From contig NZ_CP019562.1 in assembly GCF_001983955.1 (NCBI RefSeq), positions 372,001 to 436,000 of the forward strand: 64,000 nt of DNA, given 5' to 3'. The notes under the pieces were generated by a model. That model was not told where the DNA came from, searched no databases, and was given only the letters and a program-made list of their open reading frames with translations. Positions 1 to 64,000 of this stretch are shown piece after piece. Numbering within the stretch: position 1 is the stretch's first letter; the number at the start of each line of letters is the position of its first letter. The DNA comes from Streptococcus oralis. GTDB lineage: Bacteria > Bacillota > Bacilli > Lactobacillales > Streptococcaceae. A program made the translations under genes and the position numbers.

Positions 1-2
1 AA

Positions 3-1469
3 CTTTCAGAGAACCAAGAGCTTCAACTCCTTCATGTTCGCCATCCTTTGGTCAAAAATGCAGTGGCAAACGATGTACACTTTGGTAAGGAATTAACGGC
101 CATTGTCATTACAGGTCCCAATACAGGTGGGAAGACCATCATGCTCAAAACCTTGGGTTTGACTCAACTCATGGCCCAGTCAGGCTTGCCCATTTTAGCT
201 GATAAGGGGAGCCGTGTTGGTATTTTCGAAGAAATCTTCGCAGATATTGGGGATGAGCAGTCTATCGAGCAAAGCTTGTCTACCTTCTCGAGCCACATGA
301 CCAATATCGTAGATATTCTTGGCAAGGTCAACCAAGACTCTCTTTTATTACTAGATGAGCTTGGCGCAGGTACCGATCCGCAGGAAGGTGCTGCCCTTGC
401 TATGGCTATTTTGGAGGATCTTCGTCTGCGTCAGGTTAAGACCATGGCGACAACCCACTATCCAGAACTCAAGGCCTACGGTATCGAGACAGCCTTTGTG
501 CAAAATGCCAGCATGGAGTTTGATACTGCCAGTCTGCGTCCGACCTATCGCTTTATGCAGGGAGTTCCTGGCCGAAGCAATGCCTTTGAAATTGCCAAAC
601 GCCTAGGCTTGTCAGATGTCATTGTCGGGGATGCCAGCCAGCAGGTCAACCAAGACAATGATGTCAACCGCATCATTGAACAATTGGAAGAGCAAACGCT
701 TGAAAGTCGCAAACGCTTGGACAATATCCGTGAGGTCGAGCAAGAAAACCTCAAGATGAACCGAGCACTCAAAAAACTCTACAACGAACTCAATCGTGAA
801 AAGGAAACTGAGCTCAACAAGGCGCGTGAACAAGCAGCCGAGATTGTGGAACTCGCTCTAAGTGAGAGTGACCAGATTCTTAAGAACCTCCACAGTAAGT
901 CTCAACTCAAACCCCACGAAATCATTGAAGCCAAGGCAGAGCTGAAAAAACTAGCTCCTGAAAAAGTCGACTTATCTAAAAACAAGGTCCTTCAAAAGGC
1001 TAAGAAAAAACGAGCTCCGAAGGTGGGAGATGATATAGTGGTTCTCAGTTATGGACAACGTGGAACCTTGACCAAGCAGCTCAAGGACGGCCGTTGGGAA
1101 GCCCAAGTTGGTTTGATCAAGATGACCTTGGAAGAGAAAGAATTTGACCTTGTTCAGGCTCAGCAAGAAGCCCCAGTCAAGAAAAAACAAGTCAATGTCG
1201 TCAAACGTACATCTGGACGTGGTCCACAAGCCAGACTGGATCTCCGAGGCAAACGGTACGAAGAAGCCATGAATGAGCTGGACGCCTTTATTGACCAAGC
1301 CCTGCTTAATAATATGGCTCAGGTAGACATTATCCATGGTATCGGAACAGGAGTCATCCGTGAGGGCGTCACTAAATACCTACAAAGAAACAAGCATGTC
1401 AAGAGTTTCGGCTATGCTCCACAAAATGCTGGAGGCAGTGGTGCAACTATTGTGACCTTTAAAGGATAG
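3..1469 (+). CDS. mutS2: MutS2 family protein (endonuclease / ribosome-collision ATPase), 5' end outside window
   Basis: The window opens inside this gene: the frame is open from base 3, and the family is about 780 residues long, so only the C-terminal 488 or so are here. Visible in order: the P-loop GPNTGGKT (about nt 114-137), a Walker B stretch [13 protein letters not shown] (about nt 345-383), a THYPELK switch, a long charged coiled coil (about nt 640-1000), a KOW-like segment, and a C-terminal Smr domain with LDLRGKR and HGIGTG (about nt 1230-1350). MutS2 proteins are not mismatch-repair factors. They suppress homologous recombination, and in Bacillus MutS2 acts on collided ribosomes. 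The gene ends with TAG just before the glycine-riboswitch leader of the symporter gene. The family call is secure; which of the two roles dominates here cannot be read from sequence. Confidence 0.95.
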
Positions 1470-1533
1470 AGAGAAGAAGGATTCGCTCTTTCTGAAAAAA
1501 GAAGTGAAAAGTCAAAAATTTTCATAGAATATA

Positions 1534-1562
1534 TTGACAAAAGCTAACTTTTCTTGTAGAAT
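1534..1562 (+). promoter_or_regulatory. Sigma-A promoter of the riboswitch-symporter transcript
   Basis: A consensus -35 TTGACA (1534-1539), a 17-base spacer and a -10 TAGAAT (1557-1562) lie upstream of the glycine aptamer. This is the only strong promoter between mutS2 and the symporter gene. Confidence 0.8.
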
Positions 1563-1599
1563 AATAAAAAATTAAATACCAACACCGAATGAAGTTTAA

Positions 1600-1735
1600 T
1601 AGAAGTGGAGAAAGGTTTGTTTTCCATGACTGTAAATGGACGGAACTCTGGAGAGACCGTAAAGGCACCGAAGGGGCAAGGCAGGCAACTGCTCAAACTC
1701 TCAGGTAAAAGGACAGAGCTAGGATAGACCGCTTT
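1600..1735 (+). promoter_or_regulatory. Glycine riboswitch (single gcvT-type aptamer)
   Basis: The leader carries the characteristic glycine-aptamer blocks GGACGGAACTCTGGAGAGAC (from 1638), GGCACCGAAGGGGCAAG (from 1664) and CTCTCAGGTAAAAGGACAGAG (from 1699) in the right order and spacing. Only one aptamer is recognisable. The sequence just 5' forms a short hairpin that could be the remnant ('ghost') partner found with singlet glycine riboswitches. It sits between a strong promoter and a terminator in front of an alanine/glycine symporter gene, which fits ligand-controlled transcription of amino-acid uptake. In streptococci the equivalent switch is described as turning the symporter off when glycine is plentiful; the direction here is inferred. 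Confidence 0.92.
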
Positions 1736-1758
1736 TTGGCATTTATCTAAGCATTCCA

Positions 1759-1791
1759 GAGTACATGTATCTTGCATGTGCTCTTTCTTTT
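1759..1791 (+). terminator. Riboswitch expression-platform terminator
   Basis: A nine-pair stem (1759-1767 with 1775-1783, one G-U pair) and a loop of seven bases are followed by TTTCTTTT, 25 bases before the symporter start codon. The position suits a conditional terminator governed by the glycine aptamer. Confidence 0.75.
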
Positions 1792-1815
1792 GGGGTTGAA
1801 AGATAGGAGAAGGAT

Positions 1816-3138
1816 ATGTTAGAATTGCTAAAAGCGCTTGATGCTTTCGTTTGGGGGCCTCCCCTCTTGATCTTATTGGTCGGAACGGGTATCTATTTGA
1901 CCATCCGACTGGGCCTTTTGCAGATAGCTCGTCTCCCAAAGGCCTTTCAGTTGATCTTTACCAAGGACAAGGGGCACGGCGATGTGTCGAGCTTTGCTGC
2001 TCTCTGTACGGCTCTAGCAGCCACAGTTGGTACGGGAAATATCATCGGGGTAGCGACAGCCATTAAGGTTGGAGGACCAGGGGCCCTCTTTTGGATGTGG
2101 ATGGCGGCCTTCTTTGGGATGGCGACCAAATATGCCGAAGGCTTGCTGGCCATCAAATACCGTACTAAGGATGCAAATGGAGCTGTAGCTGGAGGACCCA
2201 TGCATTACATCCTTTTGGGGATGGGAGAAAAGTGGCGTCCACTTGCTATCTTCTTTGCCCTAGCGGGTGTATTGGTAGCCCTTCTAGGGATTGGTACCTT
2301 TACCCAAGTCAATTCAATTACAGAATCTATCCAAAATACAGCTCAAATTAATCCAGCTATCACAGCTCTCGTTTTATCTGTTTTTGTAGGGATTGCCGTC
2401 TTTGGTGGCCTCAAATCCATATCAAAAGTTTCGACAGCAGTGGTTCCTTTTATGGCTATTGTCTATATTTTAGGAACTCTTACAGTTATTCTCTTTAATA
2501 TCGAGAAAATCCCAGCCACACTTGTACTGATCTTTACTTCAGCCTTTAGCCCAGTAGCCGCGGTAGGTGGTTTTGCAGGTGCCAGTATTCGGATGGCTAT
2601 CCAGAATGGTGTGGCGCGAGGAGTCTTTTCTAACGAATCTGGTCTTGGTTCAGCTCCCATTGCAGCGGCTGCAGCTAAGACTAATGAGCCTGTCGAGCAA
2701 GGCTTGATTTCCATGACAGGAACCTTTATTGATACTTTGATTATCTGTACTCTGACAGGTCTGACAATCTTGGTAACTGGGGTTTGGAGTGGTGATTTGA
2801 ATGGAGTTGCCTTGACCCAGTCAGCCTTTTCAACAGTTTTTTCACACTTTGGACCTGCTCTTTTGACCATCTTCCTTGTGCTCTTTGCCTTTACGACGAT
2901 CCTCGGATGGAACTACTACGGAGAGCGCTGTTTTGAGTTTCTCTTTGGTGTTCGTTTTATCTGGCTTTACCGTGTAGTCTTTGTAGTCATGGTCTTGTTG
3001 GGAGGATTTATCGAGTTGGATATGGTTTGGATTATCGCAGATATCGTCAACGCCTTGATGGCTCTGCCAAACTTGATTGCCCTCTTGGTCTTGTCGCCAG
3101 TCGTCATTGCTGAGACTAAAAAGTATTTTAAATACTAA
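1816..3138 (+). CDS. alsT: Sodium:alanine/glycine symporter (AGCS family)
   Basis: A 440-residue polytopic membrane protein with about ten hydrophobic segments. AGCS hallmarks are visible: AATVGTGNIIGVATA and GGPGALFWMW near residues 70-100, and the FSNESGLGSAPIAAAAA block near residue 275, which contributes to the sodium and substrate site. The product couples sodium influx to uptake of alanine or glycine. The start ATG has the Shine-Dalgarno-like GGAGAAGG upstream. Length is normal for the family. The gene stands alone between its own riboswitch leader and a terminator, so its expression is probably set by intracellular glycine. Whether glycine or alanine is the main substrate cannot be told from sequence, but the riboswitch points to glycine. 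Confidence 0.93.
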   Translation: MLELLKALDAFVWGPPLLILLVGTGIYLTIRLGLLQIARLPKAFQLIFTKDKGHGDVSSFAALCTALAATVGTGNIIGVATAIKVGGPGALFWMWMAAFFGMATKYAEGLLAIKYRTKDANGAVAGGPMHYILLGMGEKWRPLAIFFALAGVLVALLGIGTFTQVNSITESIQNTAQINPAITALVLSVFVGIAVFGGLKSISKVSTAVVPFMAIVYILGTLTVILFNIEKIPATLVLIFTSAFSPVAAVGGFAGASIRMAIQNGVARGVFSNESGLGSAPIAAAAAKTNEPVEQGLISMTGTFIDTLIICTLTGLTILVTGVWSGDLNGVALTQSAFSTVFSHFGPALLTIFLVLFAFTTILGWNYYGERCFEFLFGVRFIWLYRVVFVVMVLLGGFIELDMVWIIADIVNALMALPNLIALLVLSPVVIAETKKYFKY

Positions 3139-3141
3139 CCC

Positions 3142-3166
3142 AATCACACTTTTAGTGTGATTTTTT
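3142..3166 (+). terminator. Rho-independent terminator after alsT
   Basis: Stem AATCACAC (3142-3149), loop TTTTA, perfect complement GTGTGATT (3155-3162), running into a T tract. It starts three bases after the alsT stop codon. Confidence 0.88.
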
Positions 3167-3268
3167 CATTTCATAGACATTTCCTATCAAGGCGATTGAA
3201 AATATATATTATCCAAGTGGAAAATTCTATGATAGACTAAATGACAATAAAATGAAAAGAGGTTTCTT

Positions 3269-3817
3269 ATGACAACATTTACCATCCACACAGTAGAATC
3301 AGCACCAGCAGAAGTAAAAGAAGTTCTTGAAACAGTACAAAAAGATAACAATGGCTATATTCCCAACCTAATCGGTCTCTTGGCTAACGCTCCTACCGCG
3401 CTTGAAGCCTACCGAACTGTCGGAGCCATCAACCGTCGCAATAGCTTAACACCAGTAGAGCGTGAAGTAGTGCAAATCACGGCAGCCGTAACCAATGGTT
3501 GCGCTTTCTGCGTGGCTGGACATACTGCCTTTTCAATCAAACAAATCCAGATGAATGATGATCTTCTCCAAGCCCTTCGCAACCGCACTCCGATTGAAAC
3601 AGATCCAAAACTAGATACTCTAGCTAAGTTTACCTTGGCGGTCATCAATACCAAAGGGCGTGTAGGAGATGAAGCCTTGGCTGAATTTTTGCAAGCTGGT
3701 TACACGCAACAAAATGCCTTGGATGTGGTTCTCGGTGTTAGTCTTGCTAGCCTTTGTAACTATGCAAACAACCTAGCCAATACGCCAATTAATCCAGAAT
3801 TGCAACCTTATGCCTAG
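3269..3817 (+). CDS. Carboxymuconolactone decarboxylase / AhpD-like peroxidase family protein
   Basis: A 182-residue all-helical protein of the CMD/AhpD superfamily. The redox motif CxxCxxxH is present as CAFCVAGH near residues 75-82, preceded by the conserved glutamate region (PVEREVVQITAAV), which is the proton-relay arrangement of AhpD-type alkylhydroperoxidases. Such proteins reduce peroxides using thiols; many are of unknown substrate. The gene is monocistronic, with its own RBS (AAAAGAGG) and a terminator directly downstream. There is no neighbouring thioredoxin or peroxiredoxin gene to suggest a partner. The family is clear, the substrate is not. Confidence 0.85.
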   Translation: MTTFTIHTVESAPAEVKEVLETVQKDNNGYIPNLIGLLANAPTALEAYRTVGAINRRNSLTPVEREVVQITAAVTNGCAFCVAGHTAFSIKQIQMNDDLLQALRNRTPIETDPKLDTLAKFTLAVINTKGRVGDEALAEFLQAGYTQQNALDVVLGVSLASLCNYANNLANTPINPELQPYA

Positions 3818-3836
3818 TTCAAATCAGAAAGAAAAA

Positions 3837-3867
3837 ATGAAGACTGAGCAATCCAGTCTTCATTTTT
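3837..3867 (+). terminator. Terminator after the AhpD-like gene
   Basis: Ten-pair stem ATGAAGACTG / CAGTCTTCAT (3837-3846, 3854-3863) flanked by an A-rich left side and followed by a T run, so it may act in both directions. Confidence 0.88.
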
Positions 3868-3888
3868 CTATGCTATTTTAAGCGCTTT

Positions 3889-3899
3889 TATGCTATACT
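3889..3899 (+). promoter_or_regulatory. Extended -10 promoter of the TDT-family gene
   Basis: TATGC followed by TATACT (3894-3899) matches the TRTGn-extended -10 element common in streptococci. No good -35 is visible. Confidence 0.6.
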
Positions 3900-3927
3900 A
3901 ATAATAACATGATTATTGGAGGCTCGG

Positions 3928-4827
3928 ATGAAAAAGCTCCCCTTAGTATTCTCTGGCTGTTTATTAGGTTTAGCAGGTGCAGGAAATCTGATTGCAGATA
4001 CTTTGCCTGTTCTGTCGCATTTATTGAGTCTGACTGGTCTAGTGTTGTGGATTTTCTTTCTTGTTGTTCATCTTTTTAATTGGGAAGAAACCAAGCAAGA
4101 ATTGACCAGACCCCCTCTTTTATCTGGGATGGCCACCTTTCCCATGGCTGGGATGATTTTATCGACCTATGTCTTTCGCGTATTCCCTGCTCTTCCTATA
4201 GTAGCACAAGGAATCTGGTGGTTTTCCTTTCTCTTGGATTTGGCGTTGATTGCTACTTTCACCATCAAATTTACCTGTCCGGGTCGGAGGGTCAATGCGA
4301 CTCCAAGCTGGACGGTGCTCTATGTGGGGATAGCAGTAGCGGCCTTGACCTATCCTCTGGTAGGCATTATTGAGATTGCCTATGCGACCTTGAGTTTTGG
4401 TTTTGTCTTGACCTTCTATCTCTATCCGCTTATTTATAGCGATTTAAAGAAAGATCCACTCCCAGTGGCCTTGCTTGGACAGGAAGGAATCTACTGTGCT
4501 CCCTTTTCTCTACTCTTGGCTTCTCTAGTTCGAGTTGGAGGAGCAAGCCTACCGACTTGGCTCTTGATTGTCATGATTTTGGCATCTCAATCCTTCTTTT
4601 TCTTTGTTTTAACCCGCCTACCCAATATTTTAAAACAAGGATTTCAACCAGCCTTCTCAGCCCTAACCTTCCCAACCATTATCACAGCTACTTCGCTCAA
4701 GATGGCTCAGGGAATTTTGAAACTTCCATTTCTGGATTATCTGGTCTTGGCTGAAACCGTTATTTGCCTCACTATTTTATTCTTTGTCTTGGGTGCTTAT
4801 CTGATTTGGTTACGAAAAAAGGTCTAG
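3928..4827 (+). CDS. TDT / TehA-SLAC1 family membrane transporter
   Basis: A 299-residue protein with ten hydrophobic helices arranged as in the TDT family (TehA tellurite-resistance proteins, bacterial C4-dicarboxylate/malate exporters, plant SLAC1 anion channels). An ATG at 3928, six bases after a strong GGAGG, is preferred over the upstream in-frame TTG at 3916, because the TTG would lie before its own ribosome site. The positively charged start MKK followed by a hydrophobic helix fits an inserted N-terminus. The gene has its own extended -10 promoter and shares a bidirectional terminator with serS. Substrate is unknown; anion or weak-acid efflux is the family's usual role. Confidence 0.72.
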   Translation: MKKLPLVFSGCLLGLAGAGNLIADTLPVLSHLLSLTGLVLWIFFLVVHLFNWEETKQELTRPPLLSGMATFPMAGMILSTYVFRVFPALPIVAQGIWWFSFLLDLALIATFTIKFTCPGRRVNATPSWTVLYVGIAVAALTYPLVGIIEIAYATLSFGFVLTFYLYPLIYSDLKKDPLPVALLGQEGIYCAPFSLLLASLVRVGGASLPTWLLIVMILASQSFFFFVLTRLPNILKQGFQPAFSALTFPTIITATSLKMAQGILKLPFLDYLVLAETVICLTILFFVLGAYLIWLRKKV

Positions 4828-4850
4828 CTAGAAATAGCTAGGCCTTATTT
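4821..4850. terminator. Bidirectional terminator between the TDT gene and serS
   Basis: GGTCTAGCTA, loop GAAA, TAGCTAGGCC (4821-4844), with AAAAAA to the left and TTATTTTTA to the right. It overlaps the last codons of the plus-strand gene and serves the converging serS transcript as well. Confidence 0.85.
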
Positions 4851-6125
4851 TTATGGTTTGATAACTTCAGCGCCACCCATGTATGGACGAAGTGCTTCTG
4901 GAATAGTTACAGAACCATCTGCATTTTGATAGTTCTCAAGAATAGCAGCAACCGTACGTCCAACTGCAAGTCCAGAACCGTTCAAGGTGTGAAGGAGTTT
5001 AACCTTGCCATCGGCTTCATCACGGTAACGGATTTGGGCACGACGGGCTTGGAAATCTTCTGTATTTGAACAGCTTGAGATTTCACGATAGGTATTTTGG
5101 GCTGGAATCCAAACTTCCAAGTCATAAGTCTTAGCAGCTGAGAAGCCCATGTCTCCAGTAGAGAGCGCAACGACACGGTATGGAAGGTTGAGCTTTTGAA
5201 GAATATTTTCAGCGTTGGCTGTCATTTTTTCCAATTCTTCATAAGATTCTTCTGGTTTGGCAAATTTGACCATTTCAACCTTGTGGAATTGGTGCAAACG
5301 AATCAAGCCACGTGTATCACGACCAGCTGAACCAGCCTCAGAACGGAAAGATGGACTCATAGCGGTAAAGTAGATTGGTAGGTCTTTACCGTCAAGGATT
5401 TCATCACGGTAGTAGTTTGTAAGAGGAACTTCAGCTGTAGGGATGAGGACATAACTAGTGTCTTTCAATTCAAAAGTATCATCCTTAAATTTTGGATAAT
5501 TTCCGGTACCAAACATAGAATCATGGTTAACCATGTAAGGTGTGATAACTTCCGTATAGCCCTCTTTACCATGCTCATCCAACATAAAGTTGTAGATAGC
5601 ACGTTCCAAACGAGCCCCAAGACCTTTATAGAAGAGGAAGCGAGCGCCCGTTACCTTACCACCGCGTTCCCAGTCAAGGATACCAAGGTCTTCACCAAGA
5701 TCCCAGTGAGCTTTTGGTTCAAAGTCAAACTCGCGTGGGCTACCCCAACGGCGAACTTCCACATTGTCATCTTCATCCACTCCGATAGGAACACTGTCAG
5801 CAGGGATATTTGGAAGAGTAGTGGTGAATTCTGTCAATTTAGCATCGATGTCTGCCAATTCAGCATCCAAGGCTTTGACTTCAGCAGATAGGGTTTGCAT
5901 TGCAGCAATCTTGTCATCGACATTTTCCTTGTTGCGCTTGGCTTGGGCAATCTCAGCAGAAACAGTGTTACGTTCTGCTTTGAGAGTTTCAACCTTGACC
6001 AAGATGTCACGACGTTTAGCATCGATTTTTTTCATCTCATTCAAGATAGCAGCATCTACACCACGTGTAGCTAATTTTTCAGCGACAGCATCAAAATCTG
6101 TGCGAATACGTTTAATATCTAACAT
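4851..6125 (-). CDS. serS: Seryl-tRNA synthetase
   Basis: Class II aminoacyl-tRNA synthetase charging tRNA-Ser with serine. The 424-residue length is typical. The N-terminus (MLDIKRIR) leads into the long antiparallel coiled-coil arm, roughly residues 30-100, that holds the tRNA variable arm. Class II motif 2 is seen as [15 protein letters not shown] and motif 3 as [12 protein letters not shown]. The ATG at 6125 is chosen: it has AGGAG seven bases upstream and matches the family N-terminus. The reading frame continues 28 codons further upstream, but that stretch is the T-box leader, not protein. A T-box couples expression to uncharged tRNA. Confidence 0.97.
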
Positions 6126-6317
6126 AGGAACTCCTTTATGAAAAAAGCACACCTGACAAAGTGTTGGAGTGGCAGGGCCACGGTTCCATCCAACTTCACA
6201 GGTGTGCACTTGATTCTGTATTTAATTGTGAATAACGGTAGAATTTCACCTATCCCTCCTATCTGCTCGCAGCACCCGCAGACTTTCTGAAAGAAGGAGA
6301 TAACCTACTTATCCGTT
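6126..6317 (-). promoter_or_regulatory. T-box leader of serS
   Basis: Read on the minus strand, the leader contains the T-box sequence TGGAACCGTGG (plus-strand 6178-6188) inside a hairpin region that can instead close into a terminator: GCACACCTG pairs with CAGGTGTGC, followed by TTTTTT, just before the RBS. Upstream, a long stem I can be drawn with GTAG/CTAC at its base and TCTGC/GCAGA at its tip. In the 3' side of the specifier loop (GGTGAAATTCTACC), TCT followed by A is a plausible serine specifier. T-boxes read through the terminator when the cognate tRNA is uncharged. Confidence 0.9.
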
Positions 6318-6323
6318 GCTATG

Positions 6324-6352
6324 ATTATACTAAAGTTTCTACTTTTTTGCAA
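6324..6352 (-). promoter_or_regulatory. Promoter of the serS T-box transcript
   Basis: On the minus strand, TTGCAA (6347-6352), a 17-base spacer and TATAAT (6324-6329). The -35 lies within the last codons of the DUF956 gene, so serS is transcribed separately from lysC-DUF956. Confidence 0.72.
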
Positions 6353-6710
6353 ATAGATTTTTAAGTTTTTTTCCAATGGTCTGGAGTAGAGTCGGAAGTT
6401 TCACAACCTTTTCGTTTCCTAATTTTTCCCGAGCGATTTTTAGGATAGCTCCAGAGTCTTTTGAAGCAAAGAGGAATTTTCCTTGATCGGTGAAGACTTC
6501 AAAGTGGCGGCTGATCTTGCGACCACTTACGTTGGCTCCGATTTGCTGAATGCTGGACCAGGGGATTTGAATATATTGTTCGACATTGACATCAGGATAA
6601 AACTCTAAGGCTTGATCCCCAACTAAAAATTTTCCAACTTTTCCAGAGATAGAGAGGTAAGATGTCCCAGTAGTTTGGAGGTCAATGACTTGATTGAGTG
6701 ATTGGGCCAT
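6339..6710 (-). CDS. DUF956 family protein (ManO-like)
   Basis: A 123-residue soluble protein matching the DUF956 family by its whole-length pattern: MAQSLNQ start, a beta-rich core with GTSYLSISGKVGKFLVGD, and a basic C-terminus (KKLKNLFAKK). DUF956 members often accompany mannose-type PTS operons, where one is called ManO, but no PTS gene is adjacent here. It begins two bases after the lysC stop, so the two are co-transcribed. The pairing with lysC and serS is conserved in related streptococci by my recollection. Biochemical function is unknown. The strongly basic tail could contact nucleic acid or membrane, which is only a suggestion. Confidence 0.8.
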   Translation of the reverse strand: MAQSLNQVIDLQTTGTSYLSISGKVGKFLVGDQALEFYPDVNVEQYIQIPWSSIQQIGANVSGRKISRHFEVFTDQGKFLFASKDSGAILKIAREKLGNEKVVKLPTLLQTIGKKLKNLFAKK

Positions 6711-6712
6711 GA

Positions 6713-8077
6713 TTAGTCTTCCTTACTTTCATCGAAAAAGGCATGGTAGAGAGCCTTGATAGCGGCCTTTTCTTGCTCTTTATTGACAACAAACATGATG
6801 GAAACCTCACTTGAACCTTGGGACATCATCTGGATGTTGATTTTATTCTCAGACAAAGCCCGTGTTGCAGTAGCAGTTACCCCGATATGGCTCTTCATCT
6901 TTTCTCCGACAATCATAATGATTGAGAGGTCATGTTCGATTTCAGCATGGTCCACTTCAGCTTTTTGAACAAGTTGACGTAGAATTTCTTCTTCTTTGAT
7001 AGGAGTTAATTCACGGGATCGGAGGATGATTGAAAGATCGTCGATACCTGTAGGCATGTGTTCCCAACCGATATTGAGGTCCTCAAGGATTTGCAGAACC
7101 TTGCGACCAAATCCGACTTCGCGGTTCATGAGGTATTTAGACATGTTTATGCTGACGAATCCTGAGTCACCTGCAATCCCTACTACTGGGAATTTATCAC
7201 TACTGTGTTCTAAAACAATGCGTGTTCCTGGGTGGTCAGGGTTGTTGGTATTCTTGATGACAAGAGGAATTTTTCCTCGGTAGGCAGGAAGAAGGGCTTC
7301 GTCATGAAGAACTGAAAATCCAGCGTAAGCCAACTCACGCATTTCACGGTAGGTTAATTCAGGAATGGAGTGTGGTTGGTGGATAATACCAGGATGGGCA
7401 GCAAAGATACCATCTACGTCTGTAAAGTTCTCATAGAGATCAGCCTTAACACCTGCTGCAATGATAGAACCTGTGATATCTGAACCTCCACGTGAAAAAG
7501 TACAGATTTGATTTTCTTTAGTCACACCAAAGAAACCAGGGATGACAAGGACTTCGTTGCTATCAGCCAAGCCTTCAATCTTGTCATAACTAGATGGGAT
7601 GATGCGTGCGTTTCCTGGTTCACTTGTGACAACAATTCCAGCTTCTCTTGGGTGAACATAGCGTGCATCGATACCGTTTTGGTTAAAGTAGGCTGCAATC
7701 AATTTGGCATTGTTATTTTCTCCAGCCGCTAGGAAGGTATCATAGAGAAATTCATTGTCCTCTATAGGAAGAGTTGCCAAGGCACGAATACTTTTAGAGA
7801 TTTTTTCTAAAACAGCAGGTTTTAACCCTAGTTCACTAACCATAGCGGCATAACGGTCAATGATCCAGCTTTGGCTAGCACTGATGTCATTTCCAGCCAC
7901 ATAGTCGCGATAGTATTTAATCAAGGCATCAGTCACCTTGGTATCTTCAGCATTGCGTTTCCCGGGTGCAGAAACGACTACAAAACGGCGCTCTTTATCA
8001 CTTTTAACGATATTTAAAACTTTTTCTAACTGACCAGCAGAGGCAAGCGAGCTTCCACCAAATTTTACAACCTTCAT
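6713..8077 (-). CDS. lysC: Aspartate kinase
   Basis: Phosphorylates aspartate in the first step of the lysine, threonine and methionine pathway. The 454-residue protein starts with the kinase nucleotide loop KVVKFGGSSLA and carries SRGGSDITGS, typical of aspartokinases. Two ACT domains occupy the C-terminal third (from about residue 310), including the allosteric-type segment KMKSHIGVTATATRALSENKIN, so feedback inhibition by an amino acid is expected. Start ATG at 8077 has GGAG upstream. It is the first gene of a two-gene unit with DUF956 and has a good promoter of its own. No lysine riboswitch is visible in the leader. Confidence 0.96.
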   Translation of the reverse strand: MKVVKFGGSSLASAGQLEKVLNIVKSDKERRFVVVSAPGKRNAEDTKVTDALIKYYRDYVAGNDISASQSWIIDRYAAMVSELGLKPAVLEKISKSIRALATLPIEDNEFLYDTFLAAGENNNAKLIAAYFNQNGIDARYVHPREAGIVVTSEPGNARIIPSSYDKIEGLADSNEVLVIPGFFGVTKENQICTFSRGGSDITGSIIAAGVKADLYENFTDVDGIFAAHPGIIHQPHSIPELTYREMRELAYAGFSVLHDEALLPAYRGKIPLVIKNTNNPDHPGTRIVLEHSSDKFPVVGIAGDSGFVSINMSKYLMNREVGFGRKVLQILEDLNIGWEHMPTGIDDLSIILRSRELTPIKEEEILRQLVQKAEVDHAEIEHDLSIIMIVGEKMKSHIGVTATATRALSENKINIQMMSQGSSEVSIMFVVNKEQEKAAIKALYHAFFDESKED

Positions 8078-8106
8078 AAGGACTCCTCAAGTAAGTATTT
8101 TATACG

Positions 8107-8135
8107 ATTATAGCAGAAAGAGGGGCATTTTTCAA
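8107..8135 (-). promoter_or_regulatory. Promoter of lysC
   Basis: On the minus strand: TTGAAA (8130-8135), 17-base spacer, TATAAT (8107-8112), preceded by TGC as an extended -10. It lies 30 bases before the lysC start. Confidence 0.78.
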
Positions 8136-8212
8136 TGAAGAAAATAACTTCCTATTATAATAGAAGAAAACACTAACTTATTCTGAAAAGCGATAACCGT
8201 TTAAAAGTAAGG

Positions 8213-8266
8213 GTGTCAAATTTTACTCAGACTCATAAATGATGGGTTAATAATCAGCTGAGACAC
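8213..8266 (+). other. Stem-loop upstream of the fabM promoter
   Basis: GTGT (8213-8216) pairs with ACAC (8263-8266) and CTCAG (8226-8230) with CTGAG (8258-8262), with a 27-base loop and a T-rich stretch following. It lies between the divergent lysC and fabM promoters and belongs to neither transcript as drawn. Function unknown. Confidence 0.35.
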
Positions 8267-8283
8267 TTTCCTTTAGTTTTTCC

Positions 8284-8325
8284 TTGCCTCTTTATCCAAA
8301 AAAAGGTATACTTTGATGATAAAAC
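8284..8325 (+). promoter_or_regulatory. fabM promoter with FabT-like operator
   Basis: TTGCCT (8284-8289), 17-base spacer, TATACT (8307-8312). Overlapping the -10 and start region is CTTTGATGATAAAAC (8311-8325), which fits the FabT operator layout TTTGA-N3-TCAAA with one mismatch in the right half. FabT bound here would block fabM transcription. Confidence 0.62.
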
Positions 8326-8359
8326 AATTTTGTTGCCTTATAAAAGAAAAGGAGAAGCT

Positions 8360-9145
8360 ATGAATCATATCTTATATCAGATCGTAGATGATCTTGCTAT
8401 CATTACTTTGAATCGTCCCGAAGTGGCAAATGGTTTCCATATCCCAATGTGTGAGGAAATTTTAGAAGCTTTGACTCTAGCGGAGCAGGATCAAGCTGTG
8501 CAGTTCATCTTGATTAATGCGAATGGGAAGGTCTTTTCAGTTGGAGGAGACTTGGTTGAGATGAAACGCGCAGTGGACGAAGATGATATCCCATCTTTGA
8601 ATAAGATTGCAGAATTAGTCAATACAATTTCTTTTAAAATCAAGCAAATTCCTAAACCTATTTTGATGGAGGTAGATGGAGCGGTCGCTGGTGCCGCAGC
8701 AAATATGGCGGTAGCAGTTGATTTTTGTTTGGCGACTGACAAGGCAAAATTTATCCAAGCCTTTGTCGGAGTGGGCTTGGCGCCAGACGCTGGTGGGATT
8801 CATCTCTTGAGTCGTAGCATCGGGGTAACACGAGCTGCACAACTTGCCATGACAGGTGAAGCCTTAACTGCTGAAAAAGCGCTAGAATGGGGCGTGGTAT
8901 ACCGTGTTTGTGAAGTTGACAAATTAGAAAAAACAAGAGAACAAGTTCTGAAAAAATTAAGAAGAGGTTCAGCAAACTCATACGCAGCGATTAAAAAGTT
9001 AGTTTGGGAAAGTCAATTTAAGGATTGGCAGAATTATGCTGAATTAGAATTGAAACTACAAGAATCGTTATCTCTAACTGAAGATTTTAAAGAAGGAGTT
9101 CGAGCGCATTCTGAAAGAAGAAGACCAAAATTTACAGGAATGTAA
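8360..9145 (+). CDS. fabM: Trans-2-decenoyl-ACP isomerase FabM
   Basis: A crotonase-fold protein of 261 residues that isomerises trans-2- to cis-3-decenoyl-ACP. This is the step that introduces the double bond of unsaturated fatty acids in streptococci lacking FabA. The oxyanion-hole region ([11 protein letters not shown]) and the second crotonase block ([14 protein letters not shown]) are present. General enoyl-CoA hydratases are similar, but position at the head of the fab cluster and length identify FabM. The ATG at 8360 follows AAAGGAGAAGCT; an in-frame TTG at 8330 lies before this ribosome site and is rejected. FabM has its own promoter, apart from fabT. Confidence 0.93.
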
Positions 9146-9153
9146 AAAAATAC

Positions 9154-9211
9154 TTGCACAATTTTTTGAAGTTTGATATACTTCTTTTATCAAATGCTTT
9201 GATTGTGAAAG
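9154..9211 (+). promoter_or_regulatory. fabT-fabH promoter and autoregulatory FabT site
   Basis: TTGCAC (9154-9159), 17-base spacer, TATACT (9177-9182). Just downstream, CTTTGATTGTGAAAG (9197-9211) matches the FabT operator TTTGA-N3-TCAAA with one mismatch. FabT is known to repress its own operon, which fits the site's place in the early transcribed region. Confidence 0.7.
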
Positions 9212-9234
9212 TTTTTTAGAAGGAGGGAAACGAT

Positions 9235-9669
9235 TTGGACTACCAACAAGTAAATGATTATCTAACATCTATTTTTAACAATGTCCTTGTGATCGAGGAG
9301 GTTAGCTTACGAGGTAGTCGATTCAAAGACATCTCCATCAAAGAAATGCACACGATCGATGTGATTGGGAAGTTCCCGGAGGCAACACCAAGCAAGGTTT
9401 CAAAGGAACTGATGGTAACTCTTGGAACGGTTACAACTAGCTTGAATAACCTGGAAAGAAAAGGTTATATTGAGCGTATTCGTTCTGATCAGGATAGACG
9501 TGTGGTCTATCTGCATTTGACCAAGAAAGGTCGGTTAGTCCATCGTCTTCATAGACGTTTTCACAAGGCAATGGTCGAAAAAATCATCGATGGCATGAGT
9601 CCTGAGGAAATAGAAGTTATGGGTAGAGGATTAATCAATCTTTATCAATTTTTGGAGGATTTGAAATAA
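9235..9669 (+). CDS. fabT: MarR-family repressor of fatty-acid synthesis FabT
   Basis: A 144-residue winged-helix MarR protein. The recognition region reads [26 protein letters not shown] followed by the wing segment [15 protein letters not shown] (written here in two parts of one domain, residues about 60-105). FabT binds long-chain acyl-ACP as corepressor and shuts the fab cluster when exogenous fatty acids are available. The start is a TTG at 9235, eight bases after AGGAGGG, and is followed by the conserved DYQ N-terminus; there is no ATG in a suitable place. It overlaps fabH by one base (TAATG). Confidence 0.94.
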
Positions 9670-10643
9670 TGGCTTTTGCAAAAATAAGCCAGGTTGCTCA
9701 TTATGTTCCAGAGCAAGTGGTCACTAATCATGACTTAGCCCAAATCATGGACACAAGCGATGAGTGGATTTCAAGTCGGACAGGAATTAAACAGAGACAT
9801 ATTTCAAAAACAGAGTCTACAAGTGACTTGGCGACAGAAGTAGCTAAGAGCTTGTTGGCTAAAGGGAGCTTAACAGCGGATCAGATTGATTTTATCATTG
9901 TAGCGACGATTACCCCAGACTCGATGATGCCTTCCACAGCAGCTCGAGTTCAGGCAAATATCGGAGCGCACAGAGCTTTCGCCTTTGATCTGACAGCAGC
10001 TTGCAGTGGCTTTGTATTCGCTCTTTCAACTGCAGAAAAATTTTTAAGTTCTGGACAGTTCAAAAAAGGGATTGTTATCGGGGCTGAGACCTTATCCAAG
10101 GCAGTTGACTGGTCAGATCGTTCAACAGCTGTTCTCTTTGGGGATGGTGCTGGTGGGGTTCTCTTGGAAGCGAGCGAAACACGTCACTTCCTTGTGGAAA
10201 GTCTCTATACGGATGGCTCTCGGAGCGAGTGTTTGACCTATGGTCAAACGGCTTTGGCTTCTCCTTTCTCAGATCAAGAAGCAGTTCCTGCTTTTTTGAA
10301 GATGGATGGACGAGCAGTTTTTGATTTTGCAAATCGTGATGTTGCTAGGTCGATCAAAGAAACCATTGAAAATGGTCCAATCGCAGCATCGGAATTGGAT
10401 TATCTCTTGCTTCATCAGGCAAATATCCGCATTTTGGATAAGATGGCTAAGAAGATCGGCGTAGACCGAGACAAGCTTCCTGCCAATATGATGGAGTATG
10501 GAAATACCAGTGCAGCAAGTATCCCGATTTTGCTATCAGAGTGTGTGGAGAATGGCATGATTCGTTTAGATGGTAGCCAGACGATTCTCCTATCAGGCTT
10601 CGGTGGAGGTTTGACATGGGGCACACTCATTCTTACAATCTAG
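9669..10643 (+). CDS. fabH: Beta-ketoacyl-ACP synthase III
   Basis: Condenses acetyl-CoA with malonyl-ACP to begin fatty-acid chains. In this 324-residue protein the catalytic triad is visible: Cys112 in TAACSGF, His in LLHQANIRI near residue 249, and Asn in [10 protein letters not shown] near residue 279. The start overlaps the fabT stop codon, so repressor and initiating enzyme are translated together. A short hairpin (ATGTG/CACAT) lies in the 57-base gap to acpP but has no T tract. Confidence 0.97.
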
Positions 10644-10700
10644 GTAATCATGTGGTAAACACATAGTTATAAATTTTTTATATTTTAAAGGAGTCCTATC

Positions 10701-10925
10701 ATGGCAGTATTTGAAAAAGTACAAGAAATTATCGTTGAAGAACTTGGGAAAGACGCATCAGAAGTAACACTTGAATCTACTTTTGATGATTTGGATGCAG
10801 ATTCATTGGACTTGTTCCAAGTAATCTCTGAAATCGAAGATGCTTTCGATATCCAAATCGAAGCAGAAGATAACTTGAAAACAGTTGGTGACTTGGTTGC
10901 CTACGTTGAAGAGCAAACAAAATAA
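10701..10925 (+). CDS. acpP: Acyl carrier protein
   Basis: A 74-residue acidic four-helix carrier. Ser35 in DADSLDL is the phosphopantetheine attachment site. It carries the growing chain between all Fab enzymes encoded around it. RBS AAAGGAG precedes the ATG. The DSL motif identifies a carrier protein, and its place between fabH and fabK identifies the fatty-acid one. Confidence 0.97.
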
Positions 10926-10942
10926 TTAACATATTACTAGAA

Positions 10943-10972
10943 GGAGTAGGGGAAACCCACTCCCTCTTGTTT
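10943..10972 (+). terminator. Possible attenuating hairpin between acpP and fabK
   Basis: GGAGT-A-GGG, loop of GGAAA type, CCC-ACTCC (10943-10963), followed by CCTCTTGTTT. The stem has a bulged A and the T tract is weak, so partial termination after acpP is likelier than full stop. It would let acpP be made in excess over the downstream enzymes. Confidence 0.45.
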
Positions 10973-10979
10973 AGGTAAT

Positions 10980-10995
10980 AGTTTGAAACTCAAAT
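10980..10995 (+). promoter_or_regulatory. FabT operator upstream of fabK
   Basis: AGTTTGAAACTCAAAT has both perfect half sites TTTGA and TCAAA with the required three-base spacing. FabT sites upstream of fabK are known in pneumococcus. It lies 48 bases before the fabK start codon. Confidence 0.78.
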
Positions 10996-11042
10996 GATAA
11001 ACTCATCGAACTATTACGTAAGCAAGGAATGATGGAGGCACT

Positions 11043-12017
11043 ATGAAAACACGTATTACAGAATTATTGAACATTGATTATCCTATCTTTCAAGGAGGAA
11101 TGGCCTGGGTTGCTGATGGTGACTTGGCTGGTGCAGTATCAAAAGCTGGTGGTCTAGGGATCATCGGTGGTGGGAATGCACCGAAAGAGGTCGTAAAGGC
11201 TAATATCGATAAAATCAAATCACTTACGGACAAACCTTTTGGTGTCAACATCATGCTCTTGTCACCTTTTGTAGAAGACATCGTTGATCTCGTGATTGAA
11301 GAAGGGGTCAAGGTGGTGACAACTGGTGCAGGAAATCCAAGTAAATACATGACTCGTTTCCATGATGCAGGAATTACTGTTATTCCTGTTGTTCCAAGTG
11401 TTGCTTTGGCAAAACGCATGGAAAAAATTGGTGCAGATGCAGTTATTGCAGAAGGAATGGAAGCCGGTGGGCATATTGGTAAATTAACGACGATGACCTT
11501 GGTTCGCCAAGTTGCTGCAGCTGTTTCAATTCCAGTTATCGCAGCTGGAGGAATTGCGGACGGTGAAGGTGTCGCTGCAGGCTTTATGCTTGGTGCTGAG
11601 GCCGTTCAAGTTGGTACGCGTTTCGTAGTAGCTAAGGAATCTAACGCCCATCCAAAATACAAGGAAAAAATCTTAAAAGCGCGTGATATTGATACGACTA
11701 TTTCCGCTCAACACTTTGGACATGCTGTTCGTGCCATTAAAAACCAATTGACACGTGACTTTGAGCAGGCTGAAAAGGATGCCTTTAAACAAGAAAATCC
11801 AGATTTAGAAATCTTTGAACAAATGGGGGCTGGTGCTCTTGCTAAAGCCGTTGTTCATGGAGATGTAGAAGGTGGATCTGTCATGGCAGGTCAGATCGCT
11901 GGTTTGGTTTCTAAAGAGGAAACTGTCGAAGAAATCCTAAAAGATCTATACTATGGCGCAGCCAAAAAAATTCAAGAAGAAGCCTCTCGTTGGGCAGGAG
12001 TTGTAAGAAATGACTAA
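11043..12017 (+). CDS. fabK: Enoyl-ACP reductase II (FMN-dependent)
   Basis: Reduces trans-2-enoyl-ACP at the end of each elongation cycle. This 324-residue TIM-barrel flavoprotein is unrelated to FabI and makes streptococci insensitive to FabI inhibitors such as triclosan. FMN-binding segments are visible: FQGGMAWVADG near the N-terminus, AEGMEAGGHIG near residue 140, and AAGGIADGEG near residue 167. The ATG follows GGAGG. The last eight bases overlap fabD. Confidence 0.96.
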   Translation: MKTRITELLNIDYPIFQGGMAWVADGDLAGAVSKAGGLGIIGGGNAPKEVVKANIDKIKSLTDKPFGVNIMLLSPFVEDIVDLVIEEGVKVVTTGAGNPSKYMTRFHDAGITVIPVVPSVALAKRMEKIGADAVIAEGMEAGGHIGKLTTMTLVRQVAAAVSIPVIAAGGIADGEGVAAGFMLGAEAVQVGTRFVVAKESNAHPKYKEKILKARDIDTTISAQHFGHAVRAIKNQLTRDFEQAEKDAFKQENPDLEIFEQMGAGALAKAVVHGDVEGGSVMAGQIAGLVSKEETVEEILKDLYYGAAKKIQEEASRWAGVVRND

Positions 12018-12930
12018 AACAGCCTTTCTATTTGCGGGTCAAGGTGCTCAGTATCTAGGAATGGGTCGTGATCTCTATGATCGCTATCCTATCGTCAAGG
12101 AAACAATTGACCAAGCCAGTCAGGTTTTGGGTTATGATCTTCGTGACTTGATTGATAAGGAAGAAACCAAGTTAAACCAGACTCGATATACGCAGCCAGC
12201 TATTTTAGCGACTTCGGTTGCTATTTACCGACTATTGAAAGAAAAGGGTTACCAGCCAGATATGGTAGCAGGATTGTCTCTTGGGGAATATTCTGCTCTT
12301 GTAGCAAGTGGTGCCTTGGACTTTGAGGATGCAGTTGCCTTGGTTGCTAAACGTGGTGCTTATATGGAAGAAGCTGCACCTGCAGGCTCTGGGAAGATGG
12401 TTGCCGTTCTTAATACTCCGGTTGAAGTGATTGAGGAAGCTTGTGAAACAGCCTCTAAAGTTGGAGTAGTGACTCCAGCCAACTACAACACCCCAAGCCA
12501 AATCGTTATCGGTGGTGAGGTGGCTGCAGTTGACCGCGCAGTTGAACTCTTGCAGGAAGCAGGAGCAAAACGATTGATTCCTTTAAATGTATCGGGTCCT
12601 TTCCATACAGCCCTACTTGAGCCAGCCAGTCAGCAACTAGCTGGAGCTCTTGAGGGAGTAAGTTTCGCTGATTTCACTTGCCCACTAGTTGGCAATACGG
12701 AAGCTGCTGTTATGGAAAAAGGTCGAATCCAAGAGCTTTTGACGCGTCAGGTCAAAGAACCTGTTCGTTTTTATGAAAGTATTGCTGTGATGCAGGATGC
12801 TGGGGTAACCAACTTTATTGAAATTGGTCCTGGTAAGATCCTATCAGGCTTTGTCAAAAAAATCGATAAAACAGCTCAGCTAGCTAACGTTGAAGACCAA
12901 GCAAGCTTGGATGCTTTGTTAGGAAACTAA
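12010..12930 (+). CDS. fabD: Malonyl-CoA:ACP transacylase
   Basis: Transfers malonyl from CoA to ACP, supplying the elongation substrate. The 306-residue protein has FAGQGAQY near the N-terminus, the nucleophile Ser90 in GLSLGEY, and the partner His in SGPFHT near residue 200. It overlaps fabK, which indicates coupled translation. Confidence 0.97.
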   Translation: MTKTAFLFAGQGAQYLGMGRDLYDRYPIVKETIDQASQVLGYDLRDLIDKEETKLNQTRYTQPAILATSVAIYRLLKEKGYQPDMVAGLSLGEYSALVASGALDFEDAVALVAKRGAYMEEAAPAGSGKMVAVLNTPVEVIEEACETASKVGVVTPANYNTPSQIVIGGEVAAVDRAVELLQEAGAKRLIPLNVSGPFHTALLEPASQQLAGALEGVSFADFTCPLVGNTEAAVMEKGRIQELLTRQVKEPVRFYESIAVMQDAGVTNFIEIGPGKILSGFVKKIDKTAQLANVEDQASLDALLGN

Positions 12931-12975
12931 TGATCCCTTCTCCCACAAAATACAACAGGAAATAGGAGAAATAGA

Positions 12976-13707
12976 ATGCAACTTACAAACAAAAATGTCT
13001 TTGTAACAGGTTCAAGTCGTGGTATCGGACTTGCCATTGCTCACAAATTTGCCCAACTAGGCGCTAATGTAGTTTTGAATAGTCGCGGAGCAATCTCAGA
13101 AGAATTGCTGGCTGAGCTTTCAAACTATGGTGTCAAAGTAGTACCGATTTCAGGTGATGTTTCAGACTTTGCAGATGCCAAGCGTATGGTAGATCAAGCG
13201 ATTGCAGAACTCGGTTCTGTTGATGTATTGGTCAACAATGCTGGGATCACTCAAGATACGCTTATGCTCAAGATGACCGAAGAAGACTTTGAAAAAGTGA
13301 TTAAGATCAACTTGACAGGTGCTTTCAACATGACGCAAGCAGTCTTGAAACAGATGATCAAGGCACGTGAAGGTGCGATCATCAACATGTCTAGTGTGGT
13401 CGGTTTGATGGGAAATATCGGACAAGCCAACTATGCAGCTTCTAAAGCAGGTTTGATTGGTTTTACCAAGTCAGTTGCACGTGAAGTTGCCAATCGTAAT
13501 GTGCGCGTAAATGCTCTTGCACCAGGAATGATCGAGTCTGATATGACTGCTGTTTTGTCTGATAAGGTCAAGGAAGCGACATTGGCCCAAATCCCAATGA
13601 AACATTTCGGACAAGCAGAACATATCGCAGATGCTACAGTGTTCCTGGCTGGACAGGATTATTTGACTGGACAAGTTCTCGCTGTTGATGGCGGACTTAG
13701 CATGTAA
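12976..13707 (+). CDS. fabG: 3-oxoacyl-ACP reductase
   Basis: NADPH-dependent short-chain dehydrogenase of 243 residues that reduces 3-ketoacyl-ACP. Nucleotide loop TGSSRGIG at residues 11-18, the NNAG element near residue 87, catalytic Tyr and Lys in YAASKAG near residue 153, and the C-terminal DGGLSM are all present. Transcribed with fabD and fabF. Confidence 0.97.
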   Translation: MQLTNKNVFVTGSSRGIGLAIAHKFAQLGANVVLNSRGAISEELLAELSNYGVKVVPISGDVSDFADAKRMVDQAIAELGSVDVLVNNAGITQDTLMLKMTEEDFEKVIKINLTGAFNMTQAVLKQMIKAREGAIINMSSVVGLMGNIGQANYAASKAGLIGFTKSVAREVANRNVRVNALAPGMIESDMTAVLSDKVKEATLAQIPMKHFGQAEHIADATVFLAGQDYLTGQVLAVDGGLSM

Positions 13708-13735
13708 AAAATAAGGAAAGATATAGGTAAGACAG

Positions 13736-14971
13736 ATGAAACTAAATCGAGTTGTAGTAACAGGTTACGGATTGACCTCTCCTATCGGAAATACTCCAGA
13801 AGAATTTTGGAACAGTTTGCAAACTGGGAAGATTGGAATTGGAGAAATCACTAAGTTTGACCACAGTGAATTTGCTGTGCACAATGCGGCAGAAGTTCAA
13901 GATTTTCCATTTGATAAATACTTTGTCAAAAAAGATACCAACCGTTTTGACAACTATTCTTTGTATGCCTTGTATGCGGCTCAAGAAGCGGTGACAAATG
14001 CAAATCTTGATGTAGAAGCAATTGATAAAGATCGCTTTGGTGTCATCGTGGCTTCTGGTATTGGGGGAATTAAAGAAATCGAAGATCAGGTTATCCGTCT
14101 TCATGAAAAAGGTCCAAAACGCGTTAAACCAATGACACTTCCAAAAGCTTTGCCAAACATGGCTTCAGGAAATGTTGCCATGCGTTTCGGAGCAAACGGT
14201 ATCTGTAAATCAATCAATACAGCCTGTGCCTCATCAAACGATGCCATTGGGGATGCCTTCCGCTCTATCAAGTTTGGTTTCCAAGATGTCATGTTAGTTG
14301 GTGGTTCAGAATCATCTATCACTCCTTTTGCTATCGCTGGTTTCCAAGCATTGACTGCCCTATCAACTACAGAGGATCCAACTCGTGCTTCTATCCCATT
14401 TGACAAAGATCGTAATGGTTTTGTGATGGGAGAAGGTTCAGGGATGTTGGTTCTTGAAAGTCTTGAACATGCTGAAAAACGTGGCGCAACTATCTTGGCT
14501 GAAGTAGTTGGCTACGGTAATACCTGTGATGCTTACCATATGACTTCACCTCATCCAGAGGGTCAAGGTGCGATTAAGGCTATGAAGTTGGCTTTGGAAG
14601 AAGCAGAAATTTCTCCAGCGCAAGTGGCTTACGTCAATGCCCACGGAACTTCAACTCCTGCAAATGAAAAAGGAGAAAGTGGTGCGATCGTAGCTGTTCT
14701 TGGTAAAGAAGTACCTGTATCTTCAACCAAGTCCTTTACAGGACACTTACTTGGTGCTGCAGGAGCGGTAGAAGCAATTGCTACCATCGAAGCTATGCGT
14801 CATAACTATGTACCAATGACGGCTGGAACAAGTGAGTTATCAGACTATATCGAAGCCAATGTCGTTTATGGACAAGGCTTGGAGCAAGAAATCCCTTATG
14901 CTATTTCAAACACTTTTGGTTTTGGTGGACACAATGCGGTTCTTGCTTTCAAACGTTGGGAGAATAAATAA
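13736..14971 (+). CDS. fabF: Beta-ketoacyl-ACP synthase II
   Basis: Elongating condensing enzyme of 411 residues. The Cys-His-His site is visible: Cys in NTACASSN near residue 165, His in NAHGTSTP near residue 303 and His in GHLLGAAG near residue 339. With no fabB present, it also has to elongate the unsaturated intermediates made by FabM. It sits two bases before accB. Confidence 0.97.
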   Translation: MKLNRVVVTGYGLTSPIGNTPEEFWNSLQTGKIGIGEITKFDHSEFAVHNAAEVQDFPFDKYFVKKDTNRFDNYSLYALYAAQEAVTNANLDVEAIDKDRFGVIVASGIGGIKEIEDQVIRLHEKGPKRVKPMTLPKALPNMASGNVAMRFGANGICKSINTACASSNDAIGDAFRSIKFGFQDVMLVGGSESSITPFAIAGFQALTALSTTEDPTRASIPFDKDRNGFVMGEGSGMLVLESLEHAEKRGATILAEVVGYGNTCDAYHMTSPHPEGQGAIKAMKLALEEAEISPAQVAYVNAHGTSTPANEKGESGAIVAVLGKEVPVSSTKSFTGHLLGAAGAVEAIATIEAMRHNYVPMTAGTSELSDYIEANVVYGQGLEQEIPYAISNTFGFGGHNAVLAFKRWENK

Positions 14972-14973
14972 TT

Positions 14974-15462
14974 ATGAATTTAAATGAGATCAAGGACTTG
15001 ATGGCTCAATTTGACCAATCAAGTTTGAGAGAATTTTCTTATAAAAACGGAACGGACGAATTGCAGTTCAGTAAGAATGAAGCAAGAATGGCTTCTGAAG
15101 CACCAACTCAAGTTGTTCCAGCGCCAGCTGCAGTAGCTGCAAGTCCAGTAGTTTCTGCCCCTTCAACTCCAGTAGATAGTCCAGTAGAAGAAGCACCAGC
15201 ACCAGCTAAAACGACGGTTGCTCCAGAGGGTGATGTTGTTGAAAGTCCACTTGTAGGGGTGGCTTACCTGGCCGCTGGACCAGATAAACCTGCCTTTGTC
15301 ACAGTCGGAGACAGTGTTAAAAAAGGTCAGACTTTGGTGATTATCGAAGCCATGAAGGTTATGAATGAAATTCCTGCACCTAAGGATGGTGTGGTGACAG
15401 AAATTCTCGTTTCAAATGAAGAAATGGTTGAGTTCGGTAAAGGATTGGTACGTATCAAATGA
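14974..15462 (+). CDS. accB: Acetyl-CoA carboxylase biotin carboxyl carrier protein
   Basis: A 162-residue subunit: an N-terminal helical part, a Pro/Ala/Val-rich flexible linker (about residues 44-82) and a C-terminal biotinyl domain with Lys128 in EAMKVMNE as the biotin site. It carries carboxybiotin between AccC and AccDA. The stop codon overlaps the fabZ start (ATGA). Confidence 0.96.
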
Positions 15463-15881
15463 TCGATATTCAAGGAATCAAAGAAGCTCTACCCCATCGC
15501 TACCCCATGCTCCTAGTGGATCGTGTCTTGGAAGTGAGCGAGGATACCATTGTTGCCATTAAAAATGTGACCATCAACGAACCTTTCTTCAATGGGCATT
15601 TTCCTCAATACCCAGTCATGCCAGGTGTTCTTATCATGGAGGCCTTGGCTCAGACTGCTGGTGTCTTGGAATTGTCCAAACCTGAAAATAAAGGGAAACT
15701 GGTCTTCTATGCTGGCATGGACAAGGTTAAGTTCAAGAAGCAAGTTGTACCAGGTGACCAATTAGTCATGACGGCTACTTTTGTTAAACGTCGTGGTACG
15801 ATTGCTGTGGTTGAAGCGAAGGCTGAAGTAGATGGTAAGCTTGCAGCGAGTGGTACTCTTACCTTTGCAATTGGAAACTAA
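15459..15881 (+). CDS. fabZ: 3-hydroxyacyl-ACP dehydratase
   Basis: Hot-dog-fold dehydratase of 140 residues producing trans-2-enoyl-ACP. The active-site His is in [11 protein letters not shown] near residue 48 and the partner Glu in LIMEALAQ. Its product feeds either FabK (saturated branch) or FabM (unsaturated branch). It overlaps accB by four bases. Confidence 0.97.
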
Positions 15882-15892
15882 GGAGGATCTCC

Positions 15893-17260
15893 ATGTTTCG
15901 TAAAATTTTGATTGCCAACCGTGGTGAGATTGCGGTTCGCATTATTCGAGCTGCGCGTGAATTGGGCATTGCAACCGTAGCAGTCTATTCAACTGCTGAT
16001 AAGGAAGCTCTTCACACACTCCTAGCGGATGAAGCTATCTGTATCGGACCTGGTAAGGCGACAGAATCTTATCTCAATATCAATGCTATTTTATCTGCTG
16101 CAGTCTTGACAGAAGCAGAAGCCATCCACCCAGGTTTTGGTTTTCTTAGCGAAAACTCTAAGTTTGCCACGATGTGTGATGAAGTGGGGATTAAATTTAT
16201 CGGCCCTTCTGGAGCTGTAATGGATACCATGGGAGATAAGATCAATGCGCGTGAGCAAATGATCAAGGCTGGGGTTCCAGTTATCCCAGGATCTGATGGT
16301 GAAGTTCACACGGCTGAAGAGGCGCTTGCAGTTGCAGAAAAAATTGGCTATCCAGTCATGCTTAAGGCATCGGCAGGTGGTGGTGGAAAAGGGATTCGTA
16401 AGGTTGAAAAGGCAGAAGACTTGGTCGCTGCCTTTGAGACAGCATCCAGTGAAGCCAAGGCTAATTTTGGAAATGGCGCTATGTATCTTGAGCGTGTGAT
16501 TTATCCAGCTCGCCATATCGAAGTTCAGATTCTTGCGGACCAAGAGGGTCATGTTGTCCATCTTGGTGAACGGGACTGTTCACTCCAACGGAATAACCAA
16601 AAGGTCTTAGAAGAAAGCCCGTCCATTGCAATTGGCAAAACCCTTCGTCATGAAATTGGTGCTGCCGCCGTTCGTGCAGCAGAGTCTGTAGGCTATGAAA
16701 ATGCAGGGACGATTGAATTTCTTCTCGATGAAGCGAGCGGCAATTTCTACTTCATGGAAATGAATACTCGTGTGCAAGTTGAACACCCAGTCACAGAGTT
16801 TGTTTCAGGTGTCGATATCGTGAAAGAGCAGATTCGCATTGCTGCCGGGCAACCTTTACCTTTCAAACAAGAAGATATTGTCCTACGAGGTCATGCTATC
16901 GAGTGCCGGATCAATGCAGAAAATCCAGCATTTAACTTTGCCCCAAGTCCAGGGAAAATTACCAATCTCTATCTACCAAGTGGTGGAGTTGGCTTGCGCG
17001 TGGACTCGGCAGTTTATCCAGGTTATACCATTCCCCCTTACTATGATAGTATGATTGCCAAAATCATTGTTCATGGGGAGAATCGTTTTGATGCCTTAAT
17101 GAAGATGCAACGGGCACTTTATGAACTTGATATTGAAGGAGTACAAACCAATGCAGATTTCCAGCTGGATCTAATCTCAGACCGTCGGGTTATCGCTGGT
17201 GACTACGATACTTCCTTCCTGATGGAAACTTTCTTGCCACAATACCAAGAAAAAGAATAG
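15893..17260 (+). CDS. accC: Acetyl-CoA carboxylase biotin carboxylase subunit
   Basis: ATP-grasp enzyme of 455 residues that carboxylates biotin on AccB. Seen: FRKILIANRGEIAVRI at the N-terminus, the glycine-rich ATP loop KASAGGGGKG near residue 160, and EMNTRVQVEHPVTE near residue 288 with the catalytic Glu/Arg. RBS AAGGAGG. It follows fabZ by 11 bases. Confidence 0.97.
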   Translation: MFRKILIANRGEIAVRIIRAARELGIATVAVYSTADKEALHTLLADEAICIGPGKATESYLNINAILSAAVLTEAEAIHPGFGFLSENSKFATMCDEVGIKFIGPSGAVMDTMGDKINAREQMIKAGVPVIPGSDGEVHTAEEALAVAEKIGYPVMLKASAGGGGKGIRKVEKAEDLVAAFETASSEAKANFGNGAMYLERVIYPARHIEVQILADQEGHVVHLGERDCSLQRNNQKVLEESPSIAIGKTLRHEIGAAAVRAAESVGYENAGTIEFLLDEASGNFYFMEMNTRVQVEHPVTEFVSGVDIVKEQIRIAAGQPLPFKQEDIVLRGHAIECRINAENPAFNFAPSPGKITNLYLPSGGVGLRVDSAVYPGYTIPPYYDSMIAKIIVHGENRFDALMKMQRALYELDIEGVQTNADFQLDLISDRRVIAGDYDTSFLMETFLPQYQEKE

Positions 17261-17295
17261 ACTTTCAAACAGTATGAGAACTAAAAGGGGGATTT

Positions 17296-18162
17296 ATGGC
17301 TCTATTTAGTAAAAAGGATAAGTATATTCGGATCAATCCTAATCGATCCGTAAGGCAGGCACCACAAGCCAAGCCGGAGGTGCCTGATGAACTCTTCTCA
17401 AAGTGTCCTGGATGTAAACACACCATTTATCAAAAGGACCTTGGGAGTGAGCGCATTTGTCCCCATTGTAGCTATACTTTCCGTATTTCAGCCCAAGAGC
17501 GCCTGGCTCTAACAGTTGATTCTGATAGCTTTGTGGAGATGTTTACAGGAATTGAAACTCAAGATCCCTTGAACTTTCCTGGTTATCAGAAAAAACTGGC
17601 TAGCATGCGTGAAAAAACAGGACTAGATGAAGCTGTCCTGACTGGTACAGCTAGCATCAAGGGGCAAAAAGTTGCTCTTGGGATCATGGATTCCAACTTT
17701 ATCATGGCGTCGATGGGAACAGTTGTGGGTGAAAAAATTACGTGCTTGTTTGAGTATGCAACGCTAGAAAACTTGCCAGTCGTTCTCTTCACAGCTTCTG
17801 GTGGAGCCCGTATGCAAGAAGGAATCATGAGCTTGATGCAGATGGCTAAAATTTCTGCGGCAGTTCAACGTCATTCCAAGGCAGGACTTTTTTACCTAAC
17901 TATTTTAACCGATCCGACAACAGGTGGGGTGACCGCTTCTTTTGCTATGGAAGGGGATATTATCCTAGCGGAGCCACAGAGTTTGGTTGGTTTTGCTGGA
18001 CGTCGTGTTATCGAAAATACAGTTCGTGAGACCTTGCCGGATGACTTCCAAAAGGCAGAATTTTTGCTTGAACATGGATTTGTTGATGCAATTGTCAAAC
18101 GGAGAGAATTGCCTGAAACAATTGCTAAATTAGTAAGATTGCATGGAGGAAGTCGCGGATGA
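17296..18162 (+). CDS. accD: Acetyl-CoA carboxyltransferase subunit beta
   Basis: Carboxyltransferase beta subunit of 288 residues. A four-cysteine zinc ribbon (CPGC and CPHC, near residues 36-58) precedes the crotonase-type core with SGGARMQEG near residue 165. With AccA it moves the carboxyl from biotin to acetyl-CoA. The last codons overlap the accA start (ATGA). Confidence 0.97.
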
Positions 18163-18926
18163 GTATAGCAAAAATAGTCAGAGAGGCACGCGAGCAGAGT
18201 CGCTTGACTGCACTTGATTTTGCCAATGGAATTTTTGACGAGTTTATCGAATTGCATGGAGATCGCTCTTTCCGTGATGATGGTGCGGTTATCGGTGGAA
18301 TTGGTTGGTTAGGTGACCAAGCAGTAACTGTCGTTGGTATCCAAAAGGGGAAGAGTCTTCATGATAACCTCAAACGAAATTTTGGGCAACCACATCCAGA
18401 AGGCTATCGTAAGGCCTTGCGCCTGATGAAACAGGCAGAAAAGTTTGGCCGTCCAGTTGTGACCTTTATCAATACGGCGGGTGCTTACCCAGGTGTTGGT
18501 GCCGAGGAACGTGGACAAGGTGAAGCAATTGCCCGAAACCTGATGGAAATGAGTGATCTCAAGGTTCCAATCATCGCGATTATTATCGGTGAAGGAGGAT
18601 CTGGTGGGGCCCTAGCTCTAGCCGTAGCTAACCGTGTCTGGATGTTAGAAAACTCAATCTACGCAGTACTTAGCCCTGAAGGATTTGCCTCTATCCTTTG
18701 GAAGGATGGAAGTCGTGCTATGGAAGCAGCGGAGTTGATGAAAATCACTTCACACGAACTTCTAGAAATGGGAATCGTAGACAAGGTAATCTCAGAAGCA
18801 GGGCTGTCAAGTAAAGAACTGCTAGGTTGCGTTAAAAATGAATTGCGTGCAGAACTAGATAGGTTGCAAGAACTACCACTCGACCAACTTATCGAAGAAC
18901 GTTACCAACGCTTTAGAAAATACTAA
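18159..18926 (+). CDS. accA: Acetyl-CoA carboxyltransferase subunit alpha
   Basis: Alpha subunit of 255 residues, shorter than the roughly 315-residue E. coli form because the N-terminal extension is missing, which is normal in streptococci. Core motifs [20 protein letters not shown] and [10 protein letters not shown] are present. Last gene of the fab/acc cluster; a terminator follows. Confidence 0.96.
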
Positions 18927-18937
18927 GAAAATTTAAA

Positions 18938-18964
18938 AGCTAGAACAATTTGTTCTAGCTATTT
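18938..18964 (+). terminator. Terminator of the fab/acc cluster
   Basis: AGCTAGAACA (18938-18947), three-base loop, TGTTCTAGCT (18951-18960), followed by ATTTT. It starts 12 bases after the accA stop. Confidence 0.85.
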
Positions 18965-19016
18965 TGATAATAGAGCATGGATAAATATGAATACTCTAGA
19001 TAAATAAGAAATAATC

Positions 19017-19059
19017 AATGGTATATCCTCTATATTGCCCTAATAGAGAGTTTACCATT
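19017..19059 (+). promoter_or_regulatory. Leader hairpin abutting the RBS of the CPBP gene
   Basis: AATGGTA (19017-19023) pairs with TACCATT (19053-19059), and inside it CTCTAT (19028-19033) pairs with ATAGAG (19043-19048). The ribosome site AGGAG begins right after the stem. The hairpin could influence translation initiation, by inference only. Confidence 0.45.
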
Positions 19060-19071
19060 AGGAGAGAAACA

Positions 19072-19773
19072 ATGAAAAAGACAATACATTTAGGAATCTG
19101 TATGATTTTAATGTTCCTGTACATTTATTTAACGCCATTAGGAGCTATAACTCTAGCTAGGATCTTTGGTTTAGGAATGGACAGCTATATAATCTTCCTA
19201 GTTGGAGAAGTGTTGCTTATTTTCTTTTTATTCGTTTTGTGGTTGAAAAAGAAGAAGATGCTCTTTATCTTCGAGAAAAAGAGTTGGCGCTGGTCTTATC
19301 TCGCTTTCTTAGTGGCTTGCTTTCTTATCTATTCTTTTCTAAATGGATTTAGAATGCTGAATATTCGATTGATTGACCATAGCTTTATTTTCCAAGACCT
19401 TCTTTCAGAACTTTACTTAAACGGGAGAGAAACGACTCTATCAAGTCTTATATTTTTAATCTTTAACATTTCGATTGTACCTGTTGTCGAGGAGACAATC
19501 TATAGGGGTTATTTTATGAATACCTTCTTTCCGAAGTCGGAGTTTTATTTGGATGTGATCTTGTCTTCTTTCATCTTTGGACTCAGTCACTTGGTTCTAT
19601 CCCATCGTGATCCCATCAGTCTCCTAATTTATAGTATTCTTGGTCTTCTATTTGCAGTTGCTTATCGAGTTACGGGTAGTCTTCGATTTACCATTCTTTG
19701 TCATAGTTTCTATAATATTATTCCCTATGCTCCGTCGCTCTTATTTTATATCTATTATTTGATTTTTAGATAG
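19072..19773 (+). CDS. CPBP-family intramembrane metalloprotease
   Basis: A 233-residue protein with about seven membrane segments. The CPBP/Abi signature is present: EETIYRG (motif 1, near residue 143), FGLSH (motif 2, near residue 172) and a final His in LCHSFYN (near residue 212), the residues that bind the catalytic metal. Streptococcal relatives often neighbour bacteriocin loci as self-immunity or processing proteins, but no bacteriocin gene is seen here. The ATG at 19072 is chosen for GGAGAG just upstream. An ATG 54 bases earlier falls inside the leader hairpin and has no ribosome site. Substrate unknown. Confidence 0.82.
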   Translation: MKKTIHLGICMILMFLYIYLTPLGAITLARIFGLGMDSYIIFLVGEVLLIFFLFVLWLKKKKMLFIFEKKSWRWSYLAFLVACFLIYSFLNGFRMLNIRLIDHSFIFQDLLSELYLNGRETTLSSLIFLIFNISIVPVVEETIYRGYFMNTFFPKSEFYLDVILSSFIFGLSHLVLSHRDPISLLIYSILGLLFAVAYRVTGSLRFTILCHSFYNIIPYAPSLLFYIYYLIFR

Positions 19774-19786
19774 TGGTAGGTAAAGA

Positions 19787-19818
19787 AAAAAGTGTTTGAT
19801 AATTGTCAAACACTTTTT
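19787..19818. terminator. Bidirectional terminator between the CPBP gene and nusB
   Basis: AGTGTTTGA (19791-19799) and TCAAACACT (19806-19814) flanked by AAAAA and TTTTT, placed between two converging genes. Confidence 0.87.
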
Positions 19819-19822
19819 CTAT

Positions 19823-20245
19823 TTACTGTTCTTCTGTTACAAACTGGCTGAGCAGTCCGTTGATAAAACGGGCAGATTTTTGATCTGAGAAGTCCTTTGC
19901 AAGCTCGATAGCTTCGTTAACAGCAACCAACTGAGGGGTGTCAAATGAAGTGATTTCAAAGACTCCCAAGCGAAGGAGGTTTCTCTCCACGAGTGTTAAA
20001 CGCTCGATGGTCCAACCTGCTTTTAAATGCTGTGTGATTTGCTTGTCTAGTTCTTCCTTTTTAGCCTGAACACCAGAAACTAGCTCTGTCAAAAAGGCTG
20101 GAAGTTGCACATCCGTATCTTCACGATCATGAGTATAGGCGAAACGACAAGCAGTTTCGACATCCGTACCGAATTCAAGACTCATGAGAGCTTGAAAAGC
20201 GCATTTACGGAGTTGGCGTCTAGATTCTAATAGTGGACTAGTCAT
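19823..20245 (-). CDS. nusB: Transcription antitermination factor NusB
   Basis: A 140-residue all-helical protein that, with NusE (ribosomal S10), binds boxA RNA to support antitermination of rRNA operons. The RRQLRKCAFQAL start and the C-terminal NEAIELAKDFSDQKSARFINGLL pattern (in the last 40 residues) are diagnostic. The ATG at 20245 follows GAGGA on the minus strand; an in-frame TTG 18 bases upstream is rejected because it would bury that ribosome site. Its start overlaps the end of the Asp23 gene by eight bases. Confidence 0.95.
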   Translation of the reverse strand: MTSPLLESRRQLRKCAFQALMSLEFGTDVETACRFAYTHDREDTDVQLPAFLTELVSGVQAKKEELDKQITQHLKAGWTIERLTLVERNLLRLGVFEITSFDTPQLVAVNEAIELAKDFSDQKSARFINGLLSQFVTEEQ

Positions 20246-20627
20246 TGAGGAAGTCCTCGTCAAATAGATCTTTCAATTCTGGTTTTGGTGTTTTATCTGG
20301 AACGATACCTGCAACGTGAATATTGATAGCAGCGAGTTCTACATCAGCCATATTACGAACGGCATCTTTGACAGCTTTCTGGATAGCAACCGCTACCTTA
20401 GGAACTTTTACTCCGTACTCAAGGTAGAGATAGATATCAGCTGTGAGCTCTTCGTCCACGTTTTTAAGATAAACACCACGGCCAAGAGAAAGTTTTGAAA
20501 GGGTGTCAGATACTGATTTGTTTGAAAAAGAGTGAACACCCTCTACTTTTGCAGTAGCAATAGCAATGATTTTTTCAAGTACACGTGGGGCGATAACGAT
20601 TTCGCCAAGTTGTTCTTCAATTCCCAT
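20238..20627 (-). CDS. Asp23/Gls24 family envelope stress protein
   Basis: A 129-residue DUF322 protein. The family core is visible: an N-terminal strand IVIAPRVLEKIIAIA, VEGVHSF, then VDEELTADIYLYLEYGVKVP. Asp23 in Staphylococcus is membrane-associated and linked to envelope stress; the version between efp and nusB is the YqhY type, which in Bacillus is tied to acetyl-CoA carboxylase regulation. That association is interesting because the whole acc cluster lies 1.7 kb away, but it is not shown by the sequence. Second gene of an efp-yqhY-nusB unit. Confidence 0.9.
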   Translation of the reverse strand: MGIEEQLGEIVIAPRVLEKIIAIATAKVEGVHSFSNKSVSDTLSKLSLGRGVYLKNVDEELTADIYLYLEYGVKVPKVAVAIQKAVKDAVRNMADVELAAINIHVAGIVPDKTPKPELKDLFDEDFLND

Positions 20628-20648
20628 AGAATGACCTCTTTCTAGAGA

Positions 20649-21209
20649 TTAGGCACGAGAAACGTAAGTTCCTTCTGCAGTGTTGATAACGAGTTTTTGT
20701 CCTGCTTCGATGAAGTCTGGAACGTTTACGATAAGTCCAGTTTCCATCGTTGCTGGTTTACCAGAACCTGTAACAGTAGCACCTTTGATAGATGGTTGAG
20801 TTTCTGCAACTGTCAATTCGACAGTAGTAGGAACGGTAACACCAATCACTTCAGTTCCGTAGAATTGGATCTTCACATCAGAGTTTTCAAGGATGTAAAG
20901 CAATTCGTTTTCAACGTTGACTACAGGGATTTCGTATTGGTCGTAAGTTTCTGTATTCATGAAGTAGGCTGTGTCATCCATTTTGTATAAGTATTGAGCT
21001 GGGACAGTCTCGATGATAGCTTGTTCAAATTTTTCCTCTGGACGGTAGCTTGTGTCAAATGTAGAACCAGTACGGACATCACGCAATTTCATACGCATGA
21101 TTGTGTTTCCTTTACCTGGTTTGTGGTGGCTAGCTTCCAAAACGCGGATCAATTTTCCGTCAGCTGTTTCAAAGGTCATACCAGCCTTTAATTTACTTGC
21201 TTCAATCAT
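20649..21209 (-). CDS. efp: Translation elongation factor P
   Basis: A 186-residue, three-domain tRNA-shaped protein that relieves ribosome stalling at polyproline. The N-terminal KOW-like domain has the loop HHKPGKGN near residue 30. The tip residue there is Lys32, the site modified in other bacteria. First gene of the unit with yqhY and nusB. RBS GAGGT on the minus strand. Confidence 0.97.
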
Positions 21210-21243
21210 GTTTTTACCTCTTTAATAAAATAATTTACTCTTT

Positions 21244-21272
21244 ATTGTACCATAAAAGACAACATTACTCAA
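21244..21272 (-). promoter_or_regulatory. Promoter of efp-yqhY-nusB
   Basis: On the minus strand: TTGAGT (21267-21272), 17-base spacer, TACAAT (21244-21249) with an upstream TGG extended -10. Confidence 0.72.
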
Positions 21273-21290
21273 ATGTCAAAAGGAGCTTAA

Positions 21291-22418
21291 TTAGTTGACT
21301 GGTACGATATTTCCATCTTCGTCTTTGGTAACGAGGACGTATTTTCCATCGACTTCGATATAAAAATTCTTGCTAGTAGCTTGCCCAGCATTTTGAGCCG
21401 GTGCTTGATTTTGGACTTGTTGACTTAGTTGACCACCGAGAGTTTGGCCAAGATTCATGCCCATAAACATGTTCATCCCATTGCCATTTCCTTCGTTGGA
21501 AGCTGCAGCAATAAGCGCTTCGTTGCGAGCACGGCGTTCTTCGATTTCAATCGTGTTGTACTTCATTGCAACGAGCTCACTATCAAGCTTACGAACGATA
21601 TCAAGACTTTCTTGGTCGTAGCTGAGGTCTTCAAGCAAGATGTTAGTTGCTTCAATCCCGTAGAGACCTGTCCAAACCTTGTTGACCTCTTGTTTAGCGA
21701 GTTCGTTAAAGGTGTCTTGGTTGGCATTGAGGCTATAGATATCAACCTTGTTTTCGTTGGTATATTTGGCAATGGCAATCGCGATTTTCGGTGCGATATT
21801 TTGACGGAGCGTTCCTTGAGCTACATCTTGGAGAGTAAATGGCTGTCCGTCAGTAATTTGACGGCTAACAGAACTCACGTAGAAGAGGACTGGATCTGCT
21901 ATTTTTACATCAAACAAGCCATAGAAACGGATGTTAAGCAGTTGTTGGTAACGTTCGCTGAAGTATTCGACCGCATTTTGTGTGCCGAACTTATTACCTG
22001 CAATGGGTTGCATGCGGATAAAGATAATTTCCTGTTGGGTGATGACTTGTCCACCAAAAGAGAAACGGTTTTTAAAGTTTTCCCAAGTGCCTTTTAAACC
22101 ACCTTTTTCAAGGAGCCAGGCGTTATCACCAGCTTGCCATTCGTGGCTACCAGCTTCGAGGACTTCACCAAGGAAGGTACCGTTGTTTACCAAAACAGCG
22201 GTATAACCTTGAGGAACGATAACCACACTGCCATCTGACAAAAGTCCAGTATTTTGATTGCTGTGACGAGAACGTCCATCTGGGTCTTTTGTGAGTAATT
22301 GACCCTTGACGGCCAAAGCGTCGCCAGAGACATTATCTGGAAGGACAATGGCTTCCTTGAATTTACTATCATTAAAACTATTTAAGCCTGCTGATAAGGC
22401 TGCACGTATAAATCCCAT
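21291..22418 (-). CDS. SPFH/Band-7 domain protein (YdjI-like)
   Basis: A 375-residue protein. Residues about 25-290 form an SPFH-type core (VPQGYTAVLVNNG near residue 70, then the IEATNILLEDLSYD region), followed by a helical stretch and a Gln/Asn/Ala-rich linker (QQVQNQAPAQNAGQA) before a short C-terminal beta segment. SPFH proteins organise membrane microdomains, yet this one has no clear N-terminal membrane anchor and may be held at the membrane by its neighbour. The gene begins eight bases after the end of the upstream zinc-ribbon membrane gene, so the two are co-transcribed. The Bacillus YdjI-type proteins have a similar layout and partners; the precise role is unknown. Confidence 0.78.
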   Translation of the reverse strand: MGFIRAALSAGLNSFNDSKFKEAIVLPDNVSGDALAVKGQLLTKDPDGRSRHSNQNTGLLSDGSVVIVPQGYTAVLVNNGTFLGEVLEAGSHEWQAGDNAWLLEKGGLKGTWENFKNRFSFGGQVITQQEIIFIRMQPIAGNKFGTQNAVEYFSERYQQLLNIRFYGLFDVKIADPVLFYVSSVSRQITDGQPFTLQDVAQGTLRQNIAPKIAIAIAKYTNENKVDIYSLNANQDTFNELAKQEVNKVWTGLYGIEATNILLEDLSYDQESLDIVRKLDSELVAMKYNTIEIEERRARNEALIAAASNEGNGNGMNMFMGMNLGQTLGGQLSQQVQNQAPAQNAGQATSKNFYIEVDGKYVLVTKDEDGNIVPVN

Positions 22419-22426
22419 AATTCCTC

Positions 22427-23383
22427 CTAATTATAAAGCTCGTCTTCATCCACAACATCATAGGTATCCAGTACCCATTGGTTTGGACTGCGAGAGAGAT
22501 TGGCACCACAGTAGTCGCACTCACTAACTGCGGAGATTTTCAATGGTGCGCCACAGTTTGGACAGTGGTCGCTCACAACTTCGTCTGGATTGACTGCTTG
22601 CGTTTGGCTACCGTGTTGACGGATAAAGTTCAATTGATACACGGTGAAGAGATCTTTTTTAGGGTCTCCTTCAAGGACACGGCGAGTCTCATCGTCAATG
22701 ACATAGTCCCGCAAGGTAGATGACAGGATCACCACTAAGGTGTCGTTTCCGTCAGGATTTTCAATGAACTCCTTGATGCGAACATTTTCGATACAAACTT
22801 TCTCTAAAACATTGGTTGTTTTAGCTCGAATATGGTCTTCGAGTTGGGTGCTATGTTGAGAGTAGAGACTGGTACTTTCCAAAGCGCGGACAGAGTTCCA
22901 ATTTTTTTCAGTCCAGGCAACCTGCAATTTAAGGTAGACTTCCTTAACCCAAGATGTGAAGGCCTCAGCGTCGAAGTTTGGATCCCCATTTTTAACACGA
23001 CTAATGGCCAGTGTGTTGTGTTCAACTCGACGATGGAGCGTTTGATAATCATTACTAGTGTAGGTTGAACTCGAATCTCCAGACTTATTCTGCAAGGATT
23101 TGACGATAACAACTAGTATGATTCCTCCTACTAATATGAACATAAATCCTAGATAGGGAGAGCTAGTAGAACTGTCAGAGGATGATCCGTATCCAGAGCG
23201 GTAGTAGTGGTAGGATGAGCCACCAGAACGACTTCCACCTCCACTTGAGTGGCTGCTACTTCTGGAGCTACTGCGGCTGCTCCCTCCACTTCTGGAATGT
23301 CCGACACCTGCATCAACGATTTGAGGCACGGATAGAAAAACAAGTAATAAACAGGTCATTAAAAGAGCATAAAACTTTTTCAT
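22427..23383 (-). CDS. Membrane protein with Ser/Gly-rich segment, Tim44-like domain and C-terminal zinc ribbon
   Basis: A 318-residue protein: signal-like helix (residues 1-25), a Ser/Gly/Arg/His/Tyr-rich low-complexity stretch (about 26-75), a membrane helix (about 80-97), a Tim44-like soluble domain (about 120-260), and a zinc ribbon near the end with CPNCGAP and CDYCGAN. The Ser-rich part lies between two hydrophobic segments, so it is probably extracytoplasmic, and the zinc ribbon cytoplasmic. It is translated directly before the SPFH gene. I infer a membrane-anchored adaptor for the SPFH assembly. The low-complexity part resembles wall-spanning linkers, but no sorting motif is present. 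Confidence 0.72.
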   Translation of the reverse strand: MKKFYALLMTCLLLVFLSVPQIVDAGVGHSRSGGSSRSSSRSSSHSSGGGSRSGGSSYHYYRSGYGSSSDSSTSSPYLGFMFILVGGIILVVIVKSLQNKSGDSSSTYTSNDYQTLHRRVEHNTLAISRVKNGDPNFDAEAFTSWVKEVYLKLQVAWTEKNWNSVRALESTSLYSQHSTQLEDHIRAKTTNVLEKVCIENVRIKEFIENPDGNDTLVVILSSTLRDYVIDDETRRVLEGDPKKDLFTVYQLNFIRQHGSQTQAVNPDEVVSDHCPNCGAPLKISAVSECDYCGANLSRSPNQWVLDTYDVVDEDELYN

Positions 23384-23482
23384 GTGTCTCCTAACTATAT
23401 GATTGAAAAGGTAGAATTCTGAATTCGAATGATTATTAAACTATTTAATAACCTTTAAAAATCATCTAAGATATACTAGGCG

Positions 23483-23878
23483 TTATTTACTAGCATTTAG
23501 CTTCTTTATGGAATGGCGTTCGATGAGCCATCCCACAATCCATCCTATTGCTAGCAAGTAATTTTCAAAAGCACCGATAGCATTTACAGGAGAGTGATAC
23601 TCCATATAATTGAGTAAGTGATTTGTTCCTATTCCAATTCCGCCAATAATGAGAGCAAGAAGTGCGATTCGTAGATAGAACCAATCGTATTTAATATTGA
23701 TAGCGAGAATAATAATCAATACAGCTAAATTCCATATTCCAATTTCTCGTTGCCAACCAGCAGATATTCCGTACCCGGAGTGGCTTCCCATGTACGATGG
23801 AAAGAAAATTTGTAGTATAGAAGCGCCTAACATAGCGATGATGACTAAGACAAATAGCAATCGTAAAAATTTGTTCAT
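23483..23878 (-). CDS. Small four-helix membrane protein, function unknown
   Basis: 131 residues with four hydrophobic segments (about residues 5-28, 47-62, 67-88 and 103-122) and a basic C-terminus (IERHSIKKLNASK). An RBS (GGAGAA) precedes the ATG on the minus strand. I recognise no family motif. It stands alone between gatB and the zinc-ribbon gene. Confidence 0.6.
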   Translation of the reverse strand: MNKFLRLLFVLVIIAMLGASILQIFFPSYMGSHSGYGISAGWQREIGIWNLAVLIIILAINIKYDWFYLRIALLALIIGGIGIGTNHLLNYMEYHSPVNAIGAFENYLLAIGWIVGWLIERHSIKKLNASK

Positions 23879-23935
23879 TTATTCTCCTTGTCTCATTCTC
23901 GTTTTAAAAGTAGAAAAAAGTGTATAAAGAGTAAA

Positions 23936-25381
23936 TTACTCACTTTCTTTCAACTCGGCCAATTCCTGTGCAAGGAGTTTAAGGGCAACTTGTGGATTGG
24001 CTTGCCCTTTGGTTGCCTTCATAAGGAATCCTGTGAAGGCTTTGTCTGCGTTGCGTTTGCCTGACTTGAAGTCGGCAACGGCAGCTTCGTTATCCGCAAA
24101 GACTTGGTGGATGATTGGAATCAGAACATCTGGATCAGAGATTTGCACCAAGCCTGCTTTTTCCACGTATTCACGCGCGCCACCGCCATTTTTAGCCAGG
24201 TGGACAAAGACTTTCTTGGCAATCTTAGAAGAGATCGTGCCGTCTTCGATGATGGCAATCATTTCTACCAAGTTTTCTGGTGTTAATTCGATTTGTTCAA
24301 GTGTCTTGCCTTCGGCGTTCAAGAACTGAGCGACTTCACCTTGGAGCCAGTTAGAAACTTGTTTGGCATCGCCACCGAGGGCAACAGCTTTTTCAAAGAA
24401 GTCAGAAGTGACTTTGTTGGCAGTCAACTGGCTAGCATCGTAGTCTGACAAGCCAAGATCAGATACGTAGCGCGCACGGCGTTCTTTTGGAAACTCTGGC
24501 AATTCTGTTCGCATTTCCTCAATCCACTCATCTGAGATTTCAAAGAGTGGTAGGTCTGGTTCTGGGAAGTAGCGGTAGTCAGCAGCACCTTCTTTGACAC
24601 GCATGAGGATGGTTGCTTTGTTAGCTTCATCGTAACGCCGTGTTTCTTGGCGAATTTGACCACCTGAGCGAAGAATTTCAGCCTGGCGTTGGACTTCGTA
24701 TTCAAGACCCTTGCGAACGTTAGAGAAGGAGTTGAGGTTTTTCAACTCAGTCTTGGTACCGAATTTTTCTTGACCATAAGGGCGAAGGGAGATGTTAGCA
24801 TCCACACGCATCGAACCTTCTTCCATCTTAACGTCAGAAATACCAGCGTACTGGATGACTTCCTTGAGGGCAGTTAGATAAGCATAGGCTTCTTCTGGCG
24901 AGCGCATGTCAGCCTCAGATACAATCTCAATCAATGGCACCCCTTGGCGGTTGAGGTCAACATAAGAGTAACCATCTGTACCGTGGGTGTTTTTACCAGC
25001 ATCTTCCTCTAGGTGAGCACGTTCGATACCGATTTTCTTAGTCGTACCGTCTTCTAGCTCCACTTCAATCCAGCCGTTGAAACCGATTGGCTCATCAAAC
25101 TGAGAAATTTGATAGGCTTTTGGATTATCAGGGTAGAAGTAGTTCTTGCGGTCGAAGTGCATCTTTTTGTGGATATCCATATTGAGGGCAAGAGCTGCCT
25201 TGATACCGGCATCGACAACCCCTTTATTGAGAACTGGCAGAACTCCTGGGAAGGACCAGTCAATCACGTTAGTGTTGGCATTTTGGTCATTTCCAAAGTG
25301 GGCAGAAGTAGGTGAGAAGATTTTTGAATTGGTGTTGAGCTCTACGTGGACTTCAAGTCCAATGACTGTTTCAAAGTTCAT
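23936..25381 (-). CDS. gatB: Asp-tRNA(Asn)/Glu-tRNA(Gln) amidotransferase subunit B
   Basis: A 481-residue subunit that phosphorylates the mischarged aminoacyl ester and binds the tRNA. The N-terminal [20 protein letters not shown] and [10 protein letters not shown] blocks are family hallmarks; the C-terminal YqeY-like part (about residues 330-481) binds tRNA. It starts one base overlapping the gatA stop. Confidence 0.97.
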
Positions 25382-26847
25382 TAGTTGTCACCTCCAAAAA
25401 TCACGGGTTGTTGTTTGTGGTAGTCTGTTGTTGCTTCAAAGGCAGCAGCAGCTTGGTAAATGGTTTCCTCAGAGTATTTAGGACCGATCAATTGGAGACC
25501 GACAGGTAGACCTTGAGAGAATCCAGCAGGGATCGAAATTCCTGGAAGACCAGCCAAGTTAACTGGGATGGTCAAAAGGTCAGCCAAGTACATGGCAACT
25601 GGGTCGTGATTGAGGGAATCCAAGTCATAAGCAACGCTTGGAGCAGTTGGTCCTAGGATTAAATCGTAATCCGCAAAGACGTTTTCGAAATCTTGGATGA
25701 TGAGGGTACGGACCTGACCAGCCTTCTTGTAGTAGGCATCGTAGTAACCTGATGAAAGACTGAAAGTACCTAGCATGATACGGCGTTTTACTTCTTCACC
25801 GAAACCTTGGCTACGGCTGTTTACATAGATTTCATCAAGATTCGTCGCATCCTCTGCGCGGTAGCCGTAACGGATACCGTCAAAGCGTTGCAAGTTTGAT
25901 GAGGCTTCTGATGAAGCGATAATGTAGTAAACGGCAACACCGTATTTAGAGTGAGGAAGGCTGACTTCTTCGACGATAGCACCAAGTTTTTCAAAGTGTT
26001 TGGCTGCATTTAGAATGGTTTCCTTAACCTCTGGGTCAATCCCTTCACCAAGGTATTCCTTAGGCAAAGCAATTTTCATTCCCTTGATGTCTTGACCAAT
26101 TTTTGAAGTAAAGTCGGCAATGCGGACAGGAGCAGAAGTAGAGTCTTTAGCATCTTCGCTGGCAATAGCATTGAGCAAGAGGGCATTTTCTTTAACAGTT
26201 GGTGCAAAAGGTCCAATCTGGTCTAATGAGCTACCGAAGGCAATGAGACCGAAACGAGAAACCGTTCCGTAGGTTGGTTTGAGACCAACAATCCCGTTGA
26301 AGGCAGCAGGTTGGCGGATAGAACCACCCGTATCAGAACCAAGTGACAAGCGGACTTGCCCAGAAGCTACAGCTGCGGCAGAACCGCTTGATGAACCACC
26401 AGGAACCTTGCTGTGGTCCCAAGCATTTTTAGTGGCACCGTAGTAAGAAGTTTCACCTGAACCACCCATGGCAAACTCGTCCATGTTGGTTTTTCCGACA
26501 ACAATCATGCCCTTAGCTTTGGCATTGGCAACAGCTGTTGCATCAAAGATAGGTTCGTAGTTGTAGAGCATTTTTGAGGCAGCAGTTGTGAGGATGCCGT
26601 CAGTAGAGATATTATCCTTAACAGCCAGTGGAATTCCTGAAAGGACATTATCCGCGTCAATTCCAGCTTCATCAATGGCTTTAGCTTGAGCAAGGGCTTG
26701 TTCTCCAGCGATAGTGACAAAAGCATTGATAGCTTTCTCGCGAGACTTGATATCTTCAAGCGTTGCTTGTGTCAATTCAGTTGCAGAAATTTCCTTAGAG
26801 ACAAGGAGGTTGTGCAAGTCTTCAATCGTTTTGTTATTAAAAGTCAT
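25381..26847 (-). CDS. gatA: Asp-tRNA(Asn)/Glu-tRNA(Gln) amidotransferase subunit A
   Basis: The glutaminase subunit, 488 residues, of the amidase-signature family. The Ser-cisSer-Lys site is visible as AVKDNI (Lys, near residue 72), and the [12 protein letters not shown] loop (near residue 150) with [11 protein letters not shown]. Ammonia released here is channelled to GatB. Sits between gatC and gatB with one-base overlaps on each side. Confidence 0.97.
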
Positions 26848-27149
26848 TAGGCATCTCCTCCATCATCTAGGATAGCTGGTACCTTGATATAGTAGTTTTC
26901 TTTTTCAGGTACGTTTTTAAACAAGCGGTCACGGTCTGTTCCTTCTTCGGCCACATCAGGGCGGAGTACAGTCTTGCGGTCAGCCATGGTTGTAGTAGGT
27001 GCGACACCAGTTGTGTCGACTTCGCCCAGCAATTCAACCATGTCAACAATTTTAGACAAGGTTGTCGCAAAGACAGCAGTTTCTTCTTCAGAGAATTTTA
27101 ATTTTGAAAGATTGGCAACGTGTGTTACCTCTTCTTGCGTAATTTTCAT
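26847..27149 (-). CDS. gatC: Asp-tRNA(Asn)/Glu-tRNA(Gln) amidotransferase subunit C
   Basis: A 100-residue subunit wrapping the GatA-GatB interface. The ATG at 27149 (MKITQEEV) is preferred: it follows AAGGATG on the minus strand and gives the family length. A start 25 codons upstream would extend the protein through promoter sequence. First gene of gatCAB. Confidence 0.95.
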
Positions 27150-27242
27150 CTTGCATCCTTTCGTGAAATGATGATTTTTAGTCTGTTCTATTTTACCATA
27201 TTTTCCTATAAATAAGGGAGCCAAACTGAAAAGAAATAGAAA

Positions 27243-27271
27243 TTGAAAAATCGCTTTTAATTCGCTATAAT
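27243..27271 (+). promoter_or_regulatory. Promoter of the YwaF-like gene
   Basis: TTGAAA (27243-27248), 17-base spacer, TATAAT (27266-27271), 43 bases before the start codon. Confidence 0.8.
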
Positions 27272-27314
27272 GGTTAAACTAGAGAATAGAAAAAATAAAA
27301 GTTAGGATAGAAAT

Positions 27315-28007
27315 ATGTTCCATCAATTTATCACCAGATCTCAGACGGTTCCTCCTCCCATTTCCCTCTTTTGGTATGGGATCATGATGCTTACTTTAGT
27401 GCTTTGTATTTATGGAGCACTTGCTTATCACAAAAATCCGAAATTTGTCCGCTTGTTTAAGGGGATTCAGATCCTCCAGTTGCTAGCCCTATATAGCTGG
27501 TATGTTGGCTTTGGGATACCATTTTCTAATAGCCTTCCATTTTACCATTGCCGTTTGGCTATGTTTGCGGTGGTTTTCTTGCCAGATAAATGGCGGAGCA
27601 AGCAGTATTTTGCTCTTTTAGGAGCTAGTGGAGCGGTCTTTGCTTTGGTTTACCCTGTTTTTGATCCCTATGATTTCCCCCATATCACCAGTTTTTCATT
27701 TTTGATTGGGCACTATGCCCTTCTAGTGAATTCCTTGGTCTACTTGATGAATCACTATGACAAGACCTTGCTCAAGAAATATATGATTGTAGCCTATACC
27801 TTTATTCTCAATCTCTTTCTAGTTGGGGTTAATCAGGTGACGGGTGGAAATTATGGTTTGTTAAACAAGACACCTTTTATTCCGGATGCACCCCTGTGGT
27901 TAAAATACCTTCTTGTGTCCGTCATCCTCTCACTGGCTCTGGTTCTTTTTGATATCTTGTTTAAAAAACGGTGGAAAAAGAGAAATCAGGCGCAATCTGT
28001 GCTCTAG
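27315..28007 (+). CDS. YwaF-like (TIGR02206 family) integral membrane protein
   Basis: 230 residues with seven hydrophobic helices. The conserved features of the family are visible: PFYHCRLA near residue 77, and GGNYGLLNKTP near residue 178, ahead of the last helix. Bacterial members have no known function. The gene has its own promoter and is divergent from gatCAB. Confidence 0.78.
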   Translation: MFHQFITRSQTVPPPISLFWYGIMMLTLVLCIYGALAYHKNPKFVRLFKGIQILQLLALYSWYVGFGIPFSNSLPFYHCRLAMFAVVFLPDKWRSKQYFALLGASGAVFALVYPVFDPYDFPHITSFSFLIGHYALLVNSLVYLMNHYDKTLLKKYMIVAYTFILNLFLVGVNQVTGGNYGLLNKTPFIPDAPLWLKYLLVSVILSLALVLFDILFKKRWKKRNQAQSVL

Positions 28008-28031
28008 CTTGCCTTTTCATCGGATGAGCAA

Positions 28032-28060
28032 TTGAAAAACTCCCCAAAATCCGATATAAT
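28032..28060 (+). promoter_or_regulatory. Promoter of prfC
   Basis: TTGAAA (28032-28037), 17-base spacer, TATAAT (28055-28060). The same arrangement as the upstream gene's promoter. Confidence 0.8.
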
Positions 28061-28149
28061 GGAGAGTTGAAAGGAATGGTAAAATCCAATGTAAAAATCA
28101 TTCTTAGCTATTGAAACAAGAAAAATAGAAAATCAAAGAAAGAGAACTT

Positions 28150-29694
28150 ATGACTATTCAAGAAGAAATTAAGAAACGCCGTACTTTTGCCATTATTTCT
28201 CACCCGGACGCGGGGAAAACAACCATCACTGAGCAGTTGCTCTACTTTGGGGGCGAGATTCGTGAGGCTGGTACTGTAAAAGGGAAGAAAACAGGGACTT
28301 TTGCCAAGTCTGACTGGATGGATATTGAGAAACAACGTGGGATTTCGGTCACTTCATCTGTTATGCAGTTTGACTACGATGGCAAGCGCGTCAATATCCT
28401 AGACACACCAGGGCACGAGGACTTCTCAGAAGATACCTATCGTACTTTGATGGCGGTGGATGCTGCGGTCATGGTCGTGGACTCTGCCAAGGGTATCGAG
28501 GCCCAAACCAAGAAATTGTTTGAGGTTGTGAAGCACCGTGGCATTCCAGTCTTTACCTTTATGAACAAGCTGGACCGTGATGGTCGTGAGCCACTGGACC
28601 TCTTGCAAGAATTGGAAGAAGTCCTAGGTATTGCGAGCTATCCTATGAACTGGCCAATCGGGATGGGGAAAGCCTTCGAAGGCTTGTATGACCTCTATAA
28701 CCAACGCTTGGAACTCTATAAAGGAGATGAGCGTTTTGCCAGTCTGGAAGAAGGGGACAAGCTCTTTGGAAGTAATCCTTTCTACGCTCAGGTTAAGGAC
28801 GATATCGAACTCCTTCAAGAAGCAGGAAATGAATTTTCAGAAGAAGCTATTCTTGCAGGAGAACTGACGCCAGTCTTCTTTGGTTCAGCCCTGACTAACT
28901 TTGGAGTGCAGACCTTCCTTGAGACCTTCCTTAAGTTTGCTCCAGAACCACATGGACACAAGAAAACAGATGGCGAAATTGTGGATCCTTATGACAAGGA
29001 TTTCTCAGGATTTGTCTTTAAAATTCAAGCCAACATGGATCCTCGTCACCGTGACCGTATCGCCTTTGTCCGTATCGTATCGGGTGAATTTGAGCGAGGT
29101 ATGAGTGTCAATCTGCCTCGTACTGGTAAAGGGGCTAAACTGTCTAATGTCACCCAGTTTATGGCGGAAAGTCGTGAGAATGTGACTAATGCCGTGGCTG
29201 GAGATATCATCGGAGTTTACGATACGGGTACCTATCAGGTTGGAGACACCTTGACGGTTGGAAAAAACAAGTTTGAGTTTGAACCACTGCCAACCTTTAC
29301 ACCTGAGATTTTTATGAAAGTTTCTGCTAAGAACGTCATGAAGCAAAAATCCTTCCATAAGGGGATTGAGCAACTGGTGCAAGAAGGAGCCATTCAGCTT
29401 TACAAGAATTACCAAACTGGTGAGTACATGCTAGGAGCTGTCGGACAACTCCAGTTTGAAGTCTTTAAGCACCGCATGGAAGGCGAATACAATGCGGAAG
29501 TAGTCATGAGCCCAATGGGTAAAAAGACCGTTCGTTGGATCAAGCCTGAGGACTTGGATGAACGGATGTCGTCAAGCCGCAATATCTTGGCCAAGGACCG
29601 CTTCGACCAGCCAGTCTTCCTCTTTGAAAATGACTTTGCCCTCCGCTGGTTTGCAGACAAGTATCCAGACGTAGAGTTGGAGGAAAAGATGTAA
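28150..29694 (+). CDS. prfC: Peptide chain release factor 3
   Basis: Translational GTPase of 514 residues that recycles RF1/RF2 after termination. G1 is SHPDAGKTT (residues 18-26), G3 DTPGHEDF (near residue 87), G4 NKLDRD (near residue 141). The C-terminal half has the EF-G-like domains with [17 protein letters not shown] before the ATG. It is followed by an unusually hairpin-rich spacer rather than a simple terminator. Confidence 0.96.
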
Positions 29695-29701
29695 CTCAGC
29701 A

Positions 29702-29822
29702 CCAACAATTGGAACTAAAGTTCCTAATTGTTGGACGCTAGTCGCTATTTGGCGAACTAGCTAACTGCCTTACTAACTACGTTTGGCAAATAGAATCGAT
29801 TTGCCAAACTCCGTGTCGTAGT
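29702..29822 (+). repeat. Array of hairpins downstream of prfC
   Basis: Three stems follow one another: 29702-29715 with 29720-29734 (14 pairs, one bulge, loop TAAA); 29737-29745 with 29752-29761 (one bulge); 29781-29791 with 29799-29809 (11 perfect pairs, GTTTGGCAAAT / ATTTGCCAAAC), the last enclosed by ACTACG/CGTAGT (29776-29781, 29817-29822). None has a T tract. They do not code for protein. They may be a palindromic repeat element or a structured RNA. Confidence 0.6.
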
Positions 29823-29861
29823 GTAAAATCGGCTTACCTAAACGCTTCACTAGGAAAAATC

Positions 29862-29890
29862 CACGAATATTATCGATTCGTGTTTTTTTT
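29862..29890 (+). terminator. Terminator at the end of the prfC region
   Basis: CACGAAT (29862-29868), seven-base loop, ATTCGTG (29876-29882), then eight T. It lies 168 bases after the prfC stop, so the hairpin array is probably transcribed as a long 3' tail. Confidence 0.85.
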
Positions 29891-30062
29891 GTTGGGAAGG
29901 CTAGAAAGTTGCTATACCTAGCGATATGATTGGTCTATTTTACTGTTTTATTGAGGCAATTTTGCCCTATTTGAGCAAATTTTATAAGAGTAAGTTGGTT
30001 TCTGTTCTTTATTGTATACTAGAGATACAGATAAAATTTGTAAACACCAACCGGAGGAAAAT

Positions 30063-30548
30063 ATGGAACAACAGATTAATGAAAAAATTATCGAAATCGT
30101 GCATTAAGCCAACGATATGATTCCAGTTGAGTGGGATGATTTGTATATTGTAATCGAGATGGATAAGACCTATAGCGGAGAAGTTTATTTTTATTTCAAA
30201 TATAAGAATGCGTATCACTACTATTTATATATTCCTCGAGATTTTTGTGTAGATAAATTCGAACTTTATAGTCAAACAGATCGATTATTTGAGAAGTCAC
30301 AAGAATTGAAAAAAGTCTTTGTTGAGAATGACTTGGCAGATTGGTACATTTGTATCATCCATTTAGATGATAACAACAAGTTTTCGGTCGACTATGACTA
30401 TGCTCCATGGTTGGAAAGTGGCTATGGTCCAAGTGCTCGAATGGACTTATTTGAATACAAATACCTCGGCAAGCAACCAGCTAATGAAAAAGAACTAGAA
30501 CAGTTCAAGGCTATGGAAGCCTTCCAGAAGGAACATAATCAAAAGTAG
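30063..30548 (+). pseudogene. YezG/DUF600-type immunity protein, nonsense mutation at codon 15
   Basis: An ATG at 30063, eight bases after a strong CGGAGG, opens a frame reading MEQQINEKIIEIVH, then TAA (30105-30107), then ANDMIPVEWDDLYI and on to the stop at 30546-30548. Without the TAA it would be one 161-residue protein. The N-terminal pattern, the IPVEWDDLY block and the acidic C-terminal half resemble the YezG (DUF600) family, antidotes to YeeF/LXG-type toxins. A 143-residue remainder could start at the ATG at 30117, but there is no ribosome site before it; coupling to the 14-codon leader peptide is possible. No toxin gene is adjacent. Broken by one base change, by inference. Confidence 0.78.
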
Positions 30549-30617
30549 TATAAGCTTGATTACATTTTGAAGAATGCGATTTTTGAGTATTGCTGTTAAT
30601 GCGAATTGGAGGATAAA

Positions 30618-30713
30618 ATGTTAGAAAACTTTGTCAAAGTGGCAGATAAGCCACAAGAAGTGATTGAAAATATAAGGAAATTGCTAAAGAATACGGAGTT
30701 GAACTAAGATTTA
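30618..30713 (+). pseudogene. Remnants of a GAD-like immunity gene joined to another coding fragment
   Basis: A start with RBS GGAGGATAAA encodes 29 residues (30618-30707) beginning MLENFVKVADKPQEVIE, which closely matches the first 17 residues of the intact gene at 31235 (MLKDFVKVADMLKEVIE). The match ends there. In another frame, codons from about 30660 to 30713 read YKEIAKEYGVELRFTKE and stop, looking like the natural C-terminus of a different protein. I read this as a deletion scar joining the N-terminus of one immunity gene to the tail of another gene. Confidence 0.55.
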
Positions 30714-30728
30714 CAAAGGAGTAGACAG

Positions 30729-31231
30729 ATGAAATTAGACTGCAGAGTTGAACAGGCTTTGCAAGCTATAAATTTTGTGGAGCGCTATAAGGAGCTTTCA
30801 GATAAATTTAGCTTAGATAGAACGCCTAAAGAAAAACACTTAAATATTATTACAGGCGAGTTGATATTTGATGTTTTCGAAGATTTAGGATATAGAGCTA
30901 AATTTGATGGGCGTGAAAAATTCTTTTATATTGAACCTATTAAAGAAAATGGTTATACTTTTGGATTCCATATTAGTATCTTTAAAGGATTAGTTGAATT
31001 GATATGGAGTGTTAGGGACTCTCAAAACAAAGTTATACTAGGGACTCTCAAAACAAAGTTATACTAGGGACTCCACTGATGGAGTTTTCTAGGAGACTCA
31101 TCTCTCCGGACTATAGAATCATGGATCCAGTGATTGCTAATTATGATGACTTTGAAAATGTCATGAAAATTGCTTTTGAGATGTACGAAGACTTTAAACA
31201 GGCTTTTATGAAGATTGCGACAGAGGATTAA
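30729..31231 (+). pseudogene. Small immunity-type protein gene, frameshifted by a 26-bp tandem duplication
   Basis: The frame opens at the ATG 30729 after AAAGGAG and encodes 112 residues to a premature TAG at 31065-31067. Bases 31013-31038 are repeated exactly at 31039-31064. As 26 is not a multiple of three, the second copy shifts the frame. With one copy removed, the frame continues through TPLMEFSRRLIS and IANYDDFENVMKIAFEMYED to a TAA at 31229-31231, giving 158 residues. I do not recognise the family by name. Size, acidity and company suggest an immunity protein of a polymorphic toxin. Such a duplication can be lost again by slippage, so the gene may be reversibly off. Confidence 0.8.
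31013..31064 (+). repeat. Perfect 26-bp tandem duplication
   Basis: Two identical units beginning TAGGGACTCTCAAAACAAAG lie head to tail, followed by a further partial TAGGGACTC. Inside the coding region described above. Confidence 0.95.
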
Positions 31232-31234
31232 TAG

Positions 31235-31777
31235 ATGTTAAAAGATTTTGTTAAAGTGGCAGATATGCTCAAAGAAGTGATTGAAAAGTATCAGGATCAA
31301 GTTCCAGCTGACTTGGTTCAAATTTGGCAGGAAGATGGTCTAGGAACTTTTCTTGATGGTTATCTGAAGGTAATTAATCCGGATGATTATCTAGAGCTTC
31401 TCCAAGATAGCTATTTTAGAGGAGATGTCGCTTTTCCTATGTTCGTAACAGCATTTGGAGATATTATTACTTGGGAAGAGAGTGCCTATGTGGGAATTGT
31501 CCAATATAATATTCAGGATTTAGATATTATGATTAAGCGTATGGATCGTTTCATAGAGTATGTTGATGATGAAGATTTCAAAGATGATTATTTTGATATC
31601 CCACTCTATAAAAAAGCTGTTGCCAAACGTGGTCAATTAGCCTACGATGAGTGTTTCGGTTTCGTTCCACTTTTGGCATTAGGAGGCTTTAAAGATGTAG
31701 ACCACATGGATAAGGTAAAAGTCTTGGAGCACATCTACCTCATGTACCAGCTGACAGGCGGTGTGATGGACGACTAG
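31235..31777 (+). CDS. GAD-like / Tdi1-type immunity protein
   Basis: An intact 180-residue acidic cytoplasmic protein. It carries a GAD-like N-terminal region (DFVKVADMLKEVIEKYQD then LVQIWQEDGLGTFLDGYLKVINP) and a C-terminal half ending LEHIYLMYQLTGG, as in the DUF1851/Tdi1 proteins that protect against secreted toxins. It begins three bases after the end of the frameshifted gene, so the two were one transcript. This is the only undamaged member of the pocket 30.0-31.8 kb. No toxin with a matching C-terminal domain is in the window, so it is best called an orphan immunity gene. Confidence 0.72.
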   Translation: MLKDFVKVADMLKEVIEKYQDQVPADLVQIWQEDGLGTFLDGYLKVINPDDYLELLQDSYFRGDVAFPMFVTAFGDIITWEESAYVGIVQYNIQDLDIMIKRMDRFIEYVDDEDFKDDYFDIPLYKKAVAKRGQLAYDECFGFVPLLALGGFKDVDHMDKVKVLEHIYLMYQLTGGVMDD

Positions 31778-31841
31778 GAGTTGCTATTTCTTTTTTGAGA
31801 ACAGTACGAGAGGATGAACTTTCCTTCCAAATGCAAAACAC

Positions 31842-31873
31842 AAGAACCTCAGAGGAAGTCCTCTGAGGTTCTT
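31842..31873. terminator. Hairpin between converging genes at 31.85 kb
   Basis: A perfect 14-pair stem AAGAACCTCAGAGG / CCTCTGAGGTTCTT with loop AAGT. T tracts are short on both sides, but position between converging genes supports a bidirectional terminator. Confidence 0.75.
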
Positions 31874-31879
31874 TGCGTT

Positions 31880-32833
31880 CTAGTTTCCATATTTCTGGTA
31901 AAAATCGACCTTAACCTGGATAAAGGTTTCGGCTTCGCGTAGTAGCTGCAGGAGGGTAGCACGGGTTTCAAACTCCTCACGTGTTTTCGGGAGACTCCGA
32001 TTGCGGAAGACTTGCAGATAGCGTTCGATGTCATCAAGTAAGTCATGAGCAGGATTGGTCTGACTTAGCTGGGCAGCAATCTTAGAAAAGAGCTGGGCCA
32101 AGATCAAACTCTCACTTGCGGCCAGATGACAGGTATTGATCTGCTGGGCCATATTTCGCAGGATGCGACTTTGTCGCTGTCTCATCTCAAAGTAATGGAT
32201 GTGGTAGTCCGTCTGGTGAAAGAGATGGTCCGAGTGATCCAAATAAACCAGTTTGAGAGCTTCATCGAGGAGCTTATCTAATTGGTCAACGAGTTGGGCT
32301 TGATTGCGTCCGTCTCCTCTTGACAGATAGTATTTAAAGCGAAGCAGGATGTTTTTTAACTTTTCCTCGACCTGAAGGTGGTAGCTTTGGATGGCTTTCT
32401 CACGAGAGGGCATATAAAGGTTGACCAATAGAGCAAAGCTTGTCCCGATGAGAAAGAGGAGTACTTCATTAAGCAAGAGCTCTGGGGAAGTAGACTCCTG
32501 TACCAAGAGATGACCGACCAAGACACTGCTAGGGGTGATGCCGATTTCCCAGCCCATTTTGTAAGCAAGAGGCACATAGAGAGCCAGATAGAGGCCCAGG
32601 CTCCAGATGTGAAAGCCTGTCAGCTGAAAGGCTAGAACACCGATAGCGAGCGCTAGGAGCATGGAAAAGAGGCGGTTGCGTGCTAATTTCAGCGTGCTTC
32701 TGCGCGTGTCGGAGAGGCTTAAGAGGGCGATAATTCCAGCTGAAACTGCTGATGATAAATCTAAAAAATAAGCGAGAAAACAAGCGAGACAGGTCGCTAA
32801 GACCAGTTTGGTCGTACGTTGAGTGAGGGACAT
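31880..32833 (-). CDS. Aromatic acid exporter family (DUF939/ArAE-like) membrane protein
   Basis: 317 residues: four to six hydrophobic helices in the first 140, including the ArAE pattern LSLSDTRRSTLKLARNR near residue 37, then a long helical cytoplasmic domain (about 150-317). Relatives of FUSC/AaeB type are presumed efflux proteins for aromatic acids or similar compounds; no substrate is known for the Gram-positive form. It lies 49 bases downstream of sstT on the same strand and may be co-transcribed with it. Confidence 0.75.
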   Translation of the reverse strand: MSLTQRTTKLVLATCLACFLAYFLDLSSAVSAGIIALLSLSDTRRSTLKLARNRLFSMLLALAIGVLAFQLTGFHIWSLGLYLALYVPLAYKMGWEIGITPSSVLVGHLLVQESTSPELLLNEVLLFLIGTSFALLVNLYMPSREKAIQSYHLQVEEKLKNILLRFKYYLSRGDGRNQAQLVDQLDKLLDEALKLVYLDHSDHLFHQTDYHIHYFEMRQRQSRILRNMAQQINTCHLAASESLILAQLFSKIAAQLSQTNPAHDLLDDIERYLQVFRNRSLPKTREEFETRATLLQLLREAETFIQVKVDFYQKYGN

Positions 32834-32882
32834 GAGAATTTCCTAAACTAATAGAATCAAGTGTTTAACGAGGAGTTAGAGA

Positions 32883-34094
32883 CTAGGGACGAAGTTTTCG
32901 GTTTGTAGCATACTCGGCAACCGCTGTAAAGAGGACGTCTGTTGAAGAGTTCAGGGCTGTTTCGCAGGAGTCTTGCACGACTCCGATCACAAAACCGACT
33001 CCGACAACCTGCATAGCCAAGTCGTTGGAAATCCCAAAGAGGCTACAAGCTACAGGAATGAGGAGAAGGGATCCCCCAGCGATTCCAGAGGCCCCGCAGG
33101 CAGAAATGGCAGCCACGACACTGAGCACAAATGCTGTCCCAAAGTCTACCGAGATTCCGAGTGTATTGACGGCAGCTAGAGTCAGGACATTTATGGTAAC
33201 AGCAGCGCCAGCCATATTGATGGTTGAACCAAGCGGGATGGAGACAGAGTAGGTGTCAGGATTCAGTCCCAGGTCTTGACAGAGTTTCATATTGACAGGG
33301 ATATTGGCGGCAGAGCTACGAGTGAAAAAGGCTGTAATACCACTGACACGTAGGCATTTCAAAACAAGGGGATAGGGATTTTTCCTCATAAAGAGAAAAG
33401 CGATGAGTGGGTTGACGATGAGAGCAACAAAGGCCATGGTAGCAATCAAAAGTCCTAGGAGGACACCGTAGTTAGCCAGACTGGCAATGCCCTTGTCAGA
33501 GATGGTCTTAAACACCAAGCCTAAAATCCCAAAGGGAGCTAGGTTGATAATCCATTCCACGATTTTAGAGGTGACATCCGCCATGGTTCTCAGTAATTCT
33601 TTACTGTGTTTACTTGCCTCTCTCATAGCCAAGCCAAAGATGACTGCCCAAGAGAGAATCCCGATATAGTTGGCTTCAACAATGGCATTCAAAGGATTGT
33701 CCACCAGTTTGAGCAAGAGGTTGCTGAGGACTTGACCGATACCGTCAGGAGCAGCAACTTCTGTATTTGCACTGGTCAGGGTGATTTGCACAGGCAGTAA
33801 GAAACTAGCTAGAACGGCTACCAACGCTGCAGCAAAGGTTCCGAGCAAGTATAGGAAAATAATCGTCTTCATATTGGTATTTTGTCCCTTTTGGTGTTGG
33901 GAAAGGGCATTGGCAACAAGGGCAAAAACCAAAATAGGAGCGATGGCTTTCAGTCCGCCTACAAAGAGGTCTCCAAGCAGACCAATTCCTGTCAAACTAG
34001 GAAAGAAGATTCCTAATGAAGCGCCCAAAAGCATACCAATGAGGATTCGTTTGATGAGGCTTGCCTTGATCCAGGCTCTAATGATTCGTTTCAT
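32883..34094 (-). CDS. sstT: Serine/threonine:Na+ symporter
   Basis: A 403-residue member of the dicarboxylate/amino acid:cation symporter family. Characteristic segments: [13 protein letters not shown] (near residue 275, the serine-rich reentrant loop), [13 protein letters not shown] (near 312) and GASGIAGGS (near 355). The SstT subgroup is indicated by length and by the Ser-Ser-Ala-Ala-Asn loop. The ATG at 34094 follows AAGGAG on the minus strand; a start five codons upstream is less well placed. Uses sodium influx to import serine and threonine. Confidence 0.9.
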
Positions 34095-34214
34095 AGCAGT
34101 CTCCTTCAAATGTATTGTTTATAATTATAGTATAAATATGCTATAGAGGCAAGTGATATTTTGAAAATAGGAACAATAATTGAATAATTATGAAAGAAAA
34201 GAGAAGGGAGATTT

Positions 34215-34225
34215 TATGGTATAAT
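34215..34225 (+). promoter_or_regulatory. Extended -10 promoter of the MscS gene
   Basis: TATGG followed by TATAAT (34220-34225), the TRTGn-extended type, 18 bases before the start codon; no convincing -35. Confidence 0.6.
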
Positions 34226-34243
34226 AGGAAAAAGGAGTTTTAT

Positions 34244-34804
34244 ATGCAAGATTTTTTTCAACGCTATTTTGATAAACTTGATTTAACAACCATGTTAGAG
34301 AATCTCTTGACCAAGGTGATTTCTCTTTTGATTTTGTTTTTACTATTTTATATAGCTAAAAAGATGCTTCATGCGACTGTACGAAAGATTGTCAAACCCT
34401 CACTTAAATTTTCAAATCGAGATGCAGGAAGACAAAAAACCATCTCGCGTTTGCTAGAGAATGTCTTTAACTACATTCTTTATTTCTTTTTGCTCTACTG
34501 TATCCTGTCTATTTTAGGTTTGCCAGTTTCGAGCCTCCTTGCCGGTGCGGGGATTGCTGGGGTGGCCATTGGTATGGGGGCGCAAGGCTTTCTATCCGAT
34601 GTCATTAACGGCTTCTTCATCCTTTTTGAACGCCAACTTGATGTGGGTGATGAAGTGGTTCTCACAAATGGACCGATTACCGTTTCTGGAAAGGTCGTTA
34701 GCGTAGGGATCCGTACAACGCAACTGCGAGGTGACGATCAAGCCCTTCACTTTGTTCCCAATCGTAATATCACCGTCGTCAGCAATCTATCTCGTACTGA
34801 ATAG
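34244..34804 (+). CDS. Small MscS-type mechanosensitive channel
   Basis: 186 residues: two hydrophobic helices (about 23-43 and 73-95), then the pore-lining helix with the Gly/Ala pattern LLAGAGIAGVAIGMGAQG (about 100-117), and a beta domain with GDEVVL and PNRNITVVSN. It lacks the large C-terminal cage of E. coli MscS (286 residues) and ends just after the beta domain. Such compact forms occur in streptococci, so I do not call it truncated. Opens under membrane tension to release solutes. The ATG at 34244 follows AAGGAG. Confidence 0.85.
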   Translation: MQDFFQRYFDKLDLTTMLENLLTKVISLLILFLLFYIAKKMLHATVRKIVKPSLKFSNRDAGRQKTISRLLENVFNYILYFFLLYCILSILGLPVSSLLAGAGIAGVAIGMGAQGFLSDVINGFFILFERQLDVGDEVVLTNGPITVSGKVVSVGIRTTQLRGDDQALHFVPNRNITVVSNLSRTE

Positions 34805-34824
34805 GCCGGCTATTTTAGCAGATT

Positions 34825-34835
34825 TGTGGTACAAT
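34825..34835 (+). promoter_or_regulatory. Extended -10 promoter of corA
   Basis: TGTGG followed by TACAAT (34830-34835), 26 bases before the corA start. Confidence 0.6.
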
Positions 34836-34861
34836 AGAAGGAGTTTGGTAAAGGAGAGAGT

Positions 34862-35770
34862 ATGCTATTTGTAGAGAAAAAATTAGGTCACGATTGTACA
34901 TGGATAGATCTTGATGTAGACAAGATTAAAAACATGGAAGACCTTTCGGATGTCTATGGATTGGACAAGGAAACTATCGAGTATGCTCTGGATAGAAATG
35001 AGCGTGCCCACATGGACTATCACCGTGAAACGGGAACGGTCACCTTCATTTATAATGTTCTTGACTTAGAAAAAGACAAAGAATATTATGAAGCGATTCC
35101 GATGACCTTTATTGTTGAAAAACAACGGCTGATCACAATTAGCAATCACAAGAATAGTTATGTGATTAAACGTATGGCAACCTACCTTGAAAGCCATGAA
35201 GTTGTTTCAATCTACAAATTTCTTTTTGCCAGTTTAGAGATTATAAGCAATGCTTACTATCCGGTTATTGAAGAAATGGATAAAAGTAAGGATGAAATCA
35301 GTGCACTTCTTCGTCAAAAAACAACTAAAAAAAATCTTTTTGCCCTCTCTGACTTGGAAACTGGTATGGTTTACCTGACAGCTGCTGCCAAACAAAATCG
35401 TCTCCTCTTGGAACACATCCAAGGGCATGCTCTTTATCGCAATTTTAATGAGGTAGAAAGAGAGCAGTTTGACGATGCCATGATTGAAGCGCACCAGTTG
35501 GTTTCGATGACAGACTTGATTTCTCAAGTTTTGCAACAACTCTCAGCCTCTTACAACAACATCCTAAATAATAATCTAAATGATAATTTGACAACTTTGA
35601 CAATTATCTCAGTCTTGCTAGCTATCCTTGCAGTTATTACAGGATTCTTCGGAATGAATGTTCCTTTACCGCTTGCAGATGAACCAAATGCTTGGATTTA
35701 TATTTTGCTAGCTAGTCTCATTTTATGGGTAGTCTTAGCCCAATGTTTAAAGAATATTGCTAGAAATTAA
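34862..35770 (+). CDS. CorA-family divalent-cation (magnesium) channel
   Basis: 302 residues: cytoplasmic N-terminal domain, a long coiled helix (about 130-240), and two C-terminal membrane helices with the signature GMN in FFGMNVPLP near residue 266. Pentamers conduct Mg2+, and some family members Co2+ or Zn2+. RBS AAAGGAGAG. Has its own promoter and lies 17 bases ahead of yqeG. Confidence 0.92.
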   Translation: MLFVEKKLGHDCTWIDLDVDKIKNMEDLSDVYGLDKETIEYALDRNERAHMDYHRETGTVTFIYNVLDLEKDKEYYEAIPMTFIVEKQRLITISNHKNSYVIKRMATYLESHEVVSIYKFLFASLEIISNAYYPVIEEMDKSKDEISALLRQKTTKKNLFALSDLETGMVYLTAAAKQNRLLLEHIQGHALYRNFNEVEREQFDDAMIEAHQLVSMTDLISQVLQQLSASYNNILNNNLNDNLTTLTIISVLLAILAVITGFFGMNVPLPLADEPNAWIYILLASLILWVVLAQCLKNIARN

Positions 35771-35787
35771 AAAGAAAAGGAGCCAGA

Positions 35788-36315
35788 ATGGCAATTGAAA
35801 ACTATATGCCAGATTTTGCTGTGGAAGCAGTCTATGATCTGACAGTCCCAAGCCTGCAGGCGCAGGGGATCAAGGCTGTTTTGGTCGATTTGGATAATAC
35901 CCTCATTGCTTGGAACAACCCTGATGGGACGCCAGAGATGAAGCAATGGCTACATGATCTCCGTGACGCGGGCATTCGCATCATCGTAGTCTCAAATAAC
36001 ACCAAAAATCGGGTTCAACGAGCAGTTGAGCAATTTGGAATTGATTACGTTTATTGGGCCTTGAAGCCTTTCACATTTGGGATTGACCGTGCCATGAAGG
36101 AATTTCACTATGAGAAAAATGAAGTGGTCATGGTTGGTGACCAGCTCATGACGGATATTCGGGCAGCCCATCGTGCAGGAATTCGATCAATTTTGGTCAA
36201 ACCCTTGGTCCAACATGACTCTATCAAAACGCAGATCAACCGAGCTCGCGAGCGCCGTGTCATGAAGCAAATCACTGAAAAGTACGGACCGATTACATAT
36301 AAAAAAGGAATCTAA
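35788..36315 (+). CDS. yqeG: YqeG family HAD phosphatase
   Basis: A 175-residue haloacid-dehalogenase-fold protein. Motif I is DLDNTLIAW (near residue 32, nucleophile Asp), motif II VSNN, and motif III/IV is VGDQLMTDI near residue 117. The substrate is not established; a role in sugar or nucleotide phosphate metabolism is usually supposed. First gene of the conserved yqeG-yqeH-yhbY-nadD-yqeK-rsfS string, which is linked to ribosome assembly and NAD synthesis. Confidence 0.9.
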   Translation: MAIENYMPDFAVEAVYDLTVPSLQAQGIKAVLVDLDNTLIAWNNPDGTPEMKQWLHDLRDAGIRIIVVSNNTKNRVQRAVEQFGIDYVYWALKPFTFGIDRAMKEFHYEKNEVVMVGDQLMTDIRAAHRAGIRSILVKPLVQHDSIKTQINRARERRVMKQITEKYGPITYKKGI

Positions 36316-36317
36316 CT

Positions 36318-37424
36318 ATGGAAGAAATTCTCTGTATTGGTTGTGGAGCAACCATTCAGACGACAGACAAGGCTGGTCTTGGATTTACTCCCCAGTCGGC
36401 ACTCGAAAAAGGTTTGGAGACAGGCGAAGTTTATTGCCAACGCTGTTTCCGTCTCCGTCATTACAATGAAATCACAGATGTCCAGTTGACAGACGATGAT
36501 TTCCTCAAACTCTTGCACGAAGTGGGAGATAGTGATGCCTTGGTGGTCAATGTCATTGATATTTTTGACTTTAATGGTTCTGTCATCCCAGGCTTGCCAC
36601 GCTTTGTATCGGGTAATGATGTCCTCTTGGTCGGAAATAAAAAAGATATTCTGCCCAAGTCTGTTAAACCGAGCAAGATTAGCCAGTGGCTCATGGAACG
36701 TGCCCACGAAGAAGGACTTCGTCCAGTAGATGTCGTTCTGACTTCAGCCCAAAACAAGCATGCCATTAAGGAAGTCATTGACAAGATTGAACACTACCGT
36801 AAGGGCCGTGATGTATACGTGGTCGGTGTGACCAACGTTGGAAAGTCAACCCTTATCAATGCTATTATCCAAGAAATCACGGGTGACCAGAATGTCATCA
36901 CGACTTCACGCTTTCCAGGGACAACCTTAGACAAGATTGAGATTCCGCTTGACGACGGATCTTATATTTACGATACACCAGGGATTATCCACCGCCACCA
37001 GATGGCCCACTACTTGACGGCTAAAAACCTCAAGTATGTCAGCCCTAAAAAGGAAATCAAGCCCAAAACCTATCAGCTTAACCCTGAGCAAACTCTATTT
37101 TTAGGTGGTTTGGGCCGATTTGACTTCATTGCAGGAGAAAAGCAAGGATTTACAGCCTTCTTTGATAATGAACTCAAACTCCACCGTACCAAACGTGAAG
37201 GGGCTATTGCTTTCTACGGCAAGCACCTCGGAACCCTTCTGACACCACCAAATAGCAAGGAAAAAGAAGATTTTCCAAAACTAGTCCAGCATGTCTTTAC
37301 CATTAAGGACAAGACTGACCTGGTCATCTCAGGCCTAGGCTGGATCCGCGTAACAGGCACTGCCAAAGTCGCCGTCTGGGCACCAGAAGGCGTCGCCGTC
37401 GTCACACGAAAAGCAATCATTTAA
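36318..37424 (+). CDS. yqeH: Ribosome biogenesis GTPase YqeH
   Basis: Circularly permuted GTPase of 368 residues needed for 30S subunit assembly. An N-terminal zinc finger (CIGCG and CQRCF, residues 5-40) is followed by G4 (GNKKD, near residue 113), then G1 (GVTNVGKST near 169) and G3 (DTPG near 219). That order is the permutation typical of the YlqF/YqeH class. Two bases separate it from yqeG. Confidence 0.95.
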   Translation: MEEILCIGCGATIQTTDKAGLGFTPQSALEKGLETGEVYCQRCFRLRHYNEITDVQLTDDDFLKLLHEVGDSDALVVNVIDIFDFNGSVIPGLPRFVSGNDVLLVGNKKDILPKSVKPSKISQWLMERAHEEGLRPVDVVLTSAQNKHAIKEVIDKIEHYRKGRDVYVVGVTNVGKSTLINAIIQEITGDQNVITTSRFPGTTLDKIEIPLDDGSYIYDTPGIIHRHQMAHYLTAKNLKYVSPKKEIKPKTYQLNPEQTLFLGGLGRFDFIAGEKQGFTAFFDNELKLHRTKREGAIAFYGKHLGTLLTPPNSKEKEDFPKLVQHVFTIKDKTDLVISGLGWIRVTGTAKVAVWAPEGVAVVTRKAII

Positions 37425-37435
37425 ACACAGAAAGG

Positions 37436-37627
37436 AAAGAGTTGTCTGGATTCGGGCGAGCTCTGCGAGCCCATAACGAATACTTTTCGCCGTGGTGTCA
37501 GTTGGTACAAGGAGTTGTACCAACTGCGGAAAATTTGAGACCTTAGGCTCAAATTTTAGTCATGAAAGTCCGAAGGACTTTGCTGACGTCCGTCACCACT
37601 TCAGAAAAGTATAAAAAGAAACTCTTT
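37436..37627 (+). repeat. Nested hairpin element between yqeH and yhbY
   Basis: An outer helix AAAGAGTT/AACTCTTT (37436-37443, 37620-37627) encloses ATACTTTTC/GAAAAGTAT (37480-37488, 37604-37612) and GTGGTG/CACCAC (37492-37497, 37594-37599). Inside are three perfect hairpins: 37501-37509/37516-37524 (9 pairs), 37530-37539/37548-37557 (10 pairs) and 37565-37571/37575-37581 (7 pairs). On the 5' side lies TTCGGGC/GCCC..CGAA (37451-37480). The whole 192-base spacer therefore has a closed multibranch fold. It has no open frame and no T tract. It is either an intergenic palindromic element or a structured RNA; I cannot name it. Confidence 0.62.
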
Positions 37628-37637
37628 TAAAGAAATT

Positions 37638-37949
37638 ATGTCATTAACATCAAAACAACGTGCCTTCCTCAACAGCCAGGCACACACCCTCAAACCCATC
37701 ATCCAAATCGGGAAAAATGGACTCAACGACCAAATCAAAACCAGCGTCCGTCAAGCCCTTGACGCCCGCGAATTGATTAAAGTTACGCTCTTGCAAAATA
37801 CAGATGAAAACATCCACGAAGTAGCTGAAATCTTGGAAGAAGAAATCGGTGTGGATACTGTCCAAAAAATCGGACGCATCTTGATCTTGTTTAAACAATC
37901 CAGCAAGAAAGAAAATCGCAAGATTTCCAAAAAAGTCAGAGAAATCTAA
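37638..37949 (+). CDS. yhbY: YhbY/CRM-domain ribosome assembly protein
   Basis: 103 residues forming one CRM domain: TSKQRAFLNSQAH at the start, the IGKNGLNDQI loop (GxxG type) near residue 26, and a basic C-terminal tail. Family members associate with pre-50S particles. Lies between yqeH and nadD as in other Firmicutes. The start ATG has AAAGAAA, a weak ribosome site, right after the hairpin element. Confidence 0.92.
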   Translation: MSLTSKQRAFLNSQAHTLKPIIQIGKNGLNDQIKTSVRQALDARELIKVTLLQNTDENIHEVAEILEEEIGVDTVQKIGRILILFKQSSKKENRKISKKVREI

Positions 37950-38000
37950 ACACCTACTCCAAACAACTGTTTTTACAGAGAATTAAAGGAAGACGAGCCT

Positions 38001-38630
38001 ATGGCAATCGAATTATTGACTCCCTTTACCAAGGTAGAGTTGGAGCCAGAAATCAAGGAGAAAAAACGCAAACAAGTCGGGATTTTAGGGGGAAATTTTA
38101 ACCCTGTTCACAATGCTCATCTTGTTGTGGCAGACCAAGTACGACAACAGTTAGGACTGGACCAGGTCCTGCTTATGCCCGAATACCAACCACCTCATGT
38201 GGACAAAAAAGAAACCATCCCTGAGCACCATCGTCTCAAGATGCTTGAGTTGGCTATTGAGGGGATTGAAGGCCTGGACATTGAAACCATTGAGTTAGAG
38301 CGCAAGGGAATTTCCTACACCTACGACACTATGAAGATTTTGACAGAGCAACATCCAGATACGGATTATTACTTCATTATCGGGGCTGATATGGTGGACT
38401 ATCTGCCTAAATGGTATCGAATTGATGAGCTGGTCGACATGGTTCAGTTTGTTGGAGTTCAGCGCCCGCGCTACAAGGCAGGGACTTCCTATCCAGTTAT
38501 CTGGGTGGATGTGCCTCTCATGGACATCTCGTCCAGCATGGTGCGTGACTTCATTGCCCAAGGTCGGAAACCCAACTTTCTCCTACCTCAGCCAGTGCTA
38601 GACTACATCGAGAAGGAGGGGCTCTACTAA
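38001..38630 (+). CDS. nadD: Nicotinate-nucleotide adenylyltransferase
   Basis: Adenylates nicotinate mononucleotide in NAD synthesis. The 209-residue protein has [11 protein letters not shown] (nucleotidyltransferase HxGH-type loop, near residue 30) and ISSSMVRDF near the C-terminus. The N-terminal 28 residues before the core are a usual streptococcal feature. It overlaps the yqeK start by one base (TAATG). Confidence 0.96.
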
Positions 38631-39223
38631 TGGTCTATCAAGACTATATCAACTGTTCCCGTGAGGCTTTGTTGGAAAAAATGGCAGAGCTTCTACCTGC
38701 AAAACGCTTAACTCATTGCTTGGGTGTGGAGCGTGCAGCCATAGAATTAGCTGAGAGATTTGGAGTCGATGTTGAGAAAGCTGGTCTAGCAGGCCTTCTT
38801 CATGATTATGCTAAAAAGCTGTCAGATCAGGAATTTCTAGACTTGATTGACCGTCATCAGCTAGACCCTGACCTCAAAAACTGGGGCAATAATGTCTGGC
38901 ATGGGATGGTTGGCATCTACAAGATTCAGGAAGACTTGGATTTGCATGATCCAGAAATCCTGCGAGCTATTGAAATCCATACAGTCGGTGCTGGTCAGAT
39001 GACCGATCTAGATAAAGTCATCTACGTCGCAGATTATATCGAGCACAATCGTGCCTTTCCTGGAGTGGACGAGGCACGTGAAATTGCTGAGCTATCTCTC
39101 AATAAGGCAGTGGCCTACGAAACAGCTCGTACCGTGGAGCATCTAGCTCATCAGGGATTCCCCATCTATCCCCAAACCCTTGACACCTATAACGCATTTG
39201 TGCACTATTTGAAAGAGGACTAA
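38630..39223 (+). CDS. yqeK: HD-domain bis(5'-nucleosyl)-tetraphosphatase YqeK
   Basis: 197 residues, HD superfamily. Metal ligands: His near residue 24 in [11 protein letters not shown], the HD pair in GLLHDYAKK near residue 63, and EIHTVGA near residue 117. Proteins of this family hydrolyse Ap4A symmetrically to ADP. Translationally coupled to nadD. Confidence 0.92.
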
Positions 39224-39724
39224 ATGAGGACGGCTTTTATAATCATTGATGTTCAGAATATTTTAGTGGAAACCGGTTTTCAGACAAATAGTCTATTGGA
39301 AAAAATTTCTTATTTACAAAACCAGGCTAGAAGCAAGAATATCGAAATTATCTATGTTCAACATATTGAGGACCCTGAAGCTCAAACATCAGAAGATTGG
39401 CAGTTATCTGAGTTTTTAAATCGAAAACCTAATGAAAAGGTCTTTCAGAAGAAGTATAACAGTATTTTCAAAGAAACTGGTTTAAAAGAATACTTGGATA
39501 AACAGGGAATTGAAAAATTAGTTTTATGTGGTATGCAGACAGAATATTGTGTGGATACCTCTGTCAAGGTTGCCTTTGAATATGGCTATCAGCTTATTAT
39601 TCCAGAAGGAACTTGCACAACGTTTGATGGGAATGACATTCCAGCAGAAACGATAAATGAATTTTATGAGGACATTTGGGAGGGGCGCTTTGCAGATGTC
39701 CTGGATTACAAACATATTTTCTAG
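39224..39724 (+). CDS. Isochorismatase-family cysteine hydrolase
   Basis: 166 residues with the Asp-Lys-Cys triad: Asp in IIDVQN near residue 9, Lys in FQKKYNS near residue 76, and Cys in CGMQTEYCVDT near residue 111. Members act as nicotinamidases, isochorismatases or related amidases. Placement after nadD and yqeK makes a link to NAD recycling attractive, but the nicotinamidase metal site (D-x-H-x-x-x-H) is not evident, so I leave the substrate open. Confidence 0.83.
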   Translation: MRTAFIIIDVQNILVETGFQTNSLLEKISYLQNQARSKNIEIIYVQHIEDPEAQTSEDWQLSEFLNRKPNEKVFQKKYNSIFKETGLKEYLDKQGIEKLVLCGMQTEYCVDTSVKVAFEYGYQLIIPEGTCTTFDGNDIPAETINEFYEDIWEGRFADVLDYKHIF

Positions 39725-39736
39725 AAAGAGGACTAA

Positions 39737-40090
<354 letters not shown>

Positions 40091-40096
40091 TAGATG

Positions 40097-40123
40097 AACT
40101 CAGTTGCAGTCAACTGGGTTTAT
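40097..40123 (+). terminator. Terminator-like hairpin after rsfS
   Basis: AACTCAGTTG (40097-40106), loop CAGT, CAACTGGGTT (40111-40120), then TATTT. One G-U pair and a short T tract, so possibly leaky. Confidence 0.65.
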
Positions 40124-40154
40124 TTGCTTATTTTAGAAAAATTGATAGAAAGGT

Positions 40155-40394
40155 AAAGGGCGTCGTGTTTTGTTCATCTTGAAACTGAACACGAGCTAAA
40201 AGCTGCGAGAAAAAGAGTAACTTCCTTTGTATCTGACGATACAGCAGAAAGTTTCCTATTTTCTCCTTGCTTTTAACGCTCTTTGTATCTTAGAAAGGAT
40301 TTGAACCCGTCCTGTAATCGTCGGAAAATAGATAGCCTTCCTTGGAGCTCGACTCCATCGTCAAGCTCCTAATTTTCATTCCGATTACGGGCGG
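40155..40394 (+). ncRNA. Candidate structured RNA upstream of the methyltransferase gene
   Basis: AAAGGGCGT (40155-40163) pairs with ACGCTCTTT (40276-40284) and encloses a hairpin (40164-40169/40188-40193) and a long stem built from AAAAGC/GCTTTT, GAGAAAA/TTTTCTC, AACTT/AAGTT and GTATC/GATAC (40198-40274), with roughly symmetric internal loops and a TGAC tip. A second domain, 40307-40394, pairs GTAATCG/CGATTAC, GAAAAT/ATTTTC and GGAGCT/AGCTCC. No frame of note runs through it. It ends 16 bases before the methyltransferase start. It could be a cis-acting leader, a small RNA or a palindromic mobile element; the class is not recognised. Confidence 0.5.
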
Positions 40395-40410
40395 ACTTGG
40401 TATCATGAAT

Positions 40411-41151
40411 ATGGCGACTTATGAAACCTTTGCGGCTGTTTACGATGCTGTGATGGATGATAGTTTATATGATAAATGGACGGATTTTTCTCTGCGTCAT
40501 TTGCCTAAGACCAAGGAGAGAAAGAAACTCTTAGAATTGGCTTGTGGAACAGGTATCCAGTCTGTGCGCTTTTCTCAAGCTGGCTTTGATGTGACGGGGC
40601 TTGACTTGAGTGCTGATATGCTGAAGATTGCGGAGAAAAGAGCTACTTCAGCCAAGCAAAAGATTGATTTTATTGAAGGCAATATGCTGGATTTATCCAA
40701 AGCAGGTAAATATGATTTTGTCACGTGTTATTCGGACTCTATCTGCTACATGCAGGATGAGGTTGAGGTAGGAGCTGTCTTTAAGGAAGTGTATAATGCC
40801 CTCAATGAAGACGGCGTTTTTATCTTTGATGTGCATTCGACCTACCAGACAGATGAAGTTTTTCCAGGCTATTCCTACCATGAAAATGCGGAAGATTTTG
40901 CCATGCTTTGGGACACCTATGAGGACGAAGCTCCTCACTCCATCGTGCATGAGTTGACTTTCTTTATCAAGGAGGCTGACGGTTCCTTTAGTCGTCACGA
41001 TGAAGTGCATGAGGAGCGGACTTATGAGGTTTTGACCTATGATATTTTGCTGGAGCAGGCTGGTTTCAAGTCCTTCAAACTCTTTGCGGACTTTGAGGAC
41101 AAGGAGCCGACAGAAACCAGCACCCGTTGGTTTTTTGTCGCGCAGAAGTAG
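40411..41151 (+). CDS. Class I SAM-dependent methyltransferase
   Basis: 246 residues. SAM-binding motif I is LELACGTGIQS near residue 46, with LDLSADML near residue 69. Substrate unknown. The start is uncertain: MATYETF from 40411 matches the usual N-terminus of streptococcal relatives, with an alternative ATG two codons earlier. An extension back to 40342 would run into the structured region. No clean Shine-Dalgarno is seen; GGGCGGA at 40389-40395 is the nearest candidate and belongs to the 3' arm of the upstream stem, so folding could affect initiation. Confidence 0.85.
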   Translation: MATYETFAAVYDAVMDDSLYDKWTDFSLRHLPKTKERKKLLELACGTGIQSVRFSQAGFDVTGLDLSADMLKIAEKRATSAKQKIDFIEGNMLDLSKAGKYDFVTCYSDSICYMQDEVEVGAVFKEVYNALNEDGVFIFDVHSTYQTDEVFPGYSYHENAEDFAMLWDTYEDEAPHSIVHELTFFIKEADGSFSRHDEVHEERTYEVLTYDILLEQAGFKSFKLFADFEDKEPTETSTRWFFVAQK

Positions 41152-41189
41152 GATGGCTGAATGATTTGGCAAAATAAATTGAGGTAATA

Positions 41190-42131
41190 ATGTTAGAATT
41201 CTTTTTGATTGTTGTTGTGGTCATATTAGAGTGTATTATGCTTAAGAGCTTTTTTTCAATGAATTTGAAAGAATATCAAGGATTTAGTACGAGATTTTTT
41301 TCTTCTTCTAGTGGTGGTAAAATAAGTACGAACAGCATAATCTTTTGGATATTTATTTCGCCATTTTTTTCTATCCTAGGCTATGTTTGTTCTTTGTTTT
41401 TGAATTCTGCTTTTAAAACATGTCATGTTTCATATAACTATTTATGGACGATAAGTTTAGTTTTTTGGATAGTTATCTATCTGATAATTTTGATATTAGG
41501 TCGTCGAAAATTAGTGAATCACTTATTTATTTTAATAATAGCGATAGCTTCAATTGTTTTAAATTGGTATATTGCTCGAATAGCTTTTACAGGAAATGTA
41601 AATGATATTTCGCCTGATTCCAGTAATACGGCATTTCAATTCTATTTAGCTATAGGGTTATCTTTAATTTCGATTGTTCAGGTGATATATGAAAGTGAAA
41701 ATTACAATTTGAAACGTACGCGTTTTATTAGAGAGAAGATTCAGAAGTATCTACGAGAATACAAAGTAATATATTCTTTGAAAGGAAATATAGAGTTACT
41801 TTATTTGTCACTTGCAATTTTGGTACTAGAAGATTTTGAACGGCCTAAATTTATCAGAATTATAGAAAATATTTTGAGAACAAAAACAAGAAATATTGCT
41901 CAAAATGATTCCATTGATGATATTGATAGCGTTAGTATTCTTGTGAAACAACTTCAAGATTTGGCTGTTAGTTCAAAAGAAAAGGATAAAATAAAAAAAT
42001 TGAGGTTTATTATTAAAGAGATAAATTGTTCAGATCAATATATTACTAATGTTATGGAATTGTTTAATACAATTTCTCGATTAGATAGAGATTTTAAAAT
42101 AGTTGAATCTAATAAATATAATAAGAAGTAA
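41190..42131 (+). CDS. Unknown AT-rich membrane protein
   Basis: 313 residues. The N-terminal half has five hydrophobic helices (about residues 1-20, 48-72, 86-104, 110-128 and 147-163); the C-terminal half is a soluble, charged, mostly helical domain rich in Lys, Ile and Asn. No motif I know. Codon use is markedly more AT-rich than in its neighbours, and it interrupts the methyltransferase-tmcAL pair that is contiguous in pneumococcus by my recollection. A 7-base direct repeat AGTAGGA flanks it (41147-41153 and 42140-42146). RBS GAGG precedes the ATG. Probably recently acquired. A membrane effector of a defence or competition system is one possibility, with no direct support. Confidence 0.6.
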   Translation: MLEFFLIVVVVILECIMLKSFFSMNLKEYQGFSTRFFSSSSGGKISTNSIIFWIFISPFFSILGYVCSLFLNSAFKTCHVSYNYLWTISLVFWIVIYLIILILGRRKLVNHLFILIIAIASIVLNWYIARIAFTGNVNDISPDSSNTAFQFYLAIGLSLISIVQVIYESENYNLKRTRFIREKIQKYLREYKVIYSLKGNIELLYLSLAILVLEDFERPKFIRIIENILRTKTRNIAQNDSIDDIDSVSILVKQLQDLAVSSKEKDKIKKLRFIIKEINCSDQYITNVMELFNTISRLDRDFKIVESNKYNKK

Positions 42132-42153
42132 AGTCTAGTAGTAGGAGATTACC

Positions 42154-43251
42154 ATGACCATCACAGGTATTATCGCGGAGTTTAATCCTTTTCATAATGG
42201 GCACAAATACTTACTTGAGCAGGCGGAGGGACTGAAAATCGTTGCCATGTCTGGAAATTTCATGCAACGAGGAGAGCCGGCTATCGTGGACAAGTGGACA
42301 CGGACCCAGATGGCGCTGGAAAATGGAGCGGATCTGGTAGTGGAATTGCCCTTTTTAGTCAGTGTTCAGGCGGCAGATTTCTTTGGCCAAGGAGCTGTGG
42401 ATATCTTGGCTCGCTTGGGGATTGATACTCTAGCTTTCGGGACAGAGGAAGTTCTGGATTATCAGAAAGTTGCTGACTTATACACAGAACGAGGTGCTGA
42501 GATGGAGAAATTTGTGGAAAATCTGCCTGATTCCCTCTCTTATCCTCAGAAAACCCAAGCCATGTGGCAGGAATTTGCTGGTCTTGATTTTTCAGGCAAG
42601 ACGCCTAATCATGTCCTTGCTCTCGCCTATGTCAAGGCAGTTGCAGGACGCAACATCAAACTGCATCCGATTCAGCGTCAGGGAGCGGGTTATCATTCTG
42701 TAGACAAGGAAGTGGACTTTGCCTCGGCGACAGCTCTGCGTCAGCATCAATCAGACCAAGATTTCTTAGAACGCTTTATGCCTTCTCTTGCCCTCTTTGA
42801 GCAGGCCAGTAAGGTGAGCTGGGATGATTATTTTCCCTTGCTCCGCTATCAAATTTTGTCAAATCCAGACCTAACGACCATCTATCAGGTCAATCAAGAA
42901 ATGGCTGTGCGTATCAAGGATGCTATCAAAAAAGTCCAGTCTGTAGAAGACTTGGTGGAAGTTGTTGCTACTAAGCGCTACACCAAGGCTCGTGTCAGAC
43001 GCCTCTTGACCTATATCCTGGTGCAGACAAGAGAAAGTGACTTGCCAGAGGGCATCCATGTCCTTGGATTTACAGAAAAAGGCAGACAACATCTCAAGTC
43101 TCTAAAAGAGCAGGTCCATCTAGTCAGCCGAATTGGCAAAGAACCTTGGGATGCTATGACTCAAAAGGCAGACCAGATTTACCAACTAGGATACCCAAGC
43201 ATCGCAGAGCAGAATTTCGGCAGAGTGCCCATTAGAATAGAATCAAACTAA
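42154..43251 (+). CDS. tmcAL: tRNA(Met) cytidine acetate ligase
   Basis: 365 residues; a nucleotidyltransferase-like fold with [10 protein letters not shown] (near residue 10) and [15 protein letters not shown] (near 36). TmcAL uses acetate and ATP to acetylate the wobble cytidine of elongator tRNA-Met, as shown for the Bacillus YlbM protein. Terminator follows directly. Confidence 0.93.
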
Positions 43252-43276
43252 GTCTACTGAAAGGTAGGCTTTTTAT
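43251..43276 (+). terminator. Terminator after tmcAL
   Basis: AGTCTAC (43251-43257), loop TGAAAG, GTAGGCT (43264-43270) with one G-U pair, then TTTTATT. The stem begins on the last base of the stop codon. Confidence 0.8.
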
Positions 43277-43376
43277 TGTATGTTTTAATGAAAATGTCAT
43301 TTTTAAGTGTTAGAAAGTTTGTTTGGGGATTTTAGAACTTTCTTCTAAAATTCACACAAAACTCTTCAATTTGGGT

Positions 43377-43405
43377 TTGTGAAAATCGGTTTTTTGTGAT
43401 AGAAT
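43377..43405 (+). promoter_or_regulatory. Promoter of rny
   Basis: TTGTGA (43377-43382), 17-base spacer, TAGAAT (43400-43405) with TGTGA just upstream as an extended -10. Confidence 0.7.
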
Positions 43406-43453
43406 ATTAAGGAATGTATGTCATTCGATAAACAAATTTTATGAGGTAAAAAC

Positions 43454-45067
43454 ATGGAAATCATGACACTTGCGATTGCTGTTTTTGCCGTCATCATTGG
43501 TTTAGTCATTGGATATGTCAGCATCTCAGCTAAGATGAAATCATCTCAAGAGGCTGCAGAGTTGATGCTTCTAAATGCTGAACAAGAAGCAACTAATTTA
43601 CGAGGACAAGCTGAGCGCGAAGCGGATTTATTGCTAAATGAAGCCAAGAGCGAAAGCAAGTCTCTTAAAAAAGAAGCACTATTGGAGGCCAAAGAGGAAG
43701 CCAGAAAATACCGTGAAGAAGTGGACGCTGAATTTAAGTCAGAACGTCAGGAGCTCAAGCAAATTGAAAGTCGTTTGACGGAGAGAGCTACGAGCCTTGA
43801 CCGTAAGGACGACAATTTGACGAACAAAGAAAAAACACTTGAACAAAAAGAACAAAGTATTTCTGATAGAGCAAAAAACCTTGATGCACGTGAAGAGCAA
43901 TTAGAGGAAGTCGAAAGACAAAAAGAAGCTGAACTTGAACGTATCAGTTCCCTTTCCCAAACTGAGGCTCGAGATATTATCTTGGCTCAGACAGAGGAAA
44001 ACTTGACCAAGGAAATTGCTAGCCGCATTCGTGAGGCTGAGCAAGAAGTCAAGGAACGTTCAGACAAGATTGCGAAAGATATCTTGGTTCAGGCTATGCA
44101 GCGTATCGCTGGTGAGTATGTAGCAGAGTCAACAAACTCGACAGTTCACCTACCAGACGATACCATGAAGGGACGCATTATCGGTCGTGAAGGACGCAAT
44201 ATTCGTACCTTTGAAAGTTTGACAGGGGTAGATGTCATCATCGACGACACGCCAGAAGTGGTAACCTTGTCAGGATTTGATCCGATTCGTCGTGAAATTG
44301 CTCGTATGACCATGGAAATGTTGCTCAAGGATGGCCGTATCCACCCAGCTCGTATCGAGGAGTTGGTGGAGAAAAACCGTCAAGAGATTGACAATAAAAT
44401 CCGTGAATATGGTGAGGCTGCTGCCTATGAGATTGGTGCGCCAAACCTTCATCCAGACTTGATGAAGATTATGGGACGTTTGCAGTTCCGTACTTCTTAT
44501 GGACAAAATGTCTTGCGTCATTCGATTGAGGTTGCTAAGTTATCTGGTATCATCGCCAGTGAACTTGGTGAAAATGCAGCTCTTGCCCGTCGTGCTGGAT
44601 TCCTTCATGACATCGGGAAAGCTATTGACCGCGAGGTTGAAGGTAGCCACGTTGAGATTGGTACGGAGTTGGCTCGTAAGTACAAGGAACACCCAGTTGT
44701 GGTGAATACCATTGCTAGCCACCACGGTGATGTCGAAGCTGAAAGCGTCATTGCAGTGATTGTTGCTGCAGCAGATGCCTTGAGTGCAGCGCGTCCAGGT
44801 GCTCGTAGCGAGTCTCTTGAAAGCTATATCAAGCGTCTCCATGATTTGGAAGAAATTGCCAATGGCTTTGAAGGAGTGCAAAATAGCTTTGCTCTTCAAG
44901 CAGGACGTGAAATCCGTATCATGGTTAATCCAGGACAAATCAAGGACGACAAAGTCACAATCTTAGCTCACAAAGTTCGTGAGAAAATTGAAAATAATCT
45001 CGATTACCCAGGAAATATCAAGGTAACCGTGATTCGCGAACTTCGTGCAGTAGATTATGCTAAATAA
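43454..45067 (+). CDS. rny: Ribonuclease Y
   Basis: Membrane-anchored endoribonuclease that starts bulk mRNA decay. 537 residues: N-terminal membrane helix (about 5-25), long coiled coil (about 30-200), KH domain with [12 protein letters not shown] (near residue 237), and HD domain with FLHDIGKA (near residue 385). Its own promoter and terminator make it monocistronic. Confidence 0.97.
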
Positions 45068-45076
45068 ATAAGAAAG

Positions 45077-45103
45077 AGCAGTTGAAAAATTACTGCTTTT
45101 TTG
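45077..45103 (+). terminator. Terminator after rny
   Basis: AGCAGT (45077-45082), nine-base loop, ACTGCT (45092-45097), then a run of six T. Confidence 0.78.
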
Positions 45104-45135
45104 TTACACTAGATAGAAAGACTGTAGAAGGATAA

Positions 45136-45828
<693 letters not shown>

Positions 45829-45852
45829 ACTATAGGAAACAGGTACAAGCAA

Positions 45853-46167
45853 ATGATGTTAAAACCCTCTATTGATACCTTGCTGGACAAGGTACCATCA
45901 AAATATTCACTCGTAATCTTGGAAGCAAAACGTGCCCACGAACTAGAAGCAGGCGCGCCAGCAACTCAAGAGTTTAAGTCTGAAAAATCAACTCTTCGTG
46001 CTTTAGAAGAAATCGAGTCTGGAAACGTTACGATTCACCCAGATCCAGAAGGAAAACGTGAAGCGGTTCGTCTCCGTATCGAAGAAGAAAAACGCCGCAG
46101 AGAAGAAGAAGAAAAGAAAATCAAAGAGCAAATTGCTAAAGAAAAAGAAGATGGTGAAAAAATTTAA
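45853..46167 (+). CDS. rpoZ: RNA polymerase omega subunit
   Basis: 104 residues: [20 protein letters not shown] start and AKRAHEL, the omega core, followed by a highly charged Glu/Lys/Arg-rich C-terminal helix (about 78-104). Stabilises the beta-prime subunit. Two consecutive ATG codons (45853, 45856); the first is used by convention. Confidence 0.95.
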
Positions 46168-46232
46168 GGTTGGGGGGACTCAATCTTATTTTTTCTATTG
46201 CAAGAATGTACTGACAAGAAGGAGGTGAGAAG

Positions 46233-48629
46233 ATGGCTATTGCAAAGATAATCGTGGATGTTCCCCTAATGCAGACGGACCAGCCATACAGTTACAAGGT
46301 CCCTGAGGAATTTGTAGACATGCTGGAGGTCGGTATGCGGGTCCATGTCCCCTTCGGTAAGGGCAATCGTTTGATCCAAGGTATTGTGCTTGGCCTGGAG
46401 TCCCAGTCGGATGAAGAGGTGGCTGATCAGGACTTGAAAGAGATTGCGGAGGTGCTGGACTTTTCTCCAGTCTTGACTCAAGAGCAACTCTGGCTGGCTG
46501 AGGAGCTACGCAAGTCAGTCTTTTCTTACAAAATCTCCATCCTAAAAGCCATGTTGCCGGGATTTTTAAACTCTAGCTATGACAAGATTCTCTATCCTTT
46601 AGAAGGCCTAAGTCAGGCAGACAAAGAGCGCTTGTTTGGTTCAGAAGAATCGCTAGCCTTTTCTTCTCTAGATTTAGCCAAGCAGGCAGAAATGATGCGT
46701 TTGACGAGAAAAGGACTGCTCCGCTTAGAATACCAGGCAGTCGATCAAAAGAAGGTCAAGACCCAGTCTTGGTATGAGGTTGATGCTACTCGACTAGAGC
46801 AGATTGAGATTTCTGCGCGTGCCAAGAAAAAGTCAGAGCTGAGAGACTATTTGCTGTCTCATCCTGAGAGTGCTCCTCTGGCTAGCTTGTTAGAATCCTA
46901 CTCACGCGAGCAAGTCAACTTCTTTGTGGAACAAGGTGCTGTGTCCATAGTCCAAAAGGAAGTACAACGCTCAGCTGCTTATTTCGATGGTATTGAAGCC
47001 AGCCAACCTTTGGAATTGAATCCTGAACAAAGACAGGCGCGTGATGCCGTTGTCAGTGCTATTGGCAGTCAACAGCCTCCTTTCCTCCTTCAAGGAATTA
47101 CAGGGAGTGGGAAAACAGAGGTTTACTTGCAGATTATCCAAGGGGCCTTGGATAAGGGTAAGACAGCTATTTTACTGGTACCTGAGATTTCTCTGACGCA
47201 ACAGATGACGGAGCGGTTCATTGCTCGTTTCGGCGAGAAAGTGGCCATTCTTCACTCAGGCCTGTCCAATGGTGAAAAGTACGATGAATGGCGCAAGGTT
47301 GAGCGTGGAGATGCTCAAGTTGTTGTTGGTGCCAGATCAGCCATCTTTGCTCCTCTGAAAAATCTAGGTGTCATGATTATCGACGAAGAGCATGAAGCTA
47401 GCTACAAACAAGACAGCAATCCTCGATATCATGCCAGAGAGGTCGCCATTTTACGGGCCCAGTACAATCAAGCAGCCCTGGTCCTTGGTTCGGCGACACC
47501 GAGCTTAGAAAGCCGTGCGCGGGCTGGCAAAGGTGTCTATCAACACTTACGCCTGACCCAACGAGCCAATCCTTTAGCCACCATTCCTGAGGTTCAAGTG
47601 ATTGACTTTCGGGACTATATCGGGCAGAATGAGACATCAAACTTTACGCCTCCTTTGCTAGAGGCCATCCAAGACCGTTTGGATAAAAAAGAGCAGGTAG
47701 TCCTCATGCTCAACCGTCGGGGTTATTCTAGCTTTGTTATGTGTCGGGAGTGTGGGACGGTAGATAGCTGCCCCAACTGTGACATTTCTCTGACTCTCCA
47801 TATGGATACCAAGACCATGAACTGCCATTACTGTGGCTTTTCGAAGGGAATTCCTCATGTCTGTCCCAACTGTCAGAGTCGCAGCATTCGCTACTACGGT
47901 ACAGGGACTCAGAAAGCTTACGATGAGCTGGCAGAGCTCTTTCCTCAGGCTCGCATTCTGCGGATGGATGTGGATACGACCCGTAAGAAAGGCAGTCACC
48001 AAGCTCTTCTTGACCAGTTTGGCCGAGGGGAAGCAGATATCTTGTTGGGAACTCAGATGATTGCCAAGGGCTTGGATTTTCCAAATGTGACTTTGGTCGG
48101 AGTTCTCAATGCGGATACGGCCTTGAATCTGCCTGATTTCCGTTCTTCTGAGAGAACCTTCCAGCTCTTAACCCAGGTGGCAGGCCGTGCAGGTCGAGCG
48201 GAAAAGGCTGGGCAGGTCTTGATCCAGTCATACAATCCGGAACACTATGCCATTCGATTTGCCAAAGACCAAGACTACGAAGGCTTTTACACTTATGAAA
48301 TGAGTATCAGACGCCAACTCGGCTATCCGCCTTATTATTTCACGATTGGGATTACCCTCTCTCACAAGAAAGAAGAAGAGGTTGTCAAACGTGCCTATGA
48401 AGTCATGGGAATTTTGCGCTCAGGTTTATCGGAAACTAGTAAAATCCTTGGGCCAACGCCAAAACCCATCGCCCGTACCCACAACCTTTATCATTACCAG
48501 ATTTTGATTAAATACCGTTTAGAAGATGAGCTGGGGCAGACTCTCAACCAGGTCTTGTCTTTGACTCAAGAACGGGAAAATAGCGAGCTTCGTCTCAGTA
48601 TTGACCATGAGCCGCAGCAATTTTTATAA
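46233..48629 (+). CDS. priA: Primosomal protein N' (replication restart helicase)
   Basis: 798 residues: an N-terminal 3'-DNA-end binding domain, superfamily 2 helicase with GITGSGKTE (near residue 289) and DEEHEASYK (near residue 383), and an inserted zinc-binding region of eight cysteines (CREC, CPNC, CHYC, CPNC; about 504-550). Reloads DnaB at stalled forks. RBS AAGGAGG. Confidence 0.97.
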   Translation: MAIAKIIVDVPLMQTDQPYSYKVPEEFVDMLEVGMRVHVPFGKGNRLIQGIVLGLESQSDEEVADQDLKEIAEVLDFSPVLTQEQLWLAEELRKSVFSYKISILKAMLPGFLNSSYDKILYPLEGLSQADKERLFGSEESLAFSSLDLAKQAEMMRLTRKGLLRLEYQAVDQKKVKTQSWYEVDATRLEQIEISARAKKKSELRDYLLSHPESAPLASLLESYSREQVNFFVEQGAVSIVQKEVQRSAAYFDGIEASQPLELNPEQRQARDAVVSAIGSQQPPFLLQGITGSGKTEVYLQIIQGALDKGKTAILLVPEISLTQQMTERFIARFGEKVAILHSGLSNGEKYDEWRKVERGDAQVVVGARSAIFAPLKNLGVMIIDEEHEASYKQDSNPRYHAREVAILRAQYNQAALVLGSATPSLESRARAGKGVYQHLRLTQRANPLATIPEVQVIDFRDYIGQNETSNFTPPLLEAIQDRLDKKEQVVLMLNRRGYSSFVMCRECGTVDSCPNCDISLTLHMDTKTMNCHYCGFSKGIPHVCPNCQSRSIRYYGTGTQKAYDELAELFPQARILRMDVDTTRKKGSHQALLDQFGRGEADILLGTQMIAKGLDFPNVTLVGVLNADTALNLPDFRSSERTFQLLTQVAGRAGRAEKAGQVLIQSYNPEHYAIRFAKDQDYEGFYTYEMSIRRQLGYPPYYFTIGITLSHKKEEEVVKRAYEVMGILRSGLSETSKILGPTPKPIARTHNLYHYQILIKYRLEDELGQTLNQVLSLTQERENSELRLSIDHEPQQFL

Positions 48630-48641
48630 GAAGGAGAAGAA

Positions 48642-49577
48642 ATGACAAAACTAATCTTTATGGGGACACCTGAATTTTCAGCGACAGTTTTGAAGGGGTT
48701 GTTATCAGATGACCGTTACGAGATTCTAGCTGTTGTGACCCAGCCAGATCGCGCTGTCGGTCGTAAAAAAGTAATCCAAGAAACCCCAGTCAAGCAGGCT
48801 GCCAAAGAAGCAGGCCTTCCCATCTACCAACCTGAAAAATTATCTGGAAGCCCAGAGATGGAAGCCATTATGAAGCTAGGGGCGGATGGGATTGTGACCG
48901 CTGCTTTTGGGCAGTTCCTCCCAAGTAAACTTCTTGATAGCATGAACTTTGCGGTCAACGTTCACGCTTCCCTCCTTCCAAAACACCGTGGTGGTGCACC
49001 CATTCATTATGCCTTGATTCAAGGGGATGAGGAAGCTGGTGTGACCATTATGGAGATGGTTAAGGAAATGGATGCAGGAGATATGATTTCTCGTCGTAGC
49101 ATTCCCATCACAGATGAGGACAATGTCGGAACCTTGTTTGAAAAATTGGCAATCGTTGGTCGCGATTTGCTTTTGGATACGCTACCTGGCTACCTAGCAG
49201 GAGAAATCCAACCTGAACCACAAGATCCTAGCCAGGTCACTTTCTCGCCAAATATCAAACCAGAGGAAGAAAAGTTGGACTGGAATAAGACTAACCGTCA
49301 ACTCTTCAACCAAATCAGAGGGATGAATCCATGGCCTGTTGCCCATACTTTTCTCAAAGGCGACCGCTTTAAAATCTATGAAGCCCTACCAGTAGAAGGT
49401 CAGGGAAATCCAGGGGAGATCCTCTCTATTGGTAAAAAGGAATTAATCGTGGCAGCGGCTGAAGGAGCTCTGTCTCTTAAGCAAGTCCAGCCAGCTGGAA
49501 AGCCTAAGATGGACATTTCTTCCTTCCTCAACGGAGTGGGACGTACATTGACTGTAGGAGAACGATTTGGTGACTAA
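48642..49577 (+). CDS. fmt: Methionyl-tRNA formyltransferase
   Basis: 311 residues; N-terminal MGTPEFS and the formyl-transfer loop [14 protein letters not shown] near residue 108. Formylates initiator Met-tRNA. Twelve bases after priA, and its end overlaps the rsmB start. Confidence 0.97.
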
Positions 49578-50883
49578 AGTAGAAACGGCTAGAAGTCTAG
49601 CTTTGGCAGTGCTAGAGGATGTCTTTATCAACCAAGCATACTCCAATATTGCCTTAAACAAACACCTTAAGGGGAGTCAACTCTCAGTAGCAGATAAGGG
49701 CTTGGTGACAGAGATTGTCTACGGTACGGTAGCCCGAAAACTGACTCTGGAATGGTATCTGTCCCACTTTATTCAAGACCGGGATAAGCTAGATAACTGG
49801 CTCTATATCCTGCTCCTTCTGAGCGCTTACCAACTTCGGTATCTGGATAAGATTCCTAATCACGCTGTTGTTAATGAAGCAGTGGAACTAGCCAAAGCCC
49901 GTAAAAAAGGCAGTGAGAAATTGGTCAACGCCGTCCTGCGTCGTATCTTACGAGAAGGCTGGCCAGATATTGACAGCATTAAGCGAAAAAATAAGCGTGA
50001 TTCCATTGCCTATTCTCTCCCAGTTTGGCTAGTGTCTAAACTTAAGGAAGAGTACGGGGAAGAGCGAGCCCAAGCCATCTTTAAAAGTCTCTTGGTGCGC
50101 AACAAAGCCAGTATCCGTGTAGCTGATTTGAGCCGAAAAGAGGAAATCAAAGCTGTGTTAGATGCGACCGATTCCCCTTTGGCTGCCACTGGTCTGGTCA
50201 AGGAGCAAGGCCACTTTGCAGGACATGATTTGTTCGCAGAAGGGGCTATAACCATCCAAGACGAGTCCAGTCAACTGGTTGCTCCGACTCTTGATCTACA
50301 AGGTGATGAACAGGTCCTGGATGCCTGTGCCGCTCCAGGTGGGAAAACAGCTCATATGGCTTCGTATCTCAGGACAGGTCAGATTACTGCTCTGGACTTG
50401 TATGACCATAAGTTGGACTTGATCCAAGAAAATGCGGAGCGTTTAGGTGTGGCAGATCGAGTGCAAACACAAAAATTGGATGCCAGAAAGGTGCATGAGT
50501 TTTTCGGTCGGGACTCTTTTGATAAGATTTTGGTAGATGCTCCCTGTTCTGGGATTGGACTTTTACGTCGCAAACCAGACATCAAATACAATAAAGAAAC
50601 AGCGGATTTCACATCCTTACAGGAAATTCAGCTGGAAATATTAGGTAGTGTTTGTCAAACGCTACGAAAAGGTGGTATAATAACTTATAGTACCTGTACT
50701 ATTGTCTCTGAGGAGAACTTTCAAGTCGTTGAGGCGTTTTTAGAAAGTCATCCCGAGTTCGAGCAGGTTAAACTAGAACACGAATGTAAAGATATCCTGA
50801 AAGATGGCTGCATCCTGATCACTCCTGAATTGTATGGAAGTGATGGATTCTTTATCAGCCAATTTCGCAAGATATCAGAATAG
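49570..50883 (+). CDS. rsmB: 16S rRNA (cytosine-967-C5) methyltransferase
   Basis: 437 residues: NusB-like N-terminal RNA-binding domain (about 1-130), SAM-binding [10 protein letters not shown] (near residue 257), and the two catalytic cysteines in [15 protein letters not shown] (near residue 325) and YSTCT (near 376). GTG at 49570 (MTKVET) is chosen; it is about ten bases after AGGAG and matches relatives. The TTG just before it is the alternative. Overlaps fmt by eight bases. Confidence 0.94.
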
Positions 50884-50898
50884 GAAGGAACTGACACA

Positions 50899-51639
50899 AT
50901 GGAAATAGCATTATTAACAGATGTTGGTCAGAAACGGACAAATAATCAGGACTATGTCAATCACTTTGTCAACCGAGCAGGACGCACTATGATCATCTTG
51001 GCTGACGGGATGGGAGGACACCGTGCAGGAAATATCGCTAGTGAGATGGCGGTAACAGACCTCGGTGTGGCTTGGGTGGATACCCAAATTGACTCAGTCA
51101 ATGAAGTTCGTGAGTGGTTTGCCCACTACCTGGAGATTGAAAATCAAAAAATTCATCAACTAGGTCAGGACGAAGCCTACAGAGGCATGGGAACAACGCT
51201 AGAAGCTGTTGCGTTTATTGACAACCAAGCCATCTATGCTCATATTGGAGATTCTCGTATCGGTTTGATTCGTGGAGAAGAATACCACCAGTTGACAAGT
51301 GACCATTCTTTGGTCAATGAATTGCTCAAGGCTGGTCAATTGACTCCAGAAGAAGCAGAAACTCACCCTCAAAAGAATATCATCACCCAGTCTATCGGAC
51401 AAAAAGATGAAATCCAGCCAGATTTTGGGATGATTACACTGGAGTCAGGAGATTATCTCTTGCTCAATAGTGATGGTTTGACCAATATGATTTCGGCAAG
51501 CGAGATTTATGATATCGTAACCAGTGATATTTCCCTAGCAGACAAGGCGGCAACCCTCATTCGTTTTGCTAACAATGCAGGAGGTTTAGACAACATTACG
51601 GTTGCCCTTGTTTACATGAATGAGGAGGCGGCAGAATGA
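50899..51639 (+). CDS. phpP: PP2C-type protein phosphatase PhpP
   Basis: 246 residues with the PP2C metal-binding motifs: TNNQDYVN (near residue 15), [10 protein letters not shown] (near 35), HIGDSR (near 114) and GLDNITV near the end. Reverses StkP phosphorylation. Four-base overlap with stkP (ATGA), so kinase and phosphatase are translated together. Confidence 0.96.
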
Positions 51640-53537
51640 TCCAAATCGGCAAGATTTTTGCCGGGCGGTATCGGATTGTCAAGCAGATTGGTCGAGGAGG
51701 CATGGCAGATGTTTACTTGGCCAAGGATTTGATCCTAGACGGGGAAGAAGTGGCAGTGAAGGTCCTGAGGACCAACTACCAGACGGACCCGATTGCTGTG
51801 GCACGTTTCCAGCGCGAAGCGAGGGCCATGGCGGATCTGGACCATCCTCATATCGTTCGGATAACAGATATTGGTGAGGAAGACGGTCAACAGTACCTAG
51901 CTATGGAATACGTAGCAGGTCTTGACCTCAAGCGTTATATTAAAGAACACTATCCTCTTTCAAACGAAGAAGCAGTTCGGATCATGGGGCAAATCCTCTT
52001 GGCCATGCGCTTAGCCCATACTCGAGGCATTGTTCACCGCGATTTGAAACCTCAAAATATCCTCTTGACACCTGACGGCACAGCTAAGGTCACGGACTTT
52101 GGGATTGCTGTAGCCTTTGCGGAGACTAGTCTGACCCAGACAAACTCAATGTTAGGCTCTGTTCATTATTTGTCACCTGAGCAAGCGCGTGGTTCTAAAG
52201 CGACCTTCCAGAGTGATATCTATGCAATGGGGATTATCTTCTATGAAATGCTTACGGGACATATCCCTTATGATGGGGATAGTGCGGTTACGATTGCCCT
52301 CCAGCATTTCCAGAAACCACTTCCGTCCGTCATAGCTGAAAATCCATCTGTCCCTCAGGCTTTAGAAAATGTTGTCATTAAGGCAACTGCTAAGAAGCTG
52401 TCAGATCGTTATCAGTCTGTTTCAGAAATGTATGTGGACTTGTCAACTAGTTTGTCTTATAATCGTCGCAATGAACCGAAACTGGTCTTTGACGATGCGA
52501 GTAAGGCAGACACGAAGACTTTGCCTAAAGTTCCACAAAGTACACTGACATCTATTCCTAAAGCTCCGGCGCAAGAAGAACGCCCTCAGCCAAAGAAACC
52601 AACTCAACCGGTCGCAGAGCCGGCTCCAGCGCCAAAGCCAGCTAAGAAACGGAAGTTTAAGGCTCGCTATATGATTCTTTTGGCCAGTCTTCTATTGGTT
52701 GCAGCCTCTCTGGTCTGGATTTTGTCAAGAACACCAGCAACGATTGCTATTCCTAACGTAGCTGGACAAACCGTTGCAGAGGCTAAGGAAGCTCTTAAAA
52801 AATCCAAGTTTGAAGCTGGTGAAGAAAAGTCAGAAGCCAGCGATACCGTAGCAGAAGGACGTGTTATTCGAACGGATCCAGAAGCTGGTAGCGGCCGAAA
52901 AGAAGGAACCAAGGTCAATTTGATTGTTTCTTCTGGTAAGCAATCCTTCCAATTGAGCAATTACGTCGGACGCAAGTATACGGATGTTGTAGCTGAACTC
53001 AAGGAGAAGAAGGTTCCTGAAAATCTAATCAAGATGGAAGAGGAAGAATCCAGCGAAAGCGAACCAGGAACTATCCTCAGACAAACCCCCGCTTCGGGTT
53101 CGACTTATGACCTTTCAAAAGCCACCACGATTACCTTAACAGTTGCCAAGAAGGTGACCAGTGTCAGCATGCCTAGCTACATCGGCTCAAGTCTCGAATT
53201 TACTAAGAATAATCTGACTCAGATTGTCGGAGTAAAAGAGGCTAATATTGAGGTTATTGAAGTATCGACTGCTTCTGAAGGAACAGCAGAGGGTACGGTT
53301 GTAGATCAAACACCAAAAGCTGGTGAAAAGGTTGATCTTGCTAGCACACGTATCAAGATTTCGATTTACAAACCGAAAACACCACCGTCAACTTCATCCT
53401 CTAACCCTGCTCAACGAGGGAACCAGGGTTCTACAACAACACCAAATCAAGGGAACCAGCAAGGAAATCAACAAGGGAATAATCCTCCAACGAATCAACC
53501 AAACAATGAAGGAAACCGCGAAAGTTCTCGAGATTAA
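51636..53537 (+). CDS. stkP: Ser/Thr protein kinase StkP with three PASTA repeats and Asn/Gln-rich tail
   Basis: 633 residues. Cytoplasmic kinase with GRGGMADVY (19-27), Lys42, HRDLKPQN (135-142) and DFG (154-156); Pro/Lys-rich juxtamembrane linker (about 295-342); membrane helix (about 345-363); PASTA repeats at about 368-434, 437-505 and 508-578; then a Pro/Ser/Asn/Gln/Gly-rich tail (579-633) containing repeated GNQ units. PASTA repeats bind muropeptides and place the kinase at the division septum, where it controls cell-wall synthesis and division. Pneumococcal StkP is 659 residues with four PASTA repeats, the last of which guides daughter-cell separation. Here that last repeat is absent and a low-complexity tail takes its place. 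Confidence 0.95.
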
Positions 53538-53540
53538 ACG

Positions 53541-53576
53541 AATCTTTGTCATGAAATCATGACAAAGATTTTTTTT
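53541..53576 (+). terminator. Strong terminator of the gmk-stkP operon
   Basis: Perfect 13-pair stem AATCTTTGTCATG / CATGACAAAGATT (53541-53553, 53558-53570), four-base loop, then eight T. Confidence 0.93.
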
Positions 53577-53586
53577 AACAAGATTT

Positions 53587-53597
53587 TGTGATAAAAT
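53587..53597 (+). promoter_or_regulatory. Extended -10 promoter of the ThrE genes
   Basis: TGTGA followed by TAAAAT (53592-53597), 28 bases before the start codon. The same TGTGATAAAAT string recurs upstream of mvaS. Confidence 0.55.
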
Positions 53598-53624
53598 ATA
53601 GGGAGTAGAAAAAAGGAGGAGAAA

Positions 53625-54383
53625 ATGGACGAATCGAGAGAGTTGAATGCCGTCATTGATGTCATTATGTTAGCTGGAACCATTCTCTTGAAAAGTGGTT
53701 CGGAGATTCATCGGGTTGAGGATACCATGATTCGTATTGCCCATTCACAAGGGATTATGGATTGCAATGTGCTCGCCATGCCCGCTGCTATTTTCTTTTC
53801 TATTGAAAACACTAATATTTCTCGAATGAAGCGGGTGACATCATCCTCCTATAACATCGAAAAAGTTTGTGATGTCAACCAAGTATCTCGTGAACTTGTG
53901 GGTGGACAGATTGATCTTTCTACAGCCTTTACAAAGCTCAAAGAGATCGGTAATCAACTCCTTCCTTATAGCAAGTTCCAAGTGACCATCGCAGCGACCC
54001 TTAGTGCCCCCTTCTTCTCGATTATGTTTGGGGGAAATGTCTATGACGCATTTGGTGCTGCCATTGCGACCTTGTTTGGGTTTGCCTTCTCTCTCTATGT
54101 CGAGAAGTTTATCCGAATTCCTTTTGTAACAGCCTTTGCGGGAGCCTTTGTTTTTGGCTTGATTGCCCAGTTCTGGGCTCGCTACACTGGATTTCCTTCG
54201 ACAGCAGACCTGATCATAGCAGGAGCAGTCATGCCCTTTGTTCCAGGAATCGCTCTGACAAATGCGGTTCGGGATATCATGACCAACCATATCAACTCTG
54301 GTATGAGCAAGATGTTTGAATCTCTGCTCATTACCCTCGCTTTAGGGGCCGGCACTTCGGTCGCCCTGGTTTTGATGACATAA
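53625..54383 (+). CDS. Threonine/serine exporter, ThrE N-terminal half
   Basis: 252 residues of the ThrE (DUF1212) domain: GSEIHRVEDTM near residue 26, then five hydrophobic helices from about residue 120. In Corynebacterium ThrE is one polypeptide; here, as in most Firmicutes, it is split into two adjacent genes. Exports threonine and serine. Confidence 0.85.
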   Translation: MDESRELNAVIDVIMLAGTILLKSGSEIHRVEDTMIRIAHSQGIMDCNVLAMPAAIFFSIENTNISRMKRVTSSSYNIEKVCDVNQVSRELVGGQIDLSTAFTKLKEIGNQLLPYSKFQVTIAATLSAPFFSIMFGGNVYDAFGAAIATLFGFAFSLYVEKFIRIPFVTAFAGAFVFGLIAQFWARYTGFPSTADLIIAGAVMPFVPGIALTNAVRDIMTNHINSGMSKMFESLLITLALGAGTSVALVLMT

Positions 54384-54384
54384 G

Positions 54385-54840
54385 ATGACTCTAACAAGTA
54401 TTTTACTCCAAGCGGTGGCGAGTTTACTCGCCATTATCACCTTTTTGATCGTATTGAATGTCCAACGCTCCATGCTCCTACCTGGTGGGGTATTGGGGAT
54501 GGGCGTTTGGCTCCTCTATCTCGTGCTCAAAGAACCAACCAATGTTATTATTGCGACCTTTATCGCAGCAGTAATTGGCTCTTGCATCAGTCAGATTTTA
54601 AGTATTCTCTATAAGACGCCAGCAGTGGTCTTTGTCTTGGCCATTCTTGCCCCCTTGGTGCCAGGTTATTTATCCTATCGAACGACAGCTTTCTTTGTGA
54701 CAGGCGATTACAGCCATGCTATTGCCAGTGCGACTTTGGTGGTTATGTTAGCTCTTGTTATTTCTATTGGAATGGCAAGTGGAACGGTAATTCTAAAGCT
54801 TTATTACTACATCCGAAAACAACGAGGAATCTCTTCCTAA
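54385..54840 (+). CDS. Threonine/serine exporter, ThrE C-terminal half (DUF3815)
   Basis: 151 residues with four or five hydrophobic helices. The segment PAVVFVLAILAPLVPGYLSYR (about 82-102, central residues LAPLVPG) mirrors the MPFVPGIALTN segment in the partner protein, as expected for two related membrane halves. One base separates the genes. Confidence 0.83.
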   Translation: MTLTSILLQAVASLLAIITFLIVLNVQRSMLLPGGVLGMGVWLLYLVLKEPTNVIIATFIAAVIGSCISQILSILYKTPAVVFVLAILAPLVPGYLSYRTTAFFVTGDYSHAIASATLVVMLALVISIGMASGTVILKLYYYIRKQRGISS

Positions 54841-54852
54841 TACAATCAAAGC

Positions 54853-54885
54853 AAAGACTTGATTTGTTGAATCAAGTCTTTTTTC
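54853..54885 (+). terminator. Terminator after the ThrE genes
   Basis: AAAGACTTGATT (54853-54864), loop TGTTG, AATCAAGTCTTT (54870-54881), then TTT. Confidence 0.9.
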
Positions 54886-54902
54886 TCTCTTTTGTCCCTA
54901 TT

Positions 54903-54913
54903 TGTGATAAAAT
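54903..54913 (+). promoter_or_regulatory. Extended -10 promoter of mvaS-mvaA
   Basis: TGTGA followed by TAAAAT (54908-54913), 45 bases before the mvaS start. Confidence 0.55.
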
Positions 54914-54958
54914 AGAATGAAACGATTTTTTACAATGAATGAAAAAACAGAGGTAAAT

Positions 54959-56131
54959 ATGACAATCGGTATTGATAAGATTGGTTTTGCGACCAGTCAA
55001 TATGTCTTGAAATTACAAGACTTAGCAGAAGCGAGGGGAGTTGACCCCGAAAAATTTAGCAAGGGCCTCTTGTTAAATGAAATTAGTATTGCGTCACTGA
55101 CTGAGGACATTGTTACCTTGGCAGCTAGTGCAAGCAACTCTATCCTCACAGATAAAGAAAAAGAAGAAATCGACATGGTCATCGTGGCGACCGAGTCAGG
55201 AATTGACCAGAGTAAGGCGGCAGCAGTCTTTGTTCATGGTCTGTTAGGCATTCAGCCTTTCGCCCGTAGCTTTGAAATCAAAGAAGCCTGCTATGGAGCG
55301 ACAGCTGCCCTTCATTATGCCAAGTTACATGTGGAAAATTCTCCAGAATCCAAGGTCTTGGTCATTGCCAGTGATATTGCCAAGTATGGTGTGGCAACTC
55401 CGGGTGAGCCAACCCAGGGTGCTGGAAGTGTGGCCATGCTAATCACGCAAAATCCACGCATCATGACCTTTAACAATGATAATGTTGCTCAAACTCGTGA
55501 CATCATGGATTTCTGGCGTCCAAACTATTCAACGACTCCTTATGTCAATGGTGTTTATTCAACCCAGCAATATCTGGACAGTCTCATGACAACTTGGGAT
55601 GAATACAAGAAGCGCTACGATTGGACCATGGGTGATTTTGCGGCCATCTGTTTCCACTTGCCTTATCCTAAGCTGGCCCTAAAAGGCTTGCTCAAGATGA
55701 TGGACAAGACTCTATCTCAGGAGAAGCAGGATAGTTTGCAAGAAAACTTTGAAAAATCCATTCTCTACAGTCAGATGATTGGGAATATCTATACAGGTTC
55801 CCTCTTCCTCGGACTCCTCTCCCTTTTGGAAAATGCAGAGACTTTGAAGGCTGGCGATAAAATTGCCCTCTACAGTTACGGAAGCGGAGCGGTTTCAGAG
55901 TTCTTTAGTGGTGAATTGATCGAAGGTTATGAGGCTTACCTTGATAAGGATCGCTTGAGCAAACTCCAGCAGCGTACAGTCTTATCTGTTACAGACTATG
56001 AAAAAGTCTTCTTCGAAGAGGTACAGTTGGATGAATCTGGTTCAGCCCAATTTGCAGGCTATGAACATCAAGACTATGCCTTGGTGGAGATTGTCGACCA
56101 CCAACGCCGTTATAGCAAGGTTGAAAAATAA
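54959..56131 (+). CDS. mvaS: Hydroxymethylglutaryl-CoA synthase
   Basis: 390 residues. Condenses acetyl-CoA with acetoacetyl-CoA in the mevalonate route to isoprenoids. Thiolase-type fold with the nucleophilic Cys in KEACYGATAAL near residue 110 and Glu near residue 79 in VATESGID. The ATG at 54959 (MTIGIDKIG) follows AGAGGT; a longer in-frame start at 54917 overlaps the promoter and is rejected. Overlaps mvaA by one base. Confidence 0.96.
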   Translation: MTIGIDKIGFATSQYVLKLQDLAEARGVDPEKFSKGLLLNEISIASLTEDIVTLAASASNSILTDKEKEEIDMVIVATESGIDQSKAAAVFVHGLLGIQPFARSFEIKEACYGATAALHYAKLHVENSPESKVLVIASDIAKYGVATPGEPTQGAGSVAMLITQNPRIMTFNNDNVAQTRDIMDFWRPNYSTTPYVNGVYSTQQYLDSLMTTWDEYKKRYDWTMGDFAAICFHLPYPKLALKGLLKMMDKTLSQEKQDSLQENFEKSILYSQMIGNIYTGSLFLGLLSLLENAETLKAGDKIALYSYGSGAVSEFFSGELIEGYEAYLDKDRLSKLQQRTVLSVTDYEKVFFEEVQLDESGSAQFAGYEHQDYALVEIVDHQRRYSKVEK

Positions 56132-57405
56132 TGAAGATAAGTTGGAATGGATTTTCTAAAAAAACATACCATGAGCGCCTGGAGTTGCTGAAAGCTCAGG
56201 CACTCCTTAGTCCTGAAAAGCAAACGAGTCTCGAGCAGGATGAACAAGTCAGCTTGGCAGTTGCAGATCAGCTGAGTGAAAACGTGGTAGGAACTTTTTC
56301 TCTGCCTTATTCGCTGGTTCCAGAGGTTCTTGTCAATGGTCAGGAATACACAGTTCCCTATGTGACAGAAGAACCCTCAGTGGTTGCTGCGGCCAGCTAT
56401 GCCAGTAAAATCATCAAGCGAGCAGGCGGCTTTACTGCTCAAGTGCATGAGCGTCAGATGATTGGACAGGTAGCCCTTTATCAAGTTGCTAATCCTGAAC
56501 AAGCGAAAGAGAAGATTGCAAACAAAAAGACTGAACTCTTGGAACTTGCCAATCAAGCCTATCCTTCTATCGTTAAACGTGGAGGTGGGGCGCGTGATTT
56601 GCATGTAGATCAGATCAAAGGTGAAACAGACTTTCTCGTTGTTTATCTCCATGTCGATACCCAAGAAGCTATGGGTGCTAATATGCTCAACACCATGCTA
56701 GAAGCTTTGAAACCAGTCTTGGAAGAACTTAGTCAGGGACAAAGTCTCATGGGAATCCTGTCTAACTACGCGACCGATTCTCTGGTGACTGCAAGCTGTC
56801 GCATTGCCTTTCGTTACTTGAACCGTCAAAAGGAGCAAGGACGAGAAATTGCAGAGAAAATCGCTTTGGCTAGTCAGTTTGCACAAGCTGATCCTTACCG
56901 AGCTGCTACTCATAATAAAGGGATTTTTAATGGTATAGATGCCATTTTAATTGCCACTGGTAATGACTGGCGTGCTATTGAGGCAGGGGCGCATGCCTTT
57001 GCTAGTCGAGATGGACACTATCAAGGTCTTAGTCGATGGACGCTGGACCTTGAAAGGGAAGAATTGGTTGGTGAGATGACCCTGCCCATGCCTGTGGCGA
57101 CCAAGGGTGGCTCTATCGGCCTCAACCCTCGTGTAGCCCTTAGTCATGAACTACTGGGAAATCCTTCTGCCAAAGAATTAGCCCAGATTATCGTGTCTAT
57201 CGGGCTTGCCCAAAACTTTGCGGCCCTCAAAGCATTGGTCAGCACAGGCATTCAGCAAGGCCACATGAAATTGCAGGCTAAATCCTTAGCTCTTCTAGCA
57301 GGTGCTAGTGAATCCGAGGTAGCTCCACTAGTTGAGCGCCTCATCGCAGATAAAACCTTTAACCTAGAGACAGCCCAGCGCTATCTCGAAAACTTAAGAT
57401 CATAA
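56131..57405 (+). CDS. mvaA: Hydroxymethylglutaryl-CoA reductase (class II)
   Basis: 424 residues. Reduces HMG-CoA to mevalonate. Class II bacterial type: ENVVGTFSLP near residue 50, ATHNKGIFNGIDA near residue 260 (lysine of the active site), ATGNDWRAIEAGAHA near residue 275 and TKGGSIG near residue 330. Translationally coupled to mvaS. No terminator is visible in the 30 bases after it. Confidence 0.96.
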   Translation: MKISWNGFSKKTYHERLELLKAQALLSPEKQTSLEQDEQVSLAVADQLSENVVGTFSLPYSLVPEVLVNGQEYTVPYVTEEPSVVAAASYASKIIKRAGGFTAQVHERQMIGQVALYQVANPEQAKEKIANKKTELLELANQAYPSIVKRGGGARDLHVDQIKGETDFLVVYLHVDTQEAMGANMLNTMLEALKPVLEELSQGQSLMGILSNYATDSLVTASCRIAFRYLNRQKEQGREIAEKIALASQFAQADPYRAATHNKGIFNGIDAILIATGNDWRAIEAGAHAFASRDGHYQGLSRWTLDLEREELVGEMTLPMPVATKGGSIGLNPRVALSHELLGNPSAKELAQIIVSIGLAQNFAALKALVSTGIQQGHMKLQAKSLALLAGASESEVAPLVERLIADKTFNLETAQRYLENLRS

Positions 57406-57755
57406 AAAACTCAGACGATCTATTTTTAGAGTGATGGGGAATTTAAACAAACTATATAGATATCAATCTCAAAAATTAGAAAGAATAGAAATGTAGACAA
57501 ATATCATTTAGTGTTTGTCTATTTTATTTGAAAAAACATAGAATTGTATAGAAAATTCTAATGAGCTATGTTCCTTTATACAAGATTTGCTTGAGTGTTA
57601 TAAAATTGATATAATTATATATAGGAATTTCTAGAATGTGAGAATTTAGTATTATTCTAATTAGATATAGGATTGTGTAATAACTCAATTTCTTTTGTTA
57701 TGTTTACAAAAAATATTATATTTTGTAATTTTAGTTTTTTTAAAAGGAGATAATA
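57406..57755. other. AT-rich spacer at the left edge of the defence module
   Basis: 350 bases of strongly AT-rich sequence with no open frame of note. It holds one convincing promoter (57587-57615). The composition changes at about 57415, a few bases after the mvaA stop codon, which marks the left edge of the inserted segment. No direct repeat or integrase remnant is recognised. Confidence 0.6.
57587..57615 (+). promoter_or_regulatory. Promoter of the Septu-like module
   Basis: TTGCTT (57587-57592), 17-base spacer, TATAAT (57610-57615). The leader to the first start codon is then about 135 bases long. Confidence 0.7.
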
Positions 57756-59357
57756 ATGTATTTTTTCTTTTATGCATATGATGCGCCCAATAATCCTACT
57801 CTACCTAATCCGATTGAGTTAGAAGAAAAGCCAGAAGAGTACTTTCGATTTGAAAGAATTAGTTGGAATGATAAATTTAGATATAAAACATTATATAATG
57901 TAAATTTTTGTAAAGGAAAAGAAGTTACATATCTAGGGCAAGTAAAATTTGGATATTCTGGGATTGGTTCTGTAGATGAAGGTGATTTTAGAACGATTGT
58001 TAATAATGGATAGTATCGGGAACTAGGACAAAAAATTTTTTCTCTGGGACAATCGCCGGAATACTACCAAAATATATTTTCCTTAGGTGAAACAATAGCA
58101 AATGAATATTTTTCAAAAGTTAGAGATATAGCTTTTGATTTAGATCTTCTTAGCGAACATCGAAATGAAAACATTATGATTCATTCTTTGCTGAGAGAAG
58201 TATCTGCTTCTACTGTTAAAAATCAGTTTAATCGAATTTCTCGTGGAGGAGTTGAAATAACTCCATATAATTTCTATTTTACGTATAAAAAGTCAAAGCA
58301 GGAAGGACTGGATGAAATTGGTAAAATAGCTTTTGAAGTAAAACCATATGAGAAACCACAAACAAATTCACATGTTTTGATTGGACGTAATGGGGTTGGA
58401 AAAAGTTATATTTTAGATAGAATGATAAGAAGCGTTATTTTAGATGATGATAAAGAAGATTATAAATTTTACCAATTTCAAAATGAATCGGGCGAAAATA
58501 ATATTCCTTTTTCAGGAGTTACATTAGTATCTTTTAGTGTTTTTGATGATTTTATTAATTACAAGCAGTTAAATAAAAATGATGATATTTTATTTAATTA
58601 TGTTGGAGTGAAATCCTATGATGAAGAAGCTGGGATTATTACAAAAACTTTGGACGATTTGTCAAGTGATTTTTATGTTAGTTTGTGCACTATAAAGGCT
58701 AAGAATATTATAGAGAGGTGGGAAAAAGTTATTTCTTATCTTGATTCTGATCCTATTTTTAAAAAAGAAGTAAGAATAGTTTCCAGAATGCAAGAAAATT
58801 GGAAACGCATTGATGGAGGAAATAATCCGGAAGCAAAAGAAATCATTGAAAAATTTTATAAACAAGGACTTAGCTCGGGAAATAAAATTGTTTTACTAAC
58901 ATTGACAAAACTGGTTGAAGTTGTAGAAGAAAAGACTTTGGTTATCCTTGATGAACCAGAATTACATTTACATCCACCCTTGATGGCTGCTTTTAATAAA
59001 GCGTTAGGATATTTAATGCAAAATAGAAATGGAGTTTCAATTATCTCGACTCATTCACCAGTATTTGTTCAGGAATCTCCAAAATCAGCGGTTCATCTGA
59101 TGTTTAGAGCAGGAAAATCGATTAAGATAGAGAATCCGATTATAGAGACTTATGGAGAAAACATAGGAAAGTTGACACATGAAATATTTAGACTAGAATA
59201 TGAAAAATCAAGTTTTGTACATGATATCGAAGAGCAAGTGCAAGCTAATGAAAATATAGCAGATGTATTTAGTTATTTTCGCGGTCAACTTGGATATGAA
59301 GCTAGGGCTTTAGCTAGACAGATGATGTATGATAAGCAAAGGAATAATGATGAATAA
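57756..59357 (+). pseudogene. PtuA-like AAA ATPase of a Septu-type defence module, interrupted by an in-frame TAG
   Basis: An ATG at 57756 after AAAAGGAGAT opens a frame that meets TAG at 58011-58013 (codon 86) and then stays open, in the same frame, to TAA at 59355-59357. Reading through gives about 533 residues, a normal PtuA size. The ABC-type ATPase parts lie beyond the stop: Walker A LIGRNGVGKS (about residue 208), signature LSSGNK (about 370), Walker B LVILDEPELHLHP (about 392) and ISTHSP (about 425). The codons after the TAG (YRELGQKIFSLGQ) continue smoothly, and no in-frame ATG occurs until 58176, which lacks a ribosome site. Change of TGG or CAG to TAG would explain it. The module is probably inactive in this strain, unless amber is suppressed. 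Confidence 0.8.
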
Positions 59358-60237
59358 GAGATTAGAAAGAAAAGACTTTGATTATTCTCAGGTTTTTGAT
59401 GTGGCTATAGAAAGTTACCAGGAAGATACTGCAAAATATTTAAGGCAAAAAAAAGAATACTGTCTGTTACAAAATAATGAATTTATTTCCTGTGCTAGCG
59501 ATCAAAAATATAATTTATTCCAAGAATCCATAAAAGAAAAGGATGAATTTGAAATATTTAAACAAAAAATGGTTAAATTATACAACGATAAATTTAGTAA
59601 TAAGAAATATAAAGTTCGAGAATACTATGATGAAATTAAGTTAATTTCTCCTAACAATATTTGTCCATATTGTTTAAAGCGTGAGGTAAGAAATTTAGAC
59701 CATTTTTTACCTAAAACGAAATATCCATCTCTTTCTATATCAGATGCAAATTTAATACCATCCTGTAGTGATTGTAATCATGATAAATTAAATTCAACTA
59801 AACTTTATATTAATTATTATTTTGAAGAAATTGATGATGTCCATTATATGAAGTGCTATGCTGACTTTGATAATGAGGATATTAATTTTCGCTTTGAATT
59901 AGTAAAACCACCTTCTTGGGATGAAGATAAATTTAATAGATTGAAAAATCAATTTAAAGATACAAATCTATTAAAATTTTATGCAGAGCAAGCTAAAATA
60001 GAATTTTCTAGGAAGGAGAGAAGTTTCTGTCGCTGTGTAAAAAACAGTAGCTTATACAACGAAAGGTTAAAGATAGAGTTAGATGATTTAATTCGTGATG
60101 AGGAAGAAGTGCTTGGGATTAATTCTTTAGAGGCTACTTTATGGAGAGGTTTGAACGAAAGTGGTACTGAATTATTTAAGTATATAAGGAATAAACAAAA
60201 ATCAGGTGCTTTTGATGAAAACTGTGAGAGAAAATAA
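59350..60237 (+). CDS. PtuB-like HNH endonuclease of a Septu-type defence module
   Basis: 295 residues. The HNH core is CPYCLKREVRNLDHFLPKTK at about residues 100-120, followed by the second zinc pair CSDCNHDKLNS near 146-156, as in PtuB and in the HNH partner of Ec78-type retrons. In Septu, PtuA complexes load PtuB nuclease, which degrades DNA on phage infection. The ATG at 59350 sits six bases after AAAGGA and overlaps the end of the ATPase gene by eight bases; ATGs at 59347 and 59329 are alternatives. The frame is intact. No reverse transcriptase or retron RNA is nearby, so a stand-alone Septu is the better reading. Confidence 0.8.
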   Translation: MNKRLERKDFDYSQVFDVAIESYQEDTAKYLRQKKEYCLLQNNEFISCASDQKYNLFQESIKEKDEFEIFKQKMVKLYNDKFSNKKYKVREYYDEIKLISPNNICPYCLKREVRNLDHFLPKTKYPSLSISDANLIPSCSDCNHDKLNSTKLYINYYFEEIDDVHYMKCYADFDNEDINFRFELVKPPSWDEDKFNRLKNQFKDTNLLKFYAEQAKIEFSRKERSFCRCVKNSSLYNERLKIELDDLIRDEEEVLGINSLEATLWRGLNESGTELFKYIRNKQKSGAFDENCERK

Positions 60238-60323
60238 TTCAGTGAAGATTTTAGGGTAAAACTCCTCATCTGTGAACTGTATCATACGGAACGAGATGTA
60301 ATATCATTCACATTGACTATAAA

Positions 60324-60480
60324 GAGATTGGGATAAAAAGATTTAGATTTTAGAAATTCTTTATTCTAAATTTTTAAAATCGATAGATTAGAAAAAAGCG
60401 AACAAAACAGAATTCTGAGTGTCAGATAGCTCGTTTTGTTCGCTTTTTATATTCAAGGTTAGACTTTTGTCCCAGATTCT
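60324..60480. repeat. Imperfect inverted repeat bracketing the terminator at 60.4 kb
   Basis: GAGATTGGGATAAAAAG (60324-60340) is partly complementary to AGACTTTTGTCCCAGATTCT (60461-60480). Between them lies the strong terminator hairpin. The arrangement resembles short intergenic repeat elements of streptococci, but I cannot assign it to RUP, BOX or SPRITE. Confidence 0.4.
60393..60448. terminator. Bidirectional terminator between PtuB and scrR
   Basis: A perfect 16-pair stem AAAAAGCGAACAAAAC / GTTTTGTTCGCTTTTT (60393-60408, 60433-60448) with a 24-base loop that can form CTGA/TCAG. A-rich on the left and T-rich on the right, it suits converging transcripts. Confidence 0.9.
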
Positions 60481-60486
60481 TAGTAC

Positions 60487-61452
60487 TTAGATACTTTTTC
60501 CTGGTAATAGGGTGACTGGTAAGAAGTAACCAGTTGTCGCGACTTCCTTGCCTTCAATCTTCTGCAAGAGAAGATCGACAGTGAGGTGGGCAATCTCTTT
60601 CATAGGTTGCTTAATCGTTGTCAAATGAGGATAGTAGTTCTCGATAAAGTAAGTCCCATCATAGCCGATGACCTTGAGCTCTTCAGGAACAGAAATTCCC
60701 AGCTCTTGAGCGATTTTGATCACCAGGATAGCTGTCAAATCATCCGAAGCAAAAATCGCATCTGGTTTCTGATGGGTCAAGATATTCTTGATTTCCATTT
60801 CTTTTCTGACGGGAGAAAAGTCACTCGAAACATTGATAATAGGCGCTTTTGGGAGAACAGAGGCAAATCCAGCATGGCGCAGTCCAGTCGGTGAATTCGA
60901 GTTATCATTTCCTGTAATCATGATGATAGACTGGGCGCCAGTCTTGACCAAAGTTTGAGCGGCGAGGACTCCGCCACCGTAGTTATCAGAGGAGACGACA
61001 GGGATGTCAGGTGATAGATTTCGGTCAAAGGAAATGATCGGTGCCGTCACACGATTGTAGTCTTCGATTCCCAAGTTGTGACTTCCAGAAATGATACCAT
61101 CGACCTGGTTGGCCTCCAGCATTTCAATGTACTCCCGTTCTTTTTCAGAGTCATGTTCGCTGTTACAGATGATGGTCTTGTAGCCATTCTTGAAGAGTTG
61201 GTGTTCCAACTTGTCAATCAACTCCGCATAAAAGACATGACTGATGTTTGGAAAAATAAGTCCAATCAACTTGGCAGATTTTCCTTGGAGACTTCGAGCC
61301 AGATTATTGGGTTTATAGCCCAATTCTCGCATGGCTTCATTAACCTTTTGAATGGTTTTCTCAGATAGATAACCCTTTTTATTGATGACCCTTGAGACGG
61401 TAGTAGGGCTGACGCCTGCAAGTTTTGCGACATCAGTTAGTTTTGCGACCAT
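60487..61452 (-). CDS. scrR: Sucrose operon repressor (LacI family)
   Basis: 321 residues: helix-turn-helix KLTDVAKLAGVSPTTVSRVI (residues 4-23), hinge NNLARSLQGKSAKLIGL, and a periplasmic-binding-protein-like sugar domain. Regulates scrA and scrB. The start lies 20 bases inside the scrB 3' end, so the two genes are co-transcribed and ScrR level rises with its targets. Confidence 0.93.
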   Translation of the reverse strand: MVAKLTDVAKLAGVSPTTVSRVINKKGYLSEKTIQKVNEAMRELGYKPNNLARSLQGKSAKLIGLIFPNISHVFYAELIDKLEHQLFKNGYKTIICNSEHDSEKEREYIEMLEANQVDGIISGSHNLGIEDYNRVTAPIISFDRNLSPDIPVVSSDNYGGGVLAAQTLVKTGAQSIIMITGNDNSNSPTGLRHAGFASVLPKAPIINVSSDFSPVRKEMEIKNILTHQKPDAIFASDDLTAILVIKIAQELGISVPEELKVIGYDGTYFIENYYPHLTTIKQPMKEIAHLTVDLLLQKIEGKEVATTGYFLPVTLLPGKSI

Positions 61453-62887
61453 AATCTAATTCATAGTAAGTTCCAGTTGGGTTTCCAGACTTGATCAGGA
61501 TACCATTTTGGTCTGCATGTGGGAAAACACGACCAGAAAATACTTTTTCTCCTTTATTGATGAAAATTTCAAAGACTGACTTGTCGATGAAGATAGTGGC
61601 AGTAGTAGCTTGGTTATAGATAGGGCAAGAACGTATCGTACCAAATTCTTGGGCGTACTGTTCACCAGCCTGACTACGATCCACTGTCACCCGTCCATTG
61701 ACAAGGTCAAAGTTGATGGAAAGCCCCTTGCCTTCTTTGTCAGCAAGCAAGACAATCTCGCTTTGGCTATTGGCCTCCAAGTTGAGCTCCAGTTCATAGG
61801 TGTTATTGGTTTGAGTACGATTTGAGAAGACCTCTTCAGAAGCACGAAGTTCTTTGACGGCTGCGACCGGATATTGGTAGAGTTTGCCATCTTTGATAGT
61901 GAGTTCTTTGACCAATGAGAAGGTTCCTTGGTGGTCAAAGCGGTCAGATGGGTAAGAAACATCTGGTAATCCAAGCCAGCTAACTGCTAGAGCACGTCCA
62001 TCTGGAGCGTTGAAAGCTTGCGTTGCATAGGCTTCAAAACCATAGTCTAGATTTTGCAATGGAGAGACATCTACCATTTTGGCATTTTCAGGATCAAAGG
62101 AAGCCCCGATTTTGTACATGTTTGGATAGATATTGTCATAGTCTAGAACAGCCTTATCCAATCCTTGTGGACAGTAGAGAAGGACAGGTTGCTCCCCTAC
62201 AAAGACCAGATTTGGACATTCCATCATGTAGGCAGTGCGATTGTTAGCGAAGTCTAGGTCACCAACCTCTTGCCAGTTGGTGTAGTCATTATCTATAGCC
62301 TTGTAGAGACGGACGAAGCCTTTTTTCTCCAAGTCTTGACCACCCACGATGGCATAATATTGCCCCTTAAAGTTGAAAATTTGTGGGTCACGGAAGTGGT
62401 CAGTAGAGTCTGATGGCTGGTCAATCAAGACCTTGTCAATCTTTGTAATCTTGCCATCCTTATCCATCAAAGCGCCAATCTGGTAAGGGTGACGGATCCA
62501 ATTTTCATCACGGACATTTCCAGTATAAAATAGGAACAACTGATTGCCGAACTGCATGGCAGAACCAGAGTAGGCACCGTGGCTATCCAATGGAGTATCT
62601 GGCAAAATTTTGACTCCAGTTTCTGTAAAGTGCACTAAATCATCACTTTCAAGCTGCACCCAAGACTTCAACCCATGGGCTGCACCGAAGGGGAAGTTTT
62701 GGTAAAAGAGAATCCATTTGCCATCGAAATAAGAAAAGCCATTTGGGTCATTGAGAAGCCCCATTTTAGGCTCGACATGGTAACGAGTATGCCAAGGAGA
62801 TTGTGCCATCGTTTCCTTGATTTGTTTGATTTCATCATTAGACCAGTCTTCATAGCGTCTGTAACGGCGCTCGGTTGTCCATTCCAT
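61433..62887 (-). CDS. scrB: Sucrose-6-phosphate hydrolase
   Basis: Glycoside hydrolase family 32, 484 residues. Nucleophile Asp in LLNDPNG (near residue 47), transition-state Asp in HFRDPQ (near residue 170), acid/base Glu in MMECPN (near residue 225). Splits sucrose-6-phosphate, delivered by ScrA, into glucose-6-phosphate and fructose. RBS GGAGGAAAG on the minus strand. Confidence 0.96.
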   Translation of the reverse strand: MEWTTERRYRRYEDWSNDEIKQIKETMAQSPWHTRYHVEPKMGLLNDPNGFSYFDGKWILFYQNFPFGAAHGLKSWVQLESDDLVHFTETGVKILPDTPLDSHGAYSGSAMQFGNQLFLFYTGNVRDENWIRHPYQIGALMDKDGKITKIDKVLIDQPSDSTDHFRDPQIFNFKGQYYAIVGGQDLEKKGFVRLYKAIDNDYTNWQEVGDLDFANNRTAYMMECPNLVFVGEQPVLLYCPQGLDKAVLDYDNIYPNMYKIGASFDPENAKMVDVSPLQNLDYGFEAYATQAFNAPDGRALAVSWLGLPDVSYPSDRFDHQGTFSLVKELTIKDGKLYQYPVAAVKELRASEEVFSNRTQTNNTYELELNLEANSQSEIVLLADKEGKGLSINFDLVNGRVTVDRSQAGEQYAQEFGTIRSCPIYNQATTATIFIDKSVFEIFINKGEKVFSGRVFPHADQNGILIKSGNPTGTYYELDYGRKTN

Positions 62888-62922
62888 TTTATCTTTCCTC
62901 CATAAGTTCTATTCTATTATTA

Positions 62923-62951
62923 ATAGTAAACGTTTTCGACAAAAAAAGCAA
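62923..62951 (-). promoter_or_regulatory. scrB promoter overlapped by a cre/ScrR-type operator
   Basis: On the minus strand, TTGCTT (62946-62951), 17-base spacer, TACTAT (62923-62928). The spacer and -10 contain TCGAAAACGTTTACT (plus-strand 62925-62939), a LacI/GalR-type palindrome with central CG. It fits both ScrR and CcpA (cre) consensus, which cannot be told apart here. Confidence 0.7.
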
Positions 62952-63171
62952 GTCTTTTATGTTAAAAAAGAGAAAAATATGTCAAACGATTGCCAGAAAT
63001 CGAGTAAAGGAAATCTGGCAAATTTTCACGAAAAAATGAAAGAAAATGTAAATAAAAGCCTTGATTCCTCAAGTATAAAGATATTTTTTTGAGGAAAAAG
63101 AGAATATCCCTCAAAAACGCGCAGAAATAATCAGAGAAAAAAGAAAGGGAATAAAAATTTCTGCAAAACGC
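62952..63171. other. AT-rich divergent regulatory region between scrB and scrA
   Basis: The full gap between the scrB and scrA start codons is 378 bases. Apart from the promoters and operators listed, it holds a hairpin-forming CCTCAA/TTGAGG pair (about 63066-63097) and A-rich tracts. A 103-codon minus-strand frame across it is AT-rich, has no ribosome site and is not regarded as a gene. Confidence 0.5.
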
Positions 63172-63232
63172 TTGACATATTTTAGAAACATGATAAAATA
63201 ATAGTCGTAGGGCGAATAAAATCGCTTTCAAA
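63172..63232 (+). promoter_or_regulatory. scrA promoter and downstream cre/ScrR-type site
   Basis: TTGACA (63172-63177), 16-base spacer, TAAAAT (63194-63199). Downstream, TAAAATCGCTTTCAAA (63217-63232; complement TTTGAAAGCGATTTTA) matches cre with one mismatch. AAAACGCTTGAC overlapping the -35 is a weaker half site. Confidence 0.65.
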
Positions 63233-63265
63233 CAAGAACAAAATTTTATAAGGAGATTTTTGCAA

Positions 63266-64000
63266 ATGAACAATCAGGATATTGCAAAAAAGGTCATCGA
63301 AGCCCTTGGCGGACGTGAAAATGTCAACAGTGTAGCCCACTGTGCGACTCGTCTACGTGTCATGGTCAAAGATGAAGGGAAAATCAATAAGGAAGTGATT
63401 GAGAACTTGGATAAAGTTCAAGGAGCTTTCTTTAACTCAGGTCAATACCAAATCATCTTTGGTACTGGTACAGTAAACAAGATGTACGACGAAGTCGTTG
63501 CACTTGGTTTGCCAACATCTTCAAAAGAAGACATGAAAGCAGAAGCTGCTAAACAAGGAAACTGGTTCCAACGTGCTATCCGTACTTTCGGTGACGTTTT
63601 TGTGCCAATCATCCCAGTTATCGTAGCGACTGGTCTCTTCATGGGTCTTCGTGGACTCATGAACGCTCTTGGAATGACACTTCCAGATGATGTGAAGATT
63701 TACTCAGAAATCCTTACAGATACAGCCTTCATCATCTTGCCAGGTTTGGTTGTATGGTCAACCTTCCGCGTATTCGGTGGTAACCCAGCTGTTGGTATCG
63801 TCCTTGGTATGATGCTGGTTTCTGGTTCGCTTCCAAACGCTTGGGCTGTAGCTTCAGGTGGTGAAGTAACAGCTATGAACTTCTTTGGCTTCATTCCTGT
63901 TGTTGGTTTGCAAGGTTCTGTTCTTCCAGCCTTCATCATTGGGGTGGTCGGAGCCAAGTTTGAAAAAGCTCTCCGCAAGGTGGTTCCAGATGTCTTGGAT
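63266..64000 (+). CDS. scrA: Sucrose-specific PTS enzyme IIBC component, 3' end outside window
   Basis: The first 245 codons are present and the frame is open to the end of the window. The EIIB domain comes first, with the phosphorylated Cys in HCATRLR near residue 26 and GQYQIIFG near residue 60. Then EIIC membrane helices begin (VPIIPVIVATGLFMGLRGL region from about residue 113). Transports sucrose with phosphorylation to sucrose-6-phosphate, the ScrB substrate. The ATG follows AAGGAGA. Full-length ScrA also has a C-terminal EIIA domain, not visible here. Confidence 0.93.
   Translation, partial: MNNQDIAKKVIEALGGRENVNSVAHCATRLRVMVKDEGKINKEVIENLDKVQGAFFNSGQYQIIFGTGTVNKMYDEVVALGLPTSSKEDMKAEAAKQGNWFQRAIRTFGDVFVPIIPVIVATGLFMGLRGLMNALGMTLPDDVKIYSEILTDTAFIILPGLVVWSTFRVFGGNPAVGIVLGMMLVSGSLPNAWAVASGGEVTAMNFFGFIPVVGLQGSVLPAFIIGVVGAKFEKALRKVVPDVLD

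What the first reader, a model, noticed from the sequence alone, without database searches (positions are those of the whole stretch)
57756..59357. PtuA-like defence ATPase broken by one in-frame amber codon
The frame from ATG 57756 meets TAG at 58011-58013 and then continues without a shift to 59357. All ATPase motifs lie after the stop, and no ribosome site precedes the next in-frame ATG (58176). The rest of the gene and its HNH partner are intact, so the lesion is recent. Either the defence module has been switched off by a point mutation (cost of autoimmunity), or amber suppression or read-through makes a little full-length protein.
Basis: partly seen in the sequence, partly recalled or inferred. 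Interest (0 to 1): 0.7.

Follow-up and report, generated by a model that had tools for sequence, protein, structure and literature searches.

The report
Stop codon breaks a phage-defence gene
A bacterial gene pair related to the Septu anti-phage system and to two orphan genes of phage lambda carries one stop codon that cuts its first gene in two and most likely leaves the pair inactive; this is an ordinary broken gene in an interesting setting.

The parts
57756..58013 (+). N-terminal piece of the PtuA/Ea59-like ATPase gene, 85 codons and stop
   Evidence: PADLOC PDLC00282 positions 24-61; N-domain profile 2.5e-8; homologues align without a break
57744..57749 (+). Shine-Dalgarno-like AAGGAG before ATG 57756
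   Evidence: sequence; duplex energy -9.3 kcal/mol with the anti-SD
58011..58013 (+). In-frame TAG, residue 86 of the reading frame; in the model within short strand 85-87 of the N-terminal beta-domain
58014..59357 (+). Rest of the ATPase frame, 447 codons and TAA
58176..59357 (+). First downstream in-frame ORF with a common start codon, 393 aa; no ribosome site
58383..58406 (+). Walker A (GRNGVGKS)
   Evidence: invariant columns; the name of the motif is recalled
58869..58886 (+). ABC-type signature region (LSSGNK)
   Evidence: invariant SSG; the name of the motif is recalled
58938..58955 (+). Walker B (LVILDE)
   Evidence: invariant DE; the name of the motif is recalled
59350..60237 (+). HNH partner gene (PtuB/Ea31-like), open; ATG 59347 or 59350, overlapping the end of the ATPase gene
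   Evidence: PADLOC PDC-M01B 6.4e-60; Pfam HNH 21.2 bits, cutoff 21.4; anti-SD energy -6.5
57419..60486 (.). Inserted stretch between mvaA and scrR; relatives read have only 34-236 bp between the two genes
   Evidence: GC 30% (ATPase) and 27% (HNH) against 42% for the window

Best explanation
A two-gene PtuAB-like anti-phage module of the Ea59/Ea31 branch was acquired horizontally between mvaA and scrR. A single nonsense substitution cut its ATPase gene at codon 86. Ribosomes make an 85-residue fragment that lacks the end of the N-terminal domain and the whole ATPase. Little or no ATPase core is made, because no start signal lies downstream. The HNH partner can probably still be translated from its own ribosome site but, by analogy with Septu and retron PtuAB, does nothing without PtuA. 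Shown: gene layout, the stop, intact downstream frames, homologues, foreign composition, empty site in relatives. Inferred: defence function, loss of function, that the stop arose after arrival.
Confidence: 0.8

Rival explanations
1. The stop is a sequencing or assembly error and the gene is intact.
For: The rest of the gene and its partner are open and well conserved, and the position is an ordinary variable one.
Against: The genome is one contig, 100% complete, 0.05% contamination. The change is a substitution-type stop, not a homopolymer shift (sequence).
Confidence: 0.11
2. Amber suppression or natural read-through makes a little full-length protein and keeps a potentially harmful system at low dose.
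For: The position tolerates many residues (16 types), so an inserted residue would probably be accepted.
Against: No CTA anticodon among 47 typed tRNA genes. A tight amber-anticodon pattern gave 14 hits, and only the one at 4334 lies in a listed tRNA gene, typed Arg-TCT. TAG is used as a stop by 15 of 52 long ORFs. The survey is incomplete: no tRNA-Trp or tRNA-His was found.
Confidence: 0.04
3. The gene works as two pieces: the N-terminal domain fragment and a core restarted at 58176.
For: The restart product (residues 141-533) contains all of the part that aligns with E. coli Septu PtuA, whose residue 1 aligns with model residue 170.
Against: No ribosome site at 58176. The break falls inside a beta-domain, not at its edge. 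No homologue split at this place was seen among the 99 loci read; of the three loci on two frames, breaks lie at profile 138, 216-229 and 236-237.
Confidence: 0.04

Closest known systems
Phage lambda ea59-ea31 (NC_001416)
   Same: ATPase gene followed by an overlapping HNH gene; 34% identity over query residues 1-441; same N-terminal domain by sequence (profile without lambda and window matches its first 165 residues at 3e-53).
   Different: Carried by a phage and with a whole ATPase frame; here a bacterial chromosome and a broken ATPase. Several bacterial homologues are closer in identity (37-41%).
Septu (PtuA-PtuB), E. coli, PDB 8eea/8ee4/8sux
   Different: Septu PtuA starts where the core starts (its residue 1 aligns with model residue 170); the ~165-residue N-terminal domain is extra. 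Sequence identity 14-15%.
Retron I-A effectors PtuA/PtuB (Eco7/Ec78, Ec83)
   Different: No reverse transcriptase ORF and no Rfam match in the inserted stretch.
PADLOC candidate PDC-M01A/B
   Same: Best profile hits for both genes (5e-141, 6.4e-60).
   Different: A bioinformatic candidate label. One paper treats PDC-M01 hits as unpublished candidates overlapping Septu (PMC11811056, passages).

Membership tests
Septu (PtuAB) | ATPase gene followed by HNH nuclease gene | tested here: met
   HNH Pfam score just under cutoff (21.2 vs 21.4), PDC-M01B 6.4e-60
Septu (PtuAB) | ATPase core of PtuA fold with Walker A/B and signature | tested here: met
Septu (PtuAB) | PtuA that starts at the core, without a large N-terminal domain | tested here: not met
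   8eea_C and 8ee4_D residue 1 align with model residue 170; filed as PtuA-like, not as canonical Septu
Septu (PtuAB) | Intact PtuA reading frame | tested here: not met
   TAG 58011-58013
Septu (PtuAB) | Protects against phage | not testable with these tools
   no assay
Ea59/Ea31 pair of phage lambda | N-terminal domain with conserved W-(D/N)-D and SLG/YY motifs, PtuA-like core, HNH gene overlapping downstream | tested here: met
   alignments; profile; layout
Retron type I-A | Reverse transcriptase and msr-msd RNA beside PtuAB | tested here: not met
   only two long genes in the 3 kb insertion; no Rfam match 57300-60600
Amber-suppressed or recoded gene | A tRNA reading UAG in the genome | tested here: inconclusive
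   none among 47 typed, but Trp and His tRNAs are also missing from the list
Pseudogene by nonsense mutation | Homologues continuous through the stop and no restart signal | tested here: met
   99 of 99 aligned homologues (six loci left out beforehand); anti-SD -3.2 kcal/mol at 58176

The most novel reading that the evidence does not exclude
The ~165-residue N-terminal domain shared by lambda Ea59 and about 100 bacterial and phage homologues, absent from E. coli Septu PtuA and without a clear match among solved structures, is the trigger-sensing part of a separate Ea59/Ea31 branch of PtuAB defence. The amber in this strain cuts that sensor from the core, so that rare restart at 58176 gives a sensor-less, Septu-like core: a natural uncoupling mutant rather than a plain null.
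Probability: 0.07. Interest if true: 0.6.

Novelty: new member of a known kind. Interest (0 to 1): 0.3.

Why it matters
Broken defence genes are expected if such systems are costly or quickly outdated, and this is a clean case with one visible lesion. The more useful outcome is the setting. The pair links a bacterial locus of defence type to lambda ea59-ea31, for which the listings of three searches of the held library showed no paper naming it together with PtuA, PtuB or Septu. It also marks mvaA-scrR as a site where different defence systems sit in related species.

Full report
What is there. The window lies in a single 1.97 Mb contig. scrR-scrB I take it to be a Streptococcus (inference; NCBIfam names for HMG-CoA synthase, HMG-CoA reductase and sucrose-6-phosphate hydrolase; the name scrR is recalled). 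Between mvaA (ends 57405) and scrR (60487-61452, minus strand) lie only two long genes. The first frame opens at ATG 57756 behind AAGGAG, meets TAG at 58011-58013 and stays open to TAA at 59355-59357. The second, an HNH gene, starts at 59347 or 59350 inside the end of the first and runs to 60237.

Is it one gene? Yes. The N piece and the C piece match the same PADLOC profiles at consecutive positions. The 447-codon run after the stop compares with a maximum of 132 in 300 shuffles. A same-frame continuation alone would be weak evidence, because 2 of 52 long window ORFs are followed by more than 200 open codons, where the next listed ORF begins within 16 bases. The homologues settle it. I read 99 loci (80 from genomes, 19 of the 44 from viral contigs). 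I left out six: one cut by a contig end, one without an N-terminal match, three on two frames, and one short viral hit. I then added ten and removed four identical rows, which left 99 distinct homologues; one of them (L133) runs off its contig at the far end. All have a sense codon at the position of the stop; since whole frames were chosen, this is partly by construction. The column holds 16 residue types, no Trp, and Gln in 11 of 99, so the expectation of Trp or Gln is not met. Conserved motifs flank it closely on both sides (LGxVKIG before; FFSLGQ..YY after). A profile of the N-terminal domain built from 98 homologues without the window finds residues 1-85 (2.5e-8) and 87-165 (8.8e-26) of the window separately, at consecutive profile positions.

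Where the stop falls. A read-through model built on 36 rows has mean pLDDT 85.5 and pTM 0.83. It shows a beta-domain (strands to residue 98), helices 101-162, and an ATPase from 171. Residue 86 is in strand 85-87. The 85-residue product therefore lacks the end of the beta-domain and all of the ATPase. The next in-frame start, 58176 (residue 141), has no ribosome site: -3.2 kcal/mol, matched or beaten by 57% of 1181 plus-strand window ATGs. At this column 21 of 99 homologues have Met, so the Met itself is not unusual.

How it probably works and why it is probably off. In Septu EcB88, substitutions in Walker A/B of PtuA or in the HNH of PtuB abolish immunity, and the system cleaves tRNA-Tyr (PMC13096335, passages). 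In retron-Eco7, PtuA or PtuB alone does not arrest growth, and PtuAB of E. coli ATCC25922 was reported to act on nicked DNA (PMC11555353, passages). By analogy, an ATPase cut before its core should leave the HNH protein idle. The target of this branch is unknown; I infer a nucleic acid.

Setting. Of 279 genus genomes searched, own included, 255 match the mvaA stretch; loci were held for the 29 best relatives. In these, mvaA and scrR are only 34-236 bp apart in 27 of 29; two are cut by contig ends. This sample favours relatives with an undisturbed mvaA end. In the window the gap is 3081 bp. The pair has 30% and 27% GC against 42% for the window. Similarity to relatives ends in the middle of what looks like the mvaA terminator hairpin (my reading). 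In five other genomes, fetched because their mvaA match ended early (a sixth such row was not fetched), the same place holds type I-E cas genes. NCBIfam names were obtained for seven proteins of one of the five; the other four were matched by ORF size and sequence start, and one shows no cas1/cas2-sized ORF of 110 codons or more. CRISPR repeats were read in two. A 129-228 bp second copy of the mvaA end lies on the far side in all five. Homologues of the ATPase in the genus are few: 3 of the other 283 genomes at E 1e-30, 29-45% identical over the matched part. The pair is therefore a rare, horizontally moved tenant of a site that also takes other defence systems.

Suppression. All 47 tRNA genes found by Rfam were typed by ARAGORN; none has anticodon CTA. 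A looser run added only two sub-threshold hits. A tight amber pattern gave 14 hits, one of them in a listed tRNA, typed Arg-TCT. No tRNA-Trp or tRNA-His appears in any of these lists, and a Trp control pattern did not reveal one, so the survey is incomplete and the test is inconclusive.

Limits. Without reads or a second strain I cannot exclude a base error or date the stop. The protein departs from the consensus at 7 of 64 conserved columns, mostly conservatively, against a mean of 3.1 in the others (13 of 99 have at least 7). This neither shows nor excludes wider decay. No paper in the listings of three searches joins Ea59 or Ea31 with PtuA, PtuB or Septu (listings only, and searches list only the top 15 of many).

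Noticed in passing
L227-L231 (unnamed genus relatives), mvaA-scrR gap: Type I-E cas genes, with CRISPR repeats read in two of five, sit at the same site as the PtuAB-like pair, with a 129-228 bp partial second copy of the mvaA 3' end on the far side: a defence hotspot.
   Followed up: partly
window residues 1-165 of the frame from 57756: The N-terminal domain shared with lambda Ea59 folds confidently but has no clear match among solved or viral predicted structures.
   Followed up: partly
window 57406-57418: Only the left arm of what looks like the mvaA terminator hairpin of relatives remains; the insertion broke it, so mvaA transcripts may run into the pair.
   Followed up: no
L130, L132: ATPase proteins identical to lambda Ea59 in a Shewanella assembly and a Holosporaceae MAG contig: probably lambda DNA contamination.
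   Followed up: partly
L117, L129, L148, L149: Other broken or two-frame copies of this ATPase among the 79 genome loci not cut at their start; none seen broken at the window's place.
   Followed up: partly
own genome G000: No tRNA-Trp or tRNA-His gene was found by family search, and none was recognised by a Trp pattern; probably a gap in the search or in the held record.
   Followed up: partly
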